64,000 nt of DNA. Origin: Porphyromonas pogonae (GTDB taxonomy: Bacteria; Bacteroidota; Bacteroidia; Bacteroidales; Porphyromonadaceae). Location: the NCBI RefSeq assembly GCF_036320655.1, contig NZ_CP143258.1, positions 124,001-188,000 on the forward strand. The letters are read 5' to 3'. The notes under the pieces were generated by a model. The model was not told the origin of the DNA. It did no database searches and was given only the letters and a program-made list of their open reading frames with translations. The position numbers and the translations under genes are program-made. Below, piece by piece: positions 1-64,000 of this stretch (the first letter of the stretch is position 1; each line of letters opens with the position of its first letter).

Positions 1-135
1 GATATCATAGGAGCTCACCAAGCCCAATTACCATCAGTATGGTACAATCCCAAAAAACAGAGTGTGCCGGCACAAAGTGTCTGTTCCCCCCTGCATATCA
101 TAGAGCATCTCACCGAACTCACTCACATCTTTTAG
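1..135 (+). CDS. HAD-family hydrolase, C-terminal end (partial)
   Basis: Frame 1 is open from the window edge to a TAG at 133-135 and gives 44 residues starting DIIGAHQAQLPSVWYNP. This matches the end of HAD phosphatases of the YjjG/noncanonical nucleotidase type. There the GDxxxxD motif IV is followed by a helix with GA(x)nAG and then a strand ending in Y-N-P or W-N-P. The visible first Asp would be the last acidic residue of that motif. The rest of the gene lies outside the window. The stop is 16 bases before the recO start, so the two are probably co-transcribed. The substrate cannot be judged from this fragment. Confidence 0.6.
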   Translation, partial: DIIGAHQAQLPSVWYNPKKQSVPAQSVCSPLHIIEHLTELTHIF

Positions 136-151
136 AAACCTCACCCTTATT

Positions 152-898
152 GTGCTTCTCGAGACTAACGCCATAGTGCTGCATACGACTCGGTACAATG
201 ACCGCTTCAACATCCTGCATACCTATTCGCAGGAAGCAGGAAGAGTAAATCTGCTTGTACCGGCAGCCTCACGCACATCCAAAGGCAAAAAAGGAAAGAT
301 CTCATATCCCCTTCTCGCAGAGATAGCCTTTAGCTGCGAAGTACGTGCGCACCGCACGTTGCACTACCTCAAAGAAGCCTACCCGGTATCACCCCACCCC
401 ACTCTACAGCAACATGTGGCCAAGCAGGGCATAGCCATAATGCTCTCCGAAATACTCTACCGCATACTCACCGTAAGCGAAAAAGACGATGAGCTGTACC
501 ATTTCGTAAGCCAATCCCTCAACCTCCTCGAATCCATCACTACCGGGTTTGCCAACTTTCATTTGGTATTTCTCCTTAGGCTACCCATTTATCTCGGTAT
601 ATCAGCAGACTATGAAGACATAGTCATACAACAGCGCCTACACCCTCATTATTGGTTTGATCTGCACGAAACCCGCTTTGTACCGTCTGCCCCGTTAGCC
701 AACACGGGTATTCCCCCAAGTGAAGCAGTCTTCTTACCTCTGATTGTAAGAATGAATTACAGTAACATGCGCTACTTTCGCTTCAATCGGTTGCAACGTC
801 GCATGATCATCGACCATCTGATCTCTTACTACAGACTCCATCTGCCGCCATTCCCACCGCTCAAATCGCCCGATATCCTCAAGGCCATGTATGACTGA
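152..898 (+). CDS. recO: DNA repair protein RecO
   Basis: The 248-residue product has the RecO layout. An N-terminal OB-fold begins LLETNAIVLHTTRYNDRFNILHTYSQEAGR, where the I-V-L-x-T-x-x-Y-x-[ED] stretch is typical, and an alpha-helical C-terminal part follows. RecO acts with RecR in RecF-pathway recombinational repair by loading RecA onto SSB-coated single-stranded DNA. The start is a GTG at 152; no in-frame ATG lies nearby and the family motif begins within a few residues, so the GTG is required. The length is normal for Bacteroidales RecO. The C-terminal zinc-binding cysteines found in some RecO proteins are absent, as is usual in this group. Confidence 0.9.
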   Translation: MLLETNAIVLHTTRYNDRFNILHTYSQEAGRVNLLVPAASRTSKGKKGKISYPLLAEIAFSCEVRAHRTLHYLKEAYPVSPHPTLQQHVAKQGIAIMLSEILYRILTVSEKDDELYHFVSQSLNLLESITTGFANFHLVFLLRLPIYLGISADYEDIVIQQRLHPHYWFDLHETRFVPSAPLANTGIPPSEAVFLPLIVRMNYSNMRYFRFNRLQRRMIIDHLISYYRLHLPPFPPLKSPDILKAMYD

Positions 899-914
899 CA
901 GTGGAAAACAAAAG

Positions 915-949
915 TAAAAAAGGCCTCATAAAATTGCATATACATGAGG
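915..949 (-). terminator. Terminator-like hairpin after the sigma/anti-sigma genes
   Basis: Read on the minus strand, CCTCAT pairs with ATGAGG around a 14-base loop and is followed by CC and a run of T. It lies about 155 bases past the anti-sigma stop codon and could end that transcript. The stem is only 6 bp, so this is tentative. Confidence 0.35.
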
Positions 950-1104
950 TATCAGATGGAACAAGAGCAAACGAATAATAAGAGATATAAGACTCTATAA
1001 GCAATGCTTACAGCACCAATGAGCCTTCGGGACACGGCGCATAATATAGATATTTACAACATAGCTTACCTGTCTCTATACAAAATAAAAGAAGTTGAAG
1101 CAGG

Positions 1105-1380
1105 TTATTGCTTCATTTTCTCTTTCACCTCTGCCTTAAATCGCTCTACTTGTTCATCCTCAAAGATGCAATCACAGTTCTCCGGATTTTTTCGTATTCT
1201 GAGCCATCCATCTATTAACGCAGCCTTAGTATCGTATTCCCTACAGAGCTTACATAGCGCAAAGTGTATAGAAAGGCGCAATCGCTCTGTACGAGACAAA
1301 GAAGTGTGTAGGCGTTTTTCGATGAGATAAGTAGCTTGTTTGCAAGAGAGCGTAAATAGGTGTATAAATCTTTTTACCAT
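1105..1380 (-). CDS. Small zinc-type (ZAS-like) anti-sigma factor
   Basis: A short protein of 91 residues with an S-C-K-Q-A-T-Y-L-I-E-K-R opening and the sequence HFALCKLC. This fits the H-x3-C-x2-C signature of zinc-binding anti-sigma domains (ZAS, zf-HC2 type). In this family the domain clamps the cognate ECF sigma factor and releases it on a redox or envelope signal. Here the gene directly follows the ECF sigma gene. There is no clear transmembrane helix, so it may be a soluble, thiol-responsive form. An ATG at 1380 starts 4 bases after the sigma stop and puts the S-C-K motif near the N-terminus, as in relatives. An upstream in-frame ATG at 1407 would overlap the sigma gene by 23 bases and cannot be excluded. 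The role is inferred from motif and position. Confidence 0.75.
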   Translation of the reverse strand: MVKRFIHLFTLSCKQATYLIEKRLHTSLSRTERLRLSIHFALCKLCREYDTKAALIDGWLRIRKNPENCDCIFEDEQVERFKAEVKEKMKQ

Positions 1381-1384
1381 AGCA

Positions 1385-1966
1385 TTAATTTTTGAACCAA
1401 TTGACATCGATACATTTTCTCAGTTGGAGACGACTCCTTTGTAAGAGTTTCCAGTAATTACTCATCGAGAGGTTGAGTTCGTCGCATATCTCTTTTGCTT
1501 TTTGTTGTTGGAGATAGCATTTATTTACCACTACCTGCCATTGCTGAGGGAGATAGCCGAGGCATTCATCGAGTATGGTGCAGAAGCTGTCATCGTCGAG
1601 TAAAGCACTCACCGTATAGTCATCGCCCCACGAGTCTGCAACGTCGGTATCCATCCACTCACCGTTTTTATCGAAAAAGGTTTCGAAAGAGGCCGATTGT
1701 GCCGAGGTATTGTATCGCTTCTTATAAATATCTGCGACTTTGTTTTGCAAGATGCTGGTGAGCCACGTCAGAGGAGAGCTCTTGCCTTCGAACGAGCTTT
1801 GGCTTTTGTACGCCGATAAGAAAACCTCCTGCACTACGTCTTTGGCATCCTCTTTATCGGAGAGTAAATAATATGCTTTGTCCAAAAGCTTTTTATAGTA
1901 GTCATCAATCCATTTCTCCAAATCAAAGCCTGATGTCTCATTTGCGGTTTGTCGCATACTGTTCAT
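1385..1966 (-). CDS. ECF-type RNA polymerase sigma-70 factor
   Basis: A 193-residue sigma factor with only regions 2 and 4. Region 2 (about residues 20-85) contains the helix DAKDVVQEVFLSAYKS and the promoter-melting stretch SSPLTWLTSILQNKVADIYKKR. Region 4 (about 130-190) contains LPQQWQVVVNKCYLQQQKAKEICDEL and a final SNYWKLLQRSRLQLRKCI helix, typical of ECF factors. It would direct RNA polymerase to a small stress regulon. It is the fourth of five tandem minus-strand genes and its partner anti-sigma gene follows at once. Autoregulation of the gene group from the DUF417 end is likely but is inferred, because no cognate promoter motif was recognised. Confidence 0.9.
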   Translation of the reverse strand: MNSMRQTANETSGFDLEKWIDDYYKKLLDKAYYLLSDKEDAKDVVQEVFLSAYKSQSSFEGKSSPLTWLTSILQNKVADIYKKRYNTSAQSASFETFFDKNGEWMDTDVADSWGDDYTVSALLDDDSFCTILDECLGYLPQQWQVVVNKCYLQQQKAKEICDELNLSMSNYWKLLQRSRLQLRKCIDVNWFKN

Positions 1967-1983
1967 AAATATTATAATGGATA

Positions 1984-2021
1984 ATCCAGAGTATGATCAC
2001 AAAATGACCGATACTCTGGAT
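1984..2021. promoter_or_regulatory. Intercistronic 11-bp-stem hairpin upstream of the sigma gene
   Basis: ATCCAGAGTAT at 1984-1994 is perfectly complementary to ATACTCTGGAT at 2011-2021, with a 16-base loop. The hairpin lies between the spondin gene stop and the sigma start. On the minus strand it is followed by TATCCATT rather than a T-run, so it looks like a partial terminator, an attenuator or a processing and stability stem that sets a lower level for the two regulatory genes. The pairing is directly visible; the role is inferred. Confidence 0.5.
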
Positions 2022-2045
2022 CAATACAATTCCAAATATAATATT

Positions 2046-3272
2046 TTATTTGAGAATAACTCTCAATACCTTATCCGTAGCTAGTACAGGGAACATCTTA
2101 CCTACCTCTATGATGTTTTTGTCTTCTTTGATGGGCTTGCCTCCGAAGAGTGCTTGGGCATTGCCCGCACCGGGATACTGATCTACAGCCGTACCATCGT
2201 CGAAGAGAGCAGTCATGGCCGTAACATCGCCTTTGAGGCCGGCAGCAATCATACTATTATTGGCATAAAACCAGTCGTTGGAGTAGCCAAACATCGTAGC
2301 GTAAGCGATGTGATCACCTTCTGCAAAGTCGTACATTACATGAGCCTTCTGTCCCGGCCCTATAGGAGCATTGCCGGCAATATACACCTTCTTTACCTGC
2401 GGCATCTTTTCCAAAGCAGATTTGAGCGCAGTAGCATCGTCTTTCTGTGCCAAACTGGAAAGGCCCATACCGGCATCTTTCTTTCCTACTACAAACAAAG
2501 GATTCACATTGCCGGTATAAATAACCACGATGGCTGGAGATATACCTGTGATGATACCGGTATTATCGGCAATCTTCTTGACGAGAGGCATATTATTGCC
2601 CATCTCTGCTATAGCTGTAATCTCGGGATTGGATTTTGCCCCGGCTTTGTAAAATGGCATATCATTGAGTAGTTTGCCACCCAGCACATTCGATACCGCC
2701 CATACACCGGGAGAGAAAGGAGTCTCGTGCGACGTACCCCGCGAGGTATTGGTGATGGTGAGAGTAAACTCGGAAGTAGTGGCATTGTAATCGAGCATGA
2801 GCCGCATGAGTTTGGAAGCATCTACACCGGGTACTTGCATTACGTTATTATTCTCAGCTGCACCCGTTTCATTATTTTTAGAGCCATTATCCCACAACTT
2901 TATTTGATTAGAAACGTCACCTGTCATGGGCATTCCTTTATCGTCGTAAAGATTGAGTCCTGGATTTTCCGGAGCGAAGAACCAGTCTTTGGATTTGCCA
3001 TACATAGTGGCAAACATGAGTGCCTGCCCTTTACCGGCGTTGAACTTAAAGCTTATGCTCGACCCAGGCAATACTACTGGCATATTTACACCGGGACCAC
3101 CCACACCCTTGAACGAACCACTCTGTACAAAATCTTTAGGCTTCACCACATTTTCAAATGAGATCATGGAGGATTTGTGCTCGGGCATAGCCTTGTCATC
3201 ACCTTTATTACAGGAGACCATAGCTATAGAAGCCAATGCAAACAGTGTTGCTACTAATCGGGACTTTTTCAT
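2046..3272 (-). CDS. Tandem spondin-domain lipoprotein
   Basis: A 408-residue lipoprotein. The signal peptide is MKKSRLVATLFALASIAMVS before Cys21. Two spondin_N-like domains follow, at about 35-200 and 220-408. The duplication shows in paired motifs ATMYGKSKDWFFAP and ATMFGYSNDWFYAN, each followed by an L-Y/F-D-D-x-G stretch. Bacterial spondin-domain proteins are surface or periplasmic, with no firm biochemical role known to me. The start at 3272 was chosen because it opens directly on the lipoprotein signal; an upstream in-frame ATG at 3350 would run 35 bases into msrAB. It lies 43 bases after msrAB and 79 bases before the ECF sigma gene, in the same orientation. This suggests a part in envelope defence or in sensing for the sigma/anti-sigma pair. 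Confidence 0.8.
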   Translation of the reverse strand: MKKSRLVATLFALASIAMVSCNKGDDKAMPEHKSSMISFENVVKPKDFVQSGSFKGVGGPGVNMPVVLPGSSISFKFNAGKGQALMFATMYGKSKDWFFAPENPGLNLYDDKGMPMTGDVSNQIKLWDNGSKNNETGAAENNNVMQVPGVDASKLMRLMLDYNATTSEFTLTITNTSRGTSHETPFSPGVWAVSNVLGGKLLNDMPFYKAGAKSNPEITAIAEMGNNMPLVKKIADNTGIITGISPAIVVIYTGNVNPLFVVGKKDAGMGLSSLAQKDDATALKSALEKMPQVKKVYIAGNAPIGPGQKAHVMYDFAEGDHIAYATMFGYSNDWFYANNSMIAAGLKGDVTAMTALFDDGTAVDQYPGAGNAQALFGGKPIKEDKNIIEVGKMFPVLATDKVLRVILK

Positions 3273-3315
3273 ACTCGTTGCTGTTTTATTTGTAAAAATG
3301 TTGTTGATATCATTG

Positions 3316-4410
3316 TTATTTCTTTTCCAGGAGTGGTAGGTAATCTCCATACCCTGCTGCTTTCATTTTGTCTTTAGGAATAAACTTGAGCGAAGCACTA
3401 TTGATGCAGTAGCGTAGTCCCCCCTTCTCTTTGGGTCCATCGGTAAAGACATGTCCCAGATGAGCATTGCCGGTCTTGCTACGCACCTCGGTACGCTGCA
3501 TTCCGTATGAGAGATCTCGTTTATCAACAATGAGGCTCTTATCTATAGGTTTAGAGAAACTGGGCCAGCCACAACCCGACTCAAACTTATCGGTAGAGAT
3601 AAAGAGTGGTTCGCCAGTGGTGATATCCACATAGATACCCGCTCTTTTTTCGTTCCAGTATTCATTTTGGAAAGCTCGCTCGGTAGCATTGTGCTGCGTC
3701 ACGGCATACTGCTCGGCGGAGAGACGAGCCTTGAGTGTGGCATCGTCCGGCCTTGTATATTGTGCTTGCGGTTCGGGCCTGGATTTCTTGGCTCTACTGG
3801 CGTTGGCTTTTCTGGCAAAGTCAAACAAGTCCGGGCTGATATGGCAATAACCTTGGGGGTGCTTGTCGAGATAATCCTGATGGTATGCCTCTGCTACATA
3901 GAAGTGAGTGAGAGGTTCTACCTGCACCACTACCGGCCGGGTATATTGCTTGGACAATGCTGCTACAGCCGTGCGTATTACAGGCTCATCTGCCTTATCG
4001 GTATAGTATATGCCTGTACGGTACTGCTCGCCACGGTCATTGCCTTGCTTATTTACACTTGTAGGATCTGTAGTCTTGAAGTATAGCTCTACCAATAACT
4101 CCAACGATACAATATCGGGATCATAGGTCACCTTTACCGTTTCGGCAAAGCCGGTATTACCACGGGATACTTGTTCGTAGGTAGGTTTTTTGAGGTTTTT
4201 ATCGCCATTGGAATAGCCTACCTCCGTAGCCTCCACACCGTGTATCTGTTTCATAAAATGCTCCGTACCCCAGAAGCATCCTCCTGCAAAATAGATTTCT
4301 TTCATCGTTTTCATATTCGGTTGGGCAGCTTGTTGTGCTGTCATTGTTTTTTGTGATACCAGCCATACTCCCCCCAGGAGTATAGCCAGAGAAGCTATTA
4401 TATGTTTCAT
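3316..4410 (-). CDS. msrAB: Exported methionine sulfoxide reductase MsrA-MsrB fusion
   Basis: The 364-residue product starts with a hydrophobic export segment (about residues 1-20). An MsrA domain follows (about 36-200) with catalytic GCFWG at 44-48 (Cys45) and the G-x-[ED]-Q-Y-R-T-G-I-Y-Y block. An MsrB domain follows (about 225-360) with ESGCGWPSF, the H-L-G-H-V-F-x-D-G-P stretch and the catalytic RYCIN (Cys335). The two domains reduce the S and R epimers of methionine sulfoxide. The signal segment places the enzyme in the periplasm or on the membrane, where it would repair envelope proteins oxidised by hypochlorous acid or peroxide. It is encoded 13 bases after the DUF417 gene. The usual zinc-binding CxxC pairs of some MsrB proteins are not evident. 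Confidence 0.93.
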
Positions 4411-4423
4411 ATCTCTTATATTA

Positions 4424-4888
4424 TTATTGAAGTGAATAAGGCGAAGGTCGCATATACATCAATCCCAGCCCCAGCATAGGCAGATCTTTGAGAATAAAGA
4501 AGTCTGTGACGGTTACTCCATCTACCACTCTCCACACACCGGGTGTAGTGAAAAGAAAACTCAGCGTGAGCAAAAAGGTACTTGTTACACAGAGAGCAGC
4601 GTAAGGACGTAGTGCATCGTACATAAGGCTCAGTAGCAAGAACAAGCCTGTAATGATCTCTATAATGCCAAAGAGGTTTGATACCTGCTGCACGGTCAAG
4701 AAGTGATATAGCCACGACATCAGGAAGTGATTTTCTACAAGTGGCTTGATGGCGGCAGCCTCAGTGGGCGTAAACTTGAAGATACCTATCCATATCATGA
4801 TCATGACTATTCCCAATGCTGCGATATAATACCCTATGCGTGCCAGCAAAGGAGAAGGTGTGGTGAGGATTCTTACAATTGATTTCAT
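4424..4888 (-). CDS. DUF417 inner-membrane protein, RclC/YkgB-like
   Basis: A 154-residue membrane protein with four likely helices, at about 15-37, 60-85, 90-115 and 125-148. Its [19 protein letters not shown] core is characteristic of DUF417 (YkgB). The E. coli member RclC belongs to the RclR regulon and helps cells survive reactive chlorine species; its biochemistry is unknown. Here it is the first gene of a minus-strand group with msrAB 13 bases downstream, which strengthens the link to oxidant stress. The start ATG at 4888 is followed by a short basic N-terminus before the first helix. Identification rests on the hydrophobic pattern and core motif, so the exact orthology with RclC is inferred. 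Confidence 0.78.
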
Positions 4889-5478
4889 TGTTATGTACTG
4901 CTTATTTCATTATTGAACTTCTTTTATAAGCTTAGTCTGCGTTTTCATGAAATCCTGACAACTCAACAGATATTTTTTTTTGAACATCTCCTTTAATGCC
5001 ACTTCTGTGATACTACTTTTAAATATTTTATCAGTAATAGTGAAACAAGTTCATGGTATAGTATGAGACTATTTTATTTTGATAAAAATTTATTCCACAA
5101 TATTTAAAACAGGTCATCAATCTTAGTGATAGCAAATAAATTAGCCCCGTAAATAAACATTCATACCCTGTGATATATATTTTTGTACATTGTATTTTTA
5201 ATACCAATCATTTCGTTCTGTGCATAGGAAATCAGGAGCAACATTGTGATACTATTTGTGCCACATATCTTATTTTACACCACCCAATAATACCATATAG
5301 AGCACCAAATCCAAACAACAAAACCACAGCATATAGACGCAAAACACATCAATATGGCAGAAAAAAAACACTAAATCACAAACAATATGAAAAGCATAAT
5401 ATCTGCAACTCAGCGGTATTTTACGCTGAGAGTCTGGATAATGAGGATAATTTATGGAGAATGTAGCGTGGTAAAATC
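4889..5478. other. Non-coding region upstream of repeat array 1
   Basis: AT-rich DNA between the DUF417 gene and the first 22-bp repeat. The only long frame (5170-5466, GTG start, 98 codons) has no recognisable domain and an irregular composition, so I do not call it. CTCAGCG at 5409-5415 pairs with CGCTGAG at 5424-5430. The promoter of the oxidant-stress gene group should lie in 4889-5000, but no clear -7 element was seen there. Confidence 0.4.
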
Positions 5479-5610
5479 TTTTTAGTTATCATACGCCAAC
5501 ACTTTAGTTAGAACACAAAAACATTTTAGTTAAAACACGCCAACGCTTTAACTAAAACACGAAAACATTTTAGTTAAACAAGAGGCCTGTTTTAGTTATA
5601 ATATGATTGT
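5479..5610 (+). repeat. 22-bp tandem repeat array 1 (six units)
   Basis: Six units start at 5479, 5501, 5523, 5545, 5567 and 5589, an exact 22-base period. The conserved part is ATTTTAGTTAAAACAC followed by six variable bases. The inner TTTTAGTTAAAA is almost palindromic, and unit 4 carries it in the reverse sense (AACT in place of AGTT). The first and last units are the most degenerate. The period of two helical turns would put every core on the same face of the DNA. The same repeat recurs at 44843-44974, again as six units. It is not a CRISPR: the variable part is too short. Confidence 0.9.
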
Positions 5611-5648
5611 GTATCAGCTGTAGTAAAGCGATTTAATAGGGATAAAAT

Positions 5649-5693
5649 AATAGATCCGCAAGCAGACTCCAAGAGTCTCCTTGCGGATCTATT
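5649..5693 (-). terminator. Very strong hairpin, probable terminator
   Basis: AATAGATCCGCAAG at 5649-5662 pairs with CTTGCGGATCTATT at 5680-5693. Inside it AGACTC pairs with GAGTCT around a 3-base loop. On the minus strand it is followed by TTTTATCC. It lies just past the small ORF at 5717-5869 and would close the transcript started at the 5943-5974 promoter. It also sits 38 bases from repeat array 1. Confidence 0.6.
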
Positions 5694-5716
5694 ATCCGTA
5701 TTTGTTTTAATGGATC

Positions 5717-5869
5717 TTACAATCTGACAATTTGATATTTTCGACTCTTCAATCCTATTCTGACATTTTGTAAATCGGAGGAGTGATATCTTTGCACACG
5801 CATATCCTCGAGATAAGAGTTTATCCGTATTCGATGTAATAGGTGATGTGACTCAATCCTTATATTCAT
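5717..5869 (-). CDS. Possible small protein of 50 residues
   Basis: An ATG-started frame of 50 codons, below the usual ORF cut-off. It lies between a strong promoter (5943-5974) and a strong hairpin (5649-5693) on the same strand. The product is basic, with many Arg, His and Lys residues and an ending RKYQIVRL, and it has no signal peptide or membrane helix. I do not recognise a family. The transcript may equally be non-coding. The case rests on its placement within a complete small transcription unit, not on homology. Confidence 0.3.
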   Translation of the reverse strand: MNIRIESHHLLHRIRINSYLEDMRVQRYHSSDLQNVRIGLKSRKYQIVRL

Positions 5870-5942
5870 GCAGTCCCGGGTGTGTTTAAGTTTGTTCGTT
5901 TATAATTGAGCAACAAGCATCTTTGCAGAGATTGTACCGAGA

Positions 5943-5974
5943 CAAAGATACAACACTATACCCCCCTTTGTCAA
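5943..5974 (-). promoter_or_regulatory. Strong housekeeping promoter, copy A
   Basis: On the minus strand TTGACA is separated by 18 bases from TATCTTTG, matching the Bacteroidota TTG-N21-TAnnTTTG consensus exactly. The spacer (AAGGGGGGTATAGTGTTG) is close to those at 25412-25443 and 44520-44551. Transcription would start near 5936 and run leftwards through the 50-codon frame to the hairpin at 5649-5693. Confidence 0.7.
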
Positions 5975-6125
5975 GAGGTAGAAACAAATTTATCAATAAT
6001 TATTATTTGCTTTCGGGAACGCCCTTTAGATAGCTAAAAGCTTGAAAGGCTTGAGTCCATGGAGCCATAAGACTAATGGAGCATCATTGCCGTTTTTTCG
6101 GATAGCACTCCTACAAAAACAAGAA

Positions 6126-6158
6126 TCCCCTGCACCGACTGAAACGCCTAGCAGGGGA
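6126..6158 (-). terminator. Terminator after the 6186-6635 lipoprotein gene
   Basis: TCCCCTGC and GCAGGGGA form a perfect 8-bp stem around a 17-base loop. On the minus strand it is followed by a T-rich stretch (TTCTTGTTTTTG), 28 bases past the lipoprotein stop. Confidence 0.6.
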
Positions 6159-6185
6159 CTGTATGGGGCGAGAATAAATATCTGA

Positions 6186-6635
6186 TCAGCGTAGATCAAA
6201 AGCAAATTTATCCTTGAAAGTTTCACCTGACCCAAGAGTCATGTCCAAATCCTGGATATTACGATTGATAATTCTACCCGTTTCTGAATCTTTAACAATT
6301 AGAACCATTTTACCTGCAAATCTCTTTCCGATTATACTGAAAAGATATCCTTTGAGCTGAGGCTTGATATTGGGGTCACACTTTTTAAACTCAACTTTCC
6401 AAGGGAGCTCCATACCGATAGCAGGGAAATCAACTTTTTTCCCATTATTATCAATGTAGAAGCCATCTTTCATTCTAAACTCATAATCCGTCTTATCTTT
6501 GTCTACTGTGACTTCATAGGTAATATCAATAGCTTTGGGAGGTTTGATATCATCGTTCTTACCACAACTTATGAGCGCAGGGATGAGAGCGACCAAAGCA
6601 AATAATGCGATCAAAAATCTATTATTCTTTTTCAT
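6186..6635 (-). CDS. Hypothetical lipoprotein
   Basis: A 149-residue protein with a clear lipoprotein signal: MKKNNRFLIALFALVALIPALIS before Cys24. The mature part is mostly beta-strand in character, with alternating hydrophobic residues, and contains repeated charged segments such as TVDKDKTDYEFRMKDG. I recognise no family. It follows yigZ by 53 bases on the same strand and has its own terminator downstream. The gene is convincing because of the signal peptide and lipobox. Its function is unknown; an outer-membrane-anchored periplasmic or surface role is likely. Confidence 0.75.
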   Translation of the reverse strand: MKKNNRFLIALFALVALIPALISCGKNDDIKPPKAIDITYEVTVDKDKTDYEFRMKDGFYIDNNGKKVDFPAIGMELPWKVEFKKCDPNIKPQLKGYLFSIIGKRFAGKMVLIVKDSETGRIINRNIQDLDMTLGSGETFKDKFAFDLR

Positions 6636-6688
6636 TTTTTTTAGTGTTGATTTGTTTTTTATTCTTTGCGATTATCATCTATGTGTTT

Positions 6689-7288
6689 CTACTCCTCAAG
6701 AGCAATACCATAAATACTTTCAAGTTTATTCCTTATCGGAACTTCATTGTCCATCCTTACCGATAGCTTGATTCGGCAATTTTCTCTAAAATCTTGCTCC
6801 GTGATCTTGGCATCAAAATCTTTGACAATCCTCATGACTTCCCCGAGCAATTCGTATGCAAAGTTAACAATAATTTCAGAATTTACAATTTTTTCTATCA
6901 CATTGACAATTTCCAAAGCGGAAATAGTAGCATTGCGATAAGCAACGATGAGCCCGCCCGTACCCAACTTGACACCACCAAAGTAGCGTACCACCAATAC
7001 CATGATGTCCGTGAGGTCATAGGATAGTAACTGCCCATATATAGGTTTGCCGGCTGTGCCTGAGGGTTCGCCATCGTCATTGAATCTATAGAGTTCGCCT
7101 TGCGACCCCAGGCGATATGCCCAGCATATGTGTCGGGCATCATAGAACTTCTTGCGATATATGCTCAAGATCTCCATGGCTTGCTCCACAGATGTGACCG
7201 GCAGAGCAAAACTGATAAACTTGCTCCGCTTGTCTGTGAATAGGCCTTCGGAAGGGGTTTCTATGGTGCGGTAAGTATCTTGTGACAT
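6689..7288 (-). CDS. yigZ: YigZ/IMPACT family protein
   Basis: A 199-residue protein of the YigZ (UPF0029/IMPACT) family. The N-terminal domain has the motifs KRSKFISFALPV, DARHICWAYRLG, FNDDGEPSGTAGKPIYGQL and VVRYFGGVKLGTGGLI, all signatures of the family. A ferredoxin-like C-terminal DUF1949 domain follows (about residues 130-195). Eukaryotic IMPACT regulates the GCN2 kinase; the bacterial role is unclear. The start at 7288 (MSQDTYRTIE) is preferred. A longer reading from 7336 would place its first codon inside the dnaA terminator hairpin. Confidence 0.9.
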   Translation of the reverse strand: MSQDTYRTIETPSEGLFTDKRSKFISFALPVTSVEQAMEILSIYRKKFYDARHICWAYRLGSQGELYRFNDDGEPSGTAGKPIYGQLLSYDLTDIMVLVVRYFGGVKLGTGGLIVAYRNATISALEIVNVIEKIVNSEIIVNFAYELLGEVMRIVKDFDAKITEQDFRENCRIKLSVRMDNEVPIRNKLESIYGIALEE

Positions 7289-7299
7289 ACTACGAAGAT

Positions 7300-7336
7300 A
7301 AAAATAAAAAATGCCACCTGAAAGAGCAGGTGACAT
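7300..7336 (-). terminator. Rho-independent terminator of dnaA
   Basis: On the minus strand ATGTCACCTG and CAGGTGGCAT pair around a 6-base loop, then TTTTTTATTTTT follows. It sits 100 bases past the dnaA stop and just upstream of yigZ, so the two genes are transcribed separately. Confidence 0.85.
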
Positions 7337-7435
7337 TCGTTGTTTGTTCTCTGTAAAGTATGAAAGAGGATATGTTACAGAGATAAAATAAGTATTGACT
7401 GTTTTATAGGCTTCTTTTTTGACCTTTGTAATTAT

Positions 7436-8842
7436 TTACGAAGCGGACAACATCTCCTCTACACGCTCTATAGTAGCACGGAAAGCATTGTCCTGCTCCA
7501 TACGTGTGGCTACAGAGTTGCAACCGTGTAGTACTGTGGCATGATTGCGCCTACCCAGCATCTCACCTATGGCAACAAGTGAGTGAGAAGTGTGTTTTTT
7601 GGCAAGATACATGACAGCTTGACGAGCGGCCACTACGTCCTGCCTGCGGGTTTTATCTTTCATCTGGTCTATCTCAATATGAAAGACCTTGCTGATTACA
7701 CTTTGGATACCTTCTATGGTGATCTCATGCTTCTCCATAGAAACGGATTGGCTCACAATATCGCGAGTAAAGTCGAGATCAATTTTTCTTTTGGTGATAA
7801 GGGCATAGGTAAGCAAAGAGCTCAGAGTGCCTTCGAGTTCACGTACATTATTTTGTACATTACTAGCTATAAACTCCATGACTTCGTCACCCAAACGAAT
7901 GCCACTCTCCGCCACTTTTTCCTGGAGTATCTTACGCCTGAGGTCGATATCGGGTCGTGCCAGAGAAAGGGTCACTGAGCCTTTGATGCGACTGATAAGC
8001 CTGTCTTCCATACCGCTCAGATCCACAGGTGGCTTGTCGGAGGTGAGTACTATTTGTTTGTTGAGCAAGTACAAATGGTTAAACACTTCAAAAAAGGCCT
8101 GCTGCGTTTTGGTCTTGCCTATCAATCCCTGAATATCATCAATGATCAAGAGATCAATTTGCTGATAGAAATTGATAAAGTCCGTTCTCTCATGAAAACG
8201 GGAAGCAGTCACATATTGAGCTTCGAATTGCTGGCTGGAAACATAGAGTACACGCATTTCCGGATGCTGAGCTTTGACCCTAAGACCTATAGCTTGGCAG
8301 AGATGGGTCTTACCTACACCGCTGGGACCATAAAGAAAGAAAGGGTTGAGGGGCGATTGGCCGGGCTTGGCCGCTACAGCTTCTGCCACAGCTCTGGCTA
8401 CGTGGTTGCAGTCACTCTCATAGAATGTCTCAAAGCTAAGCTTGTCATTGAGGAAAGAATTGAACTCGTTCTTCCGGGCAAGCGGATCATTGAGCACATT
8501 GCCCGAAGCAAGCGGTGCAGGTGCTTTGGATGTGGAGCTGGACGCTACTGTCATGGTAGCATCTTCTCTTTTGGGAGCTTTGCTGTCTACAAGGATGTCA
8601 AAGTAGAGTGAGGCACCGGGACCAATATGTTGAGCCAATACATGGCTGATCTCACGAGGGAAATGCGTTTCCAAATATTCGCCAAAATAGGGAGAAGGGA
8701 CTTCCAATGTCAATTTCTGCTGCTCTATAGAGATCGGGACTATGGGAAGGAACCATGTCTCGAACGCTTTGGATTCAACCAAAGAGCGTAGGGTCTTGAG
8801 GCACTCTTGCCAGAGGCCGTGAACATCGGTGCTGTTAGACAT
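7436..8842 (-). CDS. dnaA: Chromosomal replication initiator DnaA
   Basis: A 468-residue initiator with the full domain order. Domain I (residues 1-85) contains the W-x-x-C-L-x-x-L motif. A variable linker (85-125) is rich in Ala and Ser. The AAA+ domain III has Walker A GPSGVGKT at 172-179 and Walker B LLIIDDIQ at about 231-238, with a sensor/arginine-finger region. Domain IV (about 370-468) carries RRNHATVLHGCNSV, the helix that binds DnaA boxes. It forms the ATP-dependent filament that opens oriC. It is transcribed alone and leftwards, without dnaN beside it, as is common in Bacteroidales. The DNA upstream (8843-9130) has DnaA-box-like sites, consistent with autoregulation or an origin nearby. 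Confidence 0.97.
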   Translation of the reverse strand: MSNSTDVHGLWQECLKTLRSLVESKAFETWFLPIVPISIEQQKLTLEVPSPYFGEYLETHFPREISHVLAQHIGPGASLYFDILVDSKAPKREDATMTVASSSTSKAPAPLASGNVLNDPLARKNEFNSFLNDKLSFETFYESDCNHVARAVAEAVAAKPGQSPLNPFFLYGPSGVGKTHLCQAIGLRVKAQHPEMRVLYVSSQQFEAQYVTASRFHERTDFINFYQQIDLLIIDDIQGLIGKTKTQQAFFEVFNHLYLLNKQIVLTSDKPPVDLSGMEDRLISRIKGSVTLSLARPDIDLRRKILQEKVAESGIRLGDEVMEFIASNVQNNVRELEGTLSSLLTYALITKRKIDLDFTRDIVSQSVSMEKHEITIEGIQSVISKVFHIEIDQMKDKTRRQDVVAARQAVMYLAKKHTSHSLVAIGEMLGRRNHATVLHGCNSVATRMEQDNAFRATIERVEEMLSAS

Positions 8843-9601
8843 AAACTTGAGAACGTATTTTTCGTTAATCTATACTACAAAGATTGTCATTAAGATTGAA
8901 ATAAAAAAGCCTCATTTTCTCTTGTTTTTTTAAAATAAAATGTATTGGTTTTGTTATCAATATGTTACGAAACAAAGTTACCAACACCTAACAGAATAGT
9001 CGTAATAAACTACAAAAGAATCAATTACACCAACAACATCAGCACATATCGAAAGTTATCAACAACGCACCTTTATTTCGTAACAGGCGTTGAGATAAGG
9101 CGTTAGAAATTGGAGTTAGAAAAGTTTTGCATAGCATCGTTATTTACACAAAATATAAATAAGCAGGGCATCGAAAACACAAAACAAAAATAAAATTTTC
9201 TTGTCTCTAATGCCATAAAAGTGACATTACCAATAGGGGGAGTATCAAATTATATAGGCAAGACTTTTGAGCAAGACAATTGTGGGTAAAGTGAAATATT
9301 AGTCGAGAAATCTTCATCTGTAAAATGCATTGACTTTAATATCAATTTCTCTGCAAACATTCCCACCTTAAGCTCAAGAAACCGACGCTAAAGAAAAATT
9401 AAGAGAGACTCCATAAATTCATTTTTAATGTATTGATTTGCGACGCAAAACTCAGATAAGAAATATAAAGGAAGAGCAATGCTGTTTGGCTCTTTAATAT
9501 TACGATTTTTTCTGTCTTAGTGCGAGATAAGAAGTATATAAGCAAGGGGCGGGGAACAATTTTACGCCATTAAGCTGAGGGAGAAAATAATTACAATTAC
9601 A
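8843..9601. other. AT-rich region upstream of dnaA with DnaA-box-like sites
   Basis: About 760 bases without a gene. Sites resembling the DnaA box TTATCCACA lie in one cluster: TTATCAATA at 8954-8962, TTACCAACA at 8978-8986 and TTATCAACA at 9056-9064, in very AT-rich DNA. This could be part of oriC or only the dnaA control region. From 9130 to 9601 I see nothing beyond AT-rich sequence and a weak 6-bp hairpin near 9470. The origin reading is tentative, as many Bacteroidota origins are not next to dnaA. Confidence 0.3.
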
Positions 9602-9608
9602 TAATAAA

Positions 9609-10685
9609 ACGTGAGTTCGATATAAGGGATAATAGGAATAATAGAGTTTACAAGGTGTTGTAAATCAGTGTAATTTCTTATGTGTTTCATTGCAAAAGTG
9701 GTGAATTATTTGTATCTTAGTAGTTGATAATCAATAAGATATAAACAAACAAAACACCACTTTATGAAAAAAAATATAGTTGAAATTTTCTGTCTTACCG
9801 ATGATTTTTCCAAACTTTTCGATACCTTGATTCAGCAAAGAACCCTTTGCGAAGGAAACAAAAAGCGAAGAAATCGCAAGTTTAGGATGTCCGATGCTGA
9901 AATCATGACTATTCTGATTCTTTTCCATCATTCGAGGTATCGCGATTTTAAGTCCTTTTATCTTCAATATATTACGCAACAATGTCATTCGGATTTTCCT
10001 TCGTTGGTCTCTTACAATCGTTTTGTGGAATTACAAAGCAAGGTGGCATTCAAACTAATTTCATTTCTCAATATGTGTTGTCTGGGCGAATGCACCGGTA
10101 TCTCATTCATTGATTCCACACCTTTACGCACCTGCCATATCAAGCGGGCACACGGGCATAAGACCATGAAAGGATGGGCCCAAAAGGGCAAATGCAGTAT
10201 GGGATGGTTCTATGGTTTCAAACTACATATTGTGATTAACGACCGGGGGGAAATCATTCAATATCAAATCACACCGGGGAATACGGATGACCGTGCTCCA
10301 CTTAAAGGCGGAACCTTCACGAAGAAACTATTCGGCAAACTTGTTGCCGACAGAGGATACATCTCACAAAGTCTTTTCGATAAGCTCTTCATTGACGACA
10401 TACACATGATTACGAAGATAAAGAAAAACATGAAAAACACTCTGATGAGCCTGTATGATAGGATATTACTCAGAAAAAGAGCACTTGTGGAAACCGTTAA
10501 TGATCTACTCAAAAACGTTTGTCAAATAGAGCATACACGACATAGAAGCGTCAATAATTTCGCCATTAATTTGATTGCCGGCATAATTGCCTACAATCTG
10601 CTACCCAAAAAGCCGGAATTAAACCTAGAAATCATACACAATCCATCAACCCACTTAGTACACCACGCTTAGACCGAACTCACGT
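9609..10685 (+). mobile_element. IS982-family insertion sequence, complete
   Basis: A 1077-bp element. The left end, ACGTGAGTTCGATATAAG at 9609-9626, matches the inverted right end at 10668-10685 in 16 of 18 positions. A 7-bp direct repeat TAATAAA flanks it at 9602-9608 and 10686-10692, which fits IS982 target duplications. It encodes one intact transposase whose stop codon lies in the right terminal repeat. Length and ends are normal for the family. It landed in non-coding DNA about 770 bases upstream of dnaA and breaks no recognisable gene. Confidence 0.9.
9764..10672 (+). CDS. IS982-family DDE transposase
   Basis: A 302-residue transposase of the DUF4372/DDE_Tnp type found in IS982 elements. 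Recognisable blocks are FKSFYLQYI, FPSLVSYNRFVELQ, the first catalytic Asp in GISFIDSTPLRTCH, the second in VADRGYIS, and the Glu in RALVETVNDLLKN. GWFYGFKLHIVIND precedes the second Asp. The reading frame is uninterrupted and the flanking terminal repeats are intact, so the element may still be active. Porphyromonas gingivalis carries related IS982-family elements such as IS195, in keeping with the suggested host. Confidence 0.95.
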   Translation: MKKNIVEIFCLTDDFSKLFDTLIQQRTLCEGNKKRRNRKFRMSDAEIMTILILFHHSRYRDFKSFYLQYITQQCHSDFPSLVSYNRFVELQSKVAFKLISFLNMCCLGECTGISFIDSTPLRTCHIKRAHGHKTMKGWAQKGKCSMGWFYGFKLHIVINDRGEIIQYQITPGNTDDRAPLKGGTFTKKLFGKLVADRGYISQSLFDKLFIDDIHMITKIKKNMKNTLMSLYDRILLRKRALVETVNDLLKNVCQIEHTRHRSVNNFAINLIAGIIAYNLLPKKPELNLEIIHNPSTHLVHHA

Positions 10686-10692
10686 TAATAAA

Positions 10693-10969
10693 CAATAATG
10701 AAAAAGCTATTAGTAGCACCTCCACACAATTGGGCTACAACTTCCTGGTTATGGGAGTGGCTTATTGCTTTTGACCAAATGCTCAAATTCACAAAAATTG
10801 CTCTCAAGATGATGTAAGTCGTGGGACAAACACGACGGCTAAAATCATATAAACTAACCATGGCAACCCCGTGTAAGAGGGAGCGTTGGATGATACAATA
10901 AAAAATGGAAGCCCACTCAGAGCTTCCATTTTTTGTGTATTTACTATAGTGACTATACCCATGGTATGT
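10693..10969. other. Short non-coding stretch after the IS element
   Basis: It holds a 39-codon ATG frame (10698-10817) with no recognisable family, rich in Trp near its middle. I do not call it a gene, but it is followed by a clean terminator hairpin at 10900-10934. It could be a small transcript or the remnant of a unit whose promoter was separated by the IS insertion. Confidence 0.3.
10900..10934. terminator. Bidirectional terminator hairpin
   Basis: AAAAAATGGAAGC pairs with GCTTCCATTTTTT around a short loop, giving T-runs in both directions. It isolates the sialidase promoter from anything upstream, including read-through from the IS element. Confidence 0.7.
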
Positions 10970-11002
10970 TTTGGCTTTAGTTGGATAAAATACCTATCTT
11001 TG
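10970..11002 (+). promoter_or_regulatory. Promoter of the sialidase gene
   Basis: TTTG at 10970-10973, 21 bases, then TATCTTTG at 10995-11002 fit the Bacteroidota housekeeping consensus. Transcription would start near 11010, leaving a leader of about 170 bases before the ATG at 11181. No riboswitch-like structure was recognised in the leader. Confidence 0.65.
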
Positions 11003-11180
11003 TAAATATTGGAAAGTAAATTATTTAATATAAATAGAAGTTAACATCCTTTAACGGCCTTTTATAACTTCATCCTTATTTTTACTTCCACCCTTTCTTT
11101 TGTACAGGTTGTCTATTATTTCAAAATAAGAAAATAACCTATTACTACGTTATTGAAAAAAGAAATCAAACAACAATAAA

Positions 11181-12845
11181 ATGACTTACTTAGGTAGAGC
11201 TTTTAAAACACTTTTATTTTCTACGTTATGTATATCGGCCACTATGGTGGCGGGTGCACAGACACGTTCGACAGCGAAGCCCGTTCCCAACAAAACAAAT
11301 CTTGACAGCATTGCTTCGCATGCCACTAATGCAAGCCTTATCGGTAGAGGATCTAATCAGCCCATCAGTGTGTACATCCCCTATTTCGACAAAGCCGATA
11401 AAGCTGGAGGCATCAAAGAATTTACATTCGATCTCACAGGATCCACAGACCCCAAAGACATTGTATCGGCAAGGCTTTATCTCTCTGACATCAACGACAG
11501 ATACAGCCCTACTCATCCTTTGCAACTGATAGGTGAAGGTGCTCCCGAAGGAGATAAGCTGGCTATCAAAGGCAATAAAGGGCCTATAAGATGGACCCCT
11601 AATAAGTGCGTGTGGCTGGTGTATACGATTGCCGACAATGCCAAAGAAGGTAATATAGTACAAACAAAACCGGTGAAACTGCAAATGGACAATTGTGATT
11701 CATTTGATTTTGTCTCCACACCGCCCACAAGCTATGAAATAGTTTTGCAAAGAACCCTATTGTGGTCACCGGGAGACAAAGGTGCAGCAAGTTATAGAAT
11801 ACCGGGCATTGTGACGTGTGCCGATGGCTCTTTGGTTGTAAGCGCAGACCGTCGCAAAAACAACTCTGCGGATCTGCCCAATGACATTGACGTAGAAGTA
11901 AAGCGGAGTTTTGATGGTGGCAAAACATGGTCACAACCGATTACGGTAGCCAAAGGCTCACCTTCTTACGGATATGGGGATGCGGCTATAGCTGTAAATG
12001 GTAATACAATCACCATGATGTTTATCGGAGGAAAAACAGGGCTATGGGGGTCAACACCGGAAAACAGACTCAATATATATGTTTCGCAGAGTTTCAACAG
12101 CGGGCGTTCATGGTCGGCTCCCAGAAAGATAAGCGATCCTTTGTACAAAAAAGGCAAATGGCCGGGAGGATTTATAGGTTCGGGAAGAGGCATTGTGACC
12201 TCCAAAGGTGTGATCATATTTGTGGGTGCTTTCCGCACATCTGCCGAATGGGGCGGTAAAATGGCTAATGTACTCGTTTACTCTGAAGATGGGGGTAAGA
12301 CATGGAAGACTTCTAACCCGTTACGATTCAACGGAGACGAGTCCAAAGTGGTAGAACTTGCTGATGGCAGACTACTAGTATCGAGTCGCAACAGGGATAA
12401 AAACCCCAATAACCGTAGCTATGCTATTACATCAAACTTAGGGATGACATGGACACAACTGGCTCAATGGCCTGAGATAAACGGTAATAATTGCAACGCC
12501 TCTATTCTACGATATTCATTGATCAAGGAAGGAGCAAAAAAAGATCGTCTACTGCACACCCTGCCTGCTAATGAAGAAAGAACTAATCTAACTTTGTTCC
12601 TTAGTACGGATGAAGGTAAAACTTGGCCTGTAAAGAAAGTAATCTGCAAAGGGGAAGCTGCGTACAGTGAACTCACTGTAATGCCTGACGGAACTATCGG
12701 GATTATCTCTGAAGAAGATGATCATCCCGCATATGATATTTACTTCACACGAGTATCGCTGGAGTGGCTTACAAATGGTAAAGACACTACTGACAAACCC
12801 TCTGCAAATATGCTCAAAGGAGTGCCCTTCCCCAAAAGAAGATAA
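11181..12845 (+). CDS. Secreted sialidase (GH33)
   Basis: A 554-residue exo-alpha-sialidase. It has a signal peptide (about 1-26), an N-terminal beta-sandwich domain (about 55-185) like the carbohydrate-binding domain of Porphyromonas and Bacteroides sialidases, and a six-bladed beta-propeller (about 190-535). The propeller shows the arginine-triad YRIP motif at 205-208 and at least four Asp boxes: SFDGGKTW (243), SFNSGRSW (304), SEDGGKTW (368) and STDEGKTW (about 477). SELTVMPDG near 505 supplies the catalytic Glu. It removes terminal sialic acid from host glycans, giving nutrients and exposing mucin for other hydrolases. There is no type IX C-terminal sorting domain at the end (KGVPFPKRR), so it is probably periplasmic or exported another way. 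It is monocistronic, with its own promoter and terminator. Confidence 0.95.
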   Translation: MTYLGRAFKTLLFSTLCISATMVAGAQTRSTAKPVPNKTNLDSIASHATNASLIGRGSNQPISVYIPYFDKADKAGGIKEFTFDLTGSTDPKDIVSARLYLSDINDRYSPTHPLQLIGEGAPEGDKLAIKGNKGPIRWTPNKCVWLVYTIADNAKEGNIVQTKPVKLQMDNCDSFDFVSTPPTSYEIVLQRTLLWSPGDKGAASYRIPGIVTCADGSLVVSADRRKNNSADLPNDIDVEVKRSFDGGKTWSQPITVAKGSPSYGYGDAAIAVNGNTITMMFIGGKTGLWGSTPENRLNIYVSQSFNSGRSWSAPRKISDPLYKKGKWPGGFIGSGRGIVTSKGVIIFVGAFRTSAEWGGKMANVLVYSEDGGKTWKTSNPLRFNGDESKVVELADGRLLVSSRNRDKNPNNRSYAITSNLGMTWTQLAQWPEINGNNCNASILRYSLIKEGAKKDRLLHTLPANEERTNLTLFLSTDEGKTWPVKKVICKGEAAYSELTVMPDGTIGIISEEDDHPAYDIYFTRVSLEWLTNGKDTTDKPSANMLKGVPFPKRR

Positions 12846-12859
12846 CAAAATATCAAATA

Positions 12860-12900
12860 AAAAATAACCCTCTGCAGCTTCCTGCAGAGGGTTATTTTTT
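12860..12900. terminator. Bidirectional terminator between sialidase and groEL
   Basis: AATAACCCTCTGCAG and CTGCAGAGGGTTATT form a near-perfect stem with a 4-base loop and A/T-runs on both sides. It serves both convergent genes. Confidence 0.9.
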
Positions 12901-12950
12901 ATATAGAGCATTAGTTTACAACAATGCTCTCCTATTTATTCTTTTATAGA

Positions 12951-14606
<1,656 letters not shown>

Positions 14607-14686
14607 TCAATATGCTGATAATCCACATTCATGTCCTATGCGGAATATGGCATTATCGTTAAAAATTTAAGATAAGATAGATGTAA

Positions 14687-14956
14687 TTAAATAATAGCGA
14701 GGATATCGCTTTGGCGCATGATGAGATATTTCTCACCATCCAATTCCAGTTCGGTACCTGCATATTTACCATATAGTACCTCATCACCGGGTTTTACTAC
14801 CATTTCTTCGTCTTTAGTACCGTTGCCAATAGCCAATACTTCGCCTTTGAGAGGTTTTTCTTTTGCTGAGTCCGGAATAATGATACCGCTGATAGTTTTC
14901 TCTTCAGCCGGAGCCGGCTTTACGAGCACACGGTCTGCCAATGGTTTAATGTTCAT
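14687..14956 (-). CDS. groS: Co-chaperonin GroES
   Basis: An 89-residue 10-kDa co-chaperonin: [21 protein letters not shown] at the start, the mobile loop [24 protein letters not shown] and the roof/core [33 protein letters not shown]. It caps GroEL. The start at 14956 is the conserved family start; an in-frame extension to 15037 adds 27 residues unlike any GroES and is rejected. First gene of the groES-groEL operon. Confidence 0.97.
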
Positions 14957-15058
14957 AATCTTATTTTTGTTAGTTATTAAATTAATATTTAACATTAAAA
15001 ATGCTTCTATTCTCTTTAGATACAACGTGTGTGCCAAAGTGATGCAAGTGACAAGATG

Positions 15059-16138
15059 TCACTGCAACACAAAATCCGCTATTACAGGTAAGTGATCGCT
15101 ATACCCTCCTTGGTAATAAGTCCCCAAATAGGTGCGGTAGGGTTGCATCTGCCCCACATTATCTGCGGGCTTTACCAGTCGCGGTATATATACTGTACGT
15201 GCAGTACCTCTCTTATATACAAGAGGAGCATCTTTGAGGATGAGTGACTGTGATATAATGATTTGATCCAGCTGTGTCCAACGGCCTTTGTAAACATAGC
15301 TGCCGGGAGGGTTCAATGATGCATGCTTACCGAAGAGATTGTAAAGCTGAGGAGGGAACTCTATATCACTTGCCTCTCGATGTGGCAATAGCAAACCTGC
15401 TCTTAGCTCCAGTGTAGTAGCAGCTTCTTCCGGCTCACCGTTGAAGTCTCCCATAATGATTACTCGGACACTACGATCCACTCCTGCCAAGCTGTCACAC
15501 TTCTCTCTGATCAGCCCTGTAGCATCACGTCTGAAGAATGACGTTTTTCGGGCTCCTTCGCGACGAGACGGCAAATGACAAACCATAGCATGAAGAGTGG
15601 CTCCATTCTCCAATTGTCCCTGAACATGCAATACATTTCTCGATACTTTGTCCGGAGAATCCGAAAATTCCACTTGGTACTCATAGCTTGTGATCAGTTT
15701 GAATTTGTCCGGGAGATAAAGTAAAGCCACATCTACACCACGTCTATCAGGACTATGTGTCATGATGTACTTATACCCCACACGTCCCAGAGGGGTATAG
15801 GAGAGAAGAGCCTGCAGAGCTTCGTCATTTTCAACCTCCACAAGTCCCACCAATGCAGGCCAACCCCACTGCCCCACACTCGAGATCACCTCTGCTATAG
15901 CATGAAGCTTACGCCTATACTTACTCTCTGTCCAGTGCATAGAGCCCTCAGGGGTAAAGTCAGTATCATCTTTACCTTCGTCATGGGCACAGTCAAACAA
16001 GTTTTCCACATTGTAGCTCATTACTCTGAAAACACTATAGTCTTTTCCCTGAGCCAAAGCTGTACGACTATCAACAAAAGCAGCACTCATAAATATGATA
16101 AGCAATATGATTTTTTCTATGTAAGATATTATTTTCAT
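15059..16138 (-). CDS. Exported endonuclease/exonuclease/phosphatase-family protein
   Basis: A 359-residue protein with an N-terminal signal sequence (about 1-30) and an endonuclease/exonuclease/phosphatase fold. Family motifs visible are RVMSYNVENLFD near the start (metal-binding Asn), LVGLVEVEND (catalytic Glu), VCHLPSRREG, IIMGDFNGEPEE (Asp-Asn pair) and GYSDHLPVIADF (Ser-Asp-His). All catalytic residues appear to be present. Substrates in the family range from DNA to phospholipids, so the target is open; a secreted nuclease or phosphodiesterase is most likely. ATG at 16138 is chosen over a TTG three codons upstream. It follows the small zinc-ribbon gene by 29 bases. Confidence 0.87.
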   Translation of the reverse strand: MKIISYIEKIILLIIFMSAAFVDSRTALAQGKDYSVFRVMSYNVENLFDCAHDEGKDDTDFTPEGSMHWTESKYRRKLHAIAEVISSVGQWGWPALVGLVEVENDEALQALLSYTPLGRVGYKYIMTHSPDRRGVDVALLYLPDKFKLITSYEYQVEFSDSPDKVSRNVLHVQGQLENGATLHAMVCHLPSRREGARKTSFFRRDATGLIREKCDSLAGVDRSVRVIIMGDFNGEPEEAATTLELRAGLLLPHREASDIEFPPQLYNLFGKHASLNPPGSYVYKGRWTQLDQIIISQSLILKDAPLVYKRGTARTVYIPRLVKPADNVGQMQPYRTYLGTYYQGGYSDHLPVIADFVLQ

Positions 16139-16167
16139 GGAAGTCAACGGTGGGTAATATCGGTCTA

Positions 16168-16332
16168 TTATATATCTTCAGCTACTTTGTTATCTTCCAC
16201 CGGGTGCAAGACACCTCGGGAATAGCAGTAGATGCAATAGCGATTGTCTACTTCCCCATGGGCATCCGTGCCATACAAAGCAGGATTTTCCATCATAATA
16301 CCGCATAGCGAGCAATAAGGACACAAAGGCAT
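16168..16332 (-). CDS. Small zinc-ribbon protein
   Basis: A 54-residue protein beginning MPLCPYCSLCGIMM, with two Cys pairs. The second is in DNRYCIYCYSRG, preceded by LYGTDAHG. This matches the putative zinc-ribbon family (Zn_ribbon_2 type), in which C-x2-C-G-M-P-M and Y-C-x-Y-C-Y-x-x-G bind one zinc ion. Function unknown; these proteins are often annotated only as zinc ribbon. An upstream in-frame ATG at 16377 would add 15 residues. The shorter start was chosen because relatives begin a few residues before the first Cys. It sits upstream of the exported nuclease/phosphatase gene. Confidence 0.7.
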   Translation of the reverse strand: MPLCPYCSLCGIMMENPALYGTDAHGEVDNRYCIYCYSRGVLHPVEDNKVAEDI

Positions 16333-16484
16333 AATAAACTTAGTTTGGACATTGTATATATCACAAATATAATTCATATTATTCTATGATAAATTCTTCC
16401 TCTCTCTATTTTATTAATAGAATAAGGCTGTAAACCTCGCTGAAACGGTTTATTTTTGTTACAAACAATAACTCCACTTTGAGC

Positions 16485-17036
16485 ATGACTGAAAAAGAAA
16501 AAAAAGCGCAAGGCCAATGGTATCACCCCATGGACAAAGAAGTATTTGCCGAGATCATGCATGCAAAAAAATTATTACACGACTTCAATAGCCTTGCTCC
16601 CGACCAATACGATTATGTTCATGAAATTCTCGTATCATTGCTGGGAGGCATAGGCGAAGGCTCCAATATACTCTCTCCTTTTATCTGTGATTACGGATAC
16701 AATATAAGACTGGGGCAACGTGTTTTTATCAATCACAATGCTATCTTTTTGGACTCTGCACCCATTATTATCGGCGATGATGTGCTTATAGCCCCGGGAG
16801 TGCACCTCTATACTGTGGGACATCCGCTTGATGCTGATCTTAGAAAATCAGGAGTAGAGCGAGGCAGACCCATTATCATCGGCAACAATGTATGGATAGG
16901 AGGCAATGTCACGGTAGTGCCGGGGATTACTATAGGAGACAACGCTGTGATAGGGGCAGGCAGTGTGGTTACAAAGGATGTACCGGGCAATACCCTTTGG
17001 GCAGGTAATCCGGCAAAAAAGATACGAGATATATAA
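16485..17036 (+). CDS. Maltose O-acetyltransferase-like hexapeptide acetyltransferase
   Basis: A 183-residue protein of the LacA/Maa family. The N-terminal helical maltose-acetyltransferase domain has WYHPMDKEVFAEIMHAKKLLHDFN. A left-handed beta-helix of hexapeptide repeats follows, with the signature FCDYGYNIRLG-like stretch ICDYGYNIRLGQRVFINHN, the catalytic-His region YTVGHPLDADLRKSG and the repeats VWIGGNVTVVPGITIGDNAVIGAGSVVTKDVPGNTLWAGNPAK. It transfers acetyl from acetyl-CoA to a sugar hydroxyl; the acceptor is unknown. ATG at 16485 is preferred to a TTG two codons earlier. It is a single gene facing away from the zinc-ribbon gene. Confidence 0.9.
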   Translation: MTEKEKKAQGQWYHPMDKEVFAEIMHAKKLLHDFNSLAPDQYDYVHEILVSLLGGIGEGSNILSPFICDYGYNIRLGQRVFINHNAIFLDSAPIIIGDDVLIAPGVHLYTVGHPLDADLRKSGVERGRPIIIGNNVWIGGNVTVVPGITIGDNAVIGAGSVVTKDVPGNTLWAGNPAKKIRDI

Positions 17037-17132
17037 GTCTTCATCTGTATATCTTGGTTCTAAACATCGGGTTATAATCATCCCGATTTATACACTTATT
17101 GATAAAATTTATTGTAAAAAAGCATTCTAAAC
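17037..17132. other. Start of the 650-base gap before the lipoprotein at 17685
   Basis: Together with 17210-17684 this gap contains no gene I can support. A minus-strand frame of 89 codons (17041-17310) has no family resemblance. The gap holds the promoter at 17133-17163 and the palindrome at 17194-17209. A small stem, TTCCGA/TCGGAA, lies at about 17621-17642 just before the gene. Confidence 0.35.
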
Positions 17133-17163
17133 TTGTATAATCAGAATTCTTATCATACTTTTG
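17133..17163 (+). promoter_or_regulatory. Promoter reading toward the candidate toxin gene
   Basis: TTG at 17133-17135, 20 bases, then TACTTTTG at 17156-17163. The transcript would start near 17170 and carry a leader of about 510 bases before the ATG at 17685. The leader is unusually long and includes a perfect palindrome 25 bases in. Confidence 0.5.
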
Positions 17164-17193
17164 TGCACAGAATGATTGTTTTTGTGCAATCCG

Positions 17194-17209
17194 TTTAATG
17201 CGCATTAAA
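17194..17209. promoter_or_regulatory. 16-bp perfect palindrome, possible operator
   Basis: TTTAATGCGCATTAAA is a perfect palindrome just downstream of the predicted start of transcription of the 17685-19373 gene. A dimeric repressor bound here would block elongation. It has no long loop and no T-run, so it is not a terminator. Confidence 0.4.
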
Positions 17210-17684
17210 TGAATAACAATTAAAATTATTCTTTTTTCAGACTCTTCTGATACGGAGATTACGTGTTTTGGCAATAGAGTAATCTTTGTGATTGAAAGGA
17301 TTTCCCCCAAAAAGGCGATACACCCTTTGGATTAAAGACAGAGTTTTGATTTAATCAAGGTTGCTCTACGAGAGCACGGACATACTTATTTATCGATTGA
17401 GAAAAAATCCCAACCATTGTCAGTTATGTCCACCTTTATTACCCTCTTGATATATCATCTATAGAGAGATGATGTTTGTTTTAGCTTCGTTTCTATGAAT
17501 TTGTAGCTCTAATTCATTCATTGAAAAGCAAGAAACTTTTCAATGTGAGGATCAACCATTAATCAAAACCTACAATATTCCATTAAAACATTACAGCTAC
17601 AAGCTATAATTTTTAATGACTTCCGATGATGCAAATTCGGAATCGAAGCAAATTATTGTTATTCGTTTAAATTTTTGTTGAATT

Positions 17685-19373
17685 ATGAACAGAAGAATAA
17701 AACTTTTACTGGTAGCAACAGTGTCACTCTTTGCTTTAGGCTCATGTAGCAAAGACATCTCTGACAAGGTTTTGCACCAAACACCTCGCAGCTTTGCATC
17801 TGTGGAGATTCTTACTCTTTCCGGCAACTCCTCTCAATGGGTATCGGGCAACCAAGTGCATGCAAACGGCAAATCTTACAATGAGATGTTACCCATGCTC
17901 GATAGTGTAAACTTAATTTACACCGCACTTGACAAAGCTACGTCTGAGGACAATCTGAAGTTTCTTGCAAAAGCTTATACCGATCGTAGAAGTTTACTCA
18001 TCAATGTTACAGACAAAGACGGACAAAATAAAGTAAAGGAAGTCACAGGTATCAACTTGGGAGAGGGACTTTATTTCTTTAGCCATGACAAAGACGATTC
18101 TTATCAGGTCAATGTATATCAGCCGCATGACATCACATCAGATGTAAAACCCAGAAGTGCTACAAGTATACCTATGACCTACTTAGAAGGAGGGTATGAA
18201 AACATAGTTAAGGAGTACAAAACCCCTGAAGCTATTGATTCTGCCAAGAAAGCAGGTTACACACAAGCCCAACTTGATAGTTTGGAAAAGGTAAACTCTC
18301 AAACAAGATGGAGTGAAATAAAAGACAAACTCACTCAACATCTCAACACACCCAAAGTAATCTACGGCAATAATAGCAACCATGCCATGGACTTGAACAT
18401 GAGCATAAAAACCCAAATCGATCGTGATCTGGCGGAAAGCAAAACTATTGGCAAAGTAGGGCTCAAAGCGGGTCGTGGAGATCTTAAAGTACCAAGTATC
18501 AAATTTGTGGCATTCTATTATGTAGATTATAACAACAAATTAGTATCAGGTACTCCTGCCTCCAACCTGTCCAACGCTCGTTTTGTAGTGCAGGTTACTT
18601 GGGTAGCACGATTACTCAAAGTGCAGAAATACGGCAACGACAATGTTATCGAGTTTTACAACGAAGGTCCCGGTACGCTGGCCAATCTGGCACAAGACTA
18701 CTCAGAAGGCAACTGGTTCAGCTGGGTAAACAACAAGGTCTTGAATGTACCTTCCGGCATCACATATTACATCGAACCCATATCTCCGTCAAGCGGAGCA
18801 CAAGTAAGACTATCGGCATATGCACCCAAGACTATCCCCCCCAAGACAAAAACGGTTACAGACAAAACCAGTTTTAATCTCGGAGTCAGTTCAACCGGTG
18901 TATTTTCTACAGGAATCAATATAGGACGTGAAATCAAGTATACTCAGCAGAATGCAGATACCAAAACTGTTGTGAGCCCCGTATCAAATGCTGTAACATG
19001 GACCCACGATTATGACAGATTTGCATACCCCAATGTCCAACGCGAAGCATCCTTCTTCAGAGAGGCCACGGTAGGTTTTGCCCACCCTTATGGCTACAAT
19101 GGTATGACTCCTTTGCAGGAACTTCCTGATATATTCCTAAAACATTGGACTCTGGAGCATACAGCAATCTATGAAGTGAACAAAGATCTTCAAAATGTGA
19201 AGATAAAGACCGGTATCAAATTCGATTTGTCCAATCTTACTGCTCCTTACAGGGGTCTATTCTGGCAATTGAATTACATCCCCATTATCACATCAGTGAA
19301 TATCAGTACCGAAAAATTTGATCTTAATAAAGTAATGGAGATCGATTGGTCCAAGATCCCTGATTTAGAATAA
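17685..19373 (+). CDS. Lipoprotein with leukocidin/hemolysin-like C-terminal half
   Basis: A 562-residue lipoprotein: signal peptide ending ALGS before Cys21. The N-terminal 250 residues are not recognised. From about 265 to the end the layout resembles leukocidin/hemolysin beta-barrel pore-forming toxins: a beta-rich cap with FVVQVTWVARLL; an amphipathic Ser/Thr/Gly-rich stem-like stretch (about 389-435) of alternating residues, TSFNLGVSSTGVFSTGINIG; and a rim-like segment with ATVGFAHPYGYNG and ELPDIFLKHWTLEHTAIYEV, where leukocidins have V-G-Y-K-P and E-L-P-x-L. The ending FWQLNYIP-VNISTEKFDLNKVMEIDW recalls the final strands of that fold. This is my reading of patterns, not a database match. 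Alternatively it is a surface beta-sandwich lipoprotein of unknown role. It has its own promoter and terminator. Confidence 0.6.
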   Translation: MNRRIKLLLVATVSLFALGSCSKDISDKVLHQTPRSFASVEILTLSGNSSQWVSGNQVHANGKSYNEMLPMLDSVNLIYTALDKATSEDNLKFLAKAYTDRRSLLINVTDKDGQNKVKEVTGINLGEGLYFFSHDKDDSYQVNVYQPHDITSDVKPRSATSIPMTYLEGGYENIVKEYKTPEAIDSAKKAGYTQAQLDSLEKVNSQTRWSEIKDKLTQHLNTPKVIYGNNSNHAMDLNMSIKTQIDRDLAESKTIGKVGLKAGRGDLKVPSIKFVAFYYVDYNNKLVSGTPASNLSNARFVVQVTWVARLLKVQKYGNDNVIEFYNEGPGTLANLAQDYSEGNWFSWVNNKVLNVPSGITYYIEPISPSSGAQVRLSAYAPKTIPPKTKTVTDKTSFNLGVSSTGVFSTGINIGREIKYTQQNADTKTVVSPVSNAVTWTHDYDRFAYPNVQREASFFREATVGFAHPYGYNGMTPLQELPDIFLKHWTLEHTAIYEVNKDLQNVKIKTGIKFDLSNLTAPYRGLFWQLNYIPIITSVNISTEKFDLNKVMEIDWSKIPDLE

Positions 19374-19446
19374 CTACCCTTTACTGTTTTTATATACTGT
19401 TTAGTGATTTGTGAGAAGTGTGTCTGCCTGCACGCAGACCACGATG

Positions 19447-19484
19447 AAAGCCCCGACACTCCACTGGAGAGCCGGGGCTTTTAT
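19447..19484 (+). terminator. Terminator after the candidate toxin gene
   Basis: AAAGCCCCG and CGGGGCTTT form a GC-rich stem followed by TATTAT. It lies 73 bases past the stop and may also serve the convergent mnmD gene. Confidence 0.75.
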
Positions 19485-19499
19485 TATGGTTATTACAAC

Positions 19500-20195
19500 T
19501 CATACAATAGGTTTCACTGCTCGCAATATCTCCCGTTTGCCGGGAGGTCCCGCAAGCCTTTCCACTATAAACCCAGCTCGCCCGAGGCGCCTGCGCACCT
19601 CTCCTTTGGCACAATACGTGACCAACACTGCACCTTCAGCACATTTATCATACAATGACCTGAATACGCGCTCTTCCCATAACAACGGTTGGGCTTCGGG
19701 TGAAAAAGCATCGAAATATATTAAGTCAATGGGATGTCTAAGGAATAATCCATCCAAGAGATCTCCTTTTAACTTATGTAACGTGAAGTTAGCCGTTAAA
19801 GCAACGTCCTTATCCCACTCAGCCACATGAAGCTTGTTTAATAATGGGTCAGCATCGGGCATACCATTTACCTCGTATGACAAGCGGTTATATACATCGG
19901 GAAGAAGGGGATATTTTTCTATAGAATAGTATCGTATGGAGGTGTGTCTTATCTCGGATTCGTGGATTGTAAGCAGAGCATTGAGCCCGGTACCGAAACC
20001 GACTTCAAATATTGTAAGAGGGCTATGCCGATCCTGAGGCAATGTTGCAATTCGATAGTCCAACCCCGACTGCATAAAGATGTGCCTGCTCTCCTGCATG
20101 GCTCCATGGGTAGAATGGTAATGCTCGCCCACTCCGGCATGATAAATCGTAACACTACCGTCTTCTGTAGAAACAATCTCGGACTTAGTAATCAT
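19500..20195 (-). CDS. mnmD: tRNA 5-(aminomethyl)-2-thiouridine methyltransferase MnmD
   Basis: A 231-residue stand-alone MnmD (DUF752, Methyltransf_30). It carries SAM-binding motif I in FEVGFGTGLNALLT, the HGAMQESRHIFMQSGL block near the N-terminus, and the family signature IDLIYFDAFSPEAQPLLWEERVF followed by LVTYCAKGEVRRRL. In E. coli it is the N-terminal half of the MnmC fusion and makes mnm5s2U at the wobble base of tRNA. The FAD-dependent MnmC1 half is absent, as is usual in Bacteroidota. The next gene on the same strand is upstream by 17 bases and encodes another RNA methylase, so they may form an RNA-modification pair. Confidence 0.92.
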   Translation of the reverse strand: MITKSEIVSTEDGSVTIYHAGVGEHYHSTHGAMQESRHIFMQSGLDYRIATLPQDRHSPLTIFEVGFGTGLNALLTIHESEIRHTSIRYYSIEKYPLLPDVYNRLSYEVNGMPDADPLLNKLHVAEWDKDVALTANFTLHKLKGDLLDGLFLRHPIDLIYFDAFSPEAQPLLWEERVFRSLYDKCAEGAVLVTYCAKGEVRRRLGRAGFIVERLAGPPGKREILRAVKPIV

Positions 20196-20212
20196 CTCTC
20201 TTTGGCCTAATA

Positions 20213-20752
20213 CTACAAATCTTCAAAAAAAGGATGTGACAAATGCCACATAGTTATGCCTGCCGCCACACTTACATTGAGAGAGTGTTTAGTACCGTAT
20301 TGGGGTATTTCTATACAGCCGTCGCAGAGGTCTATCACGCTTTGCCGTACACCTTTCACTTCATTGCCGAGTACCAAAGCATATTGCAGAGAAGTATCTA
20401 CCTGGAAGGTTTCCAATGAAATGCTATCTGTGGCTTGTTCCAAAGCATATACTCTGACACCGGCGCTTTTGAGCTCAGTCACGGCTTCTTCTGCAGAGGC
20501 ACGGTAGCACCACGTCATACTCTCTTCCGCGCCCAAGGCTGTCTTATGGATATCCGGATGCGGTGGGCAAGCCGTAATACCACACAACATCACTTGATCA
20601 ATACGAAAAGCATCGGCTGTACGGAATACGGCTCCCACATTGTTCATACTTCTCACACTATCCAATACTACCGTGATGGGAACCTTGCGTACAGCTCTGA
20701 AAGCATCTGTATCCAGTCGCTCTATTTCTATTGTTTTGAGTTTTTTCATCAT
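20213..20752 (-). CDS. TrmH/SpoU-family RNA 2'-O-methyltransferase
   Basis: A 179-residue SPOUT methylase. Motif 1 is VVLDSVRSMNNVGAVFRTADAF (Asn and Arg for catalysis), motif 2 is YALVLGNEVKGV and motif 3 is CIEIPQYGTKHSLNVSVAAGI, which forms the trefoil knot that binds SAM. It transfers methyl to a ribose 2'-hydroxyl in tRNA or rRNA; the target is not evident. The start at 20752 (MMKKLKTIEIERLD) agrees with Bacteroidales relatives; 21 residues further upstream are unlike the family. It precedes mnmD by 17 bases. Confidence 0.9.
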   Translation of the reverse strand: MMKKLKTIEIERLDTDAFRAVRKVPITVVLDSVRSMNNVGAVFRTADAFRIDQVMLCGITACPPHPDIHKTALGAEESMTWCYRASAEEAVTELKSAGVRVYALEQATDSISLETFQVDTSLQYALVLGNEVKGVRQSVIDLCDGCIEIPQYGTKHSLNVSVAAGITMWHLSHPFFEDL

Positions 20753-20883
20753 TTCATGAAGCATCGTTGCGAATGAATCCCAAAAAACATTACACAAACT
20801 ATTGATTTTGACCACAAATATACTTTAGAAATGGTGAATAATTAGTAAATTTAGCCTCCCTAAGTAAATATTTTCACTATTTG

Positions 20884-23154
20884 ATGAAAGATAACAAGTT
20901 CAAGGCTTCTCTATTTTACGTATTGATGCTGGGGATGTTTTCCGCAGCATTATTCTTTGCCCTCAAAGCCGGCACTACGGCTTTTCCGCATCATGGAGGG
21001 AGCCAAGCCTCTTCACAGCCCGACTCTCTTACGGGAGCTTTCGGCATCTTTCAGGAAACGGTACAGCACCACGTAGTATCCACTATAGGATTACTGCTGC
21101 TTCAGATACTTGTCATACTTATTGCTGCCCGCACTATGGGATGGCTCTTCAGTAAGATGAAGCAACCTGCAGTCATCGGTGAGATCGTGGCAGGCATCCT
21201 GCTCGGCCCGTCCTTGCTGGGAGCCGTATTTCCCGAAACATTTGCTTTCCTTTTCCCCAAGGAAAGCCTCCAGAATGTGCAACTTCTCAGCCAGTTCGGG
21301 CTTATCCTTTTTATGTTCGCAGTGGGCATGGAGCTACGCATTGGGGATATCAAAGAACGATTTACGAGCAGTGTTATTATCAGTCATGCCGGGATATTCA
21401 TACCCTTCGCACTCTCGCTTCCTATAAGTTACTATATATATAGTACCGTTTCGGCAGACGGGCACATTCCCTTCGTCCCCTTTGCCTTATTCGTAGGTAT
21501 CGCCATGAGTATCACCGCGTTTCCCGTATTGGCACGTATCATTCAGGAAAACAATATGTCACGCACCCATCTGGGCAAGCTGGCTCTATCCTCAGCGGCT
21601 AACGGTGATATCACAGCATGGCTCATCCTTGCGGGTATCTTGGCCATCACCCAGAGCGGTTCCATGCTAAGCAGCATATACAACCTAGGGTTCTTACTCG
21701 TCTATCTGGGCATCATGTTCGGCATCATACGACCTCTGTTCAAGGTAATAGGAAAGGTATTCGACAATACTGAGGTTGTAAGTCACACACTCGTGGGTAT
21801 TATATTCATCCTCCTACTCCTCTCCTCTTACGTTACGGAGTTGCTCAGCATGCATGCTCTCTTCGGGGCATTTATCCTCGGATTGATCATGCCGGAAGAT
21901 GTCAACTTCAGGAGGATTATTACCGACAAGGTGGAGGATGTATCCCTTATGCTCTTCCTGCCTTTGTTCTTCGTAGCATCCGGTCTGCAAACCGAGCTCG
22001 GACTCATCAATAACATGTACATGTGGCTACTTCTTTTGGCCTTTGTAGCCATAGCCGTAGTAGGCAAAGTAGGCGGGACATTCATCGCAGCCAGAGCATG
22101 TGGCGAGCCGGTCAAAGAAAGTCTCTATCTGGGGGCTCTCATGAATACCCGAGGTCTGATGGAGCTTGTAGTACTGGCCATAGGGTTTGAGTTGGGAGTA
22201 CTGCCCCCCATGGTTTATGCTATATTGGTACTGATGACCATCATCACCACCGTGATGACAGCTCCCCTCATAGATTTCATCAATATCTTCTACAAACGTC
22301 GCAAGAAAAAAGAAATTGACACCACCAGCATATACTCTATGGGTCGAGTATTGGTTTCGTTCGGTAGACCTTCATCGGGAGCCCTTCTGCTCAACCTTGC
22401 CAACCAATTGCTCCGCCGAGGTAATGTACATCCGGAGATCACCGCCATGCACATTACCCTGGACAAAGAGCTCAACCCCGTATATGCCGATACTTATTAC
22501 AAGGAAAGTTTCAAGCCGCTGCTCATAGAATCCGAAAAGCTAAACCTTCCTGTAAAAATACATTATGAGGTAGCAGATAATGTAGAGCATACCGTAATGC
22601 AGAAATTGGCCGAGGGGGGGTATAATCTCCTACTCGTAGGTGCAGGATTGGGACTCTCCAGCAGAGTAAACGACAAGGAAGCTACCAGCTACCGCAAAAG
22701 AATGCGACGCAAACTCGGCAGCTTGCCTGTAGCCACAGCAGAAAGCCTGCTGATGATGCACAGAATGCTCAAGGACAAGATGGACTTCTTCGTCAAGCAC
22801 TCACCATGCTCCGTAGGTATTCTGGTAGACCGTGACTTTGTCAAGCCCAAAAATATATTGGTATTGATCGACAATGAGAAAGACTGCAGCCTCATGTCCT
22901 ATGCCAGAGCAATACGCGAGAACAACCACGGTGAAATCAAGGTGCAGCCTTTGGCTACCCAACTCGACATCAAAGACAAAATAAACCCGCAACATGAAAC
23001 CCTGTTACCTTCGGCTGCTCTTCCTTCCAAGGAACTTCTCGAGGAGTCAACTTTCATGATTGTAAGTTACGACTTATGGAAGAGACTATTTGAAGATTTT
23101 TCCGACTCTTTACAGCTCATACCATCAACACTTATCCTCAATTTGAAAATTTAG
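20884..23154 (+). CDS. CPA2-family cation/proton antiporter with C-terminal cytoplasmic domain
   Basis: A 756-residue membrane protein. After an N-terminal helix and a short hydrophilic loop (30-60), twelve or so helices at about 62-455 form the Na+/H+ exchanger fold: QPAVIGEIVAGILLGPSLLG, LFMFAVGMELRIGDI, SAANGDITAWLILA (the N-D pair that binds the cation in KefB-like proteins) and NTRGLMELVVLAIGFELG. The last 290 residues are hydrophilic, with two universal-stress-protein-like segments such as NLLLVGAGLGLSSR and VGILVDRDF, but no classical RCK/TrkA-N nucleotide motif. It exchanges K+ or Na+ for protons. ATG at 20884 is used rather than the TTG directly before it. glgB follows by 45 bases, with no functional link evident. 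Confidence 0.9.
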   Translation: MKDNKFKASLFYVLMLGMFSAALFFALKAGTTAFPHHGGSQASSQPDSLTGAFGIFQETVQHHVVSTIGLLLLQILVILIAARTMGWLFSKMKQPAVIGEIVAGILLGPSLLGAVFPETFAFLFPKESLQNVQLLSQFGLILFMFAVGMELRIGDIKERFTSSVIISHAGIFIPFALSLPISYYIYSTVSADGHIPFVPFALFVGIAMSITAFPVLARIIQENNMSRTHLGKLALSSAANGDITAWLILAGILAITQSGSMLSSIYNLGFLLVYLGIMFGIIRPLFKVIGKVFDNTEVVSHTLVGIIFILLLLSSYVTELLSMHALFGAFILGLIMPEDVNFRRIITDKVEDVSLMLFLPLFFVASGLQTELGLINNMYMWLLLLAFVAIAVVGKVGGTFIAARACGEPVKESLYLGALMNTRGLMELVVLAIGFELGVLPPMVYAILVLMTIITTVMTAPLIDFINIFYKRRKKKEIDTTSIYSMGRVLVSFGRPSSGALLLNLANQLLRRGNVHPEITAMHITLDKELNPVYADTYYKESFKPLLIESEKLNLPVKIHYEVADNVEHTVMQKLAEGGYNLLLVGAGLGLSSRVNDKEATSYRKRMRRKLGSLPVATAESLLMMHRMLKDKMDFFVKHSPCSVGILVDRDFVKPKNILVLIDNEKDCSLMSYARAIRENNHGEIKVQPLATQLDIKDKINPQHETLLPSAALPSKELLEESTFMIVSYDLWKRLFEDFSDSLQLIPSTLILNLKI

Positions 23155-23199
23155 TATTACCTTTCCATAATATTTGAGACATTTACCTTATTGGTTATT

Positions 23200-25209
23200 A
23201 TGAAATTAACAGATAAAGACCCTTGGCTTAAGCCATACGAAGAGAGAATAAGAAGAAGGAATCTTTATACTCAACAGCGAGAGCGCTCATTGACACAAGG
23301 CGGTGATATCCTCCTCAGAGACTTTGCAGACGGATATTTGTATTACGGAGCACACAAGAAAACCGACGGTTCATGGGTGATCAGAGATTTCCTGCCGGGA
23401 GCTGCTGAAGTGTATCTCATCGGTTCGTTCAACGACTGGCAAGTCATGTCTGTATGGAGCCTTTCCAGAATAGACGACTACGGCAACTGGGAGATAAACA
23501 TCCTTGGTGATTCTCTGAAACATGGCGATCACTACAAGCTCTTTGTAGTTTGGAGCCACGGATCAGGCCAGAGAATCCCGGCATGGGCCAACAGAGTAGT
23601 GCAGGATCCCGATACAGGCATATTCAGTGCTCAAATATGGAATCCGGAAAAGAAATATGCCTTTCAGAACCTGAGGATCGATCATACCGATGAGCCCTTG
23701 CTGATCTATGAATGCCACATTGGGATGTCATCAGAAGAAGGGAAAGTCAATACATACAGCGATTTTACTCAGAACATATTGCCCCGAATCAAAGATCTTG
23801 GATACAACACCATACAGATTATGGGGATTCAGGAGCATCCTTATTATGCTTCGTTTGGCTACCACGTTTCCAACTTTTTTGCACCGAGCAGTCGCTTTGG
23901 TACTCCCGAAGAGCTAAAAGAACTCATCGATACCGCTCACGGCATGGGCATCAGAGTAATCATGGATCTGGTACACTCGCACGCAGTGAAAAACGAAGTG
24001 GAAGGTCTGGCAAGATATGACGGCACACGCACCCTTTTCTTCCACGAAGGCCCCCGTGGCGAACACCCGGCATGGGATTCTCTTTGTTTCGACTACGGAC
24101 GCAACAATGTAGTGCACTTCCTACTCTCGAACTGCAAGTACTGGCTTGAGGAGTTCCAGCTCGACGGTTTCCGCTTCGACGGCGTATCGTCTATGTTATA
24201 CTACTCTCACGGGTTGGGCGAAACATTCAATAGCTACGCCGATTACTTCAATGGCCACCAGGATGCCGATGCCATGGCTTATCTCACCATAGCCAACAAG
24301 CTCATTCACCAACTTCATCCTCAGGCTATCACCATAGCAGAGGAAGTAAGCGGTATGCCGGGCTTGGCAGTCAAGGTTGAGGACGGAGGCTTCGGTTTTG
24401 ATTATCGCATGGCGATGAATATACCCGACTTCTGGGCAGAAGCTATAGCCAAGCTCCGTGACGAAGACTGGAAACCGGGCGATATCTTCTACCAGATTAC
24501 CAATAGAAGGGATGATGAGAAGACCATCAGCTATGTAGAGAGCCACGACCAAGCACTGGTAGGAGACAAAACGTTTATCTTCCGCATGATCGACTCCGAT
24601 ATGTACTGGCACATGTCCAAAGAGGACAAAAACATCAGAGTAGATAGCGGTATTGCCAAAAGCAAGATGATGAAACTCATCACAGCTACGACTATCAATG
24701 GTGGCTATCTCAACTTTATGGGTAATGAATTCGGACATCCTGAATGGATAGATTTCCCCAGAGCGGGCAATGATTGGTCATATCAGCATGCACGTCGCCA
24801 ATGGAGCCTTGCCGATAACAAAGACCTCAAATACCATCAGCTGTTGGAGTTTGACAAAGCCATGATCGAATTCATCAATTCCGTCAAGCATTTCGAGAAA
24901 CTCGATCTCACTGAGCTATATGCCAACAATGATGACCAGGTACTCTGCTACTCCAGAGGTGATATGCTTTTCATCTTCAATTTCAGCCCCGAAAACTCCT
25001 ATACAGACTATCCCATCCCCGCACCTAAAGGTGAGTATGGAGTACTACTCAATACTGATGACAAAGCATTCGGCGGTTTCGGCCTATCCGATGACAGCAT
25101 CACGCACCAGACCATGCGCAACGTGGATGAAGACGGTAAAGAAATCGAAGGATACCACTTCAATATCTACATACCCGCAAGAAGTGCGCAGATATTGAAG
25201 AGAAAGTAA
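23200..25209 (+). CDS. glgB: 1,4-alpha-glucan branching enzyme (GH13)
   Basis: A 669-residue enzyme with an N-terminal CBM48 domain (about 40-130: YYGAHKKTDGSWVIRDFLPGAAEVYLIGSFNDW), a GH13 catalytic barrel (about 165-560) and a C-terminal beta domain. Catalytic motifs are visible: QLDGFRFDGVSSM (nucleophile Asp), TIAEEVSG (acid/base Glu) and YVESHDQAL (third Asp). The layout is that of eukaryotic-type branching enzymes, also usual in Bacteroidota. It makes alpha-1,6 branches in glycogen. ATG at 23200 is preferred over a TTG three codons upstream. A strong terminator follows. Confidence 0.93.
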   Translation: MKLTDKDPWLKPYEERIRRRNLYTQQRERSLTQGGDILLRDFADGYLYYGAHKKTDGSWVIRDFLPGAAEVYLIGSFNDWQVMSVWSLSRIDDYGNWEINILGDSLKHGDHYKLFVVWSHGSGQRIPAWANRVVQDPDTGIFSAQIWNPEKKYAFQNLRIDHTDEPLLIYECHIGMSSEEGKVNTYSDFTQNILPRIKDLGYNTIQIMGIQEHPYYASFGYHVSNFFAPSSRFGTPEELKELIDTAHGMGIRVIMDLVHSHAVKNEVEGLARYDGTRTLFFHEGPRGEHPAWDSLCFDYGRNNVVHFLLSNCKYWLEEFQLDGFRFDGVSSMLYYSHGLGETFNSYADYFNGHQDADAMAYLTIANKLIHQLHPQAITIAEEVSGMPGLAVKVEDGGFGFDYRMAMNIPDFWAEAIAKLRDEDWKPGDIFYQITNRRDDEKTISYVESHDQALVGDKTFIFRMIDSDMYWHMSKEDKNIRVDSGIAKSKMMKLITATTINGGYLNFMGNEFGHPEWIDFPRAGNDWSYQHARRQWSLADNKDLKYHQLLEFDKAMIEFINSVKHFEKLDLTELYANNDDQVLCYSRGDMLFIFNFSPENSYTDYPIPAPKGEYGVLLNTDDKAFGGFGLSDDSITHQTMRNVDEDGKEIEGYHFNIYIPARSAQILKRK

Positions 25210-25254
25210 TCTCACAAAATATTCTTTCACATCATCCCTTTTTACGCGAGGGAC

Positions 25255-25310
25255 AAGAGGCTATATCACCAATCGAATCCGATCGATCCATGATATAGCC
25301 TCTTTTTTTA
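25255..25310 (+). terminator. Terminator after glgB
   Basis: AAGAGGCTATATCA and TGATATAGCCTCTT form a perfect 14-bp stem followed by a T-run. It ends the antiporter-glgB transcript. Confidence 0.9.
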
Positions 25311-25411
25311 AGATTAGGGTCCAAACTCCCTATAGAACTACCATTTTGTCAGAAAAAGAGAGGGGACATTGAATGCAGCTTTTACGCAGTGTGTCACATC
25401 AAGACGAGGTC

Positions 25412-25443
25412 TTGACAAGAGGGTGCATGATGTTGTATCTTTG
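25412..25443 (+). promoter_or_regulatory. Strong housekeeping promoter, copy B
   Basis: TTGACA, 18 bases, TATCTTTG. The spacer ends in TGTTG as in the copies at 5943-5974 and 44520-44551. It reads into DNA without a recognised gene; 67 bases on, a MITE has inserted. Confidence 0.7.
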
Positions 25444-25515
25444 TCATTGTACAGATTGATGCTTATCCTAAATTGTGCTGACTACTCACGAATTAATCCT
25501 AATTGATACCAATAC

Positions 25516-25702
25516 GAGACTGTTGCAAAAGTCAACAGTCTTGTGGATTTTGGAGGCAAAGCCGACAAAAGACTCTTTGACCGGGCAGAGAGGGTAAAGT
25601 GCAAGGCACTAAGAGTGAGTGCACAGGGAGTTTACTTCAGGTAAATGACCAAGCGCGAATCTCGCAAGCAACGAAGCAATTGGCCTGCTATGCAACGGTC
25701 TC
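25516..25702 (+). mobile_element. 187-bp MITE, copy 1
   Basis: Ends GAGACTGTTGCA and TGCAACGGTCTC form 12-bp terminal inverted repeats with one mismatch. A 5-bp direct repeat AATAC flanks it at 25511-25515 and 25703-25707. The left end is also a hairpin (GACTGTTG/CAACAGTC). It has no transposase gene, so it must be moved by an element elsewhere. About 95% identical to the copies at 26396-26582 and 45243-45429. Confidence 0.92.
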
Positions 25703-25713
25703 AATACATAAAT

Positions 25714-25863
25714 ATGAAGTCCATTAGCTATGATACATTACAAACCTATACAGCGTATAGCTTATCCTCACCCGAATACAGCCGATGCATCATAGCTCCT
25801 AAATACCGAAATCCTATACCCCATATTGCATCTATCCGTTCTTCCAAGATAGTTAATCATTAG
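25714..25863 (+). CDS. Possible small protein of 49 residues
   Basis: An ATG-started 49-codon frame (MKSISYDTLQTYTAYSLSSPEY...) directly after MITE copy 1. Without the MITE its ATG would lie about 80 bases downstream of the promoter at 25412-25443. No family, signal peptide or membrane segment is recognised. It is listed because the same promoter type precedes frames of similar size at 5717-5869 and 44604-44777. It may be chance. Confidence 0.2.
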   Translation: MKSISYDTLQTYTAYSLSSPEYSRCIIAPKYRNPIPHIASIRSSKIVNH

Positions 25864-26395
25864 CTTGTACAGGAGCCTGCATTTTCTTTCAAGACTACCC
25901 TCAACACCACTTCCCAAACTTTACAGTCATGTGCTAACAGCTCCAACCGATCATAATAAGTTGGCAGTTTCATGTATAAAGACAACAGACCTATCATAGA
26001 CCGTCGATCGACTTGTCATATAAGGTCTGTTGACTTATTATGCACGGACGGTTGACCCAGCCTAATAGGATTTTGAACATAACAGCTAATCAAGCCCAGG
26101 CAAGTATAAAGACAATGGAATGAAATATATGGCGGGTATATCTTATAATTATTCGCTTTGTAGTCTAAATCCTAACACCCATTTTATTAAGGGGTGTAAC
26201 TGTGAAGGTTTTATTCCTATAAAAGCCATTTCTTATTTATACTTTGTACAAATAAGCCCTACCTCTTAACTTAAACACGATAAATTTCAACGCTGATATA
26301 CCTATCCACAATATATTTAGTTTACTTTCAAACAGACCTTTCCAATTATTCTTATACCCAAAGAGACGGACGCATATTTTGACAAAATGTCAATC
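25864..26395. other. Non-coding stretch between two MITE copies
   Basis: About 530 bases with no supportable gene. AACAGACCT at 25984-25992 pairs with AGGTCTGTT at 26023-26031 around a 30-base loop, without a T-run. Near 26377-26392 there is TTGACAAAATGTCAA, an imperfect palindrome just before MITE copy 2. Nothing else is evident. Confidence 0.4.
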
Positions 26396-26582
26396 GAGAC
26401 TGTTGCAAAAGTCAACAGTCTCATGGATTTTGGAGGCAAAGCCGACAAAAGACACTTTGACCGGGCAGAGAAGGTAAAGTGCAAGGCGCTAAGAGTGAGT
26501 GCACAGGGAGTTTACTTCAGGTAAATGACCAAGCCCGAATCTCGCAAGCAACGAAGCAATTGGCCTGCTATGCAACGGTGTC
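26396..26582 (+). mobile_element. 187-bp MITE, copy 2
   Basis: Same length, orientation and ends as copy 1; the right end has one extra change (GGTGTC for GGTCTC). The 5-bp direct repeat CAATC flanks it at 26391-26395 and 26583-26587. The two direct copies 694 bases apart could recombine and delete the DNA between them. Confidence 0.92.
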
Positions 26583-26617
26583 CAATCAGGAAACCAGCTC
26601 TAATAAGGGAATAAATT

Positions 26618-26627
26618 GGGGGGGGGG
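26618..26627. repeat. G10 homopolymer tract
   Basis: Ten G in a row in an otherwise AT-rich gap, 59 bases beyond the GH63 stop codon. Such tracts slip easily in replication. No promoter or reading frame that it would switch was found. Confidence 0.8.
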
Positions 26628-26686
26628 TAAAACGACCTCCTGCCCAAACCGGAAATCTAAAATACAGAGCTCTATTCGACACAGTC

Positions 26687-28630
26687 TTAGCGGCCGTAAT
26701 CGTGGTATAGCATCAGCAAATGGGCAGCACTCCAGCTAAAATGGGCTGCCTGAAGCGGCTTACCCGAATGACAATCATAATTTTCATATATTGCCGATGA
26801 GCCCTGAAGGCCTTGAAGACGGTCGAAAACCTGCCGTGTATAAACATCTGCGACAGCTCTGTAACCATAATTTCTAAGCCCTCGGATTGCAAAATAAGTC
26901 TGATCCAACCAAATAGAACCTCTCCAGTAGCCATCGGTCTTATATCTCTTGTTATCGGCAGCAACAGTAGGGAAAGGAATATAGGTAGAAAACTTAAAGC
27001 TTTTGCGCAAAATGGGATACATGGCCTTTACCTGTGCAGGCGCTGCCAAACCCGTCCACATGGGAGTATAGGCTTCACAACCCTGATGACGTATGAGAGC
27101 CCCGGAGCCCAAACGCCTGTCATAGAAAAAGCCGGTTTGCTCATCGAAAAATGCACGGGAAAGCTTATCGAGATCGGTACGAGAGCCTTTGAACTCTAAA
27201 CCCAAAAGCCCGGCCATACGCTTGAGCAACATTTGCTCATAGCACAGGTAATAATTGAGATCGACACTTTCCTGATTATAACTCCAGGCATCATCAGCAG
27301 ACTTCAACATAGCGGCGGCGTCAAAGCGTATGGCATTGTCCATACCACTCTCCCATGCAGCAGCTTCGCGTGTGCCGTCAGTGGAACCGTATTCGCAGAT
27401 ACCATTGCCATCGTGATCCCGTTTCTGATACCACCACAAATAATACTTCATCAACTTGGGATACATCTCCCGCACAAAGTCTACATCGCCCGTGAGCTGA
27501 TACACCTCATTTACCGCCCATGCAGCCAAAGGCGGTTTGCTGTCTCGCAAATTATTTTCCCGTTTATCGGCATACACACAATCGACAACCATGCCATCAG
27601 GCAACTGGTAATCAAACATCGCCTTGATCTGTTCTTTGGCAAGTGAGGGATGGAAGTAAGCTAGGGCTACAGCATGCTTCCATGAATCCCAAGCCCAAAA
27701 ACCCATGAAATAACCGGCAGCATGGCTGGGCACAACACCCGCATGCAACAAGTCACCCTTGGGCGCCCTCCAGTTGGTGATAAGCGTAGCTATACACTTG
27801 ACAGCAATACGATTGTAAGCTTGGGGCATGTCCGGACGTAATACTTGAGAAATATACTGTTCCCAACGCTGATGATGGCTCTTGAGTATCTCACAAGGTT
27901 TTATAGGCAAGGGGCATATACTATCAGCCGACAAACGACCTGAGCGGAATGTAAGCGTGAGATACGCCTCTTTGGCAGGCACAGTAGCTGCGTAATTATC
28001 CCCTTTCACCGTAAGACGGGAAGAAGGGGGCAACTGCAAAAGCACACTCTCATCGAATGATTTATTATAAAAGCAGATCAAATTGTCTTTGGCTGTAATC
28101 TCAGTATCGGGGGCTAACCCCTCAGCAGAGAGGGAGAATAGGTCTACACCATGACAACGTATATGCAATAAAGAAGTAGTACTATCGGTAATCACCAATC
28201 GCTGCTCCACGGCAGCATGTGTGTTACGTGAACTAAGGTATAAGCCACCGGGATAATAATTGGTACTATCCGCCACTAAAGAGTCAGAACTGCTCAAAGG
28301 GATATCGACACGTACAAGCGAGCGAGCAAACCATTTATACTTGTCCAAGCTGAATGGCCCGCAAAAGCCGTTGACCCAACGATCTCGTTGTGGCATAGTG
28401 TATCCGAACCACGCACCGCAATCGGAAAAGAATCCGTTGGGTTTCGCTTTCTCCTGTGGGGTGTATGAGATGTCAAAAATATTGGGATATGCGACATCAA
28501 GACGGTACCGAGACAGAGTGTGAGTACAGTCATGTTGCGCCACCATCCTTAGGGGCATGAATAAGTACACTATACTACATACAGAGATATGGAGCAATAC
28601 GGAAGCGATACTATATTTGATATATTTCAT
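26687..28630 (-). CDS. GH63-like exported glycoside hydrolase
   Basis: A 647-residue protein with a signal segment (about 1-30), a beta-sandwich N-terminal part and an (alpha/alpha)6 barrel (about 260-645). GH63 family signatures are present: FMGFWAWDSWKHAVAL, where the Asp is the proposed acid; LPDGMVVDCVYAD; KPPLAAWAVNEVYQLTGD; AAWESGMDN; and TDGYWRGSIWLDQTYFAIRGL. GH63 enzymes cleave alpha-glucosides or related alpha-linked sugars; the exact bond here is open. It is the last gene of a run starting at the lysine exporter and follows the GH2 gene by 20 bases. It probably trims an oligosaccharide imported or presented by the SusCD pair upstream. Confidence 0.85.
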   Translation of the reverse strand: MKYIKYSIASVLLHISVCSIVYLFMPLRMVAQHDCTHTLSRYRLDVAYPNIFDISYTPQEKAKPNGFFSDCGAWFGYTMPQRDRWVNGFCGPFSLDKYKWFARSLVRVDIPLSSSDSLVADSTNYYPGGLYLSSRNTHAAVEQRLVITDSTTSLLHIRCHGVDLFSLSAEGLAPDTEITAKDNLICFYNKSFDESVLLQLPPSSRLTVKGDNYAATVPAKEAYLTLTFRSGRLSADSICPLPIKPCEILKSHHQRWEQYISQVLRPDMPQAYNRIAVKCIATLITNWRAPKGDLLHAGVVPSHAAGYFMGFWAWDSWKHAVALAYFHPSLAKEQIKAMFDYQLPDGMVVDCVYADKRENNLRDSKPPLAAWAVNEVYQLTGDVDFVREMYPKLMKYYLWWYQKRDHDGNGICEYGSTDGTREAAAWESGMDNAIRFDAAAMLKSADDAWSYNQESVDLNYYLCYEQMLLKRMAGLLGLEFKGSRTDLDKLSRAFFDEQTGFFYDRRLGSGALIRHQGCEAYTPMWTGLAAPAQVKAMYPILRKSFKFSTYIPFPTVAADNKRYKTDGYWRGSIWLDQTYFAIRGLRNYGYRAVADVYTRQVFDRLQGLQGSSAIYENYDCHSGKPLQAAHFSWSAAHLLMLYHDYGR

Positions 28631-28650
28631 TGATTATACGATATTATTAT

Positions 28651-31842
<3,192 letters not shown>

Positions 31843-31855
31843 TTACACCGTTGTA

Positions 31856-32461
31856 TTAAAATGAGCAAAAGAAATTAACGAGAAAAGGAACACTAAAATC
31901 AAGTGTTATACCATGAATAATAGAGATAAGTAAAACATCTTTTCCGGAAAACTTGAGGATAATGGGCAGTGTGGTATCCATACTGGTGGCACCCCCTACT
32001 GCAATGGGAGCCAATTTACCGAAATACTTGATGAACAAGGGCGGTCCCAGCAATGCAAAGATCTCCCGGATTACATTGGATAATAATGCTGTGGCACCAA
32101 GCTCAGCTCCTTTGTACTCTGTAATGATAATGCCGGATAAGGAATAATAACCAAAACCACTGCCTACAGCCAAGCACTCTGTGATAGAACGATGAGGCAG
32201 GAGTAAAGATACTACAGCGCTACCCAACAGCGTACCCGCCATAGTGGCGAATGGTAATAGTAAGAGTATCCCCTGAAAATTTCTAAAATTGCCTATTACA
32301 CGCTCATCACTCCCGATAGATACGCCCACAAACAAGAGAAGGAAGCAGAGTAGATAGAAAGATAATTTGTCAGGGATGACGTGTGGCGGAATAACGTTGC
32401 CCATACCACCAAGCACGAGTCCTGCAATAAACATGAGGGCTGTAATAACACTACTTTTCAT
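31856..32461 (-). CDS. lysO: LysO-type lysine exporter, C-terminal half as a separate gene
   Basis: A 201-residue membrane protein with about six helices. It contains LAVGSGFGYYSLSGIIITEYKGAELGATALLSNVIRE and GGATSMDTTLPIILKFSG, the conserved core of DUF340/LysO (YbjE). E. coli LysO exports lysine and toxic analogues. In E. coli the protein is one chain of about 300 residues; here the two parts (95 + 201) add up to the same length, and the genes overlap by 11 bases. This split form occurs in other Bacteroidota. Its place between SusD and the GH2 gene is odd for an amino-acid exporter. Confidence 0.85.
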   Translation of the reverse strand: MKSSVITALMFIAGLVLGGMGNVIPPHVIPDKLSFYLLCFLLLFVGVSIGSDERVIGNFRNFQGILLLLPFATMAGTLLGSAVVSLLLPHRSITECLAVGSGFGYYSLSGIIITEYKGAELGATALLSNVIREIFALLGPPLFIKYFGKLAPIAVGGATSMDTTLPIILKFSGKDVLLISIIHGITLDFSVPFLVNFFCSF

Positions 32462-32738
32462 GACCAGTGCGTTTATAGAATTTTTGAAAATACCCTAAAG
32501 TCCATTTGGCCGCCAAGCAGCTAAAAAGAACTGCAAAAAGGGTAATAAGCAAAGCATCAAAACCGATTTTGGTCAGATTGGCAAGGATACTGCGGTCGCA
32601 ACCAAACTCATAACCAATAAAAAACAATAGTAACCACGTAAGCACAGATATAATGTTGCTTACGTACTTGAGGTTATTGTGCCTGAAAAGATAGCCTATA
32701 CCTATCCCCAAAATCAGAAAGCATATGATAATAAGCAT
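32451..32738 (-). CDS. LysO-type lysine exporter, N-terminal half as a separate gene
   Basis: A 95-residue protein with three helices (MLIIICFLILGIGIGYLF, IISVLTWLLLFFIGYEFG, ALLITLFAVLFSCLAAKWTLG), matching the N-terminal domain of LysO. The segment LLFFIGYEFGCDRSI corresponds to the motif that recurs as LLFVGVSIGSDERVI in the downstream gene, an internal duplication known for this fold. ATG at 32738 is used; a TTG lies two codons upstream. A possible -7 element TACTTTTG lies at 32820-32813 on the minus strand. The 250-base gap to susD suggests a new transcript starts here. Confidence 0.82.
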   Translation of the reverse strand: MLIIICFLILGIGIGYLFRHNNLKYVSNIISVLTWLLLFFIGYEFGCDRSILANLTKIGFDALLITLFAVLFSCLAAKWTLGYFQKFYKRTGHEK

Positions 32739-32988
32739 GGTCAATAAAAAGATGTTATAAGATGATTACTCGATAAATATAACGGGCACACACAGAGTGT
32801 ACCGCTACTCTGCAAAAGTAATCGCTTTGTGTCAAATGCGGAGAAAAAAGCAGTACAATCACCCATCACCAACAGGTTGTTATGAGGCAATGCACCGGGA
32901 GCTGACGCTCCCGGACAAAGCCATGACATGAAAAGATTTACTGCTTATATTTTGAGCAGGTTTCGTAAATACGATACCTGCATAAAGA

Positions 32989-34488
32989 TTATTGATTGGC
33001 CAATACTTCTTTTAACGGTAACGGATAGAAACTATTTTTACTCTCATTGAAACCGCTTCTTTTGGCTGCGCTCATGGCCTGCGTAAGCTTACCCCAACGG
33101 CGAAGATCGTACCAGCGCCAGTTTTCCAACGGGAATTCTATCATGCGCTCATGCTCTATCTGTGCCATTACCTCGGACGGTGAAGAGCCTTTCATCGGGG
33201 GCATATTGCCGTGTACCTTTCGTATCTCATTGATAAGAGGAATGGCTTCTGCCGAACGTCCCAAGGCATTCAGGACTTCGGCTTTGAAAAGCATGACATT
33301 GGCATATCGCATCAAAGGGATATTGATAGCACAATAGTTCTGATCCATCCCCTGCTGTGTGGATGGTAACATTTTACGGAATACAGTGCGCTTGGAGGTT
33401 CCGAACTTATCTTTGTAATCACTGCCAAACACTTTCTTTTTACCATCGTTGTAAAAGGGTGTGTCGAAAAATAGAGTCTCATACATACGTTTATCATACA
33501 AACTCTGGGTAGAGATCATTCCTTCTTTTTCGAACTCACTAATGAGTATTTGGCTGGGAAGTATTTCATCCCAGCCTCCAAGCTCAGAGCTTGCTATCCA
33601 CTTATGGAATTGGGTACGGTAATTGGCTCCGCTGGCAGTATTCATAGAAAACTGAAGCTCAAAGACAGATTCTTTACAATTCTTGTTAACACCGGAGAAC
33701 ATGCTACTGAACTTCTCCTCCAACTCATACCCTTTGACATGCTCGAAGGCCTCCAAAGCTTGTCCCAAATACTCCTCTTTCTTCGCCTTCTCTTCATATG
33801 CGCGAGTAAGATACGCAAAGCCCAAATACGAATATGCCGCACCGGAAGTAGCACGTCCTACATTGTCTGCATCATATCGAGCAGGCAATCGAAGCGATTG
33901 TTTCAAATCACTCACTATGGCATCCCAACATGCCACACGCTCCGATACAGGCTTCTTGAGGTCTTGTGTGCCGGCGATGAACTTATCTCTTATCACAATC
34001 TTTTCCCAGTTGAGCAAAAGTTTGAGATGATAGTACGCTCTAAGGAAATGAGCTTCGCCCAAGATCTGTGCTCTTGAAGCATCATCAATCTTATTCTTAT
34101 CTATCTTGGGAACATTCTCCAATATCTGATTACAAAAATTGATTCCATCATAATTATTCTTCCAGTATTCGGTAACCTGAGAATTACCGTTGGTATAAGA
34201 AAACGTAGACAATTCTACCCAATTGGGATAATTCATAGCATCATTACCAAGCGTAATGATATCCTCCCTATAAGCCTCCACAGGCCACTTTACTTCGGCA
34301 AACGCCCATGTATCTACAGAGTACTCTAGTTGTGAATACGCTGCAGCTATTGCAGACTCAGCATCTTTCTTATCTCTCCAGAATTTCTTGGTGGTAAGCT
34401 TGTCGGGAGACTCTACCGAAAGGAAATTGTCGCATGATGTCAATAACAAAGACATCAACAGGAATGAACTATATATATACTTTTTCAT
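32989..34488 (-). CDS. SusD/RagB-family outer-membrane glycan-binding lipoprotein
   Basis: A 499-residue lipoprotein: MKKYIYSSFLLMSLLLTS before Cys19, followed by DNFLSVESPDKLTTKKFW, the typical SusD opening. The helical TPR core shows in AILGEAHFLRAYYHLKLLLNW and FLRAYYHL, and the C-terminal half has MRYANVMLFKAEVLNALG and ERMIEFPLENWRWYDLRRWGKL, strong family signatures. SusD proteins form the lid of the SusC channel and bind the glycan at the surface. It is 14 bases after susC. The ligand is unknown; the neighbours suggest a sulfated galactose-containing glycan. Confidence 0.96.
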   Translation of the reverse strand: MKKYIYSSFLLMSLLLTSCDNFLSVESPDKLTTKKFWRDKKDAESAIAAAYSQLEYSVDTWAFAEVKWPVEAYREDIITLGNDAMNYPNWVELSTFSYTNGNSQVTEYWKNNYDGINFCNQILENVPKIDKNKIDDASRAQILGEAHFLRAYYHLKLLLNWEKIVIRDKFIAGTQDLKKPVSERVACWDAIVSDLKQSLRLPARYDADNVGRATSGAAYSYLGFAYLTRAYEEKAKKEEYLGQALEAFEHVKGYELEEKFSSMFSGVNKNCKESVFELQFSMNTASGANYRTQFHKWIASSELGGWDEILPSQILISEFEKEGMISTQSLYDKRMYETLFFDTPFYNDGKKKVFGSDYKDKFGTSKRTVFRKMLPSTQQGMDQNYCAINIPLMRYANVMLFKAEVLNALGRSAEAIPLINEIRKVHGNMPPMKGSSPSEVMAQIEHERMIEFPLENWRWYDLRRWGKLTQAMSAAKRSGFNESKNSFYPLPLKEVLANQ

Positions 34489-34502
34489 TGTGTTTGTCTT
34501 TT

Positions 34503-37500
34503 TTAGAATGATAGCTGTAAACCTATGGTGTAAGAACGAGTAAACGGATAGATGAGCTTATCAATACCGTTGCTCAAGACACTGGAGCGTGAGAACTCCG
34601 GATCGATACCCTTATAAGATGTGAGGGTAAAAAGATTCTCGCCGCTGACATAGAAGCGGAGGTTGTCTAGGTACAGTTTATGAGTCCACTCTGTCGGCAA
34701 TGTATATCCAAGCTGCACTTGTCGCAGGCGGAAGAAGTCGCCTTTTTCCAAGAATCGGTCGGACTCTTTGAGATTACCGTTGAGGTCTTTGTACACAGCT
34801 CGTGGCACAGATGTATTGGTATGAGTGGGTGTCCATGCATCCAAGGCTGATTTGAGGAAATTGGATCCCGAATTCATCCCTTCATAGAAATATTTATTAC
34901 CATTATAAAGCTTGTATCCGAAAGCACCGCCTAACACGGCAACGAAGTCCCAGCCTTTGTACTCAGCACTCAGGTTGAAATTGAGCTCGTACTTAGGAGT
35001 AGCATTGCCACAATATTCTTTATCATTCTCATCAATAACTCCGTCTCCATTGATATCTTTAAATTTAAGGTCTCCTGCATGAGCCTCAGGCTGGAGCAGT
35101 ACTCCTTTATCGTTTTTGTATGCCTTCACTTCTGATTCCGACTGGAACAACCCATCCGTTTTATAGAGGAAGAAGCTACCGATAGGCTTACCCTCTCGGG
35201 TCTGGGTAGGGAAATGTTCTGATCCGTATTTCAGGCCTTCGCCATATAATACTTGGTATTTTTCAGCCAGAGACACTACTTTATTATTGATAAAGCTGAA
35301 GTTCATGCCTGCACCGTATTTAAAGTCACCTATATTGCCATTGTATTTCAACTCAAATTCAATACCGGTGTCACGTATCTTGCCCACATTCAACACCGGG
35401 TCATAATACCCCGCAGAAGGGGGCAATACTTTGGTAATAAGGAGGTCTTCGGTCTGATTATAGAAATAGTTGAAAGATCCGGTGAGCTTATTATTGAAAA
35501 GTCCGAAGTCGAGTCCGATATTCTTATTATCAGAAGTCTCCCATTGCAGAGACCTATTTTCAAGATCTCGTGCTATACTTCCCGGCCACGGATTCTCACC
35601 ATTGCCTTTGACATAGCCTTGAGCTTTGTTGTTGGCAGTATTTATAAGAGCCTGGAAATCATAATAGCCCAAAGCATTCTCATTTCCAAGGCGACCCCAA
35701 CTTGCTCTCAACTTAAGACTGTTGATAAAGCCATCCTTAATGAAGAAGTCTTCTTCGCTTATCTTCCAGCCGAGTGCCAAAGAGGGGAAAGTACCCCAAC
35801 GAGAGTCCTTACCAAACTTAGAAGAACCATCACGACGTATAGTAAATTGAAGAAGGTAACGACTATCATAGCTGTAATTCAATCGCCCGAAGAAAGACGC
35901 TCTTCTGTAAATCCATTTGGAACCGCTACCATCGAAAGTACCGCCTTTCCCTGCATCGATCGTCTCAAAACTTTGGTCGAGAAATCCCTTTGGCTCTTCA
36001 GTAGTAACAAGTCTGCCGTTCTCTACTTTATATACAATAGTCTTGCCCTCAACCGATACCGAGTTCCAGGAGTATTTACGATCAGTGATAGAAGTACCCG
36101 CCATAGCATTGACAGAGTGTTTATCGAAAGTCTTGTTGAATGAAAGAATATTATCAAACACCTGCTCATCCCAGTAGCCAGTAGTCTCGCTGTTGGTTGG
36201 GAAATCGGATTTAGACTTGTAGTCCGCCACATACACCGGGGTATGATAAGCGCGTCTCTGATGCTCGCCCCTGTATCCGTAAGCTGTTTTGAAATTGAGC
36301 CAATCGGTGATATTGACAGTAAGTGCGCCATTGGCTGTGGTATGGTACGACTTATTGGAATACTTCTGAAAATTATAATCGGCCATAATATTTCTATTAT
36401 TGGGCAGATCATCAAAATTTGTGAGTCCATAGCCACTTGGTTGTTTGGGATCGAGTATAGGCACCAATGGGGATATCATATACATCTCCTTGAGTGAGTA
36501 ACCGGGTTGCTTGGTATCGGTGAACTTAAATCCGAAATGAGATTCTATCTTGAATATCCCTTTGGTCAGATTCAGCTTGGCATGCACATTGTCATGCCTG
36601 TAGTTATTACCGAGGAAGATACCCTTGTCGGCAGCCCTGTTATAAGAAAGGGAATAAGTGGCATTGTCTGCACCTCCACGAATGCTCAACAGATAACTCT
36701 GCGAAAGTCCCGTGCGTAATATGGCGTCCTGCCAGTCCGTATTCACATCAGAAGGGTTGGTGATATAGGCAGGCAACTTGATCTTCTCATCATCCGTTGC
36801 GTACATATTATAGTTTTCGTACATCTGCTTGTGTACTTGCTTGTAGCCTTGGGCATCAAGCATCTCCAACTTCTTGGCTACGTTCACAAAGCTTACATAG
36901 CTGTTGAAGTCCACCTTTGTTTTACCTTTCTTACCGTTTTTAGTTGTGATAATAACCACTCCGTTAGCAGCAACAGATCCATAGATCGCAGCAGCAGCAC
37001 CATCTTTGAGAATCTCCATAGACTCTATATCCTGAGGGTTTACATTGTTGATATCACCCGGGAATCCGTCAATGATGTAAAGAGGCTCATTACTGCCAAA
37101 GGTGCTAATACCCCTGATCTTCACATTCACACCGGCACCGGCATTACCCCCCATCTTACGCACACTCACACCGGACACTTTGCCTTGCAGTGCTTCTGCA
37201 GGATTAGTGGTAGCTATCTTGCCCAGCTCTTTGGTATCTACAGAAGATACAGCTCCCGTCATATCGCTTTTTTTGATAGTACCGTAACCTATTACCACTA
37301 CTTCATTGAGAAGTTCGGAGTCTTCCTTGAGTACAATCTTGAGAGTAGCCTCGCCGTTGTACACCAAGACTTGCGAGGCATAACCTACGGACGAGATTCT
37401 GATACGATCCCCTTTGGTAAAATTATACACAAATTTACCCGCTACGTCCGATGTCACACCACCCGATTTGTTTATTATCGTAATGCTGGCTCCTATCACA

Positions 37501-37916
37501 GGTCCCCCCTTATCATCCACTACAGAGCCTTTTACGGATATGCTCTTACCGGTTTGTTGTTTTTGAGTTGTAGTGGTATTTGTATGTGTTGTCATTTCAT
37601 TCTTGTAGAGGATGTAAAGCTTCTTGTCTTTAATCTCATAATCAAGATGTCTTGAACTCAAGAGACGCCCCAGTACACTTTTCAACTCTTCATTGGAGGC
37701 CTTGATAGAGACTTGGTCATTAAGATTGGCAGCCTCTTTGCTATAAGCCAGTGTGTACCCGAGCTGATCGGTTATACCTTTCAGCACAACCTTGATCGAT
37801 TGCTGCCTATAGTCCACCGTCACCTTTTGCCCATAGGCATGTGTAGACAACAGCAGAGTAAGCATAGAGCAGAACAGCAATACATGAAATGTTTTTTTCT
37901 TACTCATGATTCTCAT
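34503..37916 (-). CDS. SusC/RagA-family TonB-dependent receptor with STN domain
   Basis: A 1137-residue outer-membrane receptor. It has a signal peptide (about 1-30); an STN domain (about 35-110: GITDQLGYTLAYSKEAANLNDQVSIK); a carboxypeptidase regulatory-like domain (about 128-205: VKGSVVDDKGGPVIGASITI); the SusC signature VVIGYGTIKKSDMTGAVSSV and plug (210-330); and a 22-strand barrel ending YTIGLQLSF. It imports oligosaccharides with its SusD partner using TonB energy. The STN domain usually means signalling to an anti-sigma FecR protein, but no fecI/fecR pair lies next to it. Start at 37916, with an alternative ATG at 37907. Confidence 0.96.
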   Translation of the reverse strand: MRIMSKKKTFHVLLFCSMLTLLLSTHAYGQKVTVDYRQQSIKVVLKGITDQLGYTLAYSKEAANLNDQVSIKASNEELKSVLGRLLSSRHLDYEIKDKKLYILYKNEMTTHTNTTTTQKQQTGKSISVKGSVVDDKGGPVIGASITIINKSGGVTSDVAGKFVYNFTKGDRIRISSVGYASQVLVYNGEATLKIVLKEDSELLNEVVVIGYGTIKKSDMTGAVSSVDTKELGKIATTNPAEALQGKVSGVSVRKMGGNAGAGVNVKIRGISTFGSNEPLYIIDGFPGDINNVNPQDIESMEILKDGAAAAIYGSVAANGVVIITTKNGKKGKTKVDFNSYVSFVNVAKKLEMLDAQGYKQVHKQMYENYNMYATDDEKIKLPAYITNPSDVNTDWQDAILRTGLSQSYLLSIRGGADNATYSLSYNRAADKGIFLGNNYRHDNVHAKLNLTKGIFKIESHFGFKFTDTKQPGYSLKEMYMISPLVPILDPKQPSGYGLTNFDDLPNNRNIMADYNFQKYSNKSYHTTANGALTVNITDWLNFKTAYGYRGEHQRRAYHTPVYVADYKSKSDFPTNSETTGYWDEQVFDNILSFNKTFDKHSVNAMAGTSITDRKYSWNSVSVEGKTIVYKVENGRLVTTEEPKGFLDQSFETIDAGKGGTFDGSGSKWIYRRASFFGRLNYSYDSRYLLQFTIRRDGSSKFGKDSRWGTFPSLALGWKISEEDFFIKDGFINSLKLRASWGRLGNENALGYYDFQALINTANNKAQGYVKGNGENPWPGSIARDLENRSLQWETSDNKNIGLDFGLFNNKLTGSFNYFYNQTEDLLITKVLPPSAGYYDPVLNVGKIRDTGIEFELKYNGNIGDFKYGAGMNFSFINNKVVSLAEKYQVLYGEGLKYGSEHFPTQTREGKPIGSFFLYKTDGLFQSESEVKAYKNDKGVLLQPEAHAGDLKFKDINGDGVIDENDKEYCGNATPKYELNFNLSAEYKGWDFVAVLGGAFGYKLYNGNKYFYEGMNSGSNFLKSALDAWTPTHTNTSVPRAVYKDLNGNLKESDRFLEKGDFFRLRQVQLGYTLPTEWTHKLYLDNLRFYVSGENLFTLTSYKGIDPEFSRSSVLSNGIDKLIYPFTRSYTIGLQLSF

Positions 37917-38353
37917 GGATGCAATGTTTTTTTAGTCAGACTTCCTTTTGTGTTTTATCTTGTATACACAGCCCGTCTTGGAGTAGGCGTTACAGAGGGT
38001 AAGACTTGTGTTCTTCTATGTAGCTCCGTCTTGCCAAAGTTTTGACAGCTGTGTTTTACGATATAGACACGTCTTCAACGAAAAGGTATTAGTAGCCCCC
38101 ATTTTTTCTACGTATGGTATTAGATTTCCTTTTTGTACTGTTGGGTGAAACTATAATATAGAACAACTCTTTGAACAGCAGTGAGGGGATTTGATAAGAC
38201 CGATGATAACAGGGCAAGCATAGTCTGCTATGCTCTTCTTGCCACGCATGGATGAGAATAAGTATACAATAAAGAAATATTGGATTTATAAGATAGAATA
38301 AGTAAATTGCATTACCTAAGTTGGATCGATATTAATTCTTACACTAAAAAGAG
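37917..38353. other. Divergent intergenic region between susC and the sulfatase gene
   Basis: 437 bases holding the control elements of both PUL arms. I could not identify a clear TAnnTTTG element in either direction, which would fit an activator- or ECF-dependent promoter. Nothing else is evident. Confidence 0.35.
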
Positions 38354-39886
38354 ATGAAGACAGTTATTCTCCCTATCGGATTCGCGTCCTTGTTTCCCGC
38401 CTCACTTCTATCACAAAATATCGCCGAACAGCTCCCAAATATTATCATGATAGTAGCCGACGATGTGGGATATGGTGATCTTCATTGTTATGCCGCTTCA
38501 GGTGTCAATACCGTGAAGACACCTCATGTAGATCGGTTGGCTAAGGAAGGCTGCATGTTTACCGATGCACACGCATGTGCTGCTACGAGTACGCCCAGTC
38601 GCTACGGAATACTTACAGGTCTATATCCGTGGAGACGCCAAGATACAGGGATAGCTGCAGGTGATGCCAAACTGATTATTAGTCCTGAGACACTCACCCT
38701 GGCTGATGTAATGAAGTCGGCAGGTTACCACACGGCCGCCATAGGCAAGTGGCACTTGGGCTTGGGTGCAGAGACAGGCAGACAGGACTGGAATACTACC
38801 GTAGCTCCCGGGCCCAAAGAGATCGGCTTTGATTACAGCTATATCATGGCTGCAACAGCAGATCGCACTCCCTGCGTTTATATGGAAAACCAACGAGTGG
38901 TCAATCTGGATCCCAAAGACCCTATCGAAGTAAGCTATACCCATAACTTTCCCGGCCAACCCACGGGTAAGTCCCATCCTGAACTTCTTACCAAGCTGAA
39001 GCCCAGTCACGGACATGACATGAGCATCGTCAACGGCATATCACGTATAGGTTATATGAGAGGCGGTCGCAAAGCTCTCTGGAAAGATGAAAACATTGCC
39101 GATAGCATTACCGCTCATGCGGTGAAATATATAGAAGAGCACAGCCGCACAGATCAGCCCTTTTTCCTTTATTTTTGTACCAATGATATTCATGTACCAC
39201 GAGTTCCACACCCTCGCTATGCAGGTGCTACAGACATGGGGCCTCGTGGCGATGCCATAGCCCAGTTCGACGGCTCCGTAGGCCAAGTGCTGGCGGCTAT
39301 TGATTCTATGGGAATAACGCAAAACACCCTCGTGATACTCACTAGCGACAACGGACCTGTAGTAGACGACGGCTATCAGGATCAGGCTGTAGAGAAGCTG
39401 GGGCGACACAAACCTTGGGGACCTTTTCGAGGAGGAAAGTATAGTGCATTCGAGGCCGGCACACGAGTACCTTTTATCGTACGCTGGCCTGCAGGGAAAG
39501 TAAGGGCTGGGTCCAAAAGCAGAGCATTGATCAGTCATGTCGACCTCATGGGGTCATTAGCAAAAATAGTAAGTAGCCCGGAATATATACCGGCAGACAG
39601 CAGGGATGAGCTTGCGGCACTGCTGGGAAAAACAGAGATAGGCAGAGCCTATGTAATAGAGGCGAGTCACACCTTATCAGTAATCTCGGACGGTTGGAAA
39701 TATATCGAACCCAAAGAGGGCAATAGCTACCAACAATCCACGAACACCGAGCTTGGTATTCTGGCACAGCCCCAACTCTACGATCTTGTGCACGACCCAG
39801 CTGAATATACCAATGTAGCATCAGACAACCCCGAAATAGTGAAACGCCTCCAAGAGATTCTGGAGAGAGAAAGAAAAAAGCTGTAG
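38354..39886 (+). CDS. Exported type I sulfatase (Ser-type)
   Basis: A 510-residue arylsulfatase-family protein with a signal peptide (about 1-21). Metal-binding DD at 36-37 is in IIMIVADDVGYGDL. The sulfatase signature STPSRYGILTGLYPWR starts at Ser79, the residue converted to formylglycine, so maturation needs the radical-SAM anSME enzyme rather than the Cys system. AAIGKWHLG, HVPRVPHPRYAG and LTSDNGPVVDDG give the remaining metal and substrate residues. It removes sulfate esters from glycans such as mucin or glycosaminoglycans. It is divergent from the susC operon and is probably part of the same PUL. Subfamily not assigned. Confidence 0.93.
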   Translation: MKTVILPIGFASLFPASLLSQNIAEQLPNIIMIVADDVGYGDLHCYAASGVNTVKTPHVDRLAKEGCMFTDAHACAATSTPSRYGILTGLYPWRRQDTGIAAGDAKLIISPETLTLADVMKSAGYHTAAIGKWHLGLGAETGRQDWNTTVAPGPKEIGFDYSYIMAATADRTPCVYMENQRVVNLDPKDPIEVSYTHNFPGQPTGKSHPELLTKLKPSHGHDMSIVNGISRIGYMRGGRKALWKDENIADSITAHAVKYIEEHSRTDQPFFLYFCTNDIHVPRVPHPRYAGATDMGPRGDAIAQFDGSVGQVLAAIDSMGITQNTLVILTSDNGPVVDDGYQDQAVEKLGRHKPWGPFRGGKYSAFEAGTRVPFIVRWPAGKVRAGSKSRALISHVDLMGSLAKIVSSPEYIPADSRDELAALLGKTEIGRAYVIEASHTLSVISDGWKYIEPKEGNSYQQSTNTELGILAQPQLYDLVHDPAEYTNVASDNPEIVKRLQEILERERKKL

Positions 39887-39976
39887 CAAGAAAATAAAAG
39901 AAACTTGTAACATCTCACGGAATTATACGTCAATAAGATAGTTAAACACGAAATACTCACCTTAAAACAAAAGACA

Positions 39977-40837
39977 ATGAAAAAAGGTACGAACTTAGGG
40001 TTGAGCACACTATTGCTCATAATGATCACTACATGGATCTCGACTACATCCTGCTGTGCCAACAAACCGGCATATGATAGCGAAAACGGAAAATACGTAG
40101 AAAAAAAGGTCAATGTAGGCTCATTCAATGCGATAGATGCCAGCTCCAGCATTGACGTCTATATTTACAACGGCACAAGTAATATTGCTACGGTGAAGGC
40201 AAAATCCGATATAGTAAACAATGTGTTGGTATATGTGAAGGGCAATACGCTTTACGCCAGACTAAAAAGCGGATCATATCGAAATACGGGATCCATCTCT
40301 GTCACAGTGAGCACTACAGCTCTAAGTAGTGTAAGGTCTTCAGGAGCATCTGATATTTACTTCAAATCCCCATTCAAGGGACAAAAGTTGAGAATCAGTG
40401 CATCAGGGTCATCGGATATCAAAGATATCGATGTCGAATACAATCAAATAGAAGTATCCCTTTCGGGCTCGTCCGATATGAAGAAAGGAAAGCTTAAAGC
40501 CGGGGTATGCAACATCATGCTGGGAGGCTCCAGTGACTACTCAGGTACACTCGTATGTACACAACTGATTCTAAAGGCTTCCGGCTCAAGCGACACGCAA
40601 GTAACAGGAAGTTGCAGACAGGCCGATATAATGCTTTCGGGAGCATCTGATTTCAAAGGCAAAGACTTCTCCACTGTTAATGCGTACATCAAAAGTTCAG
40701 GCTCTTCCAATGCACATATCAGAGTCTCCGACAATCTTAATGCACAAGCATCCGGAGCTTCGGACATATACTGCTACGGCACTCCCAAGCAAAAGAATAC
40801 ATCGAGTTCAGGTGCTTCTTCAATAAAGTTTAAGTAA
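39977..40837 (+). CDS. DUF2807 (GIN-domain) lipoprotein-like exported protein
   Basis: A 286-residue exported protein with a signal segment ending ISTTSCC. The mature part is a right-handed beta-helix of the head-GIN type, built of repeats with the pattern S-G-[SA]-S-D: VRSSGASDIYF, ISASGSSDIKD, VSLSGSSDMKK, MLGGSSDYSG, LKASGSSDTQV, MLSGASDFKG, IKSSGSSNAHI and AQASGASDIYC. Such proteins are common in Bacteroidota and are called putative autotransporter adhesins, though the function is not established. The adjacent Cys pair (Cys27-Cys28) could serve as a lipobox. It is followed by dapB, which has its own -7 element. Confidence 0.88.
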   Translation: MKKGTNLGLSTLLLIMITTWISTTSCCANKPAYDSENGKYVEKKVNVGSFNAIDASSSIDVYIYNGTSNIATVKAKSDIVNNVLVYVKGNTLYARLKSGSYRNTGSISVTVSTTALSSVRSSGASDIYFKSPFKGQKLRISASGSSDIKDIDVEYNQIEVSLSGSSDMKKGKLKAGVCNIMLGGSSDYSGTLVCTQLILKASGSSDTQVTGSCRQADIMLSGASDFKGKDFSTVNAYIKSSGSSNAHIRVSDNLNAQASGASDIYCYGTPKQKNTSSSGASSIKFK

Positions 40838-40853
40838 CATTTGAATATCTTAT

Positions 40854-40861
40854 TATCTTTG
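40854..40861 (+). promoter_or_regulatory. -7 element upstream of dapB
   Basis: TATCTTTG, a perfect -7 box, 62 bases before the dapB ATG. No convincing -33 TTG is at the right distance. It would start the dapB-lepB-lepB paralogue-wbqC transcript. Confidence 0.45.
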
Positions 40862-40923
40862 TACTTAATATAATAGAGCGAAGGCGCTATGCCTCCCTGA
40901 CGAAGTACAGAAATAAATAAGAT

Positions 40924-41640
40924 ATGAATATAGCGATTATAGGATACGGTAAGATGGGTCATATCATCGAACGTATCGCCACAGAACGGGGACACCAAAT
41001 AGTTCTTACCATAGATCACGGGCAAGAAGAACTATTTGATGATCCCCGTTTTTTACAAGCTGATGTAGCTATCGAATTCACCTCCCCCGCATCGGCTTAC
41101 CTCAATTGTTCCCGCTGTTTGGATAGAAGTATCCCTGTGGTGTGTGGCTCCACAGGCTGGGCAGAGCACTTACCCGAGATGGAAAAAAGGTGCGAACAAG
41201 AAAATAAAACCCTTTTCTGGGCTTCTAATTTCAGCGTGGGGATGAACCTCTTCTTCGAGCTCAACAAAACATTGGCACGCCTCATGAATGCAGCACCTCA
41301 GTACGCTGTATCTATGACCGAGACGCACCATATACACAAAGTAGATGCCCCCAGCGGCACAGCCATAACCCTTGCAGAAGGCATTATAGCAGAGTCCAAA
41401 AGGTTGCGGCGGTGGGAAAGTGAAGAAAAGAGCGAAGGCGATGTACTGCCGATTTACTCCTTGCGCCAAGGTGAAGTACCGGGCACTCATACTATAGAAT
41501 ATAAATCGCCCGTTGACAGTATAACGATCACCCACGAAGCATTCGGCCGTGAAGGCTTTGCTTTGGGCGCCGTGTTGGCTGCCGAATACACGGCATCGCA
41601 CAGCGGATACCTTACGATGCAAGAGATGTTAAACCAATAG
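40924..41640 (+). CDS. dapB: 4-hydroxy-tetrahydrodipicolinate reductase
   Basis: A 238-residue DapB. The Rossmann start is MNIAIIGYGKMGHIIERIA (GxGxMG). CGSTGW marks the nucleotide-proximal loop. The catalytic signature ETHHIHKVDAPSGTAITLAEGI carries the His-His/Lys and DAPSGTA motif. It reduces the DapA product on the way to meso-diaminopimelate and lysine. It begins a plus-strand cluster with two signal-peptidase genes and wbqC, an order also seen in other Bacteroidales. Confidence 0.97.
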   Translation: MNIAIIGYGKMGHIIERIATERGHQIVLTIDHGQEELFDDPRFLQADVAIEFTSPASAYLNCSRCLDRSIPVVCGSTGWAEHLPEMEKRCEQENKTLFWASNFSVGMNLFFELNKTLARLMNAAPQYAVSMTETHHIHKVDAPSGTAITLAEGIIAESKRLRRWESEEKSEGDVLPIYSLRQGEVPGTHTIEYKSPVDSITITHEAFGREGFALGAVLAAEYTASHSGYLTMQEMLNQ

Positions 41641-41663
41641 CACAGAATACTACACTTACTACA

Positions 41664-43088
41664 ATGTTGAAGCAACATATCAACCCTGCCGAAACTCCGG
41701 CCAAAAAGAAAAAGCGCTATATCACAGGCGCCATAGTAACTATACTTTATATCCTTTTTATCATTTGGGCGGGTCCGTGGTGGTTACTAGGCCTTCCTTT
41801 GGTTATCGACCTTTACTTCACTAAATATATCCACTGGAGTTGGTACAGATCGCACCCCAATAAAACAGTCAGAGTCACCTGCTCATGGATAGGAGACATC
41901 CTCTTCGCTGTGATAGGCGTGGCACTGATCAGTATGTTTTTCTTTCAGAATTTCGCTATACCTTCATCTTCTCTTGAGAAGACTATGCTCATCGGTGATA
42001 AGTTATTTGTGAGCAAGTTGGCTTACGGCCCACGCATGCCCATCACACCCATACACGTACCTCTTACGCACAACACCCTCCCCATTTCAGGGGGCAAGTC
42101 ATATATGGATCACCCGCAGTGGAAATACAGGCGTCTCAAAGGATTCGGGCATGTACAGCGTGAAGATCTCGTGGTATTCAACTTCCCCGCAGGTGACACT
42201 GTAGCGCTCAAAAAGACCAACCCCGACTACTACACCTTGTGCAAGATATACGGCCGAGATGTCGTATGGAGCGACAAAATACAGTTTGGCAATGTGGTGT
42301 ACAGACCTGTAGACAGACGTGACCACTTTGTGAAAAGATGTGTGGGGATGCCTGGTGACAACTTGCAAATCATAAACAATCAACTATACATCAACGGCAA
42401 ACCCGAGCACAACCCCTCTCGCATGCAGCTCAACTACTGGGTGCAGACGGATGGTACTCCTCTCAATCAGGAACTACTCGATGACCTCGGGATCAACTAT
42501 CGTGATGTGGCGGTAATGCAAAGCGATGCTACCCAACAATTCATCAAAGGAACAGGCTTCAAAGCCCTCGCCGATGGGCAATTCGGGGTCATCTATCACC
42601 TACCGCTTACCACAAAGATGCTGGAGACTATCAATAGAGAGCCTTACGTCAAGGGTATATCTGTGGAGCAAGACAACAGCACCGACCTCATATACCCGCT
42701 CACCATCAATACGGGATGGACACGTGACAACTACGGCCCGGTGTGGATACCCCGTAAAGGCATGAAAGTCAAGCTCAATGAGAATGCCTTGGCTCTTTAT
42801 TCTCGCTGCATCAAGAACTATGAAGGCCATGACCTCAAAGTCAATACGGACGGCACCGTGCTTATCGATGGCAAACCCGCCGACACCTACACCTTCGGTC
42901 AGGATTACTACTTCATGATGGGCGATAACAGACACATGTCTGCCGATAGCCGTTACTGGGGATTCGTACCGGAAGATCACATCGTGGGCAAACCGGCATT
43001 TATCTGGCTATCTACCAATGACGAGAAAGGGCTCTTCAACGGTAAGATCAGATGGAGCCGTATGATGCGCCCCGTCAAAGACAAATAA
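41664..43088 (+). CDS. lepB: Signal peptidase I
   Basis: A 474-residue S26 peptidase with two N-terminal transmembrane segments (about 20-50 and 73-95). The catalytic Ser is Ser103 in FAIPSSSLEKTMLIGDKLFVSK, and the general-base Lys is Lys224 in HFVKRCVGMPGD. GDNRHMSADSRYWGFVP provides box E. The protein is long because of an insertion between the catalytic boxes (about 250-400), usual for Bacteroidales LepB. It cleaves signal peptides of exported proteins at the outer face of the inner membrane. It sits 23 bases after dapB and 9 bases before a paralogue that lacks the catalytic residues. Confidence 0.95.
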   Translation: MLKQHINPAETPAKKKKRYITGAIVTILYILFIIWAGPWWLLGLPLVIDLYFTKYIHWSWYRSHPNKTVRVTCSWIGDILFAVIGVALISMFFFQNFAIPSSSLEKTMLIGDKLFVSKLAYGPRMPITPIHVPLTHNTLPISGGKSYMDHPQWKYRRLKGFGHVQREDLVVFNFPAGDTVALKKTNPDYYTLCKIYGRDVVWSDKIQFGNVVYRPVDRRDHFVKRCVGMPGDNLQIINNQLYINGKPEHNPSRMQLNYWVQTDGTPLNQELLDDLGINYRDVAVMQSDATQQFIKGTGFKALADGQFGVIYHLPLTTKMLETINREPYVKGISVEQDNSTDLIYPLTINTGWTRDNYGPVWIPRKGMKVKLNENALALYSRCIKNYEGHDLKVNTDGTVLIDGKPADTYTFGQDYYFMMGDNRHMSADSRYWGFVPEDHIVGKPAFIWLSTNDEKGLFNGKIRWSRMMRPVKDK

Positions 43089-43097
43089 CACCCATAT

Positions 43098-43742
43098 ATG
43101 GAAAACACAAAGCCAAAGAAGCTCAAGGATAGCACCAAATTCCTACTTGCAGCACTCGCCATCGTAGTGTTGGGTATATTGCTTCGTGTCTTTGTGTTTA
43201 CCATCTTCCGGATAGATACCACCGCCATGGAGCCCTCAATGCGTAGCGGCAAGTACACCGTAGCTTGCAAGCTCATGACTCCCGGGCGCAACTCCCGCAT
43301 CGTGTTTACCACATACCCTGACTCCCTCTCGCCCCGAGGCATGCGCTCCATAGGACGCATCATAGGTATGCCGGGCGATACCGTACAGGTAGTGAGGGGC
43401 AAGGTCATGATCAACGGCAAAGCAATATCGTCACCGCACGGCGTCACGTATCAGGACAATTACACAATAGCCGTACCGGTAGGCGGTAGGCGGTACAAGA
43501 TAGATCCCCTGAGCCTTATCGCTTACAGATCCGCCATCAGGACAGAGACGGCAGACATAGCCAAAGGCAAATACAAATTCAAGTCGGGCATGCTCTTTCT
43601 CGATGGCGTGAGGCTGCACGACTTTGTGTTCAAAAGCGACTATTACTGGATTCTCTGTGACAATCAAGCTCACGGCAAACCTGACTCACGCCACATAGGC
43701 ATTATCCCGGCCCAAAACATCGAGAGCGTTGTGCTCTTCTGA
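43098..43742 (+). CDS. Signal peptidase I paralogue lacking the Ser-Lys dyad
   Basis: A 214-residue S26-fold protein with one N-terminal membrane helix (about 15-37). The box that normally reads S-x-S-M-x-P is FRIDTTAMEPSMRSGKYTV, with Ala43 where the nucleophile Ser should be. The box normally K-R-x-x-G-x-P-G-D is SIGRIIGMPGD, with Gly86 where the base Lys should be. Box E (LCDNQAHGKPDSRHIGIIP) is kept. It is therefore very probably not a protease. A precedent is the inactive SpsA next to active SpsB in Staphylococcus aureus. It may assist or regulate the active LepB encoded 9 bases upstream, or bind another export substrate. The frame is intact, so it is not a decaying pseudogene. Confidence 0.9.
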   Translation: MENTKPKKLKDSTKFLLAALAIVVLGILLRVFVFTIFRIDTTAMEPSMRSGKYTVACKLMTPGRNSRIVFTTYPDSLSPRGMRSIGRIIGMPGDTVQVVRGKVMINGKAISSPHGVTYQDNYTIAVPVGGRRYKIDPLSLIAYRSAIRTETADIAKGKYKFKSGMLFLDGVRLHDFVFKSDYYWILCDNQAHGKPDSRHIGIIPAQNIESVVLF

Positions 43743-43755
43743 TATCTCCATACCC

Positions 43756-44403
43756 ATGTTATTACTTTCTACGGCTTACGCCCCTCCCATACAGTTTTTC
43801 GCGCATCTATTCAGGCACCAAGGCGTGTGTCAGCTGGAGGCTCGCGAGAATTTTGTGAAGCAGACCTATCGCAATCGCTGTCACATCTTAGCACCCCAAG
43901 GCATACAGGCACTCACCATACCGGTAGAAAAAGGCCCCGAGCTCAAAACAGCAATCAAAGATGTGCGCATATCCGACCACGGACAGTGGCGACACCTCCA
44001 CAGCCAAGCACTCATATCCTCCTACGGCAGCACTCCTTTTTTTGAGTTTTACTGGGACGATCTGGCACCCTTCTATGAGAAGCGCTATGAATACTTGTGG
44101 GACTACAACAAGGAGATGATACACCTTCTCAGCGATCTGCTGGAGATAGACACCCGCATAGAAGAGACCACAGATTATGTCACGGAAAACCCGTGCGACT
44201 ACCGCTATGCCATCAGACCCAAGCACTCGCCCAGTGATCCCCTCTTCATCCCCCACCCCTACTATCAGGTTTTGGCAGAAGCTAATCACTTCCACCCTAA
44301 CCTGAGCATCTTGGATCTGCTGTTCAACATGGGACCCGAAGCTGCCATCATACTCCGTAAGTCTATCGCCCCCTCAGACAATTCCCTACCATCCAAGCTC
44401 TAA
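43756..44403 (+). CDS. WbqC-like family protein
   Basis: A 215-residue protein of the WbqC family: STAYAPPIQFFAHL at the start, the motif ENFVKQTYRNRCHILAPQGIQALTIPVEKG, ISDHGQWRHLHSQALISSYGSTPFFEFYWDDLAPFYEK and a C-terminal NLSILDLLFNMGPEA. The family occurs in O-antigen clusters and as a conserved stand-alone gene next to lepB in Bacteroidales; its reaction is not established. ATG at 43756, 13 bases after the lepB paralogue stop, is preferred over a TTG at 43729 that would overlap it. Confidence 0.85.
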   Translation: MLLLSTAYAPPIQFFAHLFRHQGVCQLEARENFVKQTYRNRCHILAPQGIQALTIPVEKGPELKTAIKDVRISDHGQWRHLHSQALISSYGSTPFFEFYWDDLAPFYEKRYEYLWDYNKEMIHLLSDLLEIDTRIEETTDYVTENPCDYRYAIRPKHSPSDPLFIPHPYYQVLAEANHFHPNLSILDLLFNMGPEAAIILRKSIAPSDNSLPSKL

Positions 44404-44519
44404 CTTAGGCTCCTTGTAAGAGTATACGACATCACATAAAGGCGTGATACATTTGACAAAATGATGCAATTTTAAGGGTTAAAATATCTATTTGACAAAA
44501 ACCCACTCTATTTCAAGGC

Positions 44520-44551
44520 TTGACAAAGGGGGTATGTATGTTGTATCTTTG
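44520..44551 (+). promoter_or_regulatory. Strong housekeeping promoter, copy C
   Basis: TTGACA, 18 bases (AAGGGGGTATGTATGTTG), TATCTTTG. The sequence is close to copies A (5943-5974) and B (25412-25443). Transcription would start near 44558 and pass through a 57-codon frame and repeat array 2 to the terminator at 45056-45093. Confidence 0.75.
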
Positions 44552-44603
44552 TTCTTTTACTAACATACATCTATCCTAAAAGACTCATTTTATTTCGACA
44601 AAT

Positions 44604-44777
44604 ATGGGATTCAAGACCAATAACAAGACCTGCCCACACACGTGTTATAATGACTTATTCATCAATATGATGAATATAGACTATGTCTATCTCATGAAAT
44701 CAAGACCTTCACCAATCAGCAAATTTATAAGGATTTATAATGCCCAAGCCTACGGATACGTACTACTCCCGGTATAG
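44604..44777 (+). CDS. Possible small protein of 57 residues
   Basis: An ATG-started 57-codon frame, below the usual cut-off, whose start lies about 46 bases from the predicted start of transcription of promoter C. The product (MGFKTNNKTCPHTCYNDLF...YVLLPV) has two Cys near the N-terminus and no recognised domain. Placement after a strong promoter is the main support. No Shine-Dalgarno would be expected in this group, so its absence says nothing. Confidence 0.35.
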   Translation: MGFKTNNKTCPHTCYNDLFINMMNIDYVYLMKSRPSPISKFIRIYNAQAYGYVLLPV

Positions 44778-44842
44778 CTACATCATCCCCCGGTCACTTA
44801 TATATTGCTCCATCTACTCTTATGATATTCTTTTGTCGCAGT

Positions 44843-44974
44843 ACTACAACTAAAACATTCCCGTATCTTAACTAAAACACGAAAACATTTTAGTTAAGAC
44901 TCTTTCGTATTTTAGTTAAAACACCGAAACATTTTAGTTAAAACACGGCGCTATTTTAGTTAAAACACCTCTGT
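44843..44974 (+). repeat. 22-bp tandem repeat array 2 (six units)
   Basis: Units start at 44843, 44865, 44887, 44909, 44931 and 44953, an exact 22-base period. Units 4 to 6 share ATTTTAGTTAAAACAC perfectly, then six variable bases; units 1 and 2 carry the core in the reverse sense (AACT). It is the same repeat, copy number and period as at 5479-5610. Unit 2 here ends in ACACGAAAAC, like unit 4 of array 1. It lies inside the likely transcript from promoter C, 82 bases before a terminator. Confidence 0.9.
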
Positions 44975-45055
44975 GTTTACCAGAGTATAATTGCTATCCA
45001 CAAAGCTATGTCATTAGCATTGCAGATGCACTCATTTTGGCCCGATTTTCTTATC

Positions 45056-45093
45056 AAAAGACCTTCTTTCTACCGAAAAAGAAGGTCTTTTTT
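45056..45093 (+). terminator. Terminator after repeat array 2
   Basis: AAAAGACCTTCTTT pairs with AAAGAAGGTCTTTT around a short loop, followed by further T. It works best on the plus strand. Confidence 0.8.
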
Positions 45094-45242
45094 ACTAAAA
45101 ACAACTTGTCCTAATAATTTAGTTGCCACACTGCCAAGATCTTACAATAATATTTTGGGAGTATTACAACACCTCATCCACAGCAAAATGACACAGTATT
45201 AGCTTATAAACAATCAATGTGTCAAAACAAGACTGGGATTAT

Positions 45243-45429
45243 GAGACCGTTGCATAGCAGGCAAATTGCTTCGTTGCTTGCGAGATTCGTGCTTGGTCAT
45301 TTACCTGAAGTAAACTCCCTGTGCACTCACTCTTAGCGCCTTGCACTTTACCTTCTCTGCCCGGTCAAAGTGTATTTTGTCGGCTTTGCCTCCAAAATCC
45401 ATGAGACTGTTGACTTTTGCAACAGTCTC
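45243..45429 (-). mobile_element. 187-bp MITE, copy 3
   Basis: The same 187-bp element in the opposite orientation to copies 1 and 2, with the 5-bp direct repeat ATTAT at 45238-45242 and 45430-45434. Three copies with three different 5-bp target duplications show independent transposition. Confidence 0.92.
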
Positions 45430-45532
45430 ATTATAAGAAGAACAAACATAAGATATCTAATAAGTTATTGCTGATTGGCAAAGGATGTATTCATAAGAAT
45501 AATGATACAATAAGAAGTCCGGGAGTGGGTAG

Positions 45533-48500
45533 TTATACTTCCTTGACCACTCCTTTGGCTACGTACCACAGAAAACCCCTCACGGGAGCATATCCCATAT
45601 CGGAAAGAAGTGTAGCATAGGCTTTGACCTGGCGACGATGTGCACCATGCTCCTCACCGAACTTATAATCGACCACCACTGCACTCTGATCCGGGTAGAG
45701 TATCACTCTATCAGGCCTGCGAATGCCTCTTATTTCGCCTCCGATAATAGGAGCCTCACTGAGCACTGTGCCTGAGCCATCGAACCACGGTGCTGCCACA
45801 CCCGCAGTCATGAGCTCTTCCAGCTCCGCCTGCAAGTCAAGGGCATCATCGTCCGTAATGAGGCCATCACTCACCGCCTTGTCCAAGGAAGCTTGTAGAT
45901 CATGATATGTCTCTACTGCCGAAAGTATGCGGTGCATGGTCCGCCCATGTTTGCGAGGGCTATCTTCTCTAAAAAATGAGCGACCTTCAAAGAGGATACT
46001 CAAGCGATCCTCAAGAGAGTACGACCTGATTTTGTCAAGAACAATACCCGGCATATCCTCCTCTTCATGAGCCTCGTGAAATGTATACGGGGGATAAGCA
46101 TCCTCAATCCCCTGCTGCTCGTCCGTCACGGTATAAGGGACACAGGCATCGACATCATCCAGAGCTCTGTGTAATAGAAGGTCAATGGACGTTAACTTGG
46201 CATCGGGAGCAGGCTGTACATCGTCGTTGAGCCAGATATGCAGTTCTTGCTTAGCTCTTGTAGTAGCCACATAGAGAAGATTGAGATTGTCTTGTGCCGT
46301 GAGTATTTGCTCACGGAAGTAATCTTTCGCAAAATAGGTATTGGCCAGCTCCGCCACATAGCCTACAGGTATCACAGGCAGGTTGTCAAAAGGAGCTCGC
46401 CCCATGAGATCACACCAAAGAATAGGTGCAAAATTGGCCTTAGGCCCCACAGGCCAATTGGCAAAAGGCATAAGCACCACAGGAAATCCCAGACCTTTGC
46501 TCTTGTGCACTGTCATGAGCGAGATGGCTCTGTCGCTATCAGGGCTTACAATGGTTTCCCTATGCCCGGTCTGATCCCACCAGACTAAAAAAGAAGCAAT
46601 GTCTGCTGAGAGGTCAAACTGAAAGTCATTGACCAAATCGAGCAGTCGCAGGATATAAGAAGTTTCTTCCTCCGGAATATATTCATTGAAGAGCGCCACA
46701 ACACCCTCGGCCGTCTCATAAAGACTCTTACGCCCGTACTCGAGCAGTACTGCGTAATGATCCTCAGGAATCTGTGGAGATACGACTTCAGGATGCGAGA
46801 GGCGTACCAAGCTACCGTATGCTTCGCCCAAGATATAGCGGGTCATGGTATCATCGGCAGCATTGATATATCTCATGGCGGAGACTACGAGCCTCACAGC
46901 ATACGAGCGATCGATGCGCAAAGCCTCTGCGGAAATAACATCCATAGAAAAGCACATCTCTTCAGGCATACGCTCGTACATCAATAGGGCTTGAGCTATG
47001 AGTTGTGCCTGGGCTTTGTCACGTACCAATATAGCTATGTCGGAGGGCTTGAAACCTCTTCGCTGTATGTCTATCACAGTACGTGCCACTTGTGCACACA
47101 CGATTTGGCGTTCGCCGGGCAACACAGTGACATCATCGGAAGTGATGAGATCATCTGATAGTGCACACAGATCGGCATCTCCCTCCACGGCTTCATGCAC
47201 GGAGTATTTGTGGATACGTACGGCTCCATGGTAATCAGCCTTGGACTCGGGTAAGAGCTGAGGAGCCTCACGATAAGCTTGCTTGAAGATCTCTGCCATA
47301 GGGGCAGCTTCAGGGACAATAGATGCCGTGATGAGTGAGTGGAAATAGTGGGTAAGGAGCGCAGGCAGTTGTTGGTAAAGAGCGTTGTTGAATTCGATGA
47401 TCTCCTTGCAACTACGCCAGTTTTGTTGCAGAGTTTCGGGCTTGGCATAAAGCACAAAATCCTGCTCCACGGCGCTGCTCAGCAGAGAGCTGTCGGAATT
47501 GCGAAAGCGATAGATACTCTGCTTCACGTCGCCCACAATAAGATTGTCATGACCTTGTGCAAGACTTTCGGTGAGCAATGGAAGGAAATTATGATATTGC
47601 ATCCGGCTGGTATCCTGAAACTCATCTATCATCTGATGATTGAGCCTATTACCTATCTTTTCATAGATAAAAGGAATATCACTACCGGCAATAATACGAT
47701 GTATGAGTGTGGGGGCATCAGAGATGAGCATCATGTTTTGTTCTTTCTCTATCTCCTGCACCTCTTTGTATATATCAGCGATGAGCCCGTAGCGTGGCAG
47801 TAGCTTCACGGCCTCACGGGCGGTATTGAAGGCCGGGTATGACTTCTCAAAAAGCAACAGCAAGCGAGTCATACACTGCTCTAAACCACCAGCCAAAGCA
47901 GCTTCTATGGCGGCACGGGTGGGTGGTGGTGCACTCTTGGCCGTGAGCTTATCGGGATTGTGTGCGGCATCGGTAAATCGCTTACCGGGAGGGATGGGAT
48001 CAGCACCTGCGGAGATCTTGGCAAACTCGTTCATAGCAGACGTTTTACCGTATGCAAAGCTGGTGACCTCAAGTCCATGACGAGCTATAATATCCAAAGC
48101 CTCTGTGGCAATGGCACGGAGCTCGATGGTGAAATCATCCATGAGTCGGTTTATATCCCTGCCAAAGCGACTGATATCCTCCTTGGACGGGAGGTCGCCA
48201 CGTGACGTAATCTGCTTGAGATCTTCCTTGAATATCTCCTTGCCGAGTGAGAGTAGGATGCGTTTTATATTGTGTCCTTTACCCTTTTGTATCTCTTCTT
48301 CGGTAAGCCGCGTAATCCAGCGGTTAGTGTCCGACTCGGTCTCTTCTTCGCTCAGCTTACCCAAGAGACGAGTCACTGCCTGATCCAAAACCACAGCTTC
48401 TTCCAACGCAATGCGATAGGTACCCGACAGCCCCAACTCACGAGCAAACGACCGAGTGACTTCCTGAAAGAAGGCATCGATAGTTTTGACTCTGAACGAA

Positions 48501-48814
48501 GAGTAATCATGAAGTATCTCCCGCAATACAACAGCGGCTTGCTCCTGCAATTTATCCTGAGAATAACCTAACTTGCTGATCAGCTCGGTACTGAAGGCCG
48601 ATTGATCAGGCGCATATGCCAGATTGTACAGCTCGCTTACAATACGCTCTTTCATCTCTGCCGTAGCTTTATTGGTAAAAGTCACAGCTTGGATATGCCT
48701 GAAAGCATCAGAAGAAGAGAGTGCAAGCTCGAGATAACGCCCGGTGAGTGTGTGCGTTTTGCCTGCACCTGCCGATGCTGTATATACGTATAAAGAAGGG
48801 TTCTGCACTGACAC
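45533..48814 (-). CDS. UvrD/Rep-type helicase-nuclease (AddA/RecB-like)
   Basis: A 1093-residue superfamily 1A helicase fused to a PD-(D/E)XK nuclease. Helicase motif I is TASAGAGKTHTLTGRYL near the N-terminus, motif Ia is QAVTFTNKATAEMKERI, motif II is MIDEFQDTSRMQY, motif III is LIVGDVKQSIYRFRNSD, motif V is LMTVHKSKGLGFPVV and motif VI is LLYVATTRAKQELHIW. The C-terminal 130 residues hold the nuclease core VVVDYKFGEEHGAHRRQVKAY. It would process double-strand DNA ends for RecA-dependent repair. The start is a GTG at 48814, eight codons before the first helicase strand. No AddB-like partner is next to it. The stop lies about 100 bases from MITE copy 3. Confidence 0.92.
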   Translation of the reverse strand: MSVQNPSLYVYTASAGAGKTHTLTGRYLELALSSSDAFRHIQAVTFTNKATAEMKERIVSELYNLAYAPDQSAFSTELISKLGYSQDKLQEQAAVVLREILHDYSSFRVKTIDAFFQEVTRSFARELGLSGTYRIALEEAVVLDQAVTRLLGKLSEEETESDTNRWITRLTEEEIQKGKGHNIKRILLSLGKEIFKEDLKQITSRGDLPSKEDISRFGRDINRLMDDFTIELRAIATEALDIIARHGLEVTSFAYGKTSAMNEFAKISAGADPIPPGKRFTDAAHNPDKLTAKSAPPPTRAAIEAALAGGLEQCMTRLLLLFEKSYPAFNTAREAVKLLPRYGLIADIYKEVQEIEKEQNMMLISDAPTLIHRIIAGSDIPFIYEKIGNRLNHQMIDEFQDTSRMQYHNFLPLLTESLAQGHDNLIVGDVKQSIYRFRNSDSSLLSSAVEQDFVLYAKPETLQQNWRSCKEIIEFNNALYQQLPALLTHYFHSLITASIVPEAAPMAEIFKQAYREAPQLLPESKADYHGAVRIHKYSVHEAVEGDADLCALSDDLITSDDVTVLPGERQIVCAQVARTVIDIQRRGFKPSDIAILVRDKAQAQLIAQALLMYERMPEEMCFSMDVISAEALRIDRSYAVRLVVSAMRYINAADDTMTRYILGEAYGSLVRLSHPEVVSPQIPEDHYAVLLEYGRKSLYETAEGVVALFNEYIPEEETSYILRLLDLVNDFQFDLSADIASFLVWWDQTGHRETIVSPDSDRAISLMTVHKSKGLGFPVVLMPFANWPVGPKANFAPILWCDLMGRAPFDNLPVIPVGYVAELANTYFAKDYFREQILTAQDNLNLLYVATTRAKQELHIWLNDDVQPAPDAKLTSIDLLLHRALDDVDACVPYTVTDEQQGIEDAYPPYTFHEAHEEEDMPGIVLDKIRSYSLEDRLSILFEGRSFFREDSPRKHGRTMHRILSAVETYHDLQASLDKAVSDGLITDDDALDLQAELEELMTAGVAAPWFDGSGTVLSEAPIIGGEIRGIRRPDRVILYPDQSAVVVDYKFGEEHGAHRRQVKAYATLLSDMGYAPVRGFLWYVAKGVVKEV

Positions 48815-48870
48815 TACAGGTAAATAATAATAGAGATATTAAAAAAACAGAGACTGGATTGTGATAAAGT

Positions 48871-49971
48871 CTAATCGACGGAATCGGCTGTCAAATCAAT
48901 CTTCTCATCATCTTTACCACCACTGTAATATATTTTGCGCAGAGGATTGCGGGTAATATAATCATACTCGGCTCTATTGCGATAAATATCGATGGCAGCA
49001 AATATGGCATGTCTCATAGATTCTTCAGAAGCTTCATTTTTGCCTACTATATCATAGCCGGTACCGTGGTCGGGCGAGGTGCGCACAATACTAAGGCCGG
49101 CAGTGATATTGACTCCTGAATTCATATATAGAGCTTTGAAAGGAGCCAATCCTTGGTCATGATACATAGCCAACACACCATCAAAAGCGATGGAAACATC
49201 CGAACCCCAAAAGCCATCTGCGGCATAAGGGCCGAAAGTCATAATACCGGAATCAAAAGCTTTGTCTATGGCCGGTTTGATAACGGATATCTCTTCCGAT
49301 CCTATGAGTCCGCTGTCGCCAGCATGGGGATTGAGCGAAAGCACAGCTATCCGTGGCTTACCGATACCGAAATCTCGCCTGAGCGTTTTATCGAGAACGC
49401 CTAACTTCTCCAAGATTAGTTCTTCGGTAATGGCTCCCGGGACATCACTCACAGGAATGTGTGTGGTGACAAGTGCGACCCGCACATCGTAAGCACAGAG
49501 AATCATGAGTGAGCGCCCTGTGACCATGGCGCACTTGTCCTCGAGGTACTGTGTGTGTCCGTTGTAGGGAAAAGCATCGCGTGGCATGGCAGCTTTATTG
49601 ATAGGTGCGGTTACCAACACATCACAATAGCCCATCATTACATCAGAAGTAGCTTTTTCGAGAGCAATAAGTGCGGCACGTCCTCCGTCTTCGGAGATCA
49701 TGCCGGGTGTGACCTTGAAGTCATCATCCGATATGTTGAGCAGGTTGATAACACCATCTCTTACCTCTTTGGTAGAGCGTATTTGGTTCCAAGTGAGATT
49801 GCCCTCGATCTCCAATTTTTTCTTCCAGTAAGATGCCACTCTCGTAGATCCGTAGATGACGGGAGTACAGAGATCGAGCATGGATTCGTCTGCCAAAGCT
49901 TTGAGTATAACCTCGTAGCTGATCCCGTTTATATCGCCATGTGTAATGGCTACTCTTATTTTTCTATCCAT
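48871..49971 (-). CDS. pdxA: 4-hydroxythreonine-4-phosphate dehydrogenase
   Basis: A 366-residue PdxA. It has the opening IRVAITHGDINGISYEVILKAL, VTAPINKAAM, the metal-site PYNGHTQYLEDKC and VTTHIPVSDVPGAI, LNPHAGDSGLIGSEE, and AMYHDQGLAPFKAL with the metal-binding His-Asp. A further signature is VRTSPDHGTGYDIVGK. The enzyme oxidises and decarboxylates 4-phosphohydroxy-threonine in the DXP-dependent vitamin B6 pathway. It is encoded 39 bases after a DUF4837 lipoprotein gene, and the helicase-nuclease gene follows by 56 bases. Confidence 0.96.
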   Translation of the reverse strand: MDRKIRVAITHGDINGISYEVILKALADESMLDLCTPVIYGSTRVASYWKKKLEIEGNLTWNQIRSTKEVRDGVINLLNISDDDFKVTPGMISEDGGRAALIALEKATSDVMMGYCDVLVTAPINKAAMPRDAFPYNGHTQYLEDKCAMVTGRSLMILCAYDVRVALVTTHIPVSDVPGAITEELILEKLGVLDKTLRRDFGIGKPRIAVLSLNPHAGDSGLIGSEEISVIKPAIDKAFDSGIMTFGPYAADGFWGSDVSIAFDGVLAMYHDQGLAPFKALYMNSGVNITAGLSIVRTSPDHGTGYDIVGKNEASEESMRHAIFAAIDIYRNRAEYDYITRNPLRKIYYSGGKDDEKIDLTADSVD

Positions 49972-50010
49972 TTAAATTGTAAGTTGTGTATACATGGAGC
50001 AATGCTCTGT

Positions 50011-51084
50011 CTATTGCATCACAGATGTTTTACTTTCCAATATCTCGGCAGCGTTGAACTTTTTGATATTATCCGGGCGGAAGCTATACAGCCCGGCTTC
50101 CATCATACGTAACAAGGTGAGTTTTTTCTCATTGGGGTTATATACAAAGCCCTCTATTACGTACACCTTGCCGGCTTTTTGGTCGATGTATGCCTGGCAG
50201 ACAAAAGGCCCCGACATCATGGCGCCGCCCTCCATCTTCCAAATGCCTCTCAACTCACCTCTTATCTGTCCATTTGCTGTTTGGACATAGCGATGATAGA
50301 GATTGTATTTGCTCTCTGTGGTGGGATAGCTACCCTCTACACCGCCTTCTATGTTGGCTTTGAGTACAGAGTCGCGCACCTCTACCATGCGGTCTATGGC
50401 TATATCTTTCTTGTTTTTGAACGGGAAGGAATACACCAGGATGTCATGTCGCTTGCGTGCCAATCCGTTGGACATCCATAAAAAGTCTTTGCCTACTTTG
50501 TAGCTTTTGATGTCAGAAGGCATATTGACATGATGTTTGAAGAGACTGTCGGTCAATTCGTCGGCACGGGTGCTGTAGCTATCTTCCAGCACTGTCCCGA
50601 AACGGTATAGCTCATGACGTACCAGCAAATTGATGAGTGCAGCTTTGTTGCGATCGAGATAGTTGCTGAGCGAATCAGCAGAAGGAGTATTGAGACGTAT
50701 CACAATCTGCCCCTTGGCCCATTCATCGTAATTATATTTGAGTGCGGTGGAGGTAAAGCGTGTATTATCGACATCGACTATAACGACATTGCGTACATAG
50801 CGAAGAAAATCGCCGAAAGAAGGAGTAGCTACTCGAGATATGCTGAAGTTGGGCTCGTCTTGGGTAAGGGACAGAGCGGGCTGTGTGAGCACGCCGTAAA
50901 CCTTGGCTCCGATAGGAGCATTCATATACTCATTTTCCATAACCAGCATAATTTCACCGGGCTTACCGGTAGCCTGGACAAAGGTGGAAGAAGTATTCTT
51001 GCAACTTGACACCAGCAGGCTTATAGATGCTACACCAATGCAAGTCATTAATAGACTTACGTAAGTTTTGAAAGTCTTTTTCAT
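50011..51084 (-). CDS. DUF4837 lipoprotein
   Basis: A 357-residue lipoprotein (signal peptide ending SLLVSS before Cys28) of the Bacteroidota family DUF4837. Visible features are the start of the mature part ATGKPGEIMLVMENEYMNAPIGAKVYGVLTQPALSLTQDEPNF, the mid-region NVVIVDVDN, KWA/DEWAKGQIVIRLNTPS, and the C-terminal RGIWKMEGGAMMSGPFVCQAYIDQKAGKVYVIEGFVYNP. The family is conserved and chromosomal, usually near pdxA or other housekeeping genes, but has no known function. It is probably periplasmic-side anchored. Confidence 0.88.
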   Translation of the reverse strand: MKKTFKTYVSLLMTCIGVASISLLVSSCKNTSSTFVQATGKPGEIMLVMENEYMNAPIGAKVYGVLTQPALSLTQDEPNFSISRVATPSFGDFLRYVRNVVIVDVDNTRFTSTALKYNYDEWAKGQIVIRLNTPSADSLSNYLDRNKAALINLLVRHELYRFGTVLEDSYSTRADELTDSLFKHHVNMPSDIKSYKVGKDFLWMSNGLARKRHDILVYSFPFKNKKDIAIDRMVEVRDSVLKANIEGGVEGSYPTTESKYNLYHRYVQTANGQIRGELRGIWKMEGGAMMSGPFVCQAYIDQKAGKVYVIEGFVYNPNEKKLTLLRMMEAGLYSFRPDNIKKFNAAEILESKTSVMQ

Positions 51085-51297
51085 CTCAGCGCAATTTATT
51101 GATTATGCTCAAAGATACAACTTTGTATGCAAGAACGATGAACTGCTTCGAGGAAAAAACAATTGGCTTTTACCCGCGAAGCTGGTAGAGGTATTCTTTA
51201 GATATATGCTTGCTGGGATTGCTGAGAGATATTTACAGGAAACCAATCATAGATCCTGATCAACTGAAAAAGGGTGAAACTAAAGTGACGAGGATAT

Positions 51298-51350
51298 AAA
51301 AAAGGCAAGCAATACCCTCTCACCCATAGAGATTGAAGGCATTGCTTGCC
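51298..51350 (-). terminator. Terminator after the NahK-like kinase gene
   Basis: On the minus strand GGCAAGCAAT and ATTGCTTGCC form a perfect 10-bp stem followed by TTTTTT. It lies 46 bases past the kinase stop. The 210 bases from here to the DUF4837 start hold nothing recognisable. Confidence 0.8.
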
Positions 51351-51395
51351 ATATTAATTATCATAACGGTGGGAAATACTTACATCGATACGGAC

Positions 51396-52469
51396 TTAGA
51401 CTCCCAAAACAGCTTCCATTTCCGGAGCTTTCTCTTCCAGACGCTCCAGATACGTAAACTGTGCTATGGCTCTGCGAAGGTTATGCTCCGGGTCATGCAC
51501 CTTATAATAGGTATCGCCGTTGATATAGTCCGTAAGAAAACGCACCGCCTGCATGTAAGTCATCATACGTCCGCCGTAAGCGATGAGTTTGCGCTCCATA
51601 GGGGTAAGGAACTTGCCCGCAGTGGAGAGGTATCCCTCGACAAAAGATTTGTACACCGGCATATTCACTCCTATTTTGTCAAGGTCGGCTTCGTCTTCAG
51701 CACCGGTATTCACTCCCGTTCTGATGAAATCACCTACGTCACTAAGTATAAATCCCGGCATCACAGTGTCCCAGTCCACAACACAAAGTACATGATCATC
51801 TTCGTCAAACAACACATTGTCCACCTTGGTATCACAATGTATGGTACGCTTGGGTAGCTTATCCTGGGCATACAACTGCTCTTGCAGCACCATCTTATCA
51901 GCTCGGCTTTCCAGCTTATCTACCAAGTCTTTGACCTTAGCATATCTGCCTACCGCATCACGGTTCACAGCGTCACGTAGCTCCCCGAGACGGAAAGACA
52001 TGTTATGAAAGTTGACTATAGTATCGCCTAATACGCCTTCGGGAATATCGGATAATATCTCTTCGAAACGTCCGAAAGCTTCGCCTGCACTGCGAGCTGT
52101 TTGCGGAGTAAGATCAGAGAGACTTTTGCTTTGAGGGATATAACGACAAAGACGCCAGTAATGCTCACCGTCGAATGTATAATTCTTGGACGGATCACTT
52201 GCCAAAGGATAAAAGTAAAGGAATCGCCTTTCATAGTCGGCCAAACCTTCCTCACGTAACTTCTCTTCCATTTTTTTGCTCACAACATCGATGTTATGCT
52301 GCAACACTTCTATCCTCGGGAAAACATGATGATTGACTTTCTGCAACACCCATCTGAGGTTGCCTTGCGCATCTTTTACTCCAAAAGTGTCATTGATATG
52401 CCCGTTGCCGAATGCTTTGATTTCTCCTATCTCTTCATTCGGTAAAAACTGTTTTACAATATCTTCCAT
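51396..52469 (-). CDS. Phosphotransferase, NahK-like sugar kinase
   Basis: A 357-residue kinase of the aminoglycoside phosphotransferase fold. The N-lobe has GHINDTFGVKDAQGNLRWVLQKVNHHVF, where the Gln-Lys pair is part of the ATP site. The catalytic loop is TIHCDTKVDNVLFDEDDHVLCVVDWDTVMPG, with H-x-D-x-x-x-x-N and the metal-binding D-W-D. Length and motifs resemble N-acetylhexosamine 1-kinases (NahK) of mucin-feeding bacteria. Phosphorylation of GlcNAc/GalNAc freed from host glycans is therefore a reasonable guess, supported only loosely by the sialidase and PUL elsewhere in the window. ATG at 52469 (MEDIVKQFLP) was chosen; 28 further residues upstream are not family-like. It follows nhaD by 50 bases. 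Confidence 0.82.
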   Translation of the reverse strand: MEDIVKQFLPNEEIGEIKAFGNGHINDTFGVKDAQGNLRWVLQKVNHHVFPRIEVLQHNIDVVSKKMEEKLREEGLADYERRFLYFYPLASDPSKNYTFDGEHYWRLCRYIPQSKSLSDLTPQTARSAGEAFGRFEEILSDIPEGVLGDTIVNFHNMSFRLGELRDAVNRDAVGRYAKVKDLVDKLESRADKMVLQEQLYAQDKLPKRTIHCDTKVDNVLFDEDDHVLCVVDWDTVMPGFILSDVGDFIRTGVNTGAEDEADLDKIGVNMPVYKSFVEGYLSTAGKFLTPMERKLIAYGGRMMTYMQAVRFLTDYINGDTYYKVHDPEHNLRRAIAQFTYLERLEEKAPEMEAVLGV

Positions 52470-52519
52470 GATAAATATGTATGAATACTCTAATATTAAT
52501 GGGTAAACTAAATAGTGTC

Positions 52520-53911
52520 TTATGCAAATAACATGAAGGTTACTCCTCCGCAAATATAACCTAAAAGAGCGAGTGCGCTAAATCTTTTGAAATAATATCC
52601 GAAACTGATATCTTCCAATCCCATTACGGTAACACCTGTGGCGGAACCGATGATGAGTAAACTACCCCCTGTAACCGCACAATAGGCAAGAAACGTCCAG
52701 AAAGATCCATCGAGAACAAATGGGCTCACTACCCCCGTTACAGCATCTACAGGGTACATACCCAATACTGCTGCGACAAGAGCTACGTTGTCCAGCACTG
52801 AGGAAAGCAAACCTATAGAGCCTGCAAGCAAATCTGTATTGGGCATGATCTGAGATATTCCCGTGGAGGCCTTGGCAAGCTGCCCACCCGTCTCCAAAGC
52901 TGCCACAGACATAAGAATGCCGAGGAAGTAGAATATCGTGGAAAGATCAGTTTGGTGCAATAAATTGGTAATACGTAATTCGGAAGCACCGGAGAGCCGT
53001 TTCTTGTGTTTGTGAAACATGATCTCGGTATAAACCCAAATAATCACAAGTCCGATGATAGCTCCCATAAATGCAGGGATATTGAAGAATGTTTGATAAA
53101 AAGGAATGAGCATCAATGAACCAATACCGACCCAAAACACTGTACGACGGGCACGGTTGGGCAGGATATCTCCCCACTCATCATAAGAACTCTCAGCTTC
53201 CAAACGGAGCTTGGCCTTTTTCTTGAAAAGCCAGAAGTGAGCTATGATCAAAGGAACTAACATATTGATGAGCGCAGGCACAAACACATGCGTGATCTGA
53301 TGGAGAGGTGTGATGCGTCCATTGGTCCACAACAGCAAAGTAGTGACATCACCGATAGGAGACCACGAGCCGCCGGCGTTGCAGGAGATGATACACATAC
53401 AAGCATATTTGAGCCGATCTGTCCTATCCGGCACCAGTTTGCGCAGGATAGCTATAATGACGATGGCCGCAGCCAGATTGTCGAGAAAAGCAGAGAAAAA
53501 GAAAGAGGCAAAAGCGACTCTCCATAATAAACTACGCTTATCTGTAGTAGAGAGATAGGCAGTGATTGCTTTGAATCCTCCGTAGTTGTCTATGGTATTT
53601 ACCAACACCATAGAACATAGAACAAAAAACAAAGTGCCGGACACATCGCCCAAATGCTCGGTAAGGGATGTGGAGATATAATTGCTTATCACGCTGCCAC
53701 CCGCCGGTTGGCTTGAAGCCGGATAATGAGATGTAAACTCGGTAAACCCCGCCGTTCCTATGGCAATACTCCCGTCTGCCAAAAGAAATACCCACAGGCA
53801 TACACACATGATCAGAGCTATAGCACTCTTGTTGATCTTGATTTTATCTTCAAAGGCTATTCCCATAATACCGGCAATGAAGATAACAGGCATTGAATAA
53901 AAACTAATCAT
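52520..53911 (-). CDS. nhaD: Na+/H+ antiporter NhaD
   Basis: A 463-residue membrane protein with about 12 helices of the ion-transporter superfamily. NhaD-type motifs are FSAFLDNLAAAIVIIAIL, CIISCNAGGSWSPIGDVTTLLLW, SSVLDNVALVAAVLGMYP and YCAVTGGSLLIIGSATGVTVMG, forming two symmetric re-entrant segments. It expels sodium in exchange for protons. There is a -7 element upstream. Transcription is divergent from tsaB. Confidence 0.93.
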   Translation of the reverse strand: MISFYSMPVIFIAGIMGIAFEDKIKINKSAIALIMCVCLWVFLLADGSIAIGTAGFTEFTSHYPASSQPAGGSVISNYISTSLTEHLGDVSGTLFFVLCSMVLVNTIDNYGGFKAITAYLSTTDKRSLLWRVAFASFFFSAFLDNLAAAIVIIAILRKLVPDRTDRLKYACMCIISCNAGGSWSPIGDVTTLLLWTNGRITPLHQITHVFVPALINMLVPLIIAHFWLFKKKAKLRLEAESSYDEWGDILPNRARRTVFWVGIGSLMLIPFYQTFFNIPAFMGAIIGLVIIWVYTEIMFHKHKKRLSGASELRITNLLHQTDLSTIFYFLGILMSVAALETGGQLAKASTGISQIMPNTDLLAGSIGLLSSVLDNVALVAAVLGMYPVDAVTGVVSPFVLDGSFWTFLAYCAVTGGSLLIIGSATGVTVMGLEDISFGYYFKRFSALALLGYICGGVTFMLFA

Positions 53912-53955
53912 AACCTTAATACTTTATATAGTTAATGTACTTTTGGTATAACGAA

Positions 53956-53963
53956 CAAAGGTA
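53956..53963 (-). promoter_or_regulatory. -7 element of nhaD
   Basis: TACCTTTG on the minus strand, 45 bases upstream of the nhaD ATG. The matching -33 TTG is not clear. Confidence 0.4.
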
Positions 53964-54058
53964 CATTTACTATGCTATTTACTATTATAATCTTAAAATT
54001 ATTTTCTTTTCAACGCACAAATTAACGTCGGCAGTATCGGTTTCACTCAAAAGAATGC

Positions 54059-54066
54059 TAAATTTG
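54059..54066 (+). promoter_or_regulatory. -7 element of tsaB
   Basis: TAAATTTG, 20 bases upstream of the tsaB ATG, giving a leader of about 13 bases. Confidence 0.4.
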
Positions 54067-54085
54067 CACCACTAATTCCTTTAAA

Positions 54086-54808
54086 ATGACTGATAATAAA
54101 CTCAATACAATATTACTCATTGATACTACCACTACAGCATGCTCAGTGGCTATGTGTCATGGTAAAGAAATCATAGCCGAACGAAACTTCTTGGAAGATA
54201 AAGCCCAACATGCATCTCTTATAGGAGTATTCGGGAAGGAAGTACTGGAGCTCAGCGCTCAGCAGGGTTATCACCCGCAAGCCGTAGCGCTCAGTGCCGG
54301 CCCGGGATCGTACACAGGACTCCGCATAGGCACTTCTTTTGCCAAAGGTATTTGCTTCGGATACAGCATCCCTCTGATCCCTGTTTCCACCCTGGAACTT
54401 TTAGCTCATGAAGCTATCATACACGGTGATGTACCTGAGGGAGCATGGATATGCCCCATGATTGATGCCCGCAGGATGGAGGTCTATACAGCTATCTTCG
54501 ACCACAAAGGCAACCGTATCACAGACGATCAGCCGTTGATTATAGATGCAGATATTTATGCTTCCGAGCTTCAAGAAAGAAATATTGTGTTTGTAGGCAA
54601 TGGAAGTAACAAATGCTCACAGGTCATCACTCATAGGCATGCCATATTCCCACAAAGAGCCTATCTACCCATAGCCTCCCAAATGACCGAGCTGGCTCAC
54701 AAGGCTGTAAAAGCGGAAGCGTATGCCGATGTAGCTTATTGGGAGCCACACTACCTCAAAGAGTTTGTAGCCGTTGTGGGTAAGAACAAAGTATTGGGAG
54801 ACTTGTAA
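54086..54808 (+). CDS. tsaB: tRNA threonylcarbamoyladenosine biosynthesis protein TsaB
   Basis: A 240-residue ASKHA-fold protein: TILLIDTTTTACSVAMCHG at the start, the AQHASLIGVFGKEVL helix, and the signature VALSAGPGSYTGLRIGTSFAKGICFGYSIPLIPVSTLELLA. ICPMIDARRMEVYTAIFD is also typical. TsaB (YeaZ) scaffolds TsaD and TsaE in forming t6A37 of ANN-decoding tRNAs. The length is normal. It is monocistronic and divergent from nhaD. Confidence 0.96.
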   Translation: MTDNKLNTILLIDTTTTACSVAMCHGKEIIAERNFLEDKAQHASLIGVFGKEVLELSAQQGYHPQAVALSAGPGSYTGLRIGTSFAKGICFGYSIPLIPVSTLELLAHEAIIHGDVPEGAWICPMIDARRMEVYTAIFDHKGNRITDDQPLIIDADIYASELQERNIVFVGNGSNKCSQVITHRHAIFPQRAYLPIASQMTELAHKAVKAEAYADVAYWEPHYLKEFVAVVGKNKVLGDL

Positions 54809-54928
54809 AAGAGGTAATTACGGAAGGCTCCCGCATAAAATATGTTAAAATCGATTGGCATCACAGCATAAAATAACATATTTTTTCAAATTACAAGCAA
54901 AATTGTTTTAATTCTCCCAAATAAATAA

Positions 54929-54936
54929 TACCTTTG
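54929..54936 (+). promoter_or_regulatory. -7 element of the DUF1573 gene
   Basis: TACCTTTG, 47 bases upstream of the ATG, with a TTGT at 54903-54906 about 22 bases further up. Confidence 0.45.
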
Positions 54937-54983
54937 TGTATTGACGATTTATTAGTACAATAAGATAAAATAGATATAATTTT

Positions 54984-55367
54984 ATGAAAAAGTTAATTTA
55001 TTCATTATTGGCTCTTATGCTTTGCGTAGGAGTGGTCTATGCTCAGAGCAACAAGGGGGCAGTAATTACAGCCTCTGAAACAGATCATGACTTCGGAACA
55101 ATCAAAGAAGCCAATGGTAAAGTATCACATACATTCATGGTCAAGAACACAGGTTCTTCACCTCTCGTATTGACACGTGTAGTAGCCTCATGCGGCTGTA
55201 CCACTCCGGAATTTGACAAAGAGCCTATTGCCCCGGGCAAAGAAGGTCGCGTAAAAATCACTTATGATCCGGCAGGACGTCCCGGTCCGTTCGTAAAGAC
55301 CATCGCCGTTTACAGCAATGGTCGTGACGGAGCCTTTGTACTGAGAGTCAAAGGGAATGTAGAGTAA
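54984..55367 (+). CDS. DUF1573 exported protein
   Basis: A 127-residue protein with a signal peptide (about 1-20, ending VYAQ) and one DUF1573 Ig-like domain: DHDFGTIKEANGKVSHTFMVKNTGSSPLVLTRVVASCGCTTPEFDKEPIAPGKEG and KTIAVYSNGRDGAFVLRVKG. The CGCT motif is the family hallmark. These small periplasmic proteins are abundant in Bacteroidota; their role is not known. It has its own promoter element and terminator, so it is a single-gene unit. Confidence 0.93.
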   Translation: MKKLIYSLLALMLCVGVVYAQSNKGAVITASETDHDFGTIKEANGKVSHTFMVKNTGSSPLVLTRVVASCGCTTPEFDKEPIAPGKEGRVKITYDPAGRPGPFVKTIAVYSNGRDGAFVLRVKGNVE

Positions 55368-55447
55368 TTATGACGTAACAGGGGAGATCGGTTGACTAGC
55401 GAGATAAAGAGCTTTATCAACACCGATTAAATCCCTAAATCTTATTT

Positions 55448-55485
55448 AAGCATGTGCTTCTTGAACCAAAGCACATGCTTTTTTT
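55448..55485 (+). terminator. Terminator after the DUF1573 gene
   Basis: AAGCATGTGCTT and AAGCACATGCTT form a perfect 12-bp stem with a 9-base loop, followed by TTTTT. It also stands 39 bases beyond the convergent sprA stop. Confidence 0.88.
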
Positions 55486-55523
55486 GTTTTCATGATAGAG
55501 CTCAATTTGAGATTGTATATCGT

Positions 55524-58500
55524 TCAATAACTAAAATTGAGACGAAGGCTCACACCGTAATTTGTGTTTTTTACGGGAAACGCTATAGTGCTCACTCGAG
55601 GGCGATTGATTTCACATTCGTAGAATGCCCGCAACATAATATATTTATTCAGGTCATAATCTGCACTAATCCCCACTCTTTTGCCTAAGCTGCCATTGGT
55701 GGATACACTATACCGCTCCTGTATTTTTCGCAGCATAATAGATGTCTCGTTAAGGGAGTAATTAGCTCTGATCACCAAGGCTCCACCATTGTATTCTCCA
55801 CTTGCTTCCTCCTCTTTCTTCCCTCGACGAAGTCCCAGCAATCGATCAAAGTTATTGACCTTGTAGCCCAATGTGCATGATAGCTCGTTGATATACTCTT
55901 CCAAGATCTGATAAGCATTGAGATTGAGGGTGACTCCTCTATTTTTATTCCAATTCAATTTAAAGCTAAACCCACCCAAAGTAGTCATATCCACACCAAA
56001 AAGAGGGAAGAAACTCTCTTGCAAGGTTACTGAAGGTATACTATAGATACCTGATGCAATAGGCCTTACGGCTCCGTTATCACCTTGCATGGGTCTTAGT
56101 CCCAAATGTCCTTCGGTACGTACCCATCCGGAATAGGATGTATAATTTCCTATAATATACTTGGCAGTGTAGTAATGAGATAGGGTAATGTCGGAGAAGA
56201 TATTCTTAATCTTGTCTATCTTACCAAGGCCGGAGTAGCGGATATTCCAGTTGGGCAAGGCCGAGAGTAATCCCGGCAGAGGGTTGAATATAGAAATTCT
56301 TTTGTCCCCCGATGAGGTATAAGCCGAGAGGAAAGAGGGGATAAGGACTTCCGGTGAGTTCTCGGAAATACCTGTTTCTTGCACCTTTATTTCTTGACCG
56401 GCATATGGTGTATTTTGTATAAAACCACTATTAGGATAGATACGTCCCCGATAATGCTCCATTACGTCCGACATGATCTTCCCACGAGTATTTAAGAAAT
56501 TCTCAAAAGCCCTGGAATTGCTTTCGCCGTCAGATCGAGAGTTCCCGAAAAAGCTTTTCAACCCTATTGTAGTCATCATAAAATTACCTCCGTATATGGA
56601 TGACATATCTTTCTCCGCAAAGCGTATCTGTGTCTGACGGGATAACGAGTGTATAGTACGTAAAGTAATTTTGAGATCAGGGAATGGCTCTAATCTGATC
56701 ATCCAATCAAGCGTCTGTGTGCGGGAGTAATTGGCAGGGTAGATATCGGGATTGTCAGTAATAAGCCACCCCTTTTGCAATGCATCTCTCACGTACCCTT
56801 CCTTCACGAAACCCAATGCATACCCAATGCCAGGTGCTATGCCTGCGGAACTTCCGCCCTGTCCGCCCACATCCCTTACATCTGGACGAAACCCTGGTAG
56901 ATTCAGACCTTGTGAATAAGCGTAGCTGAATTTTACATCTTTGATCATGAAGAGTGATCTATACAATTTCTTCAGCCATAAGCTCCCCATAGGCACTTCC
57001 TTATCTCCCACATCTTCCCCTCGTGTGCGAGGTCTTCGACGCAAGCTCCGTTCGAGTTCGTTATATGCATCATATTTGCGGTATAGTCGTTGCAAATCGA
57101 ACGTTGTATTCGTTTCGAGATTGAGTTGATTCCTCACTGTATTTCCTATCGGTGAGAAGCCCGCAATATGCTCCGGGCCACGCTCCCAGGAGTAGTTGGC
57201 CGTATATGTGGTTTGGGAAGTAATCCAATTCAGTTTCCTGATCGACTCCGTGGGCAGTGTGTAGTTTACGGTAAGCGTCTGGTCATAATGCATCGGTTTG
57301 CCCAGGTCCATAATACTCCGAAGTACGGAGTCTTTCCATACCTTATATCCATCAGGATTAGTCTTACGGTTCACCTGCATGTATGGCTCTTCGATCAAAG
57401 CATCTGTACCACTATTGAAGTCTGCTGTAAGATTACGGATCAGACGCCATTGCATAGACAAACGTCTGTTCCATGAGAACTGTTGCATAAAAGTAGCAGC
57501 TACGGGCTGATGGGCATGAACCTTGTCTGTAGGTGTAATATTACGTATCTGCTGTTCCTGATAGTTTCTCGTGATAAAACTTTGGATATTGATATGCTCA
57601 GGCCAGAGCTTAAGATCGAACTCTCTCGCTGTTTTATTTCCTTTATTTTCCTTGTCAAATATCCGAAGAGCTTTGAATGGCAACACATAGTCATATACTA
57701 CGCCGGCTCGCCATGACTGTTGGTTCTCATACTCAATATCAGGCGAGTGCATCCTGTCCGAGGCCTGCGAGTATGTAAAAGAGAGATTTGCAGGGTCGTA
57801 AGGCATGGGCGTTTTACTTCTGATATCCACACGGGCATTGGTGATGGCAAAGCCTGACGACTGCTTGTCCGTAACACTTATATTGCGTAGAGAGTCGCGT
57901 TGATTATTCGTCTTCAGCCCTGCCAGAGCATCTTTGAGCTTGATATCATCGTCCCACGGGTTATACTCAGGGGTAAGATGCTCGGCATTGCTCGAGTAGA
58001 AGAACGGGATCACGAGATGAGCTTTTTGCGGGAACAGCTTGCCTAGGTCAAGGTTTGTGTTGAAGTCTACACGTCTTCTGTCATCCATGCTACGCTCCAG
58101 CAACGAGCGGTCTATCCCCCCGAACCCGGCAGTCATATATTGACCGGCAAGACTCACATCTCCGAGATCCGCCAGCTTGACGTTCATATCAGCTTGTACA
58201 GCCCAGCCTTTGCCATCGGCAAAATCAGAAAGTCGCAATTCATTGGTCCACACCTCTACACTCTGTATCTCATCCGAGCTATTGGTTACTCCCATCATGA
58301 TGGTACGTACATTACCCAGCCCGGGGTTTCCCTTCACCGTCATTCTATTTTCCGGATGAGCAGGATCATTCTCTGTAAAACGGTGAAAGAAATCCGCACC
58401 CGGAGTACCTACGGCACTCATACCGTTACGGCGTGATTTGAGTCTCGCCCAATTATTCAGATCGATATATATCTTATTGGCCACAGGCCACACCTTCTCT

Positions 58501-61500
58501 CTATCCGTGAGGCTGTAACTGCTGTAAGTACCGGGTTCGGTGATTTCCATGGGGATGCTGTACTCATAGTAATTGTGTCGGTAATCTGATCCCATACGAA
58601 TAAAGAATCTCAGATCTCCACGGCGTATCGGTTTGTGATCTTGTGCCTGTTGCTCCGCATGCACAAAGAGTTCCAACTTCTTGAATTTCCTCAAATCCAA
58701 ATTCACATTCTTGTACACCGCCCTACTCTCTTTACGTGTCAGATTAGATATTTTCAGACTCAGCGACTGCTCGTTGCGTATGCGGTTTTGACCCGTACCT
58801 GATTCGTTTACCTGTCGGTCAATATCCGGTGGCAACACGTAATTCACCGGCCTGCGATCTGCATTTTCTTCGAGATTCACTGTAGTAAGTTCCAGGCTTG
58901 ACGCAGAGGTGTTGCCCACGCCTTCCATATCAATAGGGCGATTATAGATGCGCCATTCGTTACGCACCAGTCTGAGCGAAGCAAATCGTAGAAATACCTC
59001 ATCACGAAATCCCGTAAGAAACAAACGCATGAAACGTATCGACTTGAAGTCTGAGACTGATCCTACCTTGCCATCATAGTGATTGATGGGGACTTTGAAC
59101 TGATACCAATTCACTGTTTCCGTTGCTCCATTTGGTAGTTTCACATCCGCGCTCTTGATATCGGTAATGTAGTTACTTCCAATCCTCATATCTGCCGGAA
59201 CAAGCCGTATCTTATATTTATAATATCGCTCCGTTTCATTGAGTATATTATCCTGATTGATATCTTCTATATCCGGTACCGTCTTAGCTGCACTTATGTT
59301 TTCATGATTGCCGTCCTTGGCTTCGGCGGAGTTACCCTCAGTACCATTGTAGTAGAGGTATCTATCCAAAATAGGACTCCGGCTCTTGTCGAAGTCATTG
59401 TTGCGGTAGTGTTTGAAGTTATCACCGGCAGGATCATTGAGCGGGCTCATCTTGTCTTCCTCCCATTTGCTGAGTACCGATGGTCGCACTTTGGCACGTA
59501 ACTTCTGCACATATGCTGCATATGAGATATTTTCTTTTTCTTCTTCCGTGCTTATCCCGTTGAGCCCCACATCTTGCACGGCTCTGGCTCCCGCAGTGTT
59601 GTCAAAGGCATAACCGGAACTTTGTCTTTTGGGCACTTTGCCCCATACCGTTTTCTCCACTGCTGATTCATCTTTATTGACGGGAAGGCCGTTTTCAAAA
59701 AACTTTTTCCCGTCTTTCAGTACATCTTCCGATACGTCACCCAGATTGATTATAAGGCTACCTCCTGCCGACGAAGGATTATAGATAAAGGGATCCAGTA
59801 GCCAGAATTCTACATATTCTATATTCGCCGCTTCAAAATCAGACTGCTCAATGCGTCTCATAATGCCTCCGAAGTTCTTTTCAGGCTCACGGACATTCCC
59901 TTGGGCATCTATAGCATCAGCATCAAGGTTGTAGGCTCCTCTCATACGGGGATAATACGAGATATTGAGCGTGGGTATAGAGCTAATCCTATTATAATTG
60001 ATCTCTTTGTATGGAAAGAGCTCTCCCGTTCTGATCATACGGGAGTAATGGTTGCTTTGCAAGTCCGGATCGTTCCTCATGTAAGGAGGCATACGATGTA
60101 TGAGCTCTCCTGTGTAGATAGGATCTATCATAAACCATGCGATGTGAGAGCGGTGCATGCCATAACGCAGATCATTGGTCAATGAGGCTTCGGGAAAAAG
60201 AGCAGCAGCACCTTCTTCAAAAGGTACGGAACTCAACATCCATCCGTAAGGATTGATCAGGTCTATATAGCTTTGCGATGACTCGAAGTCATCGAGGTAG
60301 CTGTACCCCTGCTTATTACCCTTGCTATAGTGCCCGGGGAGAAGCTGTGCAAACTCTGCGTTGAAATTGATAAGAGAAGGCTCGGATGTTTCATAAAACG
60401 GTAGTTTGTCCAGCCATGATGTAAGCTTGCGCGACTCTTTGCGTATATTGATGTTCAATCCCCACAGCGTATTTTTCATAGCTTCTTCTCCAAACATTGT
60501 TTTGCCGGAGAGGGGCATTTCTGAGAGATGCATCACTGTAGCACCTATATTTGTATAGTCATTGAGGTGATAATTCAGATCCACCCCCAATACTGTTTTC
60601 CTCATCCCCCTGTTGAAGCTTTCATTGTCCACCGATATATCCAGTGGAGTACCGGCATTGAGGAGTGACGTGTTGAGTATCGTCGCTATCCCCGCTTGGT
60701 AATCGATCGAGTAGTCTACATTTTCGATTAGTTCTTTGGCTCCCGCACTTATCCTCACGCTACCCGGAGCCAGATTCACAGCTCCGAGGTTTATCTGTCC
60801 CGAGGTAGAAGATCGGTATTCCCCCTTGATGATAAACTTATTCTTTTCGGCTGCTTGTCTCGCTTCCACAAGGGTTTTGTCGTAGAGTTCGGTGTAGGCA
60901 AACTGATTAGCTGTTCCTCCCTGCCCTATAGCATCCGCAAGCGTAGAGCCAAAGGGTGCAACCGACGGGAATACCACAGCTCCTATCTCGGGAATGATGG
61001 TGATTCCCTCCAGAAAATCGAATGCGCCATCAGGCAATGTTGATTTTTTGCTGTCGAGTCTATCCAGCCCCAACACTCTGAGTAGCGGCACGCCTGTGAT
61101 TTTACCCGCATTAATACTGGGCTGGAAGTTCCCCACATCATCACTCCTATACAGAATATCAAGCTTAAATCCATCGTGCTGTACATTACTGATACCACTA
61201 CCCAAGTTATATATATTCTTCATCATGAGATGCCAGTAAGGCGACCGAGGTTCCTGCAGGGAACCCTTGAGAAGTTTCACAAAGATATTGTCGGTAGACT
61301 TATCAGGTCTATCCGATGTGAACTCACCCACCTGAAATCTTCTTCCTTGATAGGTGTATTCATAAGCCACTGCAAGACATTCGTCAGCATTGAGCCTGAA
61401 ATTGAGCGATAGATATCCCAGTGTAGGGTTCAGGATGTATTCGTTGGGCGTCAAAAGCCTAGCATTTTCCACTTTCTCATAGTCTGTCCCCACGGTATAA

Positions 61501-62672
61501 GTAGGCGATAGTCCCGCATTCAATCCATCCACTCGCCTGAGAGACGGATTGGAATTAATCTCTTCATAAAGGGTATTGGCAAAGTTATTCATGATCGGTT
61601 CCCCCTTTTTAGTCACATGGGAGTTGAATATTACCGAAGGCTCGCCAAGGTCAGAAAAGGCAGCTACATTGCGTGCATTGTCATATTTACCGGTTTTATT
61701 GGTAACCCATACTTCTATACGGTTTATCCTGATACCGGAAGTAATCACAGGCACATGAGCCATCCATCGGTCGAAGTGATCGTAGAAGTAATGCCCGAGA
61801 AAAAAGTGTCTGTTCTCGTCATAGCCATCGGACTGTAACTCGAAAGCCTGTGTCTGTTTACCGCCACGAGTAGCCAGCTGTCTACGCTGCGTATGCTGCT
61901 GGCTGGCTGCAATGTCAATGTCGAGTTTGCCAAACTGAAGTTTGGAGTGAATCCCGAACAGCCGTCCGCCACCATTGATCAACGAGTTACGAGGGCGAAA
62001 GAAGATATCTCCCACATCAATAAACTTGATGATATCGTCCTCCTCTCCGGTGTAAGACAGTTTTATACGTCTGCCCTCGCGATCAAAAGTCGCTTCTGTA
62101 TCATAGTTGATATCCATCTTGAGGCGTGTGCCTAGCGATGCTTGAGCATTGAGCCTGATGAGTTCCTGAAAATTAAAGTATTTGCGCGTACGCCGTGCTG
62201 TGCTGATAGCCGGGTTATCTATATGTGTTCGGCGCATACCCAGTGAGAAGTCGGCAGTACCATTGAGCTTGATCTTGAATCCCCCTTCTCCGAAGATCTC
62301 TTCCAAAATACCGCCGTCCTGTTTCATTGTGGGATGTGTCATAGTCTGCACAGGAAACACCCGCATAGACTCGGACAACGATAGAGGTAAGCGCAGGGGG
62401 GGTATCACCACAGGGGCTACTATCGGTAGGGCGCGGAGCGAGTCTGCAGGGAGTCGCAGAGGTATGGGATAAGCGTTTTTGGCGGTAATTGCGGGAGATA
62501 TACCGATGTTTGTATAGCGTGATCCCACGGAACCTAACTTATGTTGCCCCGTGACGGACGAAGCATGACGTACCTGTGCATGCATTGCAGAGAAAGAGCA
62601 AAGCGACACCAAACATACTATGAGTATGATCGTGAAGAAGTATGTGCAATGATGTTTGGTGATTCTCCACAT
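55524..62672 (-). CDS. sprA: SprA/Sov, type IX secretion outer-membrane translocon
   Basis: A 2382-residue protein with a signal peptide (about 1-32) and the SprA repeat architecture. Visible blocks include DEECLAVAYEYTYQGRRFQVGEF-like NADECLAVAYEYTYQGRRFQVG, LDDFESSQSYIDL, PYMRNDPDLQSNHYSRMIR, SIPTLNISYYPRMRGAYNLDAD and a C-terminal aromatic strand ending YGVSLRLNFSY. SprA forms the 36-strand outer-membrane channel through which folded cargo with C-terminal sorting domains leaves the cell. The length is close to the P. gingivalis and Flavobacterium proteins (about 2400-2500). The gene is intact. It follows ruvA by 56 bases on the same strand. Confidence 0.96.
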   Translation of the reverse strand: MWRITKHHCTYFFTIILIVCLVSLCSFSAMHAQVRHASSVTGQHKLGSVGSRYTNIGISPAITAKNAYPIPLRLPADSLRALPIVAPVVIPPLRLPLSLSESMRVFPVQTMTHPTMKQDGGILEEIFGEGGFKIKLNGTADFSLGMRRTHIDNPAISTARRTRKYFNFQELIRLNAQASLGTRLKMDINYDTEATFDREGRRIKLSYTGEEDDIIKFIDVGDIFFRPRNSLINGGGRLFGIHSKLQFGKLDIDIAASQQHTQRRQLATRGGKQTQAFELQSDGYDENRHFFLGHYFYDHFDRWMAHVPVITSGIRINRIEVWVTNKTGKYDNARNVAAFSDLGEPSVIFNSHVTKKGEPIMNNFANTLYEEINSNPSLRRVDGLNAGLSPTYTVGTDYEKVENARLLTPNEYILNPTLGYLSLNFRLNADECLAVAYEYTYQGRRFQVGEFTSDRPDKSTDNIFVKLLKGSLQEPRSPYWHLMMKNIYNLGSGISNVQHDGFKLDILYRSDDVGNFQPSINAGKITGVPLLRVLGLDRLDSKKSTLPDGAFDFLEGITIIPEIGAVVFPSVAPFGSTLADAIGQGGTANQFAYTELYDKTLVEARQAAEKNKFIIKGEYRSSTSGQINLGAVNLAPGSVRISAGAKELIENVDYSIDYQAGIATILNTSLLNAGTPLDISVDNESFNRGMRKTVLGVDLNYHLNDYTNIGATVMHLSEMPLSGKTMFGEEAMKNTLWGLNINIRKESRKLTSWLDKLPFYETSEPSLINFNAEFAQLLPGHYSKGNKQGYSYLDDFESSQSYIDLINPYGWMLSSVPFEEGAAALFPEASLTNDLRYGMHRSHIAWFMIDPIYTGELIHRMPPYMRNDPDLQSNHYSRMIRTGELFPYKEINYNRISSIPTLNISYYPRMRGAYNLDADAIDAQGNVREPEKNFGGIMRRIEQSDFEAANIEYVEFWLLDPFIYNPSSAGGSLIINLGDVSEDVLKDGKKFFENGLPVNKDESAVEKTVWGKVPKRQSSGYAFDNTAGARAVQDVGLNGISTEEEKENISYAAYVQKLRAKVRPSVLSKWEEDKMSPLNDPAGDNFKHYRNNDFDKSRSPILDRYLYYNGTEGNSAEAKDGNHENISAAKTVPDIEDINQDNILNETERYYKYKIRLVPADMRIGSNYITDIKSADVKLPNGATETVNWYQFKVPINHYDGKVGSVSDFKSIRFMRLFLTGFRDEVFLRFASLRLVRNEWRIYNRPIDMEGVGNTSASSLELTTVNLEENADRRPVNYVLPPDIDRQVNESGTGQNRIRNEQSLSLKISNLTRKESRAVYKNVNLDLRKFKKLELFVHAEQQAQDHKPIRRGDLRFFIRMGSDYRHNYYEYSIPMEITEPGTYSSYSLTDREKVWPVANKIYIDLNNWARLKSRRNGMSAVGTPGADFFHRFTENDPAHPENRMTVKGNPGLGNVRTIMMGVTNSSDEIQSVEVWTNELRLSDFADGKGWAVQADMNVKLADLGDVSLAGQYMTAGFGGIDRSLLERSMDDRRRVDFNTNLDLGKLFPQKAHLVIPFFYSSNAEHLTPEYNPWDDDIKLKDALAGLKTNNQRDSLRNISVTDKQSSGFAITNARVDIRSKTPMPYDPANLSFTYSQASDRMHSPDIEYENQQSWRAGVVYDYVLPFKALRIFDKENKGNKTAREFDLKLWPEHINIQSFITRNYQEQQIRNITPTDKVHAHQPVAATFMQQFSWNRRLSMQWRLIRNLTADFNSGTDALIEEPYMQVNRKTNPDGYKVWKDSVLRSIMDLGKPMHYDQTLTVNYTLPTESIRKLNWITSQTTYTANYSWERGPEHIAGFSPIGNTVRNQLNLETNTTFDLQRLYRKYDAYNELERSLRRRPRTRGEDVGDKEVPMGSLWLKKLYRSLFMIKDVKFSYAYSQGLNLPGFRPDVRDVGGQGGSSAGIAPGIGYALGFVKEGYVRDALQKGWLITDNPDIYPANYSRTQTLDWMIRLEPFPDLKITLRTIHSLSRQTQIRFAEKDMSSIYGGNFMMTTIGLKSFFGNSRSDGESNSRAFENFLNTRGKIMSDVMEHYRGRIYPNSGFIQNTPYAGQEIKVQETGISENSPEVLIPSFLSAYTSSGDKRISIFNPLPGLLSALPNWNIRYSGLGKIDKIKNIFSDITLSHYYTAKYIIGNYTSYSGWVRTEGHLGLRPMQGDNGAVRPIASGIYSIPSVTLQESFFPLFGVDMTTLGGFSFKLNWNKNRGVTLNLNAYQILEEYINELSCTLGYKVNNFDRLLGLRRGKKEEEASGEYNGGALVIRANYSLNETSIMLRKIQERYSVSTNGSLGKRVGISADYDLNKYIMLRAFYECEINRPRVSTIAFPVKNTNYGVSLRLNFSY

Positions 62673-62728
62673 ACGGTGTCTTTGCTAATACACATCCATA
62701 AGTTTTGGTCAATATCTCGGATTACTTG

Positions 62729-63325
62729 TCAGAGTAGTCGCAGTGCCTTTTTGATGATCTCCTCTACAGACATGGAAGGGCTGGAAGTAACTATAGATCT
62801 CACAGCTTTGCGAATGTCGGCATCTCCGTATCCCAGCATCTTCAATGCCTTGGAAGCCTCCTCGGCAGCACCAGCATGTGCATAGGCATCCGCAAGAGGA
62901 GAGGTTACCTCTACTCCATCTTCGAGAGGAACAAGTTTGCCTTTCAGATCCACGATGATGCGCTGTGCGGTCTTGAGCCCGATACCTTTTACAGCTTTGA
63001 GAGCTTCTGTTTGTCCCAGCGTGATGATCTGGTTAAGCTCCGCGGGGGCATAGGTACTCAGGATCACCCGAGCCGTATTGGGGCCTACTCCGGACACAGT
63101 ATTGAGCTGTCTGAAGAGTTCTTGCTCCGCACTCGTGGCAAAGCCATACAGCAGATGAGCATCCTCTCGTATAATTTGGGTAATAAGCACCTTACCCTCC
63201 CGTTTGCCTTGGTATGCTGTATAGGTAGTAAGAGATATATTGACCGAATAGCCTACTCCCCCACATTCCACAATCATCATGGTAGGAGTAAGCTCGGCAA
63301 TATCACCACGTAAATATGCTATCAT
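62729..63325 (-). CDS. ruvA: Holliday junction branch migration protein RuvA
   Basis: A 198-residue RuvA. The OB-fold is [31 protein letters not shown]. The two helix-hairpin-helix motifs are in [20 protein letters not shown] and [23 protein letters not shown], and a RuvB-binding domain III (about 150-198) follows. It holds the four-way junction for RuvB-driven branch migration. The start at 63325 is the conserved MIAYLRG; an extension to 63391 adds 22 unrelated residues. Confidence 0.96.
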
Positions 63326-63439
63326 ATCAATTTGATTTATTTTTTCGAAGTTGATTATTTGCAAAAGTAGCCATTTTAGCCCAAAGGGCATCTATCTGCG
63401 AATCAGTCAGCGTTTTTCGCCCAATGACTTACTGCAAAT

Positions 63440-63477
63440 AAAAAGTCCGGAGAAGCTGACTTCAGCTTTTCCGGACC
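63440..63477 (-). terminator. Terminator after the LrgB-like gene
   Basis: On the minus strand GTCCGGAAAAGCT and AGCTTCTCCGGAC pair around a short loop and are followed by TTTTTATTT. It separates the LrgB-like gene from ruvA. Confidence 0.82.
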
Positions 63478-63503
63478 CCTGAGAGAGACTTCCATCTAAA
63501 ACT

Positions 63504-64000
63504 CTAAAGAAAAGCTCCGCATTTTTCAATGAGCGGGAGCAACAATGCTGTTATAATACCCATAATGCCGATAGCCAACCCACTCAAAGCTCCTTCTATG
63601 GCACCCATCTGTATAGCTGTAGCAGTACCTACACCATGAGAAGATGCTCCCAGAGCCAGCCCTTTGGCAATAGGGCTCTTGATCCTGAGCAACCTCATGA
63701 GGGGTGGTGCTATAATGCTACCCATAATGCCTGCAGCAACTACGACTACGGCTGTGAGCGGTGGGATACCTCCGTTTTTGGCAGCCAGTTCCATGGCTAT
63801 GGGGGTAGTCACCGATTTAGGCTCCAAGGAGGCTATGAGACTGTGGTTGGCTCCCATCAAGGAGCCTGTTACTGCAATGGACACAATGCCTATAAAGGCT
63901 CCTGTGAGTACAGATGCAAATATCGAAAGCACATTGCCTTTGAGATGATGCACCTGCTTGTAAAGGATATATCCCAAGGATACCACCGATGGGCCCAAAA
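63504..64000 (-). CDS. lrgB: LrgB-like membrane protein (5' end outside the window)
   Basis: The visible 165 residues have the LrgB/CidB core: LGPSVVSLGYILYKQ-like opening, SLEPKSVTTPIAMELAAKNGGIPPLTAVVVVAAGIMGSIIAPPLMRLLRI and LALGASSHGVGTATAIQMGAIEGALSGLAIGIMG. These are the conserved motifs of the family (PKSVTTPIA and the SHGxGTA stretch). LrgB proteins work with LrgA/CidA in holin-like control of murein hydrolases and in pyruvate or glycolate transport in plants and bacteria. The N-terminal third and any LrgA partner lie beyond position 64000. Four or five helices are visible. Confidence 0.88.
   Translation of the reverse strand, partial: LGPSVVSLGYILYKQVHHLKGNVLSIFASVLTGAFIGIVSIAVTGSLMGANHSLIASLEPKSVTTPIAMELAAKNGGIPPLTAVVVVAAGIMGSIIAPPLMRLLRIKSPIAKGLALGASSHGVGTATAIQMGAIEGALSGLAIGIMGIITALLLPLIEKCGAFL

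Follow-up and report, generated by a model that had tools for sequence, protein, structure and literature searches.

Phased arrays of 22-bp near-palindromic units in the intergenic DNA of Porphyromonas pogonae and its relatives: candidate docking platforms for a DNA-binding protein

Short repeated sites in bacterial DNA are known in several forms. The plasmid origin R6K gamma carries an array of 22-bp iterons, and REP, BIME, and REPIN elements are intergenic and palindromic and occur in many copies in lineage-specific fashion. The BrickBuilt MITE of P. gingivalis is intergenic, with 19 segments and 1 to 22.8 repeats per element, and possesses a leader, a tail, and terminal inverted repeats (TIRs) (PMC4596501). 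FopS, a paralogous small RNA family of Bacteroides with 14 members, has been deposited in Rfam (PMC11697453). The TAACTGA heptamers of Beggiatoaceae and some Bacteroidetes are 7-bp direct repeats that, in the main genome, are located mostly just before start codons (PMC4679880), and short repeats of 3–31 bp were left unannotated in a further study (PMC5771137).

The stretch of DNA analyzed here (hereafter, the window) comprises 64,000 nucleotides of P. pogonae contig NZ_CP143258.1, positions 124,001 to 188,000. It contains arrays of 22-bp units that resemble each of the repeats above in part. The arrays share the 22-bp spacing of R6K gamma but differ from plasmid iterons in occupying tens of chromosomal loci and, in two families (A and B), in being built of orientation-free near-palindromes. 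Like REP and BIME sequences, they are palindromic intergenic repeats in lineage-specific families (12/18 arrays of one congener are palindromic), but they are distinguished from REP, BIME, and REPIN by an exact two-turn pitch, a free sequence, and, in P. pogonae, an attached promoter–ORF–terminator module. With BrickBuilt, to which an earlier note on this DNA had suggested a possible relation, they have in common an intergenic position, multiple copies, and short direct repeats within a dispersed element. By eye, however, the 23-nt consensus AGAYCATARTATCCTCTCRTRTG in the accessible part of that report (PMC4596501) differs in both sequence and period, and a relation was rejected on these two grounds; BrickBuilt also carries a leader, a tail, and TIRs, whereas the units here are 22 bp long and palindromic, with no TIR seen. 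One congener (G025) holds both BrickBuilt and 22-bp arrays. FopS RNAs are likewise multicopy transcripts, many of them intergenic, that end in a terminator hairpin, but the accessible text mentions no phased array (PMC11697453). The TAACTGA heptamers are likewise abundant between genes, as sets of repeats that share a TAACT-like core, but they are 7 bp long, and a 22-bp phase is not mentioned in the portion available (PMC4679880). Among the matches listed from literature titles and abstracts, which covered few subscription papers, there were no 22-bp Porphyromonas arrays, and novelty is unproven.

Array units and families in the P. pogonae genome

The family A array at 5480..5601 (no strand assigned) consists of six 22-bp units, read directly from the sequence, with core starts at 5480, 5502, 5524, 5546, 5568, and 5590. 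The AGTT/AACT cores described in the earlier note were confirmed at 5484, 5506, 5528, 5550, 5572, and 5594, in exact 22-bp steps, as was the retention of phase through an inversion, since AACT at 5550 marks an inverted unit. TRF gave the array a score of 142 at period 44 and of 98 at period 22. The same note had divided the unit into 16 plus 6 bases; the near-palindromic character holds, but the division is better placed at approximately 18 bp plus 4 free bases. The family A unit is thus a near-palindrome of approximately 18 bp, GTGTTTTA-RY-TAAAACAC, with approximately 4 free bases, and it can be written as TTTTARYTAAAACAC with period 22. Genome-wide, 139 of the 154 family A units have GT or AC as their central dinucleotide, so that each of these units is oriented despite its symmetric arms. 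Two more arrays were found in the window: a second family A array of six 22-bp units at 44844..44965 (no strand assigned), absent from the earlier note, and a family C array at 25988..26069 (+) with four units 22 bp apart as determined by unit scoring.

The genome of P. pogonae is a single contig (C1) of 2,916,423 bp. The two-core pattern TTTARYTAAA-N12-TTTARYTAAA matched the whole genome 80 times with ≤1 mismatch, compared to 0 for a reversed-pattern control; at ≤3 mismatches it gave 165 matches vs. 14, and a three-core pattern gave 152 vs. 1. The genome-wide count of the 22-nt-period motif that had been proposed yielded approximately 33 family A arrays, accepted from 38 candidates after five (indices 4, 17, 21, 22, and 33) were dropped as low-scoring chance matches. 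Two further 22-bp families, B (TTTTTCTARYTAAGAAAA) and C (GACYTATCNTATARGG), were reached by following copies of the promoter described below. Neighboring units were exactly 22 bp apart in 113/126 intervals of A, 78/95 of B, and 64/93 of C, and 21-bp steps were also present in family C. The arrays mostly contained 4–7 units.

The promoter-linked module

The array usually forms the 3′ end of a module of approximately 0.5 kb, composed of a promoter, a short transcript that usually contains an ORF, in many cases a terminator, and the array itself. A promoter-like block, TTGACAAAGGGGGG-N-ATGTTGTATCTTTG, occurs in the array flanks and points at the array in 25 of 33 family A arrays. The block has 80 copies in the genome at ≤3 mismatches (control 0); together with two found by inspection, 82 promoters were examined. 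An array of at least three units follows 74 of the 82 promoters by one rule and 71 by the other, approximately 270–730 bp downstream, with one at 938 bp. One rule of family assignment divided the 82 modules into 32 A, 21 B, 18 C, and 11 none, and a second, with a lax C threshold, into 28 A, 24 B, 22 C, and 8 none; at least three of these eight do carry an array, by eye or past the scanned range. The module promoter is probably strong.

In the window, the module promoter TTGACAAAGGGGGG...GTTGTATCTTTG lies at 5943..5974 (C1:129943-129974) on the minus strand and points towards the array. Its transcript contains a short ORF of 50 aa at 5717..5869 (−), with no Pfam or NCBIfam match, and a conserved segment at 5638..5776 (−), with paired TTGTCA-type motifs and a terminator hairpin. 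The hairpin, at approximately 5653–5689, is part of a stem for which 28 modules show covariation. The second family A module has its promoter at 44520..44551 (+), an ORF of 57 aa at 44604..44777 (+, no Pfam match), and, downstream of the array, a hairpin with a T-run at 45060..45089 (+, by eye). The promoter of the third module, which belongs to family C, lies at 25412..25443 (+; C1:149412-149443), with two mismatches to the pattern.

The transcript is common to A and B modules. Two classes of transcript accompany the A arrays: in nine cases it includes a segment termed R1, and in 19 it does not. In the 3′ part of the transcript, two TTGTCA-type motifs stand at a fixed spacing in most cases. 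From the 82 modules, 39 A/B transcripts were chosen by array distance and aligned; 30 of them (29 distinct) passed a hairpin filter, and 28 entered the covariation alignment, with L168 left out. The terminator has a 14-bp stem, with double changes at 13 of the 14 pairs among the 28 sequences. A covariance model of the 3′ part gave 50 matches in the genome, corresponding to 45 distinct places and five opposite-strand duplicates, and 0 in 60 relatives (E 0.001, strict filters). A terminator towards the array was found in this genome in 18/24 B, 11/28 A, and 0/22 C modules.

The longest early ORF was longer on average than in shuffled transcripts, at 39 vs. 17 aa in the R1 class (n = 38), 65 vs. 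23 aa in A modules without R1 (n = 18), and 41 vs. 22 aa in C modules (n = 22); the modules 527194, 2847321, and 762478, whose genes are larger, were excluded from this comparison. Individually, 25, 11, and 6 ORFs of these three groups, respectively, reached a shuffle p ≤ 0.1, and an ORF of at least 25 aa was absent from the tested stretch of 10 of the 82 modules. The scanned short ORFs had no Pfam match and no NCBIfam match at the curated cut-off. Rfam returned no family for the window at the gathering threshold. For 20 module loci searched at E up to 1, it returned one cobalamin riboswitch, at L102:1870-2065 (near C1:483474), close to a family A module; five miRNA rows in the same search scored far below gathering and were dismissed as chance. 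FopS was not among the Rfam rows for the window and the 20 loci, in a copy of the database that may lack it. The window module had no match among plasmids and phages at E 0.01, and IMG/VR contained no exact match to the promoter or to the paired-motif pattern. Two copies of the module promoter drive HU-HIG genes (C1:527194 and C1:2847321), one followed by a family A array and the other by an N-acetylmuramoyl-L-alanine amidase-like gene (by eye).

The borders of the module are the promoter and the array. Among diverged module pairs (<90% identity), 25 of 28 near-promoter matches begin 0–27 bp before the promoter. Of 111 same-family module matches, 62 end 101–112 or 125–132 bp past the array start, equivalent to approximately 5 or 6 units, and nine extend at least 329 bp past it. 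Only matches of at least 150 bp with <90% identity were taken for this analysis; the near-identical pairs that were left out extend past the borders, for example 483474/498253, to approximately 225 bp beyond the array.

Arrays in relatives and their chromosomal positions

The exact A motif was absent from the other 25 same-genus genomes searched, and none of the 25 contained the promoter block at ≤2 mismatches. The three-core pattern at ≤3 mismatches gave one match in congener G019 and 0 in the other 24 (controls 0–13), and the two-core pattern with one mismatch gave 1–3 matches in 12 of 81 genomes from other families of the order (controls 0–4). According to the earlier note, a motif found only here, with random spacing and unit number in close relatives, would point to chance or recent slippage; among 26 genomes of the genus the motif was indeed found in this one only, but neither the spacing nor the number of units is random. 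A period scan detected intergenic 22-bp arrays in all four sampled congeners, with 68 of 68 arrays outside predicted genes: G021 contributed 36 (800 kb scanned), G025 18 (600 kb), G012 11 (100 kb), and G018 3 (100 kb). The same scan of 250 kb of Escherichia coli K-12 found no array at period 22 and one each at 18 and 21. Period 21 also occurred in G021 (22 arrays) and G018 (7), partly as CTCTAAC heptamer runs, and period 23 in G025 (7 arrays, BrickBuilt included). One 23-bp array of G025, GTTGGGACCCCTTAGGGGTCTTG at L283:18426, is distinct from BrickBuilt.

The units of these arrays differ between species. Those of G025 include GATTTATATATAAATC (8 arrays) and TTTCCAC-GTGGAAA (3 arrays), those of G021 TCCACGTGGA, and G012 has others. 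In G025, at least 14 of 16 positions of the consensus unit are palindromic in 12/18 arrays, and 6/18 arrays lack clear palindromy. In whole genomes, pairs of TTTATATATAAA numbered 56 in G025, 83 in G010, and 30 in G006, with 0 in the other 23 of 26 genomes (controls 0), and pairs of TCCACGTGGA numbered 346 in G021, 315 in G018, 85 in G019, 9 in G013, 3 in G002, and 1 in G003, with 0 in the remaining 20 of 26 (controls 0–2). The array families are clade-restricted. The commonest array length is five units in G021, G025, G012, and the metagenome-assembled genome (MAG) G119.

The module layout is not universal across relatives. For at least one locus of G025 (L280), a promoter-like sequence, a 40-aa ORF, a terminator, and an array were recognized by eye. 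Terminators towards the array were found at 3/5 arrays of G025, 6/15 of G021, and 1/11 of G012, compared to 3, 1, and 2 of 60 random positions, and at 2/10 and 3/8 arrays in the MAGs. An HMM of the R1 peptide reached at best E 0.005 in the congeners, at a site not adjoining any array, and phmmer with a family C module peptide gave one match there (E 2.4e-4), also not adjoining an array. Beyond the genus, eight stretches of the GTDB collection matched the three-core pattern, and four MAGs behind them were searched. Two Bacteroidaceae MAGs carry 22-bp arrays at several loci: G119, with 24 two-core matches vs. 3 in the control and typically TTAAAACYCAATTGRGTTTTAA x4 at the 10 loci examined, and G122, with 11 vs. 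0 and fewer full units at the nine loci examined. G120 (7 matches, control 2) and G121 (4, control 1) have mainly one array each. The module layout was not seen in five stretches read beyond the genus. In IMG/VR, the three-core pattern matches at two places: a run of 11-bp TTAAACTTTAG units, and tandem 22-bp units TAGGAATTTAATTAAAATATGT at 24-105 of the viral contig IMGVR_UViG_3300035698_004156 (L054).

Some array positions are shared between species. Reciprocal best hits of array-flanking genes also flank congener arrays in 8/45 cases, whereas for other genes the figure is 1/56 (p 0.0098). One gene, encountered in two congeners, accounts for two of the eight, and the sample had been extended following an initial comparison on less sequence (4/18 vs. 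1/31, p 0.054). When limited to genes beside gaps of at least 300 bp, the contrast was 8/24 vs. 1/15 (p 0.115). Between the close congeners G018 and G021, with arrays called by motif, array-flanking orthologues coincide in 4/6 vs. 6/47 (p 0.0087). The array lies on the same gene side in all four shared cases, and two and six orthologues are flanked in a single species, so that 8 of 12 array-flanking orthologues have an array in one species only. These results indicate that positions are partly retained and partly lost.

Along the P. pogonae chromosome, 90 loci (82 promoters, 11 of them without a clear array, plus eight promoterless arrays) show a more regular spacing than random (gap CV 0.74 vs. 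0.98, p 0.0014). By approximate GC skew from partial sequence, the origin lies near 390 kb and the terminus within approximately 1.6–1.95 Mb; a terminus gap suspected from binned locus counts was dropped in view of this skew. The dnaA gene (window 7436-8842) lies near 132 kb of the contig, yet the skew changes sign near 390 kb. Distance to dnaA shows a weak difference between the three families (uncorrected p 0.017, 0.040, and 0.75), to which no weight was given.

Proposed docking role and rival explanations

Taken together, the fixed pitch, palindromes, narrow unit number, tolerance of inversion, and sequence turnover are best explained by cooperative dimer binding, and we consider it probable that the array is a cooperative docking platform for a dimeric, sequence-specific DNA-binding protein. 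One dimer would bind each near-palindrome of approximately 18 bp, and successive dimers would sit two helical turns apart on the same DNA face, which would make cooperative binding possible; an array would thus hold approximately 5–6 dimers over 110–130 bp. The arrays form a dispersed, lineage-specific family of intergenic elements. Families A, B, and C may be recognized by proteins of one geometry but different specificity, and in other lineages the geometry is retained while the site sequence is swapped, as is expected if array and protein co-evolve. We infer that such arrays could act as local architectural or insulating nucleoprotein blocks beside small, strongly transcribed units. HU-HIG, considered as the binder on the basis of gene expansion, found no support, as there is no special expansion here (8 copies; congeners 3–17).

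The arrays point to a poorly described chromosome-wide docking system. They are common between the genes of Porphyromonas, a well-studied genus with a human pathogen among its members. Should they prove to be docking platforms, Bacteroidales would have a major family of chromosome-binding or regulatory proteins that still lacks a name, and the arrays would supply species-specific bait sequences for it. The conserved pitch and free sequence amount to a natural experiment in protein–site co-evolution. As a tentative generalization, Porphyromonas, and probably other Bacteroidales, might carry tens to more than 100 intergenic arrays per genome (a figure extrapolated from samples), each a row of approximately five dimer sites spaced at a constant two helical turns, with fast array–protein co-evolution replacing the site sequence clade by clade while the geometry and some positions persist. 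The proposed replacement may be compared to the sequence turnover of eukaryotic centromeres.

The arrays could instead be functionless minisatellites produced by replication slippage, and recent 44-bp expansion is evident in one 15-unit family A array (C1:763394-763713). Adjacent units are identical at 14.4 of 22 positions in A, 13.9 in B, and 13.4 in C, compared to 14.0, 13.7, and 12.3 for units of other arrays, an excess of 0.5, 0.15, and 1.05, respectively; identity falls with distance in C, where neighbors are thus approximately one base in 22 more alike, but shows no fall in A or B. Since A and B neighbors are hardly more alike than units across arrays, recent slippage is not their origin, and for these two families slippage is largely refuted. 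The narrow range of unit numbers and the same pitch in congeners with unrelated sequences also argue against slippage, which we regard as highly improbable. The earlier note's preference for repeated protein-binding sites is indirectly supported by the same comparison in family A, by near-palindromic units with a free center, by the survival of phase through inversions, and by the congeners' retention of the pitch with other sequences. A stronger rival, although still only a possible one, treats the modules and arrays as non-autonomous, REPIN- or MITE-like mobile elements, whose array end would be bound by a transposase or recombinase with a 22-bp subunit footprint. The ends of Tn7 and Mu carry arrays of fixed-footprint sites, and the dispersed units, the homology borders at promoter and array end, and the restriction of multicopy families to clades are in agreement with mobility; the single-species arrays at 8/12 orthologues of two close congeners fit it too. 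However, there is no clear target-site duplication, as the longest shared flank word averages 5.8 vs. 5.3 ± 0.13 shuffled, a slight surplus for which local base composition may be responsible. TIRs were not seen, and inverted words in the flanks show little excess (5.54 vs. 5.38 ± 0.13); most copies are old (65–80% identity in most listed pairs), and A arrays are found with two transcript classes. An architectural or insulating role for the array is placed slightly ahead of mobility.

It is rather unlikely that the arrays are operators through which a few transcription regulators control the small module genes or their neighbors. Phased palindromes are the typical operator form and the arrays are associated with a conserved promoter, but they lie far downstream of that promoter and in many cases past a terminator. 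An operator array for the adjacent gene, as the earlier note had allowed alongside iterons, is not favored because neighboring genes show no consistent orientation around arrays and their distances vary as well (no statistical test). Both mobility and an operator function are compatible with a docking platform. We consider it improbable that the arrays are terminus-excluding nucleoid-occlusion or chromosome-domain sites resembling those of Noc, SlmA, or MatP. The even spacing of the 90 loci agrees with such sites, and the sole sparse bin (1.46–1.70 Mb, two loci) partly covers the border of the terminus range; however, the bin at 1.70–1.94 Mb, inside the approximate terminus range, holds 10 loci, and recombinational loss of close repeats could also yield even spacing.

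Other repeats accompany some of the arrays. A MITE-like repeat of approximately 190 bp (ends GAGACTGTTGCAAAAGTC...) is present in the window at approximately 25517–25705, from approximately 26396 onward, and at 45243–45430; its longer matches share >92% identity, and it occurs in 10 of 33 array flanks and once inside a module (by eye). Long near-identical repeats (98–99%) were found at C1:498253, 656923, 1025075, 1855013, 1976963, and 2675038. They end exactly at the promoter 5′ border (..GATTAG before the TTGAC block), as though that border served as a target. Four of these six have an ORF of approximately 449 aa nearby, and they are probably insertion sequences.
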